Assembly: GCA_019192515.1 (NCBI GenBank)
Contig: JAHCMM010000010.1
Coordinates: 3,393-38,691 of the forward strand
Direction: 5' to 3'
DNA: 35,299 nucleotides
Source: Cyclobacteriaceae bacterium SS2
Lineage (GTDB): Bacteria; Bacteroidota; Bacteroidia; Cytophagales; Cyclobacteriaceae
The position numbers and the translations under genes were made by a program. Of the stretch, positions 1 to 35,299 are shown one piece after another. Within the stretch, counting starts at the first letter, position 1; every line of letters begins with the position of its first letter. Below the pieces are notes generated by a model. It was given only the letters and a program-made list of their open reading frames with translations, did not search any database and was not told the origin of the DNA.

Positions 1-1
1 T

Positions 2-1309
2 CTTTACATTGCCAATCCATTCGATACTAAGTCCATTATTATCCTGGACAAGGACAATGAAAACTCAGATTCTCAAATCATTAAAACAATCGTTGCAATC
101 GTAACGAACCCTGAGCGAAGAAAAGCTCCATATCACATCACTGCTGAAATGGAGAATAAGAAAAACTTTGAGGTGGCCAAGATGGTGGGTAAGGATGAAG
201 TGGAATTGATCCTTTCGGATGAAATTATCAGCCGGATTATGGTCCAGACCAGCAGGCAATCCGGTCTAAGTGTTGTATACATTGAGTTGATGGATTTTGG
301 CGGGGATGAGATCTACTTCATGGAAGAACCTTCTCTTGTCAGCAAGACATTTCGCGAAATACTTTTCTCTTATGAAGATTCAGCTATCATGGGGATTCAG
401 TATGCGGATGGGTCCGTAGAGATCAATCCTCCGATGGACACAATTTTCAAGCGAGGTGATCGGGTGATCGGTATTACCGAGGATGATGATACCCTGGTAC
501 CCAATGCACCGAAGGACATTCTTTTGGAGGAAAGTTCGATTGTTTACTCCGAGCCGGCGATTCCGGAAGTGGAGCAGATTCTATTGATAGGCTGGAATGA
601 TCGGGCAAAATACATTATCAAGGAACTGGACTATTATGTGCCGGAAGGATCTACGGTAAGAGTTGTTTCTAAATTTGATGATGCTGAAAAGACTGTACGC
701 AGACTACAAAATTCTGTGAAGAAAATTGAACTGGAATTTGAGGTGCAGGATACCACAGACCGGGACACACTGTCCAACATGCATCTCACGCAGTATCAAT
801 ACATCATTTTGCTCTGTTATCAGAATTATTTTCCAATTCAGGAGGCGGATGCTCAAACGCTGATCACTTTATTACACTTAAGGAATTTCACTGAGAGCAG
901 AAAAGAGCGCTATAAAATTGTGAGTGAAATGCTTGACATCAGAAATAGACAGCTTGCTGACATCACCAGCGCAGATGACTTTATAGTGAGTGATAAACTT
1001 ATCAGTTTGCTGATGAGTCAGGTTTCAGAGAACAAATTCTTGATGAGGGTATTTGAAGATCTTTTTGATGCAGAGGGATCAGAAATATATATCAAATCTG
1101 CTAAAGAATATGTGAAGACAGGCGTTCCAATTCATTTCTATACAATTCTGGAATCAGCAGCAAGAAAGAATGAAGTAGCTATAGGCTATAGAATTATCAG
1201 AGAAGCAAAAGATGCCAATAAGGGCTACGGAGTCTACGTCAACCCTAAAAAATCAGCTGTCTTTACACTTGCGGATGAAGACATGGTCATTGTCCTCTCC
1301 GAAGATTGA
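2..1309 (+). CDS. CASTOR/POLLUX-type ion channel, RCK-containing C-terminal part (5' truncated)
   Basis: The reading frame is open from base 2, so the ATG at 149 in the ORF track is internal and the gene begins outside the window. The visible ~435 residues carry two regulatory (RCK/TrkA-N-like) modules and no membrane span. The first ends near 'GDRVIGITEDDD'; the second starts with a Rossmann-like strand 'QILLIGWNDRAKYIIKEL'. This arrangement fits the CASTOR/POLLUX/SYM8 family of putative cation channels, whose pore would lie upstream of the window. The family assignment comes from overall resemblance and the tandem RCK layout; ion selectivity cannot be read from this part. An RCK-bearing TrkA/Kch-type potassium channel is the main alternative. 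Confidence 0.72.
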   Translation, partial: LYIANPFDTKSIIILDKDNENSDSQIIKTIVAIVTNPERRKAPYHITAEMENKKNFEVAKMVGKDEVELILSDEIISRIMVQTSRQSGLSVVYIELMDFGGDEIYFMEEPSLVSKTFREILFSYEDSAIMGIQYADGSVEINPPMDTIFKRGDRVIGITEDDDTLVPNAPKDILLEESSIVYSEPAIPEVEQILLIGWNDRAKYIIKELDYYVPEGSTVRVVSKFDDAEKTVRRLQNSVKKIELEFEVQDTTDRDTLSNMHLTQYQYIILLCYQNYFPIQEADAQTLITLLHLRNFTESRKERYKIVSEMLDIRNRQLADITSADDFIVSDKLISLLMSQVSENKFLMRVFEDLFDAEGSEIYIKSAKEYVKTGVPIHFYTILESAARKNEVAIGYRIIREAKDANKGYGVYVNPKKSAVFTLADEDMVIVLSED

Positions 1310-1317
1310 TCACATTT

Positions 1318-1494
1318 CTATTGATTCTCCAGGGCCTTCTTGATTTGCTTCATAGCTTTTCTTCTATAAAGCTTCGTGCTATGGCCTTTTCTTGGAATCC
1401 TTTCAATGTAATCTAATACATCATTTTTCTGAATCCCGCTCAGGTTTTTCACCCGTACCAGGATCTCAGAATCCAATTGTTTGATTGTTTCCAT
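1318..1494 (-). CDS. Small basic hypothetical protein
   Basis: This 58-residue protein is read from the ATG at 1494; the ORF-track start at 1518 is a TTG eight codons upstream. It is rich in Lys/Arg towards the C-terminus ('STKLYRRKAMKQIKKAL') and has no signal peptide, membrane segment or cysteine. The pattern (short helical N-terminus 'LDSEILVRVKNLSGIQKNDV', basic tail) recalls small DUF2281-like or antitoxin-like proteins, but no toxin partner is adjacent. It lies 8 bp from the convergent end of the channel gene and divergent from glutamate dehydrogenase. I do not recognise the family; the ORF may be real because it fills the gap between two genes on the opposite strand. Confidence 0.4.
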   Translation of the reverse strand: METIKQLDSEILVRVKNLSGIQKNDVLDYIERIPRKGHSTKLYRRKAMKQIKKALENQ

Positions 1495-1653
1495 TTCTTT
1501 GGTGGTTTTCGCCAACAATATAACGCAGGAATGTTATCGTGTGTTTAGCCTTTTATTTTGAAATCTTTAATTCAGCGGCTCAGGACTCGGTTTTTTGCCA
1601 ACCAGTTGTTAAAAATTTATTTAAATTGGAGACTAAACGAACACATTATCCAT

Positions 1654-3006
1654 ATGGCGGAATACACTAAAGAAGTAGAGGAATTTGTCGCGAAAATTTC
1701 GCAAAAAAATGCTCACGAAAAAGAATTCATCCAGGCGGTCTCGGAGGTTGCTGAAACGATTGTTCCATATGTCGAGCAGCATAAGAAATATAAGGAAGCA
1801 AATATCCTGGAAAGAATGTGTGAGCCGGAACGCGTTATTATTTTCAGGGTTCCCTGGCAAGACAAAGATGGTAACATCCAGGTCAACAGGGGCTTTCGGG
1901 TTCAGATGAATTCCGCCATTGGCCCGTATAAAGGAGGGCTTCGATTTCATCCGTCAGTCAATCTTTCCATCTTGAAATTTCTGGCATTTGAGCAGGTGTT
2001 CAAAAACAGTCTGACCACCCTTCCACTTGGAGGAGGAAAAGGAGGAAGCGACTTTGATCCCAAGGGGAAAACAGACCTTGAGGTGATGAGATTCTGTCAG
2101 AGTTTCATGACGGAATTGTCTAAACACATCGGAGGGTTTACCGATATTCCAGCCGGGGACATCGGAGTAGGAGCCAGAGAGATTGGCTATATGTTTGGGC
2201 AATACAAAAAAATCCGAAACGAATTCGCGGGAGTACTTACAGGAAAAGGACTTCAATATGGTGGTAGTCTGATCAGAACTGAGGCCACTGGGTATGGTGT
2301 GGTATATTTCAGTCAGGAAGTGCTCGCATCAAAGGACGATTCTTTAGAAGGTAAAGTTTGTGCGGTTTCCGGAAGTGGAAATGTTGCCCAGTACACCATT
2401 GAGAAACTTATTGAGCTGGGGGCTAAACCTGTTACAGTTTCTGATTCAGCAGGCTGCATCTACGATAAGGATGGAATAGACTCAGAGAAACTTGAGTACA
2501 TCAAAGTTTTGAAGAACGAACAAAGAGGCAGGATAAGTGAATATGCTGACAAGTTTAAGTCTGCAAAATTTCATGCTGATACAACACCTTGGAATTTCAA
2601 AGTGGATCTGGCGTATCCATGTGCGACACAAAACGAACTGGATGTTGCCGACACAAAAACAATGATAGGGAATGGATGTAAAGGGGTATTCGAGGGAGCC
2701 AATATGCCTACTACCCTGGAAGCATATCACATCATCAAAAAGGAGAAATTGATGTTTTCTCCAGGTAAAGCATCAAATGCAGGAGGTGTAGCTACCTCCG
2801 GACTTGAGATGTCTCAAAATGCCCAGCGTCTTTATTGGACCAGAGAAGAGGTGGACTACAGACTGAAAATGATCATGAAGAGCATCCATTCGAACTGTAT
2901 GGAATATGGTCAGGTGGATAAAAATTATACTGATTATGTGAAGGGAGCAAATATTGCGGGATTCGTAAAGGTAGCTGATGCAATGATTGCCCAGGGAGTG
3001 GTTTAA
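1654..3006 (+). CDS. gdhA: NADP-type glutamate dehydrogenase
   Basis: Catalyses reversible reductive amination of 2-oxoglutarate with ammonium to glutamate in the cytoplasm, linking nitrogen assimilation to the TCA cycle. The substrate-binding segment 'GPYKGGLRFHPSVN' and the catalytic lysine motif 'PLGGGKGGSDFDPKGK' (about residues 122-137) are intact. The dinucleotide fold 'VSGSGNVAQYTIEKL' follows, and 'SNAGGVATSGLEMSQN' is the usual C-terminal signature. From the ATG at 1654 the protein is 450 residues, the normal length of the hexameric bacterial/NADP class. The ORF track starts 32 codons earlier, but that extension (MKSLIQRLRT...) is not typical of the family, so I prefer 'MAEYTKEVEEF'. 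Coenzyme preference is inferred from family resemblance only. Confidence 0.93.
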   Translation: MAEYTKEVEEFVAKISQKNAHEKEFIQAVSEVAETIVPYVEQHKKYKEANILERMCEPERVIIFRVPWQDKDGNIQVNRGFRVQMNSAIGPYKGGLRFHPSVNLSILKFLAFEQVFKNSLTTLPLGGGKGGSDFDPKGKTDLEVMRFCQSFMTELSKHIGGFTDIPAGDIGVGAREIGYMFGQYKKIRNEFAGVLTGKGLQYGGSLIRTEATGYGVVYFSQEVLASKDDSLEGKVCAVSGSGNVAQYTIEKLIELGAKPVTVSDSAGCIYDKDGIDSEKLEYIKVLKNEQRGRISEYADKFKSAKFHADTTPWNFKVDLAYPCATQNELDVADTKTMIGNGCKGVFEGANMPTTLEAYHIIKKEKLMFSPGKASNAGGVATSGLEMSQNAQRLYWTREEVDYRLKMIMKSIHSNCMEYGQVDKNYTDYVKGANIAGFVKVADAMIAQGVV

Positions 3007-3021
3007 TTCTCAGTAAAAAAA

Positions 3022-3054
3022 TTGATAGCTTAAGGGATAGAAATCCTATATTTG
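3022..3054 (+). promoter_or_regulatory. Bacteroidota-type promoter
   Basis: A TTG at 3022-3024 is followed after 22 nt by TATATTTG at 3047-3054, an exact match to the Bacteroidota -7 consensus TAnnTTTG with an acceptable spacer. The predicted transcription start near 3061 lies about 20 nt before the ATG of the 34-residue ORF, which supports that ORF being expressed. Confidence 0.55.
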
Positions 3055-3080
3055 GAATCTCAAATAAAAAGTGTCTGATT

Positions 3081-3185
3081 ATGTACATGCTTCTTTTCAT
3101 CCTTTTCTTATTCGTGTTGGCCATCATTTGTCCAATCATATTGCCAAACGATAAGGTAAGCACACACAAGCGAGATCACGTTTGA
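3081..3185 (+). CDS. Tiny single-pass membrane protein (34 aa), too short for the ORF track
   Basis: An ATG ORF of 34 residues begins 'MYMLLFILFLFVLAIICP', an almost uninterrupted hydrophobic helix, followed by a short polar, positively charged tail ending 'HKRDHV'. It therefore resembles a single-pass inner-membrane microprotein with the charged end in the cytoplasm. A well-formed promoter sits just upstream. Its last 10 bases overlap the 3' end of the phosphatase gene on the opposite strand. No family is recognised and no function is assigned. It could equally be a chance hydrophobic ORF; the promoter is the main argument for reality. Confidence 0.4.
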   Translation: MYMLLFILFLFVLAIICPIILPNDKVSTHKRDHV

Positions 3186-3877
3186 TCCACATTTGGCTGG
3201 ACAACCAGTTTCATTGCATTGAGTTCCAGGCCAAGTAAGTTTCCTATTCCCTGTAGGTTGCCCTGGTAAACGCATCCGTTATCCAACGGAATCACTTTGC
3301 TATGCCCATCGATCGATTTTTGGATCTGCTCCAATGGAGTGGGGTAATGGCCATGCACGATGCTCAAGCCGGATGCCTTTTTGGGATCGTAGCTAAATGC
3401 TTTGATCATGATCATGGCTTCCGTATCGGAGAAGATATCATCAGCATCAAAATTGAATCCGGCATGCACCAGAATCACATCACCGGAGATGTAGTAGTAG
3501 GGGAGGCTTTGAATGAATCGGGCCATTTGCTCCTGTGTAGAAGTATCAGCATCTAAAAGATCGGAGAGATTCAATTTTCTCAGGATCTCCAACTTATCAG
3601 GGGTGGGATCCTGGTAAAAGTCAAGAAACATTTTGTCGTGGTTTCCCAGAAGTGGTAAAACAGCTCCTTTAAATTCAATGATTTCCTTGAGTACCTTAAG
3701 ACTATTGGGTCCTTTGTTGATAAAATCACCAAGAAGGAAGAGCTGATCATCGGCGGTGAGCCGAATTTTGTCGAGAAGAGAAAGAAAAGTTTTGTGGCAC
3801 CCATGGATATCACCGACTACCCATCGTTTTCCGGGAGGTAGAGGGATTTGCCTGCCAATAGGATAGTGCCCAGGCAA
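3176..3877 (-). CDS. PPP-family metallophosphatase (serine/threonine phosphatase-like)
   Basis: The metal-binding signatures of the calcineurin-like PPP family appear in order: GDIHG (residues 22-26), GDFINKGP (about 51-58), GNHD (about 78-81), a lone HAGF and HGHYPT near the C-terminus. At 233 residues it matches the short bacterial PrpA/ApaH-like phosphatases, which act on phosphoproteins or diadenosine polyphosphates; substrate is not determinable here. The only usable start is TTG at 3877, since no ATG precedes the GDIHG motif. That TTG directly follows the tandem TAA TAA stops of the upstream 40-residue ORF and lies in the same frame, so initiation probably depends on translational coupling. 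Confidence 0.85.
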   Translation of the reverse strand: MPGHYPIGRQIPLPPGKRWVVGDIHGCHKTFLSLLDKIRLTADDQLFLLGDFINKGPNSLKVLKEIIEFKGAVLPLLGNHDKMFLDFYQDPTPDKLEILRKLNLSDLLDADTSTQEQMARFIQSLPYYYISGDVILVHAGFNFDADDIFSDTEAMIMIKAFSYDPKKASGLSIVHGHYPTPLEQIQKSIDGHSKVIPLDNGCVYQGNLQGIGNLLGLELNAMKLVVQPNVDQT

Positions 3878-3880
3878 TTA

Positions 3881-4003
3881 TTACTTCCTGCTTTCTTTCC
3901 TTGAGTTGACAAACATGAGTGCAGAAACAAATGCGATAAGAAATACGGCAATGTTTACGAAAATGTGCACTCCACTGGTAACTGCAGGATTAGTTAATTC
4001 CAT
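3881..4003 (-). CDS. Tiny single-pass membrane protein (40 aa) upstream of and in frame with the phosphatase
   Basis: The ORF encodes 40 residues from an ATG at 4003. A polar N-terminus 'MELTNPAVTSGVH' is followed by one hydrophobic helix 'IFVNIAVFLIAFVSALMFV' and a basic tail 'NSRKESRK'. It ends with TAA TAA, immediately followed by the TTG start of the phosphatase in the same reading frame. The tight linkage and the classical helix-plus-basic-tail shape argue that it is translated. It may only couple translation, or it may be a membrane partner of the phosphatase. No family is recognised. Confidence 0.5.
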   Translation of the reverse strand: MELTNPAVTSGVHIFVNIAVFLIAFVSALMFVNSRKESRK

Positions 4004-4065
4004 AATCTGATATTTTTATTGCGAATTTAAAGTTTAAATAAATTATATGGCAACCATTTGCCGGA

Positions 4066-5262
4066 TTAGTTGATACTAAACCACCTTACAACGGAGACCA
4101 ACCAGTCTGCCAGGCTTTGAGCATACTCATTGCCGGAACCTCGACCAATTACATAAAGCACAAACAGGAAGTATAGCCCCAGCAAGAGGAATGCCTTGCT
4201 TTTTCCAATTTTTGTCCCGATGATAAAGATGAGGAGGACCAGTACAGTCAACAACCAAAGAAGAAAACGGAGTTCGCTACTCATGTCCACCATTTCAGGG
4301 GGCATGTGAATGGGTCCGTAGATCAATGTAAAAATCATCAGCGGAAAACCCAGGGCGAAACAGATATCAAATATATTACTTCCCAGTGCATTGGAGATGG
4401 CATCATCATATTGACCCTTCTGGGCATCTTTGATAGAGATGATGGTATCAGGGAAACTGGAGGCAGCTGAGGCCAGGATCAAAGCCACAAACATTACCGG
4501 GATTCCCAGTCCATGAAACGTTCCCAGGAATGGGACGGTATAGGTTTCTTCTCCAATCCACTCGCAAGCCAGGACAAGCAAATAGCAGACCATGGCAATT
4601 GATATCGTTGCGGAAACGAGTAAAAACCAGGCATTGACATTATTGATTTTATTCTTGCCAATAAATATTCTTTCAAGATCCAGGGTAATAAGTCCAAGAA
4701 AAAAAGGCTTCTGCTTTCCACCAACTTCAGCAAAATCTTCTTCAGATACGTGACTTTCGTGCAACAGCTCCTCCCGGTCTTTTTTGTCCATAGACCAAAA
4801 CATATAGATGATATAGGCTACATAGACAATCATCAATAAAAATCCATGGTACCAATCCAGTTCAGACCCACTGATGAGAATAATGAAAATCATTTCGGCT
4901 ATCAGAAGAGAAAGCCCGTCTCGCAACATTACTTTTTGGGAAACCTTTACACTTTTGGTGAGGCCTATCCCAATCACAGCGAGTACGGATACAGCCGGTA
5001 TTACCATACTGTTGAATATGGCTGAACCTGCTGTAGTGCCGATTCCTCCGGAAAACCCTTCTGCGTCTTTCATGATAAAGAGGAAGAACAATGAGGTAAA
5101 AACTTCGGGCATAGAGCTGGCCACAGCATTAATAGTGGCTCCACGAACACCATCAGAAAGATTTCTTCCAATATATTCGGAAGCTGTCATAAATCCGTCA
5201 CCCGCTCTCCATATGACGATGCAACAAATTGTAATTAGAATTAAGGGTATGAGAATTCCCAT
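4066..5262 (-). CDS. CaCA-family sodium/calcium (cation) exchanger
   Basis: A 398-residue polytopic inner-membrane protein with the two inverted alpha-repeats of the Ca2+/cation antiporter family. Repeat 1 is 'GATINAVASSMPEVFTS' (about residues 41-57). Repeat 2 is 'LILASAASSFPDTIIS', followed by 'ALGSNIFDICFALG' (about 260-305). About ten hydrophobic segments flank a hydrophilic central loop rich in acidic residues ('SHVSEEDFAEVGGKQK'). The acidic residue expected after the SSxP motif is Glu in repeat 1 and Asp in repeat 2, compatible with divalent-cation transport. The family usually exports Ca2+ in exchange for Na+ or H+; ion preference is not readable. It is a single gene, separated by about 250 bp from the divergent SDR gene. 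Confidence 0.87.
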   Translation of the reverse strand: MGILIPLILITICCIVIWRAGDGFMTASEYIGRNLSDGVRGATINAVASSMPEVFTSLFFLFIMKDAEGFSGGIGTTAGSAIFNSMVIPAVSVLAVIGIGLTKSVKVSQKVMLRDGLSLLIAEMIFIILISGSELDWYHGFLLMIVYVAYIIYMFWSMDKKDREELLHESHVSEEDFAEVGGKQKPFFLGLITLDLERIFIGKNKINNVNAWFLLVSATISIAMVCYLLVLACEWIGEETYTVPFLGTFHGLGIPVMFVALILASAASSFPDTIISIKDAQKGQYDDAISNALGSNIFDICFALGFPLMIFTLIYGPIHMPPEMVDMSSELRFLLWLLTVLVLLIFIIGTKIGKSKAFLLLGLYFLFVLYVIGRGSGNEYAQSLADWLVSVVRWFSIN

Positions 5263-5423
5263 AGAATAAATTTAAACGGTGTTCGACTCATTTATTGATG
5301 AGCTGGAGGTAGCGACTAAGATAAGCATTTTCTCATTATCACAACCATTATAAAAAACTCACCCAGCTAATGCAATTTTTAAGAATTGACGAAAATATTA
5401 GTAAATTTTCATATGGATGACAC

Positions 5424-5447
5424 TTATTGGTAACTAAATGCCAATAA
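5424..5447. repeat. Inverted repeat upstream of the SDR gene
   Basis: TTATTGG and CCAATAA form perfect 7-nt arms around a 10-nt spacer, about 70 bp before the SDR start. It could be an operator or chance in AT-rich DNA. I see no convincing TTG/TAnnTTTG promoter in the 253-bp gap 5263-5515. Confidence 0.3.
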
Positions 5448-5515
5448 TTATGGTTGGAGAAGTGTTCTAATCTATTTCTTTCACATCTTTAAGACCACAT
5501 TGATGATTTTCTTAG

Positions 5516-6277
5516 ATGTATATTAATTTATCTGGACTTACCATTTTGGTCACCGGGGCCAGCAGGGGCATTGGCAAGGCCATCGCCACCAAGTTGGCTG
5601 AGGCGGGAGCCACCATTGCAATCCATTACAACAAAAATGCAAGGGAGGCTGAAAACCTCGCACATGTTTTAGGCAATGAGTCCAAATCCTATCAGGCAGA
5701 TCTTTCCAAAAAGGGCGAGGCAGGAAAACTATTTGACAGGGTGGTCCTTGAAATGGGAAGTGTTGATATACTCATCAACAATGCTGGGATAGCTAAGCCA
5801 GCCAAAATCAATCTTGCCGAAGAAGAATGGTTGAAGGTATGGGAGGAAGTCATCCAGGTGAATCTCAGCTCAACTGCTGCGCTTTGTAAAAAGGCCATTG
5901 AATTTTTTCTAAAAAAGAGGATGGCTGGCAGAATCATCAATATTACATCAAAAGCAGCTTTTATGGGAGATCAGGCAGCTTACATGTCATATGCAGCATC
6001 AAAAGCCGGAGTGGTTTCGCTCACCAAGAGCATTGCTTCTGCGTATGGCAAGGATGGCATCAAAGCATTCAGCATAGCACCTGGTTTTGTGAAGACAGAT
6101 ATGGCCAAAGCTTTTATTGACCAATATGGTGAACAACATACCAATGGTGACTTATCTTTGGAGCGCATGACAGAGCCAAAAGACCTGGCTCCTCTGGTCA
6201 CATTCATTGCTAGCGGAATGGCCGATCATTCTACAGGTGCTACCTTTGATATCAATGCAGGGAGCTATATGCATTAG
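5516..6277 (+). CDS. Short-chain dehydrogenase/reductase (FabG-like)
   Basis: A 253-residue classical SDR with the complete catalytic set: cofactor motif TGASRGIG (13-20), NNAG (88-91), Asn116, Ser145 and the YxxxK pair Tyr159/Lys163, then PG at 189-190. It is a cytosolic NAD(P)-dependent oxidoreductase. The closest shape is 3-oxoacyl-ACP reductase or a related reductase, but no fatty-acid genes are adjacent, so the substrate is open. The start 'MYINLSGLTILVTG' places the first beta strand at the usual distance. It stands alone, divergent from the exchanger gene and 44 bp before the TerB-like pair. Confidence 0.9.
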   Translation: MYINLSGLTILVTGASRGIGKAIATKLAEAGATIAIHYNKNAREAENLAHVLGNESKSYQADLSKKGEAGKLFDRVVLEMGSVDILINNAGIAKPAKINLAEEEWLKVWEEVIQVNLSSTAALCKKAIEFFLKKRMAGRIINITSKAAFMGDQAAYMSYAASKAGVVSLTKSIASAYGKDGIKAFSIAPGFVKTDMAKAFIDQYGEQHTNGDLSLERMTEPKDLAPLVTFIASGMADHSTGATFDINAGSYMH

Positions 6278-6321
6278 GTTCTGATTTTATACCTATATTT
6301 ATTGAATAAAACTGGCACATT

Positions 6322-6738
6322 ATGGTAGACAACATTAAGGCACATTTACAGTCTTTGGTTCAGCTGGCCCTTGCTGATCATAAATTTGATCGGGAAGAGC
6401 AGGTTTGGATATATAGCATTGGCAAAGCCAATAAGGTAAAAGAAAAAGATATTGATGATCTGATAAAGTCCGAGATGGCGAAGAAAAGTGCAGAACCCAT
6501 CAGTTTCAGTGCTTTGTCATTTGACGAAAGGTTTGAGTATTTATATAATCTGATCCAGCTCATGAAAATTGACAATGAAGTTTTCCTGAGTGAGATCAAC
6601 TACTGTGAAGGGTTGGCTGATATGCTGGGCTTTCAAAAGGCCGTAGTAAAGAAATTGTCTGCGAGGATTTACTCCGATCCAAGCATTACCTCAGACCGGG
6701 AACTGCTTAAGAAGCAAGCTAAAACGTTTGAAAAATAA
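6322..6738 (+). CDS. TerB-like (tellurite-resistance fold) protein, copy 1
   Basis: A 138-residue all-helical cytosolic protein. The repeated pattern 'ALADHKFDREEQVWI' and 'FEYLYNLIQLMKIDNEVFLSEI' resembles the paired acidic, metal-binding helices of TerB/TerB-like domains. TerB proteins are linked to stress responses and metal homeostasis, but their biochemical role is poorly known. The next gene is a clear paralogue with the same layout and starts 4 bp after this stop, so the two form a bicistronic unit. No other ter genes are present. The assignment rests on helix pattern and acidic motif spacing, so it is moderate. Confidence 0.65.
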   Translation: MVDNIKAHLQSLVQLALADHKFDREEQVWIYSIGKANKVKEKDIDDLIKSEMAKKSAEPISFSALSFDERFEYLYNLIQLMKIDNEVFLSEINYCEGLADMLGFQKAVVKKLSARIYSDPSITSDRELLKKQAKTFEK

Positions 6739-6742
6739 TATT

Positions 6743-7138
6743 ATGAGTATCAAATCACAGCTTAGTGCACTCATAGCTCTTGCCAAGATCGACGGCGATT
6801 TTGCTGGAGAAGAGCGAGATTTAATTTACATGATTGGGAAGGCAAATGGAATTACGGAGAAGGAAATCATGGAGTTGGTCGATCAACCTGAACCATTACC
6901 CTCTTTGTCCACCATGACGGATGACGAAAAATTTGAATACCTCTACAACATTGTGCAGCTGATGAAGATCGACAACCAGATCTACCTGAGTGAAATCAAA
7001 TTTTGTGAGGAGCTGGCCACCAAGCTAGGCTATAAAAAAGGAGTAATTTCTGCACTCTCTGCAAAAGTATTTAGTGACCCGATGATCACCTCTGATCGGG
7101 ATTCTCTGAAGCGGGCGGTAAAGAAATATCAGGACTAA
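6743..7138 (+). CDS. TerB-like protein, copy 2 (tandem paralogue)
   Basis: From the ATG at 6743 this gene encodes 131 residues; the ORF track starts five codons earlier, inside the end of copy 1. It aligns with copy 1 throughout: 'AKIDGDFAGEERDLIYMIGKANGI' versus the equivalent helix in copy 1, and 'FEYLYNIVQLMKIDNQIYLSEI' is nearly identical. The acidic motif DGDFAGEE is closer to canonical TerB than that of copy 1. Tandem duplication followed by divergence is the simplest explanation; the two products may heterodimerise, which is inference. Confidence 0.65.
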   Translation: MSIKSQLSALIALAKIDGDFAGEERDLIYMIGKANGITEKEIMELVDQPEPLPSLSTMTDDEKFEYLYNIVQLMKIDNQIYLSEIKFCEELATKLGYKKGVISALSAKVFSDPMITSDRDSLKRAVKKYQD

Positions 7139-7169
7139 TTAATTTCTCCATCGTGATCGCCACCAAGCC

Positions 7170-8027
7170 ATGTTATCTCTTGACTGGAGACCTTTCCACC
7201 AAATAGACGTATCACGAATTGCTAACGCAAGAGCACAACTTCATGTAGCTATACAAAATGTCTCAGCTGTTGGGAGAAGATTTCTGGGAGATAGCAAATC
7301 TGACAGAAATGCCACGCTTTTTTGGATCCCCGGCCTGTCAAGAATGGCAGGGCATTGGGTAGAGGGAAACATAAAATTCAGGTCGTCGATCAGTCTTGAG
7401 GATTTTAACATCTACCTGGTTGATGAGCGGGTCAATACCATTTCAAGTTTTGAAGTGCGGGGCTCAAACCATCGTAAGATTATGCTTTGGCTGGAAGAAC
7501 AGATTGGCAAGCTTGGTCTTTCAGCTGGCGAGCTTGCCATCAAATTACCCTACCAGCTAAAAGAATATCCTCAGCTGAACGGAGCTCCATTTGATCTGGA
7601 TGATGACGAGGCTATGGAAGAATTAGGAAAATATTATCACAATTCCTTTTTGGTTCTGAGGGAGCTGAAGAAAAAACTGGAATGGAAGCAGGAAATCCAG
7701 ATTTGGCCACACCATTTCGATATTGCCATCAGTATTATTTTGAAGGATTCGGGAGACCCCGAAACCGATACACTCATTACACTTGGGATGATGCCGGGCG
7801 ATGACAGCAATGATGAACCTTATTTCTATGTGAGCACCTGGCCGCATGTACATACCAGTAAGATGAAACCACTGCATGCACCTGGTAAATGGATAGAGGA
7901 AGACTGGACTGGAGCTATCCTAAAGCTGGATGAATTGGAGGCTTTTAAAACGGAAGACCAGCAAGGCCAGCTAAGCAACTTTTATGAAACAGCTTTTCTT
8001 TCACTGATCCAGCCGCTCACGAAATAG
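7170..8027 (+). CDS. DUF5996-like conserved hypothetical protein
   Basis: A 285-residue soluble protein without signal peptide or membrane segment. The opening 'WRPFHQIDVSRIANARAQLH', a central 'IWPHHFDIAIS' and the closing 'EEDWTGAILKLDEL' follow the layout I associate with DUF5996 proteins, which end with a histidine-rich beta-sheet segment. Conserved Trp/His/Asp residues cluster in the last third ('STWPHVHTS'). No enzymatic function is known for that family. It sits 31 bp after the TerB-like pair on the same strand. It overlaps the convergent N-acetyltransferase homologue by 27 bp at the 3' end. The family name is tentative. Confidence 0.5.
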   Translation: MLSLDWRPFHQIDVSRIANARAQLHVAIQNVSAVGRRFLGDSKSDRNATLFWIPGLSRMAGHWVEGNIKFRSSISLEDFNIYLVDERVNTISSFEVRGSNHRKIMLWLEEQIGKLGLSAGELAIKLPYQLKEYPQLNGAPFDLDDDEAMEELGKYYHNSFLVLRELKKKLEWKQEIQIWPHHFDIAISIILKDSGDPETDTLITLGMMPGDDSNDEPYFYVSTWPHVHTSKMKPLHAPGKWIEEDWTGAILKLDELEAFKTEDQQGQLSNFYETAFLSLIQPLTK

Positions 8028-8822
8028 CTTATTGTAGTCTAGCCCAAAATGGTCATGCAACTTGGATGCAAAATCGTCTTCATGTAAGATTGGATACTGG
8101 GTCTTTTGTCCCTTTTCCTCTACCAGAAGCAACTTATCAGTAAGCATGACTTTTCCTTTTGTAGTATGTTGAAACACTACCTTTTCCTGAGAAAAGGAAG
8201 AGTCAGCAGATTGATGATATCGGAACATCTCCAGGAACTGAATCACTTCTTTGGGCTCCAATCCGAAAATATAGATGTTTTCAAATTCGATTGAATTGAA
8301 AGATTTCTGGAGAATAAACCGACCATCGGGATCAGTTTTGAATCTGAAGTATTGATTGTAATCCAGCTGAAGAGTTTCTGTTTCCATTCTTTTTGGTTCC
8401 ATAAAAAGAGACAAACTACCGACATCAACCAGGTAATCTTCATCTTCAAGGGTAACAATGATCAGAGGAATGTCAAAATCTGGTACCCAGTCGCCATTAG
8501 ACCTATTTCTGCCTGATACCAGGAGGCAATTAAAACCAAGACCATCAAGCAGGTGATAGAAAAGGATGTTTAATTCGGTGGGGATACCACCTCTTTTTTG
8601 TCTGACTATTTTTTCAAAGAATTTATGGATGTCCAACTCCATCCTCTTGCCGAAGAGGATGTCAAGGTTTTCGAACGGAATATTTTGCAGATGTGCCCTG
8701 TGTAGCTTTTTTAGAAATGAAAGAGCGGGATTTTCTTTTTTGATTTTGAGCCGCTCTAGATATTCATCTGTTGGTATTTGCTGAAGTTTTGGCCGGGTCT
8801 TAAAATGATTTAATCGAGCCAT
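8001..8822 (-). CDS. Arylamine N-acetyltransferase homologue lacking catalytic Cys and His (probable pseudoenzyme)
   Basis: The 273-residue protein follows the NAT fold: 'YLERLKIKKENPALSFLKKLHRAH' start, 'IPFENLDIL' (48-56), 'KRGGIPTELN' (76-85), 'YLVDVG' (130-135). In active NATs the signature is RGGxCxExN with Cys as nucleophile, then a His about 38 residues on, then the Asp in DVG. Here the Cys position is Pro81 (codon CCC), the His position falls on Ile118/Pro119, and Asp133 alone remains. The acetyl-CoA transfer chemistry of the family should therefore be lost, although the ORF is full length without frameshifts. It may have a binding or regulatory role. It follows the secreted hypothetical gene by 6 bp, suggesting co-transcription. 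Confidence 0.8.
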   Translation of the reverse strand: MARLNHFKTRPKLQQIPTDEYLERLKIKKENPALSFLKKLHRAHLQNIPFENLDILFGKRMELDIHKFFEKIVRQKRGGIPTELNILFYHLLDGLGFNCLLVSGRNRSNGDWVPDFDIPLIIVTLEDEDYLVDVGSLSLFMEPKRMETETLQLDYNQYFRFKTDPDGRFILQKSFNSIEFENIYIFGLEPKEVIQFLEMFRYHQSADSSFSQEKVVFQHTTKGKVMLTDKLLLVEEKGQKTQYPILHEDDFASKLHDHFGLDYNKLFRERLDQ

Positions 8823-8828
8823 AGGTCT

Positions 8829-9944
8829 TTACTTCAATGCACGACCTAGATTAATAATAAAATTTCTCAATGCACTTTCCCACGTAAAATCACTGTCCCA
8901 CTCCTTTCCGACGTAAACATCATGAGCAATTGTCTGCTTGATATAATATTTATAAACGATTTGCTCTACAGGAATCGTCTTCAGGCTAACACCGGAGCTA
9001 TCTTTTGGCACCATAGAAATGTAGTCCGTTTCATTCCCCGATATCTTATAGTTGAGCATATTTTTAATGGTGACTCCCGTAGATTGAAATGGAAACAGTG
9101 CAAATTGAAATCCTTGTTTGTACAGTGTCTCATCATTCCCGTAGTTTACCAATTGATATTTGTATGGATAAAGCGTCATGATGGATTCTATATCTGATAT
9201 TTTCCTATCGATTTGCAAGTTCTCCTGACGGAGTATTTCCTGGTCGTTGGCGGAAAGACCTGCGTAGATTTTATACTTCTCCGGGATAACCACTGCCAGG
9301 TTGGCTCTTCTGATCAATCCGGGATATGAGCCCAGATGAACCCCAGTAAACACGGGCAGATCTTTTAAAATATTGGGTCCTTCGGGGATCAGAAAATTTG
9401 TTCGCTTAATGTTTTGTCTGATAATCTGCCGCCCCAATCGCAGAGTAATCAGGTCATAGGCAGATTCTATTTGCGCCCAAACTTTTTCGTTTTCTGCTGT
9501 CAGGTCGTTTTGCCCATTGAATTTCACGATTTTAACATTGTGAGTCTCATCCAAGCCTACATATTTTTTCTCAAAGAAGATCAGGTTTTTGACACCGCGC
9601 TGTTGAAACTCTGTAACGAATGCTCGGCGTATTTCAGGTCCTGCCATCAAATCGTCCTGGTGTACATAGCAGACCGGATCAATGTACATTTTCCTCAGAT
9701 CAGCATGAATTTTGTTAGCCAGTTTTTCCCAGTTGGGCCTGGTTTTATTATCCTGTTCCATAGCTTCCATGGAGATAATCACAGCAGATCTGGATGAGGT
9801 AAGGTCAACCGGGACCTGGTCTGAAATGACTACTGGTCGCCAGCCACAAAGATCCATCAGGCTAACATTTTGAGCAGAAAGGCTTTCAACAAGTAAAAAA
9901 AGAATAAGTATCAGGTTGAATTTAATCTTAGAGGCCATTGTCAT
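8829..9944 (-). CDS. Secreted conserved hypothetical protein
   Basis: I do not recognise a family. The ORF-track start at 9953 is TTG; ATGs at 9944 and 9938 are more plausible, and I give the first. The N-terminus 'KFNLILILFLLVESLSAQ' is a signal peptide with likely cleavage after SAQ, so the mature ~350-residue protein is periplasmic or surface exposed. It lacks a lipobox Cys. The mature part mixes alternating hydrophobic strands with charged helices, including 'LRRANLAVVIP'-like and 'YPYKYQLVNYG' segments, with no obvious catalytic motif. It sits 62 bp downstream of mutS and 6 bp upstream of the NAT homologue on the same strand. Confidence 0.6.
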   Translation of the reverse strand: MTMASKIKFNLILILFLLVESLSAQNVSLMDLCGWRPVVISDQVPVDLTSSRSAVIISMEAMEQDNKTRPNWEKLANKIHADLRKMYIDPVCYVHQDDLMAGPEIRRAFVTEFQQRGVKNLIFFEKKYVGLDETHNVKIVKFNGQNDLTAENEKVWAQIESAYDLITLRLGRQIIRQNIKRTNFLIPEGPNILKDLPVFTGVHLGSYPGLIRRANLAVVIPEKYKIYAGLSANDQEILRQENLQIDRKISDIESIMTLYPYKYQLVNYGNDETLYKQGFQFALFPFQSTGVTIKNMLNYKISGNETDYISMVPKDSSGVSLKTIPVEQIVYKYYIKQTIAHDVYVGKEWDSDFTWESALRNFIINLGRALK

Positions 9945-10005
9945 TGCAAGCAATTTAATTATTAACCGGTCTCCTCACTATTCTATTGTGAAAATCTGTC
10001 ACTTT

Positions 10006-12624
10006 TCAATTGGACTGTTTCCCTTTTAGCAATTCTTTCATTTCATTGATCTTCAGAAGAGCCTCGACAGGTGAAATGGTATTGATGTCCACATCGGACA
10101 GCATCTTCATCAATTTCTCAAATTTTGGATCAGACTCAAAAAGATTTAGCTGCACGCGGCTGCTCGGCATTTCAACGAGTTTTTCCTTATCCTTTTCACT
10201 GAGCTTTTCTTTTTCAAGGTTTTTCAGGATCTCATTAGATCTGATCACAATCTGGTTGGGCATTCCGGCCATTTGAGCCACATGGATACCAAAACTATGC
10301 TCACTACCACCTGGTACCAGCTTTCTCAGGAAAATAACTTTGTCTTCTAGCTCTTTGACCGATACATTAAAATTCTTTACTCGCGGCAAAGTATTGGTCA
10401 GCTCATTCAATTCATGATAATGAGTAGCAAAAAGAGTTTTGGCCCTGAACTGTGGATGATTGTGAATAAACTCAACGATTGACCACGCGATAGAAATTCC
10501 ATCATAAGTGCTGGTTCCACGGCCAATTTCATCCATCAGGATCAGCGAACGATCACTCAGGTTGTTCAGAATGCTGGCCGTCTCAGTCATCTCTACCATA
10601 AAGGTAGATTCACCCCTGGAAAGATTGTCTGATGCACCCACCCGGGTAAAGATCTTATCAACTAATCCGATTTTGGCATAACCGGCTGGGACAAATGACC
10701 CAATCTGGGCCATGAGAGTGATCAAAGCGGTTTGCCGCAGCAAAGCTGACTTACCTGCCATATTTGGACCAGTAATGACGATCACCTGTTGAGATTCATT
10801 GTCCAGGCAAATGTCATTCGGGATATAGCTCTCCTCGGCCGCCAGGTTTTGTTCGATCACCGGATGACGCCCCTCCTTGATATCAATAATGTAATCTTTC
10901 GAGATGGTTGGCTTCACATATTGATGACGACCAGCTAAAGCCGCGAATGAGGTGAGACAGTCAATGGTGGCAACAATCCGGGCATTCTGCTGGATCGTTT
11001 CGATGTATTCCTGGGCGTAGGAGATCAACTCCTGGTATAACTGCGACTCAATTTCAAAGATTTGATCCTCTGCTTTGAGGATTTTTTCCTCGTAAACTTT
11101 AAGCTCTTCGGTGATGTACCTTTCAGCATTGACCAGCGTCTGCTTTCTGATCCAATCCTGAGGGACCTTGTCTTTGTGGGCATTGGTCACCTCTAGGTAA
11201 TATCCGAAAACTTTGTTGTAAGCAATCTTCAATGAGGAGATCCCGGTTCTTTTTGTCTCCCGTTCCTGGATACCTTTCAGATAATCTTTTCCCGAGTATG
11301 CGATGGATCTCAGTTCATCCAGTTTTTCATCAATTCCCTCTTTGATCAGATTTCCCTGGGAACTGTTTAAAGGCACTTCGTCCTTTAGCGTTGACTCTAT
11401 TTTTTCGAGGAGGCTTTTACAATCATTCAATTGCTCTACATAGGCATCATATATCGTCTCTTTGGTTTGTTGCAATTCTTCTCGCATCGGATGAATGTGC
11501 TTCAAGCCACTTTTAAGCTGATTCATTTCCCGTGGATTGATCCTACGGGTGGCTACTTTGGAAACTAACCGCTCAAGATCTCCGATTTTGGACAGATGGC
11601 TCAGTAGCAGCTCCAGTAAATCATCATTTGCCAGGAATCCCTCTACCGTATCAAGTCTCCTTTCAATGGTCTTTTGATCTTTTAATGGCAGGACCAGCCA
11701 CTTCCTCAGCAACCGAGCTCCCATTGGCGTCTTGGTATGATCCAGGACATCGATTAAAGATTTACCATCTGGTTGTGACGGGTTGATCAGCTCCAGGTTG
11801 CGGATGGTAAATTTGTCCATCCAAACAAATTGTTGCTCGTCTATCCGGGAGAGATGCCCGATGTGACTGGTTTCCCTATGCTCGGTTTCTTCCAGGTAAT
11901 AGAGGATTGCCCCGGCCGCAACGATCCCATCTTTAAGTTCTTCAATCCCGAAGCCTTTTAGGTTAGAAGTCTTGAAATGATGGATCAGCCTTTCGTAAGT
12001 AAAAGGTAATTGAAAAATCCAGTCCTCCAGGCCAAAACCGTGATAGTTGGCTTCATATTTATCCAGAAACTCATCCCGATGAGATTTACAATAAATGATT
12101 TCGGAAGGATTGAAACCCTGGATCAGCTTATCGATATAGAGCTCATTTCCCTGGGTGACCATAAATTCACCTGTGGAGAGATCAAGAAATGCCAGGCCGC
12201 AACCTTGCTGACCGTAATGAATAGCAGCCAGGAAATTATTTTTGTTTTGCTCGAGGACGTTGTCATTGAGTGAAAGGCCAGGAGTAACCAGCTCTGTCAC
12301 CCCTCGTTTGACTATGCCCTTGACGGTTTTTGGATCTTCGAGTTGATCACAAATGGCCACCCGGTAGCCAGCCCGGACCAGTCTTGGCAGATAGGCATCC
12401 AGCGAATGGTGTGGAAACCCGGCCAGTTCCATCTCGGAAGCAGCTCCATTAGATCGTTTGGTCAATACGATTTCCAATACCTTGCTAGCTTTCACCGCAT
12501 CTTCCCCAAACGTCTCATAAAAATCCCCAACCCTGAATAATAACAATGCGCCAGGATACTTTGCCTTTATGGCATTGTACTGCTTCATCAATGGGGTTTC
12601 TTTGCCTTTGGCCGATTTTGTCAT
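10006..12624 (-). CDS. mutS: DNA mismatch repair protein MutS
   Basis: A full-length 872-residue MutS. It recognises base mismatches and small loops and, with MutL, starts mismatch repair. The N-terminal mismatch-binding domain has the phenylalanine-glutamate motif in 'RVGDFYETFGEDA'. The core and clamp follow, then the ABC-type ATPase with Walker A 'GPNMAGKS' (about 618-625), 'ESTFMVEM', Walker B 'LILMDEIGRGTST' and 'FATHYHEL'. The C-terminal 'VEALLKINEMKELL' is the usual end. The ATG start 'MTKSAKGKETPLMKQYNAIK' agrees with family starts. It is divergent from the SpoU methyltransferase (118-bp gap), in which I see no strong TAnnTTTG element. Confidence 0.97.
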   Translation of the reverse strand: MTKSAKGKETPLMKQYNAIKAKYPGALLLFRVGDFYETFGEDAVKASKVLEIVLTKRSNGAASEMELAGFPHHSLDAYLPRLVRAGYRVAICDQLEDPKTVKGIVKRGVTELVTPGLSLNDNVLEQNKNNFLAAIHYGQQGCGLAFLDLSTGEFMVTQGNELYIDKLIQGFNPSEIIYCKSHRDEFLDKYEANYHGFGLEDWIFQLPFTYERLIHHFKTSNLKGFGIEELKDGIVAAGAILYYLEETEHRETSHIGHLSRIDEQQFVWMDKFTIRNLELINPSQPDGKSLIDVLDHTKTPMGARLLRKWLVLPLKDQKTIERRLDTVEGFLANDDLLELLLSHLSKIGDLERLVSKVATRRINPREMNQLKSGLKHIHPMREELQQTKETIYDAYVEQLNDCKSLLEKIESTLKDEVPLNSSQGNLIKEGIDEKLDELRSIAYSGKDYLKGIQERETKRTGISSLKIAYNKVFGYYLEVTNAHKDKVPQDWIRKQTLVNAERYITEELKVYEEKILKAEDQIFEIESQLYQELISYAQEYIETIQQNARIVATIDCLTSFAALAGRHQYVKPTISKDYIIDIKEGRHPVIEQNLAAEESYIPNDICLDNESQQVIVITGPNMAGKSALLRQTALITLMAQIGSFVPAGYAKIGLVDKIFTRVGASDNLSRGESTFMVEMTETASILNNLSDRSLILMDEIGRGTSTYDGISIAWSIVEFIHNHPQFRAKTLFATHYHELNELTNTLPRVKNFNVSVKELEDKVIFLRKLVPGGSEHSFGIHVAQMAGMPNQIVIRSNEILKNLEKEKLSEKDKEKLVEMPSSRVQLNLFESDPKFEKLMKMLSDVDINTISPVEALLKINEMKELLKGKQSN

Positions 12625-12742
12625 TCAGAAATTTGAGATAGTTTTGACCCGATCACGCCGAAATATGCTATCATCAGGATTTCGGTGAAAGATGGATTGA
12701 TTTTCATCATCAATAAATACAATATTAAGTAAAGCACTCCTT

Positions 12743-13273
12743 ATGCGAAAGCTAAAAAATGAGGAACTGGGAAGGATTTCGGTAGAGGAATTTAAAGAGG
12801 CCAAAAAATCGAATGTTTGTATCATCCTGGATGACGTGAGAAGCCTGAATAATGTGGGAAGCGTCTTCAGAACTTCTGATGCATTTATGATTGAAAAAGT
12901 TTGGTTGTGTGGGATCACGGGCAAACCCCCACATCGGGATATTCAAAAGACAGCCCTTGGAGCAACAGAATCAGTGGAATGGGAGCATCGAAAAGAAATT
13001 CTTTCATTGATAGATGAGCTGAAAACGGAGGGGTATGAAATCATTAGTGTAGAACAGGCAGATAAAAGTGTTTCTCTCAAAGATTTTACGCCTCAGAAAA
13101 ATTCCAGGTACGCACTCATTTTTGGCAATGAAGTCTTTGGTGTGAAAGAGGAGGTTGTGAAAAAGTCAGATGTTGTCCTGGAGATTCCTCAACAGGGTAC
13201 CAAGCACTCGCTCAATATTTCTGTGAGTGTCGGCGTAGTGGTTTGGGATTTCGTTTCCAAACTGGAAGCTTAG
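12743..13273 (+). CDS. SpoU/TrmH-family RNA 2'-O-methyltransferase
   Basis: A compact 176-residue SPOUT methyltransferase using S-adenosylmethionine to 2'-O-methylate RNA. All three SpoU motifs are present: motif 1 'LDDVRSLNNVGSVFRTSDA' (about 30-48), motif 2 'ALIFGNEVFGV' (about 123-133) and motif 3 'IPQQGTKHSLNISVSVGV' (about 147-164). The last two build the trefoil knot that binds the cofactor. There is no extra N-terminal RNA-binding domain, so it resembles the short TrmH-like group; tRNA versus rRNA target is uncertain. It converges on the TonB receptor gene with a 4-bp overlap. Confidence 0.9.
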   Translation: MRKLKNEELGRISVEEFKEAKKSNVCIILDDVRSLNNVGSVFRTSDAFMIEKVWLCGITGKPPHRDIQKTALGATESVEWEHRKEILSLIDELKTEGYEIISVEQADKSVSLKDFTPQKNSRYALIFGNEVFGVKEEVVKKSDVVLEIPQQGTKHSLNISVSVGVVVWDFVSKLEA

Positions 13274-15699
13274 AACTTCACCCCAATGGTGATGTATCCG
13301 CTTCTTCCGTCTGAAGGAATAATTCCTGGACCCGGGTAACCCGCTGCTCTTCGGGTAAAATAGTAGTTATTAAGTAAATTATTGATTCCGGTTTCCAGTC
13401 GCCAGTTTTTCAGTTCATAAGTCAGGGACAGATCCATGACCGAGTATGCCGGAATGATCCCTTCTACTGAATTTGTAGACTTGTCGGCATTGGTAGCATC
13501 GGAATATTGCTGAGCAACATAGCTAAAAAGGTAGGAGATGCCCAAAGACTGATACTTGTAGGTCAACCCGGTCTTGATATTGACAGGAGGAACAAGCTCC
13601 ACTTCATTTCCTTCAATGCTGTTTTCCTGGTTTTCCAGGTAAGCTGATTGCAATGCAGCAAAATTGATGAATCCGGTAAGCTTTGATTTTTTAGGATTAA
13701 AATTCAGTAACCGAAACAGATTTCCTTCCACATAAGTCTCGATCCCGTAAATATTGGCATCACCTACATTCGTACGATACCGGAATACTTTAGGTACATA
13801 GAAGTTAAATCTTGGATCGGCAGAAGTCTTCAGGACGTTCCCTATTCTATCCTTGTAAGCCAGGTAAAACAACGAGATATCATATCTGAAAACCTCACTT
13901 TCAGAACCTCTAATCCCGATATCAAAATTGTAACCTCTTTCGTCATCAATATTTTCATCCACAGTCAGGGAAGGATTGTCTACCCGGATATCATTGAAAT
14001 TGATGGCCCGGAAGTTTTGAGAGAAATTGGAATACATTTCAAGTCTCTCACTGGGCTTGTAACTAACGCCTACTCCCATGAGGATGAATGACCTGAATTT
14101 GGAGCGTTCCTCATCTACTTTTTCTGAAAAAATGATGTTTCCTGCAATATCAGATTGTTCGTTGTAATAATAACCATCGGCATTTGTCCGGATGTTTTCA
14201 TATCTCATCCCGGGTGTAATGCTCCACTTGTCTGAAATGTTGAATATGTTTTCCGCAAAGAAGGCAATGTTCTGTCCCGGGAAGTGAAACTGTGAATCAT
14301 CGGGTTCCTCAGGATTGATGAAACTGAAATCTGCGTCATATCCATTGTCAGCCTCGCCCTGGGCACTCATGGTACTTCCAAAGTATACCCTGTTTCCAAT
14401 AAGGAGAACGGATTTCTGGCCCAGCAAAGGATAATGGATGATGGTTCGGAATTCATTACCCCAGTTATCGTAGTCGTCTTTGAGCAGGTTTCGGTTTTCA
14501 TCAGTATCATCCACACGAGTGATAGGTCCCAGGTTGCCAACAGCATATCTGTTGGCAGATAAATGAAAAGTCCGGTTATTGAATTTGACATTGTCGGAAA
14601 CCCGGAAATTCAGTTCAGCCGCCGACAGGTTCCAGCCCACCTGAAACCAGTTCCTTTCCCTTTTAGATTGACGCGGATTGCTATAAAATTCCGAATCCAT
14701 TAAGCCTCCGGGTTGCTGAGCCAGGTAGCCCATATATGTGTGCTCAAATTTTAGACTAACGAAAGCATTGAAATTGTAGGTAAAGGATCCATAAGCATTG
14801 TGTTGATCAATTCCTGAATTAGGTCTCCAGCCTTCGCTGGATTTGTATTGATAGAACCCGTAGTAGTTCACTTTTCCGATGGTACCACCAACGCTGTTGA
14901 AGGTGTTGAAAAGATTAAACGAGCCTATGGTGTTTACAGAATTGACCTCTAGCTTCTTGTCTTTTGGTCCATCCTTAAAATCAAAGTTGAGCAATCCGCC
15001 AAACTGGGTGCCGTACTGTAGCCCGGCAGCTCCTCTTACAATCTCGATTTTCTCCAACGCCAAAGAAGGTGGTGTGTAATAGCTCTCCGGATAACCCAAA
15101 GCATCAGCAGAAATGTCATAACCATTTTGACGGACATTGAAGTTAGAAGTTCTGTTCGGGCTAAGACCTCTTCCACCAATACCCAGCTGAATACCAGCAC
15201 CGTCATTTTCCCAGATATTCAAACCGGGTACCCGTGAATAGATCTGTCTGCTCACACCAGCTGCTTTATTGGCTATCACTTCATCCAGCACGATCAGCTC
15301 AGTCTTCTTTGCTTCATAAATAGCTGCACCACTCACGGATTTCAACCAGTTGGCGCCCATCTCCTCTTTGCGGGAGTCAATGATGGTCACCGATTCAAGT
15401 TCCTGATTGATTTCCTGTAATTGGAATTCAATTTTTACCGAAGTACCGTCCAGAGCAACGTCCTGAAAGGCATGTTTTAATTCAGGATAATAAGCCACCA
15501 CCCTGTAGCTTCCCTTTCCAAGCCCTGTGATTTGGAAATAGCCCTGTTGATCTGAGCTTGTAAGAATGGAAGTGCCCTCTATAGAGATTTGGACTCCATC
15601 TAAAACTTTGTCATTTTGATCTTTCACGAACCCACTTATCTGTGCCTGAGCCTGACAGACCAATAAAAAAGTCAATATGGTCAGCAGAGCTTTATTCAT
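13270..15699 (-). CDS. TonB-dependent outer-membrane receptor with carboxypeptidase-regulatory N-domain
   Basis: An 809-residue outer-membrane receptor. It has a signal peptide ending AQAQ (about residue 19) and a CarboxypepD_reg-like beta-sandwich 'ISGFVKDQNDKVLDGVQISIEG' (20-105), typical of Bacteroidota. The plug includes 'RVPGLNIWENDGAGIQLGIG' and 'LEKIEIVRGAAGLQYGTQFGG', and a 22-strand barrel ends in the aromatic '...GYITIGVKF'. The plug and barrel resemble FecA-like ferric-chelate receptors rather than SusC. It is the last gene of a four-gene operon with DUF4856, imelysin and HTTM proteins, overlapping HTTM by 8 bp. That context points to iron (or another metal/haem chelate) as cargo; the substrate itself is inference. 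Confidence 0.9.
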   Translation of the reverse strand: MNKALLTILTFLLVCQAQAQISGFVKDQNDKVLDGVQISIEGTSILTSSDQQGYFQITGLGKGSYRVVAYYPELKHAFQDVALDGTSVKIEFQLQEINQELESVTIIDSRKEEMGANWLKSVSGAAIYEAKKTELIVLDEVIANKAAGVSRQIYSRVPGLNIWENDGAGIQLGIGGRGLSPNRTSNFNVRQNGYDISADALGYPESYYTPPSLALEKIEIVRGAAGLQYGTQFGGLLNFDFKDGPKDKKLEVNSVNTIGSFNLFNTFNSVGGTIGKVNYYGFYQYKSSEGWRPNSGIDQHNAYGSFTYNFNAFVSLKFEHTYMGYLAQQPGGLMDSEFYSNPRQSKRERNWFQVGWNLSAAELNFRVSDNVKFNNRTFHLSANRYAVGNLGPITRVDDTDENRNLLKDDYDNWGNEFRTIIHYPLLGQKSVLLIGNRVYFGSTMSAQGEADNGYDADFSFINPEEPDDSQFHFPGQNIAFFAENIFNISDKWSITPGMRYENIRTNADGYYYNEQSDIAGNIIFSEKVDEERSKFRSFILMGVGVSYKPSERLEMYSNFSQNFRAINFNDIRVDNPSLTVDENIDDERGYNFDIGIRGSESEVFRYDISLFYLAYKDRIGNVLKTSADPRFNFYVPKVFRYRTNVGDANIYGIETYVEGNLFRLLNFNPKKSKLTGFINFAALQSAYLENQENSIEGNEVELVPPVNIKTGLTYKYQSLGISYLFSYVAQQYSDATNADKSTNSVEGIIPAYSVMDLSLTYELKNWRLETGINNLLNNYYFTRRAAGYPGPGIIPSDGRSGYITIGVKF

Positions 15700-17023
15700 G
15701 AGGCAGTACGATTGAGGAGAGTTGATTTTTTTCTACTTTGGTCAGGTCGATGGTTGGATCTATGAAGGTCTTTCCTGACCGGCCATTCAATGTGACCCTG
15801 GATTGGGTGGTGATTTTAGGATTTTCAAAGCCCTTTTGCTTAAACTCTTCTTCTAAGAATCGTGCAAACTGCATGATCATATCCGGTTGTGTGGCCATCA
15901 TCTTTTCCTGCTGTGGAGTGAGATAATCATAGTTGGCTACCATGTGCTTTTTATCTCCGTCCTCTACAAAAAATGTGATATGACCGGCTTTTTCCATCAA
16001 CATCACTCTCCACGAAAACCGATAGCCCAGCTCGTTCCAAAATAAATTTCCTGGATAGGCAAGATACCTGAATGGGATTGCGATTTGAAGCATGAAGAAA
16101 AAGACAAACGCATAAACGCCAGCTTTCTGTAACCCACCATAAACACCAGGTTTTGTTTCTGATGAGCCGGGGAATACAGAGGATAGTGTTTTAATAAATT
16201 TCTGATGAATGTGATCCGGAAAAAATATGGTAGTGGCCACAATCATCATCCAGGGAAATACTCCGATGGGAAACAACAACGCAGTCATCAGGTGAAATCC
16301 GATGACAGCTGCATAGGCAATAGGCAATGTTTTTCGGAATGAAAGAAAGAATGGTATGGTAGTATCGAAAAGCATTCCAAACCAGCTGAAGATGTAGGCA
16401 GTAATCTTATATCGGAAGATCCACCCGATTGCAGGTTGATGCACATTGGCAGACAGCCACATTTTTAATGGCTGGGCATTGATGAGCCAGTCATAATTGA
16501 TTTTGGCAATGCCTGCAAAAAAATACACGATACCTAGTTGAAGCTTGATGATATTGATGAAGGCAACCTCAATTTCTTTGAGGGGTGTCACGGATTTCCT
16601 CCATACATCCAATGAAAAGTATCGATGAGCGGGCAACCAGATCATCAGAAATGTGCAGAGGGAAACAAAATAGTAGTGGTTGAGGTAATTGGTTTTGTCC
16701 AACAGCTCCACGTATGTGAACAGGAGGAAAAAACTGAATATGGAAATACGATAATACAGTCCTAATATAATGAGAATGGAGGCCAGGATCATCAGCCCAA
16801 AAACCACGTACATCCCGATCCCTGCAAGAGGCTGGATTCCTTCGATAAATGGAAAAAAGATTTTCGGTTCAACGTACTGGGAATAGATCCATCCTTTTGC
16901 CCAAAACCTGATGGTCGAAATCAACAAAAGAATCCCAAAAAGGATTCTAAAAGTAATCAGGGGAAAGATGGGGACTTTCCTGAAGATCAATTGTTGCGTT
17001 ATGTTATGCCATCGCGAAGTCAT
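15692..17023 (-). CDS. HTTM-domain (vitamin K-dependent carboxylase-like) membrane protein
   Basis: A 443-residue protein with about eight membrane segments in its first ~300 residues. The motifs 'TYVELLDKTNYLNHYYFVSL' and 'ALLFPIGVFPWMMI' are typical of the HTTM (horizontally transferred transmembrane) domain shared with vitamin K-dependent gamma-carboxylases. A soluble C-terminal tail of ~100 residues follows ('SWRVMLMEKAGHITFFV'). True gamma-carboxylation is not established for bacterial HTTM proteins. It overlaps the TonB receptor by 8 bp and shares one base with the imelysin gene (TGATG), so the three are translated together. The recurrent pairing of HTTM and imelysin proteins suggests a role in metal uptake, which is inference. 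Confidence 0.85.
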   Translation of the reverse strand: MTSRWHNITQQLIFRKVPIFPLITFRILFGILLLISTIRFWAKGWIYSQYVEPKIFFPFIEGIQPLAGIGMYVVFGLMILASILIILGLYYRISIFSFFLLFTYVELLDKTNYLNHYYFVSLCTFLMIWLPAHRYFSLDVWRKSVTPLKEIEVAFINIIKLQLGIVYFFAGIAKINYDWLINAQPLKMWLSANVHQPAIGWIFRYKITAYIFSWFGMLFDTTIPFFLSFRKTLPIAYAAVIGFHLMTALLFPIGVFPWMMIVATTIFFPDHIHQKFIKTLSSVFPGSSETKPGVYGGLQKAGVYAFVFFFMLQIAIPFRYLAYPGNLFWNELGYRFSWRVMLMEKAGHITFFVEDGDKKHMVANYDYLTPQQEKMMATQPDMIMQFARFLEEEFKQKGFENPKITTQSRVTLNGRSGKTFIDPTIDLTKVEKNQLSSIVLPHE

Positions 17024-18120
17024 CAGTCACCATCATTATCCTGATAGGTAATTACAACCCCTATTGTGGATGCTAAATCAGTTTTAAGCAGAGCGTTCAT
17101 GATCTGCATTTCTGCAAAGACCATTTCCACGTCTTCCTTTTGACTTTGAATAGTCTGGGGTAAGGGATCGGAAATTTTTCCGATTGCTGATTCAATATTT
17201 TCAAACTGGGTAGCGATGGATTGATTAAGATCTGCATTGTCGATGGTTGTCCCACCAATTGCTTTCAGGTAATCGTCCAGCCCAATGCCATTCCCTCCAA
17301 AATAAAGTGACTTGTATGCCTCAATATTTGCTACCAATAATTCAACAGAATATCCGGCATAATATGCTTCCGAGGAGGTAGGGATAGGCTCGCCCAGTGT
17401 TCGGATGCCCACTGGAATCCCAATTTTTCCATCACGTGTATTGCGCTCAAAATCCCGGTTTAGTGCGTTGATCAACTTTCCAACGGAACTGCCAACGTCT
17501 ACACCAAGGGCGTCTTCAGCAGAAAATTCTGAAATGTAGTTGCCCCCGTCTTCTTTCCAATCATTATATACATCAGAAGATGTGGTAGATATTCTTGTCA
17601 GCACATCTTCGATATACTGAAGTCTTTCTGCAGACAATGAACTGAGAATATCTTCCTGCGCATCAGGATCACCATAAACCAGGTAAGAAATTGCCTGAAA
17701 GCCTTTAGCATCAATGTTGCTGAGGGTAGACAAATCATATGAACCTGAGCTGATGTTTTGATTGATCTGAGTCTGATCCACGGGATAAATGTTCAATTCA
17801 TTCGTCAGGCTCCGGGTCTCAGCAGGGCCAAACTGGTAGGGAGCACAGGCCTGCCAGGCTAATCTGGCACTCTTTAGCTTCGAGCGGAAGTCGTCCAAAG
17901 TGGTTGAATTCGGGTCAGCTTTCAACAGCACAAAAGCATCTGACAAAGCTTCATTTGCTTGTGTCAGATGCTCGTATGCAGGCAAGATCAAATTATTTCC
18001 CAGGTTTTCGAGAAGTGGTTGCTGATCAAAATCATTGGTTTTATCTAGCGCACCATTTTCATTGCAGGAAATTAGAAGCCCGGCCCCAACAGAAAACAAA
18101 ATCAAGGTTAGCTTCTTCAT
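17023..18120 (-). CDS. Imelysin-family lipoprotein with degenerate GxHxxE motif
   Basis: A 365-residue lipoprotein: signal 'MKKLTLILFSVGAGLLISC' with lipobox LISC, then a helical imelysin (former peptidase M75) domain. Imelysin-like proteins (ICMP, IrpA, EfeO relatives) are implicated in iron uptake, and a GxHxxE motif is conserved in many. Here the matching position reads GFQAIS (about 139-144), so both His and Glu are replaced, although the context 'AISYLVYG' is preserved. The protein may bind ligand differently or act structurally. It is 3 bp downstream of DUF4856 and overlaps HTTM by one base. Peptidase activity is not supported by the sequence. Confidence 0.85.
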   Translation of the reverse strand: MKKLTLILFSVGAGLLISCNENGALDKTNDFDQQPLLENLGNNLILPAYEHLTQANEALSDAFVLLKADPNSTTLDDFRSKLKSARLAWQACAPYQFGPAETRSLTNELNIYPVDQTQINQNISSGSYDLSTLSNIDAKGFQAISYLVYGDPDAQEDILSSLSAERLQYIEDVLTRISTTSSDVYNDWKEDGGNYISEFSAEDALGVDVGSSVGKLINALNRDFERNTRDGKIGIPVGIRTLGEPIPTSSEAYYAGYSVELLVANIEAYKSLYFGGNGIGLDDYLKAIGGTTIDNADLNQSIATQFENIESAIGKISDPLPQTIQSQKEDVEMVFAEMQIMNALLKTDLASTIGVVITYQDNDGD

Positions 18121-18123
18121 GTT

Positions 18124-19248
18124 TTATAATTCGTTTTGAATATCAGACAGCCGAGGATAAACAGACGCCAGTGTGGATTTAGCTTCTGCCAGATCACCAT
18201 CACCAATTGTCCAGAAATCACCGCCGGTACCGAAGTTTGAATTGAGGATAGTGCTCAAATGTGCGTCAGAAATGGCTCTTTTCTCGCTGAATTTTAAAGC
18301 CCTCACAAATGCATAGGCCTCGGATACATGATGCAAAAAGTCTCCTTCATTATCATCTGTCAAAGCTGAGTTGATGTAGTGGATAGCTGTAGCCGCCGCT
18401 ACAATTTCAAATTCCTCGTAGATTATTGCTACCTGGGCTTCCAGTGTTTCTTCATCATTATTCACAATGGCTGTTCTTCCGGCCAGAAAAGCATTTTTAA
18501 GATTTGTAACCGAGCCTACAAGGGATTCCCGGCCATAGCTGTAATTGGCCCAAAACCTGTTGTTTTCTGAAGGAAGCTCAGATGGAAAATCTACAGGCAC
18601 ACCCCAGTAACCGAAAGCTTCATCGAAATGGTGTTCTTTGGCCGTATAGTTGGCACCGTCAACGAGGTTGGTATTGTCTACAGATGAACCGATTCTATCA
18701 TCTGTTAAATAGGTGTTGTAAATCTGGTGTAAAAATACAGACCCCATCAGCCCTTTTTCAATTACCTGGGTGAACTCCCATCCTTTTTCATTTACAAGGA
18801 CATAATTGCCGTTTCCTCGTTGGATCCTTCCAGCCACTCCTGCAGATGCCACAGCGTCATTGGCCACAACAGCTTCGCTGGCAGCCTCAGCAGCTTCAAA
18901 AAGATCTTTGTAAAATGTTACATCTGCCAGAAATGTTTTGTCTTCCAGTTGTTTTGAAGAAGCATTCAAATCCGAATTGGTGAAGGCGTCGTTTTCATTT
19001 GAAAACATGTTGTTGAGTTTTGCTGCTTCCAGTGCATTGCCTGCGTCGCCATTTCCAAGATAAGATTTGATCTCAGAAAGCATGTTTAATCGATCTGTCT
19101 GACCAGAAAAACTGACGGTAGACTCGTCATCTCTGGTAAAAGAGTAAGTTGTGGGGACATTGATTCCGGGAGCCGGATCTTCTTTATCGTTACAGGCATT
19201 AAGAAATATTAGTAATAGCGCAGATGTGGCTAATGCAATTTTGTTCAT
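18124..19248 (-). CDS. DUF4856 lipoprotein, first gene of the uptake operon
   Basis: The ATG at 19248 gives 374 residues; the ORF-track start adds 12 unlikely codons. 'MNKIALATSALLLIFLNAC' is a lipoprotein signal (lipobox LNAC) and the acidic 'NDKEDP' after Cys suits Bacteroidota surface lipoproteins. The DUF4856 hallmark 'EHHFDEAFGYWGVP' is intact in the centre, in a mainly helical protein related in shape to imelysins. Several His/Asp/Glu residues of this motif could bind a metal. Upstream lie a TTG-N20-CAATTTTG promoter, a Fur-like box at the start site and three CTA-N4-TAG palindromes, so iron-responsive control is strongly suggested. The function of DUF4856 is not known to me. Confidence 0.85.
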   Translation of the reverse strand: MNKIALATSALLLIFLNACNDKEDPAPGINVPTTYSFTRDDESTVSFSGQTDRLNMLSEIKSYLGNGDAGNALEAAKLNNMFSNENDAFTNSDLNASSKQLEDKTFLADVTFYKDLFEAAEAASEAVVANDAVASAGVAGRIQRGNGNYVLVNEKGWEFTQVIEKGLMGSVFLHQIYNTYLTDDRIGSSVDNTNLVDGANYTAKEHHFDEAFGYWGVPVDFPSELPSENNRFWANYSYGRESLVGSVTNLKNAFLAGRTAIVNNDEETLEAQVAIIYEEFEIVAAATAIHYINSALTDDNEGDFLHHVSEAYAFVRALKFSEKRAISDAHLSTILNSNFGTGGDFWTIGDGDLAEAKSTLASVYPRLSDIQNEL

Positions 19249-19261
19249 TTTTGAATGATTA

Positions 19262-19278
19262 TTTGGAATAATTCTAAA
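19262..19278. promoter_or_regulatory. Fur-like box at the DUF4856 transcription start
   Basis: TTTGGAATAATTCTAAA is a 7-3-7 palindrome with one mismatch. It ends 3 bp from the -7 element (19282-19289) and so covers the predicted transcription start, the expected place for a repressor. It closely matches the palindrome before the response regulator gene (TTTAGAATCGTTCTAAA) with identical spacing. The form agrees with the TTTAGAAT..TTCTAAA Fur boxes I recall from Flavobacteriia. Confidence 0.65.
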
Positions 19279-19281
19279 CAG

Positions 19282-19312
19282 CAAAATTGCGTGAAGTGGG
19301 CGCTAGAATCAA
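19282..19312 (-). promoter_or_regulatory. Promoter of the DUF4856-imelysin-HTTM-TonB operon
   Basis: On the minus strand a TTG (plus-strand CAA 19310-19312) is followed after 20 nt by CAATTTTG (plus-strand 19282-19289), one mismatch from TAnnTTTG. The start would fall near 19275, about 27 nt before the ATG. Confidence 0.6.
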
Positions 19313-19374
19313 TCACTACTAGTAGCCAAATTCGTGATCACTACTAATAGCTATTGATCACTACTAGTAGTGAT
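19312..19374. promoter_or_regulatory. Array of three CTA-N4-TAG operator sites
   Basis: Three 18-bp sites lie upstream of the DUF4856 promoter: ATCACTACTAGTAGCCAA (19312-19329), ATCACTACTAATAGCTAT (19337-19354) and ATCACTACTAGTAGTGAT (19357-19374). The third is a perfect palindrome. Start-to-start distances are 25 and 20 bp, roughly two helical turns. The proximal site overlaps the -33 TTG by one base. Position just upstream of -33 suits an activator. Confidence 0.75.
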
Positions 19375-19402
19375 TTCTGGGATAGAGATCATGAGGCTAT
19401 AC

Positions 19403-19430
19403 AAAAAAAGGGACCCTTTTGGATCCCTTT
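19403..19430 (-). terminator. Intrinsic terminator after ferritin
   Basis: Minus strand AAAGGGATCC-AAAA-GGGTCCCTTTTTTT: a 10-bp stem with one T-G pair and a 4-nt loop, followed by a T run, 25 bp past the ferritin stop. It isolates the ferritin unit from the DUF4856 operon. Confidence 0.8.
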
Positions 19431-19454
19431 AAACAAGATTTTTTGGTTTAAGAA

Positions 19455-19985
19455 TTACTCTCCACCATCATACTCAATGCTGAGAATTCTTTCTTCGATC
19501 ATTCCGATCGCAAGTTTTTCGTTACCGAAAACATCAAAAAGCTCAACACATTTTCTGGCTACGAATTCTTCTTCGATCTGCTCTTGCACAAACCATCTCA
19601 AAAATTCTTCAGTAGCAATATCTCCCTGCTTTCTGGCCAACCTAACCAAATCATGAATGGATTCAGTTACTGAGATCTCATTTTCCAAAGCTTTTTCGAA
19701 AACTGATTTCAATGAAGAAAACTCATGTTCTACCTCGTCGATTGTGGGAGAAGTAGCTTCTGCTTCCATATCGGCCAGGTAGTGAAAAAACTTAAGTTGG
19801 TGACCGCGCTCTTCATCTGATTGCTTAAAGAAGAACTTTGCACAGTTGTCATATCCGCGTACATCACACCATCCTGCCATCGCTAAGTAAGCTGATGAGG
19901 AAGTAGCTTCAATTTTGATTTGCTTATTGATTCGCTCTATGATTTCTTCTTTCAATACGGACTGGCTTCTAATTATGTCTTTCAT
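19455..19985 (-). CDS. ftnA: Ferritin (non-haem bacterial ferritin, FtnA-like)
   Basis: A 176-residue four-helix ferritin that oxidises Fe2+ and stores it as a ferric mineral inside a 24-mer shell. The ferroxidase ligands align with E. coli FtnA at a constant offset of nine: Glu26, Tyr33, Glu59, His62 ('SDEERGHQLKFF'), Glu103, Gln136 and Glu139 ('VQEQIEEE'). No haem-binding Met marks a bacterioferritin. It is the last gene of the minus-strand iron-storage group, 125 bp after the DUF6686-like gene, with its own terminator. The intervening 125 bp hold two palindromes (20063-20077 and 20108-20121) but no convincing -33/-7 pair, so separate or read-through transcription are both possible. Confidence 0.95.
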   Translation of the reverse strand: MKDIIRSQSVLKEEIIERINKQIKIEATSSSAYLAMAGWCDVRGYDNCAKFFFKQSDEERGHQLKFFHYLADMEAEATSPTIDEVEHEFSSLKSVFEKALENEISVTESIHDLVRLARKQGDIATEEFLRWFVQEQIEEEFVARKCVELFDVFGNEKLAIGMIEERILSIEYDGGE

Positions 19986-20062
19986 AGTATTTTCTATTTA
20001 TAATGAACCTGAAAGGAACACTGTATTTTCCTTACTATTCCTGGGATTAAACTACAAATGAA

Positions 20063-20077
20063 CACCAAAGGTTGGTG
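20063..20077. promoter_or_regulatory. Palindrome upstream of ferritin
   Basis: CACCAA-AGG-TTGGTG is a perfect 6-3-6 inverted repeat about 80 bp before the ferritin start. It does not match either iron-block motif. It could be an operator or an RNA hairpin in the intercistronic region. Confidence 0.4.
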
Positions 20078-20110
20078 AAAAAACAGTTGAAAAACCAATT
20101 TATAATCAGT

Positions 20111-20491
20111 CTAATTAGACTTGATCAGTGCTCCCTTACGGATGATTTCTTTGTGGATAAGACTATTCAGCTCTAGCATGGCAAATGTTCCGGCAAATAA
20201 ATCCTTCAATTCAAGGATTTCCTGGATAGTAAAAACAAAAAGCCTGTCACAGTGCGGCATACTGACAATCTCAATGTCAGGAGTATCACTGGCTAATAGC
20301 TTTGTCAGGTCAATCTTTTGAATTTTCCTACGGAAGGAAATCAGCTCACATGCTCTGAATTCTATTTGATCCTGATTGAAAGAAAGGATATACTTTCCCT
20401 GCGCATCGCATTGCGTAATGCTTGCATTGGAAGTTTGAAACAGAACTTCCCGAGATGAAATTGTATGTGACTCAGCTAGATTTTCGGACAT
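20111..20491 (-). CDS. DUF6686-like hypothetical protein linked to iron genes
   Basis: A 126-residue soluble protein without signal peptide. The segment 'GKYILSFNQDQIEFRACELISFRRKI' resembles small Bacteroidota DUF6686-like proteins as I recall them, and the C-terminal half is helical ('IQEILELKDLFAGTFAML'). Two Cys (in 'ITQCDAQG' and 'EFRACEL') plus 'MPHCDRLF' give three Cys that could bind metal or disulfide. It starts inside the 3' end of the overlapping Cys-rich gene (16-bp overlap) and precedes ferritin. The context says iron storage or sensing, but no function is established. Confidence 0.55.
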   Translation of the reverse strand: MSENLAESHTISSREVLFQTSNASITQCDAQGKYILSFNQDQIEFRACELISFRRKIQKIDLTKLLASDTPDIEIVSMPHCDRLFVFTIQEILELKDLFAGTFAMLELNSLIHKEIIRKGALIKSN

Positions 20492-20631
20492 TTCTTACAG
20501 TGCCTTCCCTTCTTTTTATACTTCTTGCAGCATTTTTTAAAGACGCATTCCTCAGAATGCCCAGGGAGATGCTTACCATCTAGTAGATGGAATCTATCTT
20601 CTTCCTGGTTTATATAGTCTTTCAAATACAC
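20476..20631 (-). CDS. Small Cys-rich protein (51 aa), GTG start, missing from the ORF track
   Basis: Reading from GTG at 20631 gives 51 residues. The N-terminus is acidic ('YLKDYINQEEDRFHLLDGK') and the C-terminus is strongly basic and Cys-rich: 'EECVFKKCCKKYKKKGRHC' then KKCPKI, with Cys spaced C-x4-CC-x8-C-x2-C plus nearby His. This density of Cys and Lys is very unlikely by chance and suggests a zinc or iron(-sulfur) binding knuckle. The gene has its own TTG-N20-CAACTTTG promoter with two upstream operator sites, and it overlaps the DUF6686-like gene by 16 bp. It is probably a metal-handling accessory; the function is not known to me. Confidence 0.7.
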   Translation of the reverse strand: MYLKDYINQEEDRFHLLDGKHLPGHSEECVFKKCCKKYKKKGRHCKKCPKI

Positions 20632-20650
20632 TACTCACTCAATTTAACCA

Positions 20651-20681
20651 CAAAGTTGGCTCGAAAAATTTTTGGATTCAA
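20651..20681 (-). promoter_or_regulatory. Promoter of the Cys-rich/DUF6686-like unit
   Basis: Minus strand TTG (plus CAA 20679-20681), 20-nt spacer, then CAACTTTG (plus 20651-20658), one mismatch from TAnnTTTG. The start near 20644 gives a leader of about 13 nt to the GTG. Confidence 0.6.
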
Positions 20682-20722
20682 TCGCTACCCCTAGCTAAAT
20701 CTATATCACTAGAACTAGCTAG
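20681..20722. promoter_or_regulatory. Two CTA-N4-TAG operator sites before the Cys-rich gene
   Basis: ATCGCTACCCCTAGCTAA (20681-20698) overlaps the -33 TTG by one base, exactly as at the DUF4856 and feo promoters. ATCACTAGAACTAGCTAG (20705-20722) lies 24 bp further upstream and runs into the last codons of the FeoB-associated gene. Confidence 0.7.
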
Positions 20723-20861
20723 TCGATCCCCTGGAAACTTGGTTTACCGCGCATTTTTCACAACCAGGGGATTCTTTCCCTTTGATAGATCTGAAAAGCT
20801 TACGCCCCAGGAAGAAGCCTGATAAGACAAATAAACCGATAACGATAATCGTTTGAATCAT
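20715..20861 (-). CDS. FeoB-associated Cys-rich membrane protein
   Basis: The track ORF (89 aa from 20984) is mostly a shadow of feoB. The real start is the ATG at 20861, which overlaps the feoB stop as ATGA and gives 48 residues. One membrane helix 'MIQTIIVIGLFVLSGFFLG' is followed by a basic stretch and a cytosolic CxxC ('PGCEKCAVN'). That is the layout of FeoB-associated Cys-rich membrane proteins, thought to assist ferrous iron transport in place of FeoC. Its last codons carry one half of an operator site for the next transcription unit. Confidence 0.8.
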   Translation of the reverse strand: MIQTIIVIGLFVLSGFFLGRKLFRSIKGKESPGCEKCAVNQVSRGSTS

Positions 20862-22822
20862 TTCAGTATTTGATACGTAATCAATGCCGCTAAATAAGCC
20901 ATGGCTGTCATGTAGATGAGTTGCAACAATGGCCATTTCCATTTTTTCGTTTCTCTCAATACCACGGCAAGTGTACTCATACACTGCATGGCAAAAGCAT
21001 AAAACACCATCAAAGAAAGACCCGATGCCAGGTTATAAACTGGCTTTCCTGTTTCAGGATTCTGTTCTTTCCTCATGCGCTGGATCAATGTTTCGTCCGC
21101 TTCAAAATTTTCACCAACACTATAAATAGTTGCCATTGATCCTACAAATACTTCTCTCGCTGCAAATGATGTGATCAGTGCAATGCCTATCTGCCAGTTA
21201 TAACCCAAAGGACGAATGGCGGGTTCCATGGCATGGCCTAAAATTCCAATATAGGAATTGGATAGACTTACAGAGGCCACCTTTTTTTCATAAGCATTTA
21301 CATCTTCCTGGGTTACAGGTTCGGGAATCTTATCAACAGCTTGCTGAATCCGATCTCCGGGGCCATAGGATGCCAATACCCATAAAATGATAGAGATCGA
21401 GAAAATGACTTTTCCCGCATCGAAGACAAAGAGCCGTACTTTTTCCCACAAAGTGATGGCGAGGTTGTTCCACCTGGGCATCCTATAGTATGGAAGCTCC
21501 ATCACCAGGAAGCTCTTCTGCTTTGCTTTGATGATCCATTTAAAAACAAAAGCGGCTAAAAGAGCCCCAAGCAAACCAATCAGGTACATCGCTAGCAAAG
21601 CCAACCCTTGTAATTTGAATGGGCCTATGGTTTGATTGGGGATGACCAAAGCAATAAGTAATGTATAAACCGGTAGTCTGGCCGAGCAGCTCATCAAAGG
21701 TGTGACCATGATAGTGATCAGGCGCTCTTTCCAGTTTTCTATGGTCCTGGTAGCCATGATGGCAGGGATGGCACATGCCACACCCGAAATCAAAGGCACT
21801 ACACTTCGACCATTCAACCCAAAGGGCCTCATGATCTTGTCCATGATAAATACCACCCGGGCCATGTAGCCACTTTCTTCGAGGATAAATATGAAAGCGA
21901 AGAGGAGGGTAATCTGAGGTATGAAAATTAAAACACCACCCAGTCCCGGTATAATGCCTTCAGCGATAAGGCTGGTGAGAACACCTTCCGGCAGGTTGTT
22001 GATGACCCATTGACTCAGACTCAGAAATAGTGTATCGATCAGATCCATAGGCCACTCAGCCCATGCGTAGATAGCCTGAAAGATCACCATCAACACACCC
22101 AGGAAAAGAACGAAGCCGAGCAAAGGATGCGTAATGATTTTGTCGGCCATCCGTTGGCGTTTCAACATCGACCGCTTGGTCGGTTCCTGCCTGACCACAA
22201 ACTTCAGGATATTGTTGATCTTTCGATATCTTTCTTCAACCAGTTGTTTTTGACGGTGCGGGTCAGTGATCAGGAAATGACCTTTTTCAAACTCACCTTC
22301 TATGAAGGAAGAACCTGGGATGTTAGAATCTTCGGATACTGTTTCAGCAATTAGCTGATCCATTCCCTGTCCAGTCCTGGCATTCACAGGCACGATCTTC
22401 ACTCCCCCAAGTACCTCACTAAGCTTTTCGTAGTCAATGACAACTCCTTTTTTGGCAGCAATGTCTGACATGTTCAGTGCAAGGATCACCGGTAGCCCCA
22501 GGTCCATTACCTGGGTGAAGAGCAATAGATTCCTTTCGAGGTTTGAGGCATCTGCCACTACAATGATTCTGTCCGGGTAATCAGCATGAGTAGGATCACT
22601 CAATATATCATAGACGATCTGCTCGTCCTGAGTTTTGGCATACAGGCTGTAAGTACCTGGCAGGTCAAGAATATGATGGGATCCCTTGCTTGTTTTCAGC
22701 AAGCCGGATTTCTTATCAACGGTGACACCGGGAAAGTTTCCAATTTTCTGATTGAGGCCAGTTAACCGGTTAAATATGGAAGTTTTGCCTGAGTTGGGAT
22801 TCCCAACTAATGAAATTTTCAT
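20858..22822 (-). CDS. feoB: Ferrous iron transporter FeoB
   Basis: The 654-residue FeoB imports Fe2+ across the inner membrane. The N-terminal G domain has G1 GNPNSGKTS (7-15), G3 DLPG (53-56) and G4 NMSD (117-120), followed by a helical spacer. Two Gate halves and a core domain follow with about eight to ten membrane segments; the Gate Cys motif 'ACAIPAIMATRTI' is present. It is shorter than E. coli FeoB (773 aa), as is usual in Bacteroidota. It overlaps feoA upstream and the Cys-rich membrane protein downstream, both as ATGA, so the three are translationally coupled. Confidence 0.96.
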   Translation of the reverse strand: MKISLVGNPNSGKTSIFNRLTGLNQKIGNFPGVTVDKKSGLLKTSKGSHHILDLPGTYSLYAKTQDEQIVYDILSDPTHADYPDRIIVVADASNLERNLLLFTQVMDLGLPVILALNMSDIAAKKGVVIDYEKLSEVLGGVKIVPVNARTGQGMDQLIAETVSEDSNIPGSSFIEGEFEKGHFLITDPHRQKQLVEERYRKINNILKFVVRQEPTKRSMLKRQRMADKIITHPLLGFVLFLGVLMVIFQAIYAWAEWPMDLIDTLFLSLSQWVINNLPEGVLTSLIAEGIIPGLGGVLIFIPQITLLFAFIFILEESGYMARVVFIMDKIMRPFGLNGRSVVPLISGVACAIPAIMATRTIENWKERLITIMVTPLMSCSARLPVYTLLIALVIPNQTIGPFKLQGLALLAMYLIGLLGALLAAFVFKWIIKAKQKSFLVMELPYYRMPRWNNLAITLWEKVRLFVFDAGKVIFSISIILWVLASYGPGDRIQQAVDKIPEPVTQEDVNAYEKKVASVSLSNSYIGILGHAMEPAIRPLGYNWQIGIALITSFAAREVFVGSMATIYSVGENFEADETLIQRMRKEQNPETGKPVYNLASGLSLMVFYAFAMQCMSTLAVVLRETKKWKWPLLQLIYMTAMAYLAALITYQILK

Positions 22823-23040
22823 CCTATTTGGACTTCAACCAATGACGCTTCCTCTTTTCTGAGGGATAGGGTATAGCCATCAATATCAACAGCAATGGGA
22901 TCACCAAAGGGTGCCTTGAAAATCACTGAAACAGATTTACCGGGATATAATCCCATATCCGTCAGCTTGGAAGTCAGTCCATTTTCAGTGATACTTTGTA
23001 TGGTCACCTGTTGATTAAGCTTTAGACTATCGAGTGTCAA
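22819..23040 (-). CDS. feoA: Ferrous iron transport protein FeoA (TTG start)
   Basis: A 73-residue SH3-like FeoA domain: 'LTSKLTDMGLYPGKSVSVIF' and 'DPIAVDIDGYTLSLRKEEASLVEV' match the family signature. FeoA is a small cytosolic partner needed for FeoB-driven Fe2+ uptake. No ATG precedes the domain and a stop lies a few codons upstream, so TTG at 23040 is the start. The gene overlaps feoB by 4 bp (ATGA). A promoter with an operator (23117-23134) and a degenerate Fur-like palindrome at the start site lie upstream. Confidence 0.92.
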   Translation of the reverse strand: MTLDSLKLNQQVTIQSITENGLTSKLTDMGLYPGKSVSVIFKAPFGDPIAVDIDGYTLSLRKEEASLVEVQIG

Positions 23041-23062
23041 ATTTATTCTTAATTAATTATTA

Positions 23063-23078
23063 TTAGAGCTGAATCTAA
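23063..23078. promoter_or_regulatory. Degenerate Fur-like palindrome at the feo start site
   Basis: TTAGA-GCTGAA-TCTAA resembles the core TTAGA-N5-TCTAA of the two better boxes in this window but has a 6-nt spacer. It lies just downstream of the feo -7 element. It may be a weak Fur site or chance. Confidence 0.3.
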
Positions 23079-23085
23079 AAAGCTA

Positions 23086-23117
23086 CAAATCTACCGCATC
23101 GAGGGATGGATTTACAA
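23086..23117 (-). promoter_or_regulatory. feoAB promoter
   Basis: Minus strand TTG (plus CAA 23115-23117), 21-nt spacer, then TAGATTTG (plus 23086-23093), an exact TAnnTTTG match. The start near 23079 leaves a leader of about 39 nt to the TTG codon. Confidence 0.7.
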
Positions 23118-23134
23118 TAGCTATTCCTAGTGAT
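23117..23134. promoter_or_regulatory. CTA-N4-TAG operator at the feo promoter
   Basis: Read on the minus strand it is ATCACTAGGAATAGCTAT, matching the middle DUF4856 site (ATCACTACTAATAGCTAT) at 16 of 18 positions. It overlaps the -33 TTG by one base. Confidence 0.72.
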
Positions 23135-23144
23135 AATTGATGCA

Positions 23145-23783
23145 TCAGATCTTTACCAGACCTGTTTCCATGGCATAAACGATCAGTTCAGTAGGGGATT
23201 TCAGATTCAATTTCTTTAAAATGTTTTTTCTGTGTGAGTTGATGGTGTGAACGCTTACATAGAGTTCGTCAGCAATTTCCGTGGTCTTGTAACCTTTCGT
23301 AATCAGTTTCAATACTTCATACTCACGCTGTGACAACACGGTGGGATCGCAATTAATTTCCTTTTCTTCTTCCTGATCCATTAATGTGTCCAGCACCCTG
23401 TTGCAATAAAAGCGAGCGTCTTTGGAAACGGATTTGATGGCACTTAGGATTTCATCTTTGCTACAGCTTTTTGTTACAATCCCTTTGATGCCAAGATCCA
23501 GCAACGATTGTATATGTTCTTTCTTACTTTCATTTGTGATGATCAGTAGTTTAGACGCATCCGAGTCTATTACCTCTTTCATCAGCGCTAAATGAGAAGA
23601 ATCCTTGCTCTGATAGTCCATGATCAAAACATTGGGATGTCTTTCAGCAGTTTCTTTGATAAGCTGTCTGGTATCATCCACGGTTCCAAGCAGCGAAAGA
23701 CCCGGATCAGCTTCGATCATGCGTATCAATCCTTCACGAGTGAGGTATTGAAAGTCAGAAATGAGCACACTAATTGGTTCCAT
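23145..23783 (-). CDS. NarL/FixJ-family response regulator (orphan), candidate iron regulator
   Basis: A 212-residue two-domain regulator. The receiver domain has Asp10, phosphoacceptor Asp56 ('VLIMDYQSKD'), Thr83 and Lys105, although the loop after Asp56 lacks the usual MPxxxG. The C-terminal LuxR-type helix-turn-helix is typical: 'LSQREYEVLKLITKGYKTTE' and 'ELYVSVHTINSHRKNILKKL'. No histidine kinase is in the window. It lies about 100 bp upstream of feoA on the same strand, with a Fur-like box and a TAGGTTTG -7 element at its own start. NarL-type proteins bind short palindromes such as TAGGG-N4-CCCTA (NreC), so it is the obvious candidate for the CTA-N4-TAG sites nearby; that link is inference. 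Confidence 0.9.
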   Translation of the reverse strand: MEPISVLISDFQYLTREGLIRMIEADPGLSLLGTVDDTRQLIKETAERHPNVLIMDYQSKDSSHLALMKEVIDSDASKLLIITNESKKEHIQSLLDLGIKGIVTKSCSKDEILSAIKSVSKDARFYCNRVLDTLMDQEEEKEINCDPTVLSQREYEVLKLITKGYKTTEIADELYVSVHTINSHRKNILKKLNLKSPTELIVYAMETGLVKI

Positions 23784-23785
23784 TA

Positions 23786-23802
23786 TTTAGAATCGTTCTA
23801 AA
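23786..23802. promoter_or_regulatory. Fur-like box before the response regulator
   Basis: TTTAGAATCGTTCTAAA is a perfect 7-3-7 palindrome 2 bp before the regulator's ATG. It ends 3 bp from the -7 element, the same geometry as the DUF4856 box. This suggests Fur repression of the regulator gene. Confidence 0.68.
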
Positions 23803-23805
23803 CTA

Positions 23806-23813
23806 CAAACCTA
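23806..23813 (-). promoter_or_regulatory. -7 element of the response regulator gene
   Basis: Minus strand TAGGTTTG is an exact TAnnTTTG match; no TTG stands at the expected -33 position, so the promoter may need an activator. The predicted start near 23799 lies inside the Fur-like box. Confidence 0.5.
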
Positions 23814-23956
23814 ATACCATTTCATCGATTTGTTTTCCCTGTCATTCGATTTTTATCAGACACCACTAAAAATTGTCATTAATTCAGGCTGATTCGGGCA
23901 TTCTACCTATAAATTGAACAGGTTTGAATAATTTTAGGTCATAAAAAAACAGACAG

Positions 23957-25363
23957 ATGGAATATAGGCTGGAGCACGATACCATGGGTGAGGTAAAAGT
24001 CCCCGCAGACAAATACTGGGGAGCTCAAACTCAACGGTCAAGAGAGAATTTTAAAATTGGAGGCGCCAATATGCAGATGCCTCTTGAAATCATCAGGGCA
24101 TTTGCAATTTTGAAGAAATCCGCAGCGGAGGCCAATCAACAACTTGGAGTTTTGCCGGAGAAAAAAGCGAAATTGATTGGTCAGGTTTGTGATGAGATCC
24201 TTGCTGGTAAGTTGGATGATGAGTTTCCGCTGGTAGTTTGGCAAACAGGCTCAGGCACTCAGTCGAATATGAATTGTAACGAAGTGATTGCCAACAGAGC
24301 TCATGTAATAGGAGGAGGTAAGCTGAGTGATAAAGAAAAGACCATCCACCCCAATGATGATGTAAATAAGAGTCAGTCCTCAAATGATACATTTCCTACG
24401 GCGATGCACATTGCTTCCTACCAGATACTGGTGGAGCAGACGTTACCAAAAGTGAAAAAGCTGAGGGATACTCTTCATAAGAAATCCACCGCCTTTATGG
24501 ATGTGGTGAAAATCGGCAGAACCCATTTCATGGATGCAACTCCACTGAGTCTGGGTCAGGAATTTTCCGGATACGTTTCACAGATAGATCATGCCATCAA
24601 GGCGATTGAAAATACATTTGACCATCTGTCAGAGCTGGCCCTGGGTGGTACCGCTGTTGGTACGGGACTCAATACACCTGCAGGATATGATAAATTGGTC
24701 GCAGAAAAAATTGCCGGCAATTCTGGTCTTCCTTTTAAGACAGCTGACAACAAGTTCGAAGCCCTGGCCGCGCATGATGCCATCGTGGAAACCCATGGAG
24801 CACTAAAGCAACTGGCTGTCAGCCTGTTTAAGATTGCCAATGACATCAGAATGCTGGCTTCCGGACCAAGAAGTGGGATTGGAGAAATTTTGATTCCGGA
24901 AAATGAGCCTGGTTCATCCATTATGCCGGGTAAAGTAAACCCAACACAGTGTGAGGCTCTGACCATGGTATGTGCTCAGGTACTGGGCAATGATGTGGCC
25001 ATTGCCAGTGGAGGTATTTATGGACATTTCGAACTGAATGTGTTTAAGCCTATGATGGTATACAACCTGCTTACCAGTGCACGATTGTTGGGCGATGCCT
25101 GTGAGTCATTCAATGACCACTGTGCAATCGGTATTGAGCCCAATCATCCGGTGATCAAAGAGAAACTGGAAAGTTCTTTGATGCTGGTGACTGCGTTGAA
25201 TACACACATTGGATATGAAAATGCAGCCAAGATTGCCAAGAAAGCACATAAGGAAGGAACCACCCTTCGGAAGGCGGCTATTGAGCTTGGATTACTCACC
25301 TCAGAGCAGTTTGACGAGTGGGTTAAGCCTGAAGATATGATAGGTTCATTGAAGAAAAGCTAA
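23957..25363 (+). CDS. fumC: Class II fumarate hydratase
   Basis: A 468-residue iron-independent fumarase interconverting fumarate and L-malate in the TCA cycle. The superfamily signature '[16 protein letters not shown]' is intact, with upstream '[19 protein letters not shown]' and '[19 protein letters not shown]', which build the active site across subunits. It starts at ATG 23957 ('[28 protein letters not shown]'-like family start). It is divergent from the response regulator. Its place next to an iron block is notable because class II fumarases replace the Fe-S class I enzymes when iron is scarce, but no operator motif of the iron block is found at its promoter. Confidence 0.97.
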
Positions 25364-25436
25364 ATTTGTTTTAAAATAAGTTATTTTAGTACCTGATACT
25401 GAATAAGCAAAGCATTAAATATCAACAGATTATATC

Positions 25437-26066
25437 ATGAAAAGACTTTTTATATTGTTTATTGGCCTGGCTGTAGCAATGGCATCTTTCGATGTAGCCG
25501 CTCAGGAAATGGATAAAAAGGAGAAGAAAGAATGGAAAAAGCGGGTAAAAAAGCTTGAACCGGAAGAGTATAAGGGGCTTATCGAGGAAAATCGATCATT
25601 AAAAAGCCAGGTTTCGTCGCTTAGAAACGAACTCAATGGCGTAGATCAGAAAATTTCTGAGAAGGATGATCAGATTGCTCAATACTCTGGTCAGATCTCT
25701 GATCTTAGAAATCAGCTGGCTCAGGCTCAGGCAAGGGCCCAGGCTGCAGCTTCCGCGCCTCGACCTCAACCAAGCGATGATGATGGTATCGATGAAAATG
25801 TAGGGGTTGTATTCAAAGTTCAGATCGGTGCTTACGCAAGCAAAGACCTGAGTCAATATACAGACAACTCAAAAAACTTCACTCAGGAAGAAGGTGAAGG
25901 GTTCAAGAGATTTACACTTGGTGTATTCAGAGATTACTGGAAAGCTGATACATTCAAAAAGTATTTAAGAGAAATGGGAGTAAAAGATGCATGGATCGTG
26001 TCTTTTAGAGATGGCCAGAGAGTGCCAATCAAGGAAGTGCTGGAAGGCATTACTGATAACTCATAA
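25437..26066 (+). CDS. Periplasmic coiled-coil protein with C-terminal SPOR domain
   Basis: A 209-residue secreted protein: signal peptide 'MKRLFILFIGLAVAMASFDVAAQ', then a highly charged helix and coiled coil (about 25-100; 'IEENRSLKSQVSSLRNELN'). An Ala/Gln/Pro-rich linker leads to a SPOR-like domain (about 123-195; 'VVFKVQIGAYASKDLSQY'). SPOR domains bind denuded septal peptidoglycan. In Cytophagales such genes are often named Ezrin/radixin/moesin family protein because of the coiled coil; that name carries no functional weight. It is likely a periplasmic cell-envelope protein. A strong terminator follows. Confidence 0.75.
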   Translation: MKRLFILFIGLAVAMASFDVAAQEMDKKEKKEWKKRVKKLEPEEYKGLIEENRSLKSQVSSLRNELNGVDQKISEKDDQIAQYSGQISDLRNQLAQAQARAQAAASAPRPQPSDDDGIDENVGVVFKVQIGAYASKDLSQYTDNSKNFTQEEGEGFKRFTLGVFRDYWKADTFKKYLREMGVKDAWIVSFRDGQRVPIKEVLEGITDNS

Positions 26067-26090
26067 CTCAGAAATTAACGATCAATTTAA

Positions 26091-26117
26091 CCCTGGCAAA
26101 TCTGTCAGGGTTTTTTT
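26091..26117 (+). terminator. Intrinsic terminator after the SPOR protein gene
   Basis: CCCTGGCA-AATC-TGTCAGGG forms an 8-bp stem with one G-U pair, followed by seven T. It separates this gene from methionine aminopeptidase. Confidence 0.85.
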
Positions 26118-26121
26118 GTGT

Positions 26122-26129
26122 TAATTTTG
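26122..26129 (+). promoter_or_regulatory. -7 element for methionine aminopeptidase
   Basis: TAATTTTG is an exact TAnnTTTG match directly after the terminator; no clear -33 TTG is seen. A start near 26136 would favour the ATG at 26147 over the track start at 26132. Confidence 0.45.
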
Positions 26130-26146
26130 CGGTGACAATGTTTAAT

Positions 26147-26938
26147 ATGATTCACTATAAGTCGAAAGAAGAGATTGAAATAATGCGTGAAAGCGCATTG
26201 GTGGTGTCTAAAACACTGGCGATCCTGGCGGAGCATTTAGAGCCTGGAATCACACCACTTCAGCTGGACAAGATTGCGGAGGAATATATCAGGGATCAGG
26301 GTGCAGAACCTGGTTTTTTGGGGTTATACGATTATCCCAATACCATCATTACGTCTGTTAACGAGCAGGTCGTGCACGGTATCCCAACTGACAGACCACT
26401 GGAAGAGGGAGACATTGTAGGTATCGACTGTGGGGCACTGATGAATGGCTATTATGGTGATCATGCCTATACATTTGCTGTGGGCGAAATAGCACCTGAG
26501 GTAAAACAGCTGTTGGAGGTCACCAAAAAGAGCCTTTATCTTGGGATTGAACAAATGAGAGCAGGTAATCGCCTCGGTGATATTGGCTATGCTATTCAGT
26601 CCTATACCGAAAGCTTTGGCTATGGCGTGGTGCGTGAACTCGTCGGTCATGGCTTAGGCAAGAAAATGCATGAGTCACCTGAGGTACCAAATTATGGGAA
26701 GAGAGGGAGAGGACAATTGCTGAAAGAAGGCCTTGTGTTAGCGATTGAGCCTATGATAAACATGGGGACAAGGCGGGTAATTCAGTTATCTGACGGTTGG
26801 ACAATTGTGACTGCCGACAAGCGGCCCTCAGCGCATTTTGAACATGATGTGGCATTAGTAGATGGAAAAGCAGAGATCCTATCTACTTTTGATTTTATAG
26901 AAGAGACCCTCAAGAAGAAGGGAGCTTTAGTAGTATAA
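26147..26938 (+). CDS. map: Type I methionine aminopeptidase
   Basis: Removes the N-terminal methionine from nascent proteins. The five metal ligands are recognisable: Asp in 'GIDCGALMNGYYGDHAYTF' (two Asp), His in 'GHGLGKKMHESP', Glu in 'AIEPM', Glu in 'SAHFEHDVAL'; the substrate His is in 'VVHGIPTD'. I choose the ATG at 26147 ('MIHYKSKEEIEIMRES', 263 aa) because it matches the family start and because the predicted transcription start falls after the ORF-track GTG at 26132. The C-terminus is slightly extended relative to E. coli Map, which is common in Bacteroidota. Confidence 0.95.
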   Translation: MIHYKSKEEIEIMRESALVVSKTLAILAEHLEPGITPLQLDKIAEEYIRDQGAEPGFLGLYDYPNTIITSVNEQVVHGIPTDRPLEEGDIVGIDCGALMNGYYGDHAYTFAVGEIAPEVKQLLEVTKKSLYLGIEQMRAGNRLGDIGYAIQSYTESFGYGVVRELVGHGLGKKMHESPEVPNYGKRGRGQLLKEGLVLAIEPMINMGTRRVIQLSDGWTIVTADKRPSAHFEHDVALVDGKAEILSTFDFIEETLKKKGALVV

Positions 26939-26964
26939 TTTTTCACCGGACCTAAAAAGTTTAA

Positions 26965-28743
26965 ATGAGCAGCTCAAAATTGTTGACACGCCTGCTCGTA
27001 TGGCGTATCCGAACAATTAGTGACAATAACTTCACGCTCATGGTGGCTGGCGTTATTGGGCTCATAGCAGGTCTGGCAGCAGTAGTTCTTAAAAGTACAG
27101 TTCATACCATCCAGGCCTTCCTGGAAAGAAACATCGATATTACAGGGTTCAACTACCTGTATCTCGGCTATCCACTAGTAGGGATTCTGATCACGGTTGT
27201 GGTAGCTAGATACATATTGAGAGAACACCTTGGCCATGGGATTACCCAGATATTGTACGCCATATCCAAGAATTCCAGTATTCTGAAAAGAACACAGATG
27301 TACTCCAGGATGATCACCAGTGCCATCACAGTAGGTTTTGGGGGATCTGTCGGGCTGGAGGCACCTATTGTGGTGACGGGCTCAGCTATCGGATCCAATT
27401 TTGGGAGACTCGTTCACCTGGACTACAAAAAAAGAACACTTTTGATTGGTTGCGGAGCAGCCGGAGCTATCTCGGCTATCTTTAACTCACCCATTGCAGG
27501 TGTCATCTTTGCCATTGAGGTGATCATGACTGAAGTGAAGATCAGCAAATTTATCCCCATACTTATAGCGTCAGTATGTGGTCAGCTGGTCAGTATCTCT
27601 TTGTTAGGAGAAGACATATTATTCAGCTTCCGGCTCACAGATCCTTTCAAAGCATCCGATGCTCCCTATTATCTGTTGCTGGGAATGTTCTGTGGAATAA
27701 TCTCTCTATACTTTACCCGGGCCATGTATAAAGTGGAAGCAGCTATCAAGACGATCAAGGAAAGTTTTTCGCGGGCACTTATTGGTGGACTAGGGCTCGC
27801 TATAATCATTTTTACTTTCCCGCCCATATATGGTGAGGGTTATGAGTCTATCAAAGATTTATTGGCAGGGAGGCAGCTGGATTTATTTGACAGAACAATA
27901 TTTGAGCCGCTTGAAACAAATCAGATCATGCTGATGGTTTTTCTATTTGCCATTTTGATGGTGAAACCAGTAGCCACAGCCCTCACGATTGGAGCAGGAG
28001 GTAGCGGAGGAATTTTTGCACCGTCTTTGTTTATGGGGGGTGTTGCCGGCTTCTTTTTTACCCAGGTCATTAACACCTTGATCCCGGGACTGTCTATCAG
28101 CGCCAGTAATTTCACCCTTGTGGGTATGTGTGGGGTTTTAAGCGGGGTTTTACATGCACCCTTGACAGGGATTTTCCTTATTGCGGAGATTACAAGTGGG
28201 TATGTACTATTTGTTCCGCTTATGCTCGTTTCGGCAATCTCTTATTCCACCATCTCCTATTTTGAGAAACATTCTATCTACACCAAGAAACTCATTGAGA
28301 AAGGCGACCTTATTCAATATGACAGGGATCGAATCGTGCTCAGCTTGATCGACCTCAAAAAGGTGATGGAGACAGACCTTCTCCTGATTAAACCGGAAGC
28401 TACATTGGGCGAAATGGTAGAGCTTGTAAAGAAGAGTAAGCGAAACATCTTCCCTGTAGTAAATGACAAAGGCGAGTTGGAAGGAATTGTAACGCTTGAC
28501 GACATCAGAGAGATCATGTTTGACAATGATAAGTATGAAGATGTGATTGTAAAGGCCATTATGCAGGTACCTCCCGCGCATGTGACTCCGCAGGAAAAAA
28601 TGCAATCTGTCATGAATAAATTTGAGTTAACACAAGCCTGGAATTTGCCAGTGATTGAAGATGGGAAATACCTTGGCTTTGTTTCAAAATCAAGAATTTT
28701 CAACGCATACCGTACCAAACTCATTAGGCATACCAAGGAATAA
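26965..28743 (+). CDS. ClC-family chloride channel/transporter with C-terminal CBS pair
   Basis: A 592-residue inner-membrane ClC protein with about ten or more helices, followed by two CBS domains (about 460-590; 'LLIKPEATLGEMVELVKKS' and 'QVPPAHVTPQEKMQSVMNK'). ClC filters are present in variant form: GHGITQ for GSGIP, 'GGSVGLEAPIVVTGSAIGS' with the gating glutamate near residue 132, and 'GAGGSGGIFAPSLF' for the GxFxP loop. The gating Glu suggests an H+/Cl- antiporter or a gated channel; which one is not decidable. CBS domains usually bind adenine nucleotides and regulate gating. It begins 26 bp after map, so co-transcription is likely. Confidence 0.92.
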   Translation: MSSSKLLTRLLVWRIRTISDNNFTLMVAGVIGLIAGLAAVVLKSTVHTIQAFLERNIDITGFNYLYLGYPLVGILITVVVARYILREHLGHGITQILYAISKNSSILKRTQMYSRMITSAITVGFGGSVGLEAPIVVTGSAIGSNFGRLVHLDYKKRTLLIGCGAAGAISAIFNSPIAGVIFAIEVIMTEVKISKFIPILIASVCGQLVSISLLGEDILFSFRLTDPFKASDAPYYLLLGMFCGIISLYFTRAMYKVEAAIKTIKESFSRALIGGLGLAIIIFTFPPIYGEGYESIKDLLAGRQLDLFDRTIFEPLETNQIMLMVFLFAILMVKPVATALTIGAGGSGGIFAPSLFMGGVAGFFFTQVINTLIPGLSISASNFTLVGMCGVLSGVLHAPLTGIFLIAEITSGYVLFVPLMLVSAISYSTISYFEKHSIYTKKLIEKGDLIQYDRDRIVLSLIDLKKVMETDLLLIKPEATLGEMVELVKKSKRNIFPVVNDKGELEGIVTLDDIREIMFDNDKYEDVIVKAIMQVPPAHVTPQEKMQSVMNKFELTQAWNLPVIEDGKYLGFVSKSRIFNAYRTKLIRHTKE

Positions 28744-29156
28744 GAATTTACATCTTGTTGGTATTCAGCGGTTTACAATTTTCGCTAACTATAAGACAAA
28801 TCCACATTATCCACAAACTGATAATTTAATGAAATGTGTGTAAGTAGCTTATTTACAGCTATTTATAAAACGTTTTAATTTTAGTGTGGATAAATTGGTC
28901 CCATTGTGGATAAAATTCGCAAAGTACAATTTGATCAATAGATTTCATCAAAGCAGGGAGAAGGTTAAACTGTGAATGTTTAATTTTTCTATTCTGTTTT
29001 TTGAAAAATTACCTTTTGATACCATATAAATTATAAATTATGGAAATGTTAAGGCAGAATTTGGTTTTTTTGATGATGAGATATTTTAATATAGGAATTG
29101 TACAATTATTATTATTATTCAAAAACCATTATTAAATAGCAACGTAATATACTCCT
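28744..29156. other. Candidate replication origin (DnaA-box cluster plus AT-rich tract)
   Basis: This 413-bp gene-free stretch holds three perfect DnaA boxes TTATCCACA: 28807-28815 (plus), 28885-28893 (minus) and 28905-28913 (minus). It also has a one-mismatch box TTACACACA (28835-28843, minus). To the right follow about 200 bp of very AT-rich DNA with runs such as ATTATTATTATTATT, suitable as an unwinding element. That density is typical of oriC. No dnaA, dnaN or gidA is adjacent, and genes on both sides point the same way, so a DnaA-titration or regulatory locus remains possible. Confidence 0.6.
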
Positions 29157-29627
29157 GTGAAAATATTAGCGCTTACATTGATCCTGATCTCGGCCACTGC
29201 TAGTCATGCCCAGGAGATCAATATGATCAGTTTGGAATCCTTGAATAAGCTGATTGAATCTCCCGATAAAAAACTTAAGGTGATCAATTTTTGGGCTTCA
29301 TGGTGCAGACCATGTATTATGGAGATGCCCCATTTTGAGGCTATTGATAAGACTAAGGCAACTGTGTATTTCATTACACTTGATCACCCACAGGATATTG
29401 CCAAAGCCCAAAGGATGGTGGAAAAGAATGGGATTAAATCCAAGGTGCTACTGTTGGATGAAAAGGATGCCGACAAGTACATCACGGCGATCAATGAGGA
29501 TTGGTCTGGGGCTATTCCTGCCACGCTCTTTGTTGATGCCCGGGGAAGGAAATATTTTCACGAAAAGGCCTTTGACAAACCTGAGCTCGAAAATTACGTT
29601 AAGAAATATAGTTCGTATAATAAATAA
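29157..29627 (+). CDS. Secreted TlpA-like thioredoxin-fold protein
   Basis: A 156-residue protein starting at GTG, with signal peptide 'MKILALTLILISATASHAQ'. The thioredoxin fold bears the redox motif WCRPC (Cys50/Cys53, in 'FWASWCRPCIMEMP') and the cis-proline loop 'AIPATLFVD'. TlpA/ResA-like proteins act in the periplasm to reduce or isomerise disulfides, often in cytochrome or metalloprotein maturation. The next gene, 2 bp downstream, encodes a second thioredoxin-fold protein, so the pair forms an operon. The specific client is unknown. Confidence 0.85.
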   Translation: MKILALTLILISATASHAQEINMISLESLNKLIESPDKKLKVINFWASWCRPCIMEMPHFEAIDKTKATVYFITLDHPQDIAKAQRMVEKNGIKSKVLLLDEKDADKYITAINEDWSGAIPATLFVDARGRKYFHEKAFDKPELENYVKKYSSYNK

Positions 29628-29629
29628 TC

Positions 29630-30259
29630 ATGAAGAGGACATTTTTAATTATTACCGGATTATTGGTTGTCGTGGCCATTTTGTTTACCAATGCCAGTAG
29701 CGATGAGATACAGGGCTACCAGGTAGGGGACTATGCAACGGATTTCAACCTAAAGAACGTGGACGATAAGATGGTGTCATTATCCAACTATCCATCGGCC
29801 AAAGGCTTCATTGTCATTTTCACCTGCAATACATGTCCATATGCTAAAGCATACGAGCAGCGGATCATAGATCTTCACAAAATGTATGAGCCAAAAGGCT
29901 TTCCAGTCATTGCTATCAACCCCAACGATCCATCCCAATCTGCAGGAGACTCTATGGAAGAGATGAAAACCAGGTCTTCAGAACGAAATTATCCATTCCC
30001 TTACTTAAGGGATGATGTACAGGATATTACAGCAGCTTACGGCGCCACCAAAACTCCTCATGTATTTGTGCTGAATAAAGAAGCCTCAAAAAAATATAAG
30101 GTAGAATATATTGGCGCTATAGATGATAGTCCAAGGGAAGCCGCTGATGCCAGTGAGAAATATGTGGAGTCAGCGGTCAATGCACTACTTTCTGGTAAAA
30201 AACCGACGGTGAAAGAAAAGCGAGCCATCGGATGCACCATCAAGTGGAAAGATGCATAA
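29630..30259 (+). CDS. AhpC/TSA-like thioredoxin-fold protein with CxxC
   Basis: A 209-residue protein with an N-terminal membrane anchor or signal ('FLIITGLLVVVAILF'). The domain resembles AhpC/TSA or the PRX-like family 1, with 'TCNTCPYAKAYEQRI' carrying a CxxC at Cys66/Cys69 and the cis-Pro loop 'TKTPHVFVLN'. A third Cys near the end ('AIGCTIKW') could be a resolving residue. It probably reduces peroxides or disulfides at the periplasmic face. It follows the TlpA-like gene after 2 bp and ends before a strong terminator. Confidence 0.82.
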   Translation: MKRTFLIITGLLVVVAILFTNASSDEIQGYQVGDYATDFNLKNVDDKMVSLSNYPSAKGFIVIFTCNTCPYAKAYEQRIIDLHKMYEPKGFPVIAINPNDPSQSAGDSMEEMKTRSSERNYPFPYLRDDVQDITAAYGATKTPHVFVLNKEASKKYKVEYIGAIDDSPREAADASEKYVESAVNALLSGKKPTVKEKRAIGCTIKWKDA

Positions 30260-30295
30260 AGATTTTTAGCGATTAAGATTGAAACAGAAGATTAA

Positions 30296-30321
30296 GGCAA
30301 CTCCCAGGGGGTTGCCTTTTT
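30296..30321 (+). terminator. Intrinsic terminator after the thioredoxin pair
   Basis: GGCAACTCC-CAGG-GGGTTGCC (one T-G pair) followed by five T. The reverse strand has only a short T run, so it mainly stops rightward transcription and lies against the end of the convergent DUF1761 gene. Confidence 0.8.
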
Positions 30322-30324
30322 CTA

Positions 30325-30735
30325 TTACTTCTCTTTGGTCCATCCGCCAAGTAATGCCCCGGAAACCGTCCAGATAATCAGGTTTTGACCACCATCAATC
30401 CAGGTTAAAGCATACGGTTGCATCGAAAACAGATACATGGTCATGGTGCCCAGAATAGCAATCGGAAACCCCATGATAAAACCTGTCTTCAGTCCGTCTG
30501 TCCAGGTCCTCACGTTCATACGCATAAAAACCCAGGCCAACATATAGCCGAATGCAATCGCTGTAATGATACTCATTACATAAGGAGTAGACCCGCCTGA
30601 CATGGCATCTTCTTCGGTAAGCCCTGTGAGACTCATCCATTGCTCGGCAAAGATGCCGTACCACAACATGGGGATAACTTGCCCCAGTACTACAATAACC
30701 CAAACAGCACCATGATTGATTTTAAGTTCTTTCAT
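30325..30735 (-). CDS. DUF1761-like integral membrane protein
   Basis: A 136-residue protein with four predicted membrane helices. The 'VLGQVIPMLWYGIFAEQWMSL' stretch with a following 'TGLTEEDA' matches DUF1761, where a small-tryptophan-tyrosine motif precedes a short amphipathic loop. The second half has 'MGFPIAILGTMTMYLF' and a Gly-rich last helix ('GALLGGWTKEK'). The function of the family is unknown. A promoter (TTG-N20-TATCTTTT) lies upstream, so it is transcribed alone, convergent to the thioredoxin pair. Confidence 0.7.
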   Translation of the reverse strand: MKELKINHGAVWVIVVLGQVIPMLWYGIFAEQWMSLTGLTEEDAMSGGSTPYVMSIITAIAFGYMLAWVFMRMNVRTWTDGLKTGFIMGFPIAILGTMTMYLFSMQPYALTWIDGGQNLIIWTVSGALLGGWTKEK

Positions 30736-30758
30736 CTTAATTAGGTTGATTAATACTA

Positions 30759-30789
30759 AAAAGATAGGGACTTATTTCGGAACAGTCAA
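30759..30789 (-). promoter_or_regulatory. Promoter of the DUF1761 gene
   Basis: Minus strand TTG (plus CAA 30787-30789), 20-nt spacer, TATCTTTT (plus 30759-30766), one mismatch from TAnnTTTG at the last base. The start would lie about 17 nt before the ATG. Confidence 0.5.
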
Positions 30790-30796
30790 GGAGTTT

Positions 30797-31585
30797 CTAA
30801 TCCTGCGTTTTTGCTTTATTCCAATACACATCCATCTCCTGCAGTGACATTTTGGTGAGTTCTTTGCCGGCATCCTTCACCATTTTTTCCATTAAGGTAA
30901 ATCGTCTGATAAACTTGGAGTTGGTACGTTCCAGTGCTTCCTCAGCATTGATATCAATAAACCTGGAATAGTTGATCAGTGAAAAAAGCAGATCCCCAAA
31001 TTCATCTGTCGAAGCTTCTTGATCACTGGCAGTTTTAAACTCATGCAGCTCTTCCTGAACTTTCTCCCAAACCTGCTCTTTTTCATCCCAGTCAAAACCG
31101 ACTCCCTTTGCCTTTTCCTGGATGCGCATGGCTTTTACCATGGCGGGAAGCGATTTGGGCACACCGGCCAATACAGTAGTCCCGGCTTTTTCTTTTAGCT
31201 TGATCTTTTCCCAGTTTTCCTTGACCGCTTTTTCATCTGAGGCATCTACATCACCATATACATGAGGATGTCGGCGGATCAGCTTATCACAGACCTGGTT
31301 GAGCACATCGGCCATGTCAAAATCATTGGTTTCAGAGCCAATCCGGCAATAAAATGCCATGTGTAGCATCAGGTCTCCCAGCTCTTTTTTTATTTCCTCC
31401 ATGTCCTGCTCCAGGATGGCCTCCCCCAGCTCATAAGTCTCTTCAATGGTGAGATGCCGAAGACTTTCCATTGTCTGTTTTTTGTCCCATGGACAATTTT
31501 CCCGAAGCTCATCCATGATCGTCAGCAAACGATCAAAGGCTTCCAGTTTTGCTTTTCTGTTAGGATCCGGTTTTGCTAATGACAT
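30797..31585 (-). CDS. mazG: Nucleoside triphosphate pyrophosphohydrolase MazG
   Basis: A 262-residue protein with tandem all-alpha MazG domains, cleaving (d)NTPs to monophosphate and pyrophosphate to clear aberrant nucleotides. The first domain shows 'ENCPWDKKQTMESLRHLTIE' with 'EETYELGEAI' and 'KKELGDLMLHMAFY', the Mg-binding EExxE/ExxD pattern. The second shows 'VQEELHEFKTA' and 'DEFGDLLFSLINYSRF'. Length and order match E. coli MazG (263 aa). It is followed after 61 bp by the DUF1761 gene on the same strand and is divergent from the small membrane protein gene; no mazEF toxin pair is present. Confidence 0.95.
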   Translation of the reverse strand: MSLAKPDPNRKAKLEAFDRLLTIMDELRENCPWDKKQTMESLRHLTIEETYELGEAILEQDMEEIKKELGDLMLHMAFYCRIGSETNDFDMADVLNQVCDKLIRRHPHVYGDVDASDEKAVKENWEKIKLKEKAGTTVLAGVPKSLPAMVKAMRIQEKAKGVGFDWDEKEQVWEKVQEELHEFKTASDQEASTDEFGDLLFSLINYSRFIDINAEEALERTNSKFIRRFTLMEKMVKDAGKELTKMSLQEMDVYWNKAKTQD

Positions 31586-31643
31586 TTAATTGGAATGATT
31601 GTGACTTATCGATTGTTTATTCAACTGAAAGACAAATATTCTT

Positions 31644-31651
31644 TAATTTTG
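31644..31651 (+). promoter_or_regulatory. -7 element of the small Cys-containing membrane protein gene
   Basis: TAATTTTG is an exact TAnnTTTG match 16 nt before the ATG at 31668; no good TTG stands at -33. Confidence 0.4.
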
Positions 31652-31667
31652 AACCAAAAGTAACCTT

Positions 31668-31898
31668 ATGGCTACGGTATTATTAGCAATCGGTTTTGTC
31701 GGACTATTTTTTGTCCTAATGTCAGTAAGACTCATCCTCAAAAAGGATGGGGAATTTAAGGGAACGTGTGCCTCTCAGAGTCCATTTCTCAATAAAGAAG
31801 GCACAACATGTGGATATTGTGGTAAAACTGTAGGTCCGGAAAGCGCTTGCGGAAATCCTGACAGTGAGGTGAATAAAGTAATGGCAAAATTCAGTTAA
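31668..31898 (+). CDS. Small Cys-containing membrane protein (NqrM-like layout)
   Basis: A 76-residue protein with one N-terminal helix ('LLAIGFVGLFFVLMSVRLIL'), a basic turn and a Cys-bearing tail 'GTCASQSPF', 'TTCGYCGK' and 'SACGNPDSE'. Four Cys, two as CxxC, follow the membrane helix. The layout resembles NqrM (DUF539), a helper that delivers iron to the Na+-NQR complex, and small Bacteroidota proteins named 'membrane or secreted protein'. No nqr genes are nearby, so the role is only suggested. The gene stands alone between mazG (divergent) and glmM. Confidence 0.65.
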   Translation: MATVLLAIGFVGLFFVLMSVRLILKKDGEFKGTCASQSPFLNKEGTTCGYCGKTVGPESACGNPDSEVNKVMAKFS

Positions 31899-31978
31899 CC
31901 CACTTGCCAGCATTTACTTGTTAGTCCTTACTCTTTAGTGATTGCTTCATTTTTCATTTTTTATTAAATCGCTATTCA

Positions 31979-33370
31979 TTGACTTTAATCAAATCTATTT
32001 CAGGGCTCCGGGGCACAATAGGAGGTAAAGCCGGAGAGACACTATCGCCTATAGATGTTGTAAAATTCTCTGCGGGATTCGGTATGTGGATCAAAGAACG
32101 ACATGAAAACCCAACTGTCGTCATTGGAAGAGACGCCAGACCATCCGGAAACCTGATCAGTCCAATCGTGGAAAATACTTTGCTGGCTCAGGGAATACAG
32201 GTTGTTGACCTGGGACTATCCACCACTCCAACTGTGGAGATGGCGGTAGTAGCTGAGAAAGCACAAGCTGGTATCATACTTACGGCTAGTCACAATCCAT
32301 CAGGATGGAACGCCATGAAGCTTCTCAATGAGAAGGGGGAATTTATTTCCGCTAAAGATGGGGAAAAAGTGCTCAAATGGGCTGAATCCTCCGAAATCCT
32401 GTTTAGTGAGCCCAAGAAGTTTGGTAAAGTAAGACAGGACGATACCTATATCGACAAACACATCAACAAAATTCTGGAACTGGATCTGGTAAATGTTGAA
32501 GCCATTAAGGCACGAGAATTTAATGTGGTGATAGATGCAGTGAATAGTACGGGAGGGATCGCAGTGCCACGTCTTCTGGATAAACTGGGAGTAAAATATC
32601 ATCCTTTATTTTGTGAGCCAAACGGGATTTTCCCGCACAACCCGGAGCCTATTCCTGAGAACCTATCACAGATTAGCAATGAGCTTGCTGCCGGAAAGTA
32701 CGATCTTGGTATCGTGGTAGATCCCGATGTGGACCGCCTGGTAATGATTTGCGAAGATGGACAACCATTTGGAGAAGAATACACCCTGGTTGCCGTCGCG
32801 GATTATGTTCTGAGTAAGAAAAAAGGTAATACGGTTAGCAACCTTTCATCGACCCGCGCGCTGAGAGATGTGACTGAAAAGCACGGTGCGGAATATACTG
32901 CGGCAGCCGTGGGAGAAGTGAACGTTGTTACCCAAATGAAAAAGGTAAAAGCTGTAATTGGTGGTGAAGGAAACGGGGGCGTGATATTACCAGAGCTACA
33001 TTACGGTCGCGATGCGCTGGTTGGGATTGCTTTGTTCCTGTCACATCTGGCAGAGTATGGAAAGAGCTGTTCAAGATTAAAAGCTACATACCCTCAATAC
33101 CATATTTCTAAAAATAAAATTGAGCTGGATGAGGAAATGGACCTGGACAGTATCCTGAAAGAGCTGGAAACACGGTATGCTGAGAACCCTTCCAATACGA
33201 TCGACGGATTGAAAATCGAATTTGGAAAGGAATGGGTACACCTGAGAAAGTCCAATACAGAGCCCATCATCAGAATATATGCTGAATCGGAAAGTCAGGC
33301 AACAGCGGAGCACCTCGCAAATAAATTAATTGGTGATATTAGGGAAATCATTTCTACACCAGCAAAATGA
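31979..33370 (+). CDS. glmM: Phosphoglucosamine mutase (TTG start)
   Basis: A 463-residue alpha-D-phosphohexomutase that interconverts glucosamine-6-P and glucosamine-1-P for UDP-GlcNAc and peptidoglycan synthesis. The phosphoserine loop TASHNPSG (Ser104), the metal loop 'VDPDVDRLV', the sugar loop 'GGEGNGGVILPELHYGRDA' and the phosphate loop 'RKSNTEPIIRIYAES' are intact. TTG at 31979 is the only start that keeps the conserved 'TLIKSISGLRGTIGG' N-terminus. Phosphomannomutase/phosphoglucomutase activity cannot be excluded, though length and the following amidase favour GlmM. It overlaps the cysteine desulfurase by 4 bp. Confidence 0.88.
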   Translation: MTLIKSISGLRGTIGGKAGETLSPIDVVKFSAGFGMWIKERHENPTVVIGRDARPSGNLISPIVENTLLAQGIQVVDLGLSTTPTVEMAVVAEKAQAGIILTASHNPSGWNAMKLLNEKGEFISAKDGEKVLKWAESSEILFSEPKKFGKVRQDDTYIDKHINKILELDLVNVEAIKAREFNVVIDAVNSTGGIAVPRLLDKLGVKYHPLFCEPNGIFPHNPEPIPENLSQISNELAAGKYDLGIVVDPDVDRLVMICEDGQPFGEEYTLVAVADYVLSKKKGNTVSNLSSTRALRDVTEKHGAEYTAAAVGEVNVVTQMKKVKAVIGGEGNGGVILPELHYGRDALVGIALFLSHLAEYGKSCSRLKATYPQYHISKNKIELDEEMDLDSILKELETRYAENPSNTIDGLKIEFGKEWVHLRKSNTEPIIRIYAESESQATAEHLANKLIGDIREIISTPAK

Positions 33371-34506
33371 ATGTTTACTTCGATAATGCGGCCACCACAC
33401 CTTTAGATCCTAAGGTTATTGAAGAAATGCTTCCGTTCTGGCAGCAGCATTATGGAAATCCTTCTTCGATACATTCGATGGGCAGGAAAACAAAATCTGC
33501 CATTGAGCAGGCCCGAAAAAAAGTAGCTGACCTGCTTAGTACATCTCCTTCCGAGATCTTCTTTACCTCCGGGGGTACTGAAGCAGATAATACAGCACTC
33601 ACCAGTGCTGTAGAAACGTATCAGATTGAAAATATCATTACTTCACCGCTAGAACATCATGCGGTGTTGCACACAGTAGAGCACCTGGAGAAAACAGGAA
33701 AAATTAAAAGGCATCTGCTGGATGTGGATGAGAAAGGTAATTTGGACCTCGCTCAATTGGCTGGGATATTGGCTACTCATGACAAATGCCTGGTGTCTCT
33801 GATGCATGGTAACAATGAGATTGGCAACTTGTTAGATATTCAGGCCGTGGGTGAGCTTTGCAAAGAATATGGAGCGATGTTTCATTCAGATACCGTTCAG
33901 ACCATGGGCCATTTTACGCATGTATTGAAGCATTTACCGGTGGATTTTATTGCAGGAGCGGCACATAAGTTTCATGGTCCCAAAGGAGCTGGATTTTTAT
34001 ACATCAACCATCAAGTGAAAATCAACCCCCTGATCCAGGGAGGAGCTCAGGAAAGAAACATGCGAGGAGGCACAGAAAACGTGACCGGTATTGTGGGGTT
34101 GGCTAAAGCATTGGAACTGGCTTATCAAAATATGAACAATGATCATGAGCATATCAGCAAGTTGAAAAGCTACATGATCGAACAACTTAAGACCAGGGTT
34201 CAGGGGGTTCAATTCAACGGACTTTCTGCAGACCCTGATAACAGTCTTTATACCGTGCTGAATGTATCTTTTCCTGCAGGGGATCACAATGAGATGATGC
34301 TCTTTAATCTAGACATCAATGGTATTTGTGCGAGCGGGGGTAGTGCATGTTCAAGTGGCTCATCACTTGGATCACATGTGCTTAAAGCTATCAATTCAGA
34401 CCCAACCAGGGGTGCCGTTAGATTTTCATTCAGCAGATTCAATACTACCAAGGAGGTCGATTACGTTGTGAATAAGATCGCTGAAATTGTTCCGGTAAGT
34501 GCATAA
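33367..34506 (+). CDS. Cysteine desulfurase (NifS/IscS class)
   Basis: A 379-residue class V aminotransferase-fold, PLP-dependent enzyme that removes sulfur from cysteine to give alanine and an enzyme persulfide for Fe-S, tRNA thiolation or cofactor synthesis. 'YFDNAATTPLDPKV' start, His98 ('PLEHHAV'), 'GNNEIGN', PLP lysine Lys201 ('GAAHKFHGPKG') and the catalytic Cys328 in 'CASGGSACSSGSS' are present. It starts at ATG inside the glmM stop (ATGA) and ends overlapping the amidase GTG. No iscU/sufU or isc/suf genes are near, so the sulfur acceptor is unclear. Confidence 0.93.
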   Translation: MNVYFDNAATTPLDPKVIEEMLPFWQQHYGNPSSIHSMGRKTKSAIEQARKKVADLLSTSPSEIFFTSGGTEADNTALTSAVETYQIENIITSPLEHHAVLHTVEHLEKTGKIKRHLLDVDEKGNLDLAQLAGILATHDKCLVSLMHGNNEIGNLLDIQAVGELCKEYGAMFHSDTVQTMGHFTHVLKHLPVDFIAGAAHKFHGPKGAGFLYINHQVKINPLIQGGAQERNMRGGTENVTGIVGLAKALELAYQNMNNDHEHISKLKSYMIEQLKTRVQGVQFNGLSADPDNSLYTVLNVSFPAGDHNEMMLFNLDINGICASGGSACSSGSSLGSHVLKAINSDPTRGAVRFSFSRFNTTKEVDYVVNKIAEIVPVSA

Positions 34507-35299
34507 ACTCTTATTATTAGTCATTTTTTTCTTACAAGGTATTTTACCAGCTCACTTTGCAGCAGGTCAGAATACCTGGGTAAAACGTGTTGATCAGGGA
34601 TTTGTTAATGGTAGGTTGACATCTGCTGATCCTTATGAATCCACGGCTATTGTTGTAAGATCAGCTCTATTTTTGGGCGATTCCATTTCTGTTTGGTTTG
34701 ATGCAGAAAAATTATGGATTCCTTACGATCCTGATGCCCCGGAATTCACCTACTTTTTGTCACATGGAAAGAGGGAAATAAATGACATAAGGATCGAAAT
34801 TGATGGTGATGCTGATATATTTCTGATCAATAGTGGGGAGACACCATCGGCAAATGCCAGTGCCAGAGTGGAATCTCCCGGTGAGTGTACTTTTTCATTT
34901 AATGCTATTCCTCAATCGGAATGGAGAGCCGGATTACCGGACCCTAATTATACCAGGACTGCTACCAATGTAAAACATGTTGTGGTTCATCATTCAGCTG
35001 GCTCAAACACCAATACAAATTATACCCAGGTAGTCAGGGATATTTACCTGTATCATACGCAAATCAATGGCTGGTCAGATATTGGATATAATTACCTGGT
35101 GGCTCAGGATGGATCCATTTACAATGGCAGAGATCCGGGTTCATTGGAGCAGGATGATGTACTGGGAGCACATTTTTGTGGATCGAATAGCACTACCATG
35201 GGGATTTGTATGCTGGGCAACTATGAATCCGTGCAGCTCAGCTCTTCCAATTACTCGTCTCTCATTGATATCATCATCTGGAAGCTGGATCACGAAGAG
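34499..35299 (+). CDS. Secreted N-acetylmuramoyl-L-alanine amidase / PGRP-like protein (3' truncated), absent from the ORF track
   Basis: An open frame from GTG at 34499 runs off the window with 267 visible residues. The signal peptide is 'MHKLLLLVIFFLQGILPAHF', followed by a ~130-residue beta-rich region. An amidase_2/PGRP-type domain then begins: zinc-binding 'HVVVHHSAGSNTNTNY', 'YHTQINGWSDIGYNYLVAQD', 'YNGRDPG' and 'LGAHFCGSNSTTMGICMLG'. These enzymes cut the bond between MurNAc and L-Ala in peptidoglycan; the second zinc His would lie outside the window. It overlaps cysteine desulfurase by 8 bp. A type IX secretion C-terminal domain, common in this phylum, cannot be checked. Confidence 0.82.
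   Translation, partial: MHKLLLLVIFFLQGILPAHFAAGQNTWVKRVDQGFVNGRLTSADPYESTAIVVRSALFLGDSISVWFDAEKLWIPYDPDAPEFTYFLSHGKREINDIRIEIDGDADIFLINSGETPSANASARVESPGECTFSFNAIPQSEWRAGLPDPNYTRTATNVKHVVVHHSAGSNTNTNYTQVVRDIYLYHTQINGWSDIGYNYLVAQDGSIYNGRDPGSLEQDDVLGAHFCGSNSTTMGICMLGNYESVQLSSSNYSSLIDIIIWKLDHEE

Follow-up and report, generated by a model that had tools for sequence, protein, structure and literature searches.

Comparative analysis points to a family of orphan NarL-type response regulators as candidate activators of iron uptake in Bacteroidota

It is quite probable that the orphan NarL/LuxR-type response regulator encoded next to feoA in Cyclobacteriaceae bacterium SS2 binds the 18-bp palindrome ATCACTA-N4-TAGTGAT (box A) and activates iron-uptake operons, in a feed-forward arrangement with an iron repressor. 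Comparative sequence analysis has brought out the regulator family, the conservation of its box, a fixed promoter geometry, covariation between the box and the recognition helix, and the conservation of cysteines; from these we infer DNA binding, activation, the part of Fur as repressor and the sensing of a signal by cysteines. Iron regulation in Bacteroidota beyond Fur is poorly known, and the family provides a candidate activator together with its operator, promoter geometry, regulon and a pair of conserved cysteines open to mutation.

The window, by which we mean the whole analysed stretch of 35,299 nucleotides (G000:C329:3393-38691), belongs to a genome of 5.47 Mb in 339 contigs (G000), whose closest named relatives by regulator protein are Marinoscillum. 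The regulator gene (23145..23783, on the minus strand, as are all window features given below; 212 aa; Pfam Response_reg 43.5 bits, GerE 68.5 bits) lies between the divergent fumC and feoA (22819..23040; FeoA 73.6 bits), which is followed by feoB (20858..22822; FeoB_N, Gate and FeoB_C). Our scan of the window agrees with the first-pass annotation, which had placed the regulator directly upstream of feoA and without a kinase partner: a Pfam scan of the larger ORFs of the window found no histidine-kinase domain, and the neighbors of the regulator are fumC and feoA. Further along are the gene of a DUF6686 protein (20111..20491; PF20391, 29.1 bits), a putative target, and an iron operon that starts with a DUF4856 gene (18124..19248, with its likely ATG at 19248; PF16148, 192 bits) and continues with genes that Pfam assigns to an imelysin (Peptidase_M75; 17023..18120), an HTTM/VKGC-like membrane protein (15692..17023) and a TonB-dependent receptor (13270..15699).

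The 18-bp motif that had been noticed in this DNA is present in the window as one perfect and five weaker copies. A motif scan places the perfect copy, ATCACTACTAGTAGTGAT, at the distal end of the DUF4856 promoter (19357..19374), followed by a copy with two mismatches (19337..19354) and, as the promoter alignment also indicates, by a promoter-proximal copy with three (19312..19329). Two weak boxes precede the unit made up of a Cys-rich ORF and the DUF6686 gene, namely ATCACTAGAACTAGCTAG on the plus strand with three mismatches (20705..20722) and ATCGCTACCCCTAGCTAA, likewise on the plus strand, with four (20681..20698), and a box with two mismatches, ATCACTAGGAATAGCTAT, lies upstream of feoA (23117..23134). 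The congener G032 (L023) has an identical feoA box at the corresponding position. Counting the motif genome-wide was uninformative in the window's own genome, which has 50 matches with at most two mismatches, many of them intragenic, versus 38 for a reversed control; across 149 genomes, at most one mismatch being allowed, the excess over the control was small. Since these counts barely exceed those of the reversed controls, only the position and context of a box carry weight. An exact but intergenic box in G142 (L115) was set aside, its flanks AAAAAGC..GCTTTTT giving it the look of a terminator hairpin. An exact box A and a second, degenerate copy were also observed ahead of a gene for a GHL10/NamZ cell-wall hydrolase (L110; G091 C5:124509), an unexpected target not related to iron.

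Homology searches yielded 114 distinct family proteins that were aligned, or 115 when L287 is included; they come mostly from Bacteroidota and in some cases from Ignavibacteria. In relatives, the palindrome follows closely on the 3' end of the regulator gene and stands in front of the operon that comes next. The recognition helix of the window regulator, HTINSHRKN, carries N182 and S183, and belongs to the N-S type (HT[IV]NSHRK). With at most two mismatches and within 260 b 3' of the gene, box A accompanies 17 of the 39 N182-S183 regulators, none of the 72 with Thr183 and none of 5 paralogues, these counts not being independent because the N-S regulators are related to one another. Two of the 17 (L080 and L287) were reached by motif- or helix-guided searches, and leaving them out gives 15 of 37. 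In controls, shuffled sequences gave a mean of 0.05 and a maximum of 1, and the 150 b upstream of the same genes gave none. Where a regulator with Thr183 and Y, H or R at position 182 does have a palindrome, this is ATACCTA-N4-TAGGTAT (box B) or a near variant of it (L041, L045, L048, L160, L088, L095 and L096), and N182-T183 regulators carry mixed half-sites (L036, L040), except for L184, which has a B-type box. Operator and recognition helix thus vary together at the level of sequence, the operators co-varying with residues 182 and 183, which align with K188 and V189 of NarL, residues that we take to be base-contacting. The matched shift of the half-site (TCACTA to TACCTA) and of these residues constitutes a natural experiment in the DNA specificity of the NarL family. 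The parallel that had been drawn with the 4-nt spacing of NreC sites is weak: the solved structures nearest to the regulator are those of LiaR and VraR, and the arms of the NreC site (TAGGG..CCCTA) presumably point the opposite way to those of the regulator box. In one regulator, L080 (G036, 884-1477), both conserved cysteines are lost and E occupies position 56, and an exact ATCACTA-N4-TAGTGAT box lies 23 b 3' of the gene.

No good box was found 3' of the gene in the other 22 of the 39 N-S regulators, which include most of the feoA-linked orthologues, and this would suit a scheme in which another transcription factor, for example one of the CRP/FNR or DtxR type, binds the palindrome and the regulator gene is a co-regulated neighbor. 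The DUF4856 promoter bears on that scheme, as it is usually unlinked to the regulator gene in the genomes compared. Following the co-occurrence check that the first-pass annotation had called for, we sorted 49 DUF4856 promoters by the regulator type of the genome and scored box A with at most two mismatches. It is present in 11 of 16 N-S genomes, in 0 of 7 genomes with other family types (a class that leaves out the Y-T and N-T genomes, counted separately) and in 2 of 21 genomes in which no regulator was detected; N-S against Y-T, other and none together gives a Fisher p of 1.5e-5, the genomes being related. All three Y-T genomes have box B instead, and the N-T genomes have hybrid boxes, ATCACTACCATTAGGTAT in G091 and ATACCTATAACTAGTGAT in G016. 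Moreover, 15 of the 21 DUF4856 promoters in genomes without a detected regulator keep their Fur-like box, indicating that the palindrome, and not the promoter, tracks the regulator.

The two genomes with a box and no detected regulator, G041 and G060, which the rival scheme could claim, are explicable by assembly gaps. In G041, a contig of 71,180 b ends within fumC, beside the position that the regulator occupies in genus-mates, and G060 is a 94%-complete draft of 460 contigs without fumC, in which neither a profile nor a helix-pattern search found a regulator. Genomes having the motif and no regulator, which had been named as the case that would speak against the proposal, are limited to these two among the 21, and both can be accounted for in this way. 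The box was not found at the DUF4856 promoter in four N-S genomes (G057, G068, G112 and G076), and G042, scored as having no regulator, holds a divergent N-S regulator (L287) and has no box at its DUF4856 promoter. The congener G032 has two family members, one by feoA (93% identical to the window regulator) and one by a DUF4856 operon (43%), and the window's own genome has only the feoA-linked member, with three boxes still present at its DUF4856 promoter. Although the three Fur-family and three DtxR-family proteins of this genome supply other candidate binders, the type of box follows the family's recognition helix even at this usually unlinked promoter, and most promoters in family-free genomes keep the Fur-like box without the palindrome; we therefore consider binding by another factor very unlikely. 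The earlier claim that the regulator is the likely binder of the motif is supported, as far as sequences can do so, by the distribution over genome types and by the covariation with the helix.

The regulator is also predicted to be under iron control itself. A Fur-like box, TTTAGAACGATTCTAAA on the coding strand (TTTAGAATCGTTCTAAA, 17 b), occupies 23786..23802, that is, -19 to -3 relative to the regulator start, so that it finishes 3 b ahead of the start codon. This box had already been pointed out, and we find it conserved across the family beyond chance: 64 of the 115 members have a Fur-like box within 150 b upstream, compared with a mean of 0.35 and a maximum of 3 in 200 rounds of shuffling, with 0 of 5 ordinary NarL-type proteins and with 14 of 291 other genes at the same loci. 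As a pattern by itself it is uninformative in this genome (17-18 matches versus 15 in the control). The DUF4856 promoter contains a Fur-like box too (TTTAGAATTATTCCAAA on the coding strand; 19262..19278), and a degenerate one with a 6-base spacer, TTTAGATTCAGCTCTAAT, lies upstream of feoA (23062..23079). The linear cascade proposed at first, from Fur to the regulator to its targets, consequently gives way to a feed-forward loop, because Fur-like boxes are present in the promoters of the targets too.

The geometry of these promoters is fixed. Measured from start to start, the offset between box and Fur-like box is 75-81 b in 15 of 30 cases and 98-103 b in 11 of 30, and a reversed-motif control gave three scattered matches. 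In aligned promoters, the palindrome or palindromes end in a last half-site, TAGCGATTG or GGTATTG, that overlaps the TTG of the -33 element, followed after about 20 b by a -7 element, the Fur-like box and the gene. The -7 element matches TAnnTTTG, the consensus in Bacteroidota (PMC9723704), strictly in 12 of 25 aligned promoters and nearly in the others. The feoA promoter follows the same plan, with a single box whose last T begins the -33 TTG, the -7 element TAGATTTG (23086..23093) 21 b further on, and then the degenerate Fur-like box.

The fixed offsets and the location of the boxes upstream of or at -33 suggest activation, and the last half-site overlaps -33 as one would predict for an activator in contact with RNA polymerase. 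A regulator dimer would bind between one and three boxes in tandem, with the final box overlapping the -33 element, from where NarL-type proteins are able to recruit RNA polymerase. With Fur-like boxes lying across the regulator start and just past the -7 element of the targets, plentiful iron would let the iron repressor silence both, and low iron would free the targets and allow the regulator to be made, boosting them further. Since one iron repressor would repress the regulator and the targets, and the regulator would activate the targets, the loop would be coherent. The same sites could be read the other way, with the regulator acting as a repressor that lowers iron uptake when another stress, for instance oxidation, sets in, much as RitR represses iron transport upon oxidation of its Cys128 (PMC5965902), and the conserved cysteines of the family would fit such a role. 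Repression is nevertheless unlikely, as the boxes do not cover the -7 element or the start, and the Fur-like control common to the regulator and its targets suits an activator produced under iron shortage.

Within this proposed activator loop, the repressor may be Fur or another of the six Fur- and DtxR-family proteins mentioned above, either kind being a candidate binder of the Fur-like sequence TTTAGAATTAATCTAAA. Fur is mildly favored since a Fur-like box also stands ahead of a gene (C160:389) that by eye looks like sufB, and a DtxR-linked operon in the same genome has none. The latter, observed on C223 (L323), is a second feo-like operon with a DtxR-type regulator, a second DtxR-domain protein and a FeoB-like GTPase, and is possibly a manganese system.

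In the window's own genome, the candidate targets are the DUF4856-imelysin-HTTM-TonB operon, the Cys-rich ORF with DUF6686, and feoAB. Outside the window, an intergenic box precedes a PepSY_TM gene (C106), two boxes and a perfect Fur-like box precede a PepSY_TM operon on C1, opposite which lies a TonB-receptor-like gene whose product has a CarboxypepD start, and a box and a Fur-like box precede a second DUF6686 gene (C125). The neighbors of boxes and regulators in relatives are similar: feoAB, DUF4856-imelysin-HTTM-TonB, a TonB receptor with PepSY_TM, PBP/FecCD ABC genes, and DUF6686 with flavodoxin. Boxes stand ahead of DUF6686 genes in L032, L183 and G000 C125. The first-pass annotation had the regulator tuning feo, the Cys-rich unit and the DUF4856 operon; the DUF4856 boxes do track the regulator, whereas feo is a weak target and the least conserved one, most feoA-linked orthologues having no clear palindrome and the window box having two mismatches. 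In the window's genus, feo is plausible as a target. Separately, the DUF6686 genes behind regulator boxes (20111-20491; G000 C125:5726-6067, which is L109; L183:4806-5464; and L032) adjoin ferritin, flavodoxin or feo genes, and to judge from these contexts DUF6686 is likely an iron-stress protein family of unknown function.

How the regulator is switched is the weakest part of our reading, both as to independence from phosphorylation and as to sensing by cysteines. Pfam recognizes a receiver and a GerE/LuxR helix-turn-helix, and the AF2 model (pLDDT 89.7) is nearest to LiaR. In the receiver, S9-D10 replaces the acidic pair, D56 is followed by YQSKD without the M/P loop, and T83 and K105 are retained. 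The divergent loop after Asp56 that had been remarked on is thus real, and the canonical phosphorylation site is incomplete, the acidic pair being down to one residue almost family-wide. The family signature is TKxC(107)...RFxC(127)N; in the 114-protein alignment, C107 is found in 113 proteins, C127 in 112 and C145 in 76, or two thirds, so that the first two are better conserved than the phospho-accepting Asp56 (106 of 114), and the window regulator has all three. In the AF2 model, C107 lies immediately ahead of helix 5 and C127 directly after a two-residue strand (125-126); as the likely partner of this strand is the edge strand 101-104, the model suggests that the two cysteines may be close together in the fold.

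Phosphorylation by an unlinked kinase or a small phosphodonor, with structural cysteines, would be in keeping with the retention of D56 and of K105 (104 of 114). It appears rather doubtful, given the acidic residue missing almost throughout the family, the E or N at position 56 in 8 of 114 proteins, and L287 of G042, which has lost D10, D56 and K105 and has no Pfam receiver match, but still has C107 and C127, as well as an exact box 24 b past its stop codon. These features strengthen the earlier suggestion that the protein may work without phosphorylation, and Cys107 and Cys127 look like the switch in its place. The receiver would lack normal kinase input, and the two cysteines would be the likely site of the remaining signal (redox or iron/Fe-S). 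More tentatively, and with somewhat less than even confidence, we picture a whole family, found in Bacteroidota for the most part and in Ignavibacteria as well, whose receiver has turned into a cysteine sensor of thiol redox or Fe-S status (Cys107, Cys127, often Cys145) and whose feed-forward with Fur would give full iron uptake when the repressor is off and the cysteine signal is on, with operators co-evolving with residues 182 and 183.

Several known systems resemble parts of this scheme. SsoR of Shewanella oneidensis is an orphan response regulator, repressed by Fur, that activates a siderophore iron-uptake operon independently of phosphorylation (PMC12442407). The circuit proposed for our regulator has the same logic, a likeness of function: Fur-like boxes stand ahead of the regulator genes, and the boxes at and upstream of -33 lie where they would fit an activator. 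SsoR differs in being gammaproteobacterial, and its description mentions no cysteine switch (PMC12442407). The nearest described function in Bacteroidota is that of CdhR (PG1237) of Porphyromonas gingivalis and BT0520 of Bacteroides thetaiotaomicron, annotated DNA-binding response regulators that are described as activators of the hmu heme operon, induced by iron limitation (PMC10434189, PMC10101095). By its description, CdhR stands apart in being paired or fused with hemerythrin, and Pfam found no hemerythrin gene beside our regulator among the window ORFs. RitR of Streptococcus pneumoniae is an orphan regulator of iron transport that combines a degenerate receiver with a cysteine of functional importance (PMC5965902, PMC4395418). 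It shares with our regulator a conserved cysteine in the receiver/linker region, but is derived from CovR, has a single linker cysteine and represses iron transport; our regulator is of the NarL type, has its two to three cysteines at different positions and goes with activator-like sites. Should the family's cysteines sense redox or Fe-S status, they would parallel RitR independently, in a different phylum. The cyanobacterial Rre1, RpaA and RpaB are response regulators with a cysteine-dependent oligomeric state (PMC9321951), but have cognate kinases and are not iron-uptake regulators of a comparable kind. The structures of LiaR, VraR and NarL (5hev, 4gvp and 1a04) share fold and domain order with the regulator, with 20-27% identity over structural alignments, although these proteins are kinase-controlled and have different targets. 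As a whole, the proposed circuit follows an SsoR-like logic, and its cysteine idea is parallel to RitR and Rre1. The literature searched, which mostly excluded subscription papers, contained no description of the family, its operator or its promoter architecture.

The family is distinct from the ordinary NarL-type proteins that the window's own genome also encodes (L002-L005), which share 25-29% identity with it and form a separate branch, and from the named NCBIfam regulators (NarL, NarP, GacA, MctR and others), the best of which scored 114.9 bits against a curated cut-off of 300. A strict DNA pattern for TKxC...FxC applied to 396 genomes of the phylum matched mostly unrelated sequence and five real members, three of which (L357-L359) lie outside the taxonomic family of the window, in the distant family f17. 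Each of these three has a Y182-T183 helix and stands beside a gene with a CarboxypepD-type start that resembles a TonB receptor by eye; TTAGGTA/TTACCTA half-sites are present, and in two of them a Fur-like sequence lies between regulator and neighbor. Judged from these three loci, the regulator-target arrangement appears to be ancient. The family's role probably extends beyond iron, because many members in Saprospiraceae adjoin LysM or PorP/SprF genes without a recognizable box, as was seen for several of L142, L158, L173, L176 and others; their targets and signals may differ. Finally, a member in Pontibacter harenae (L187, 3236-3769) lies divergently to an hscB-like gene for a co-chaperone of Fe-S assembly, which would fit an Fe-S-related signal, and L195 is flanked by a gene similar in size and position to this hscB-like neighbor.
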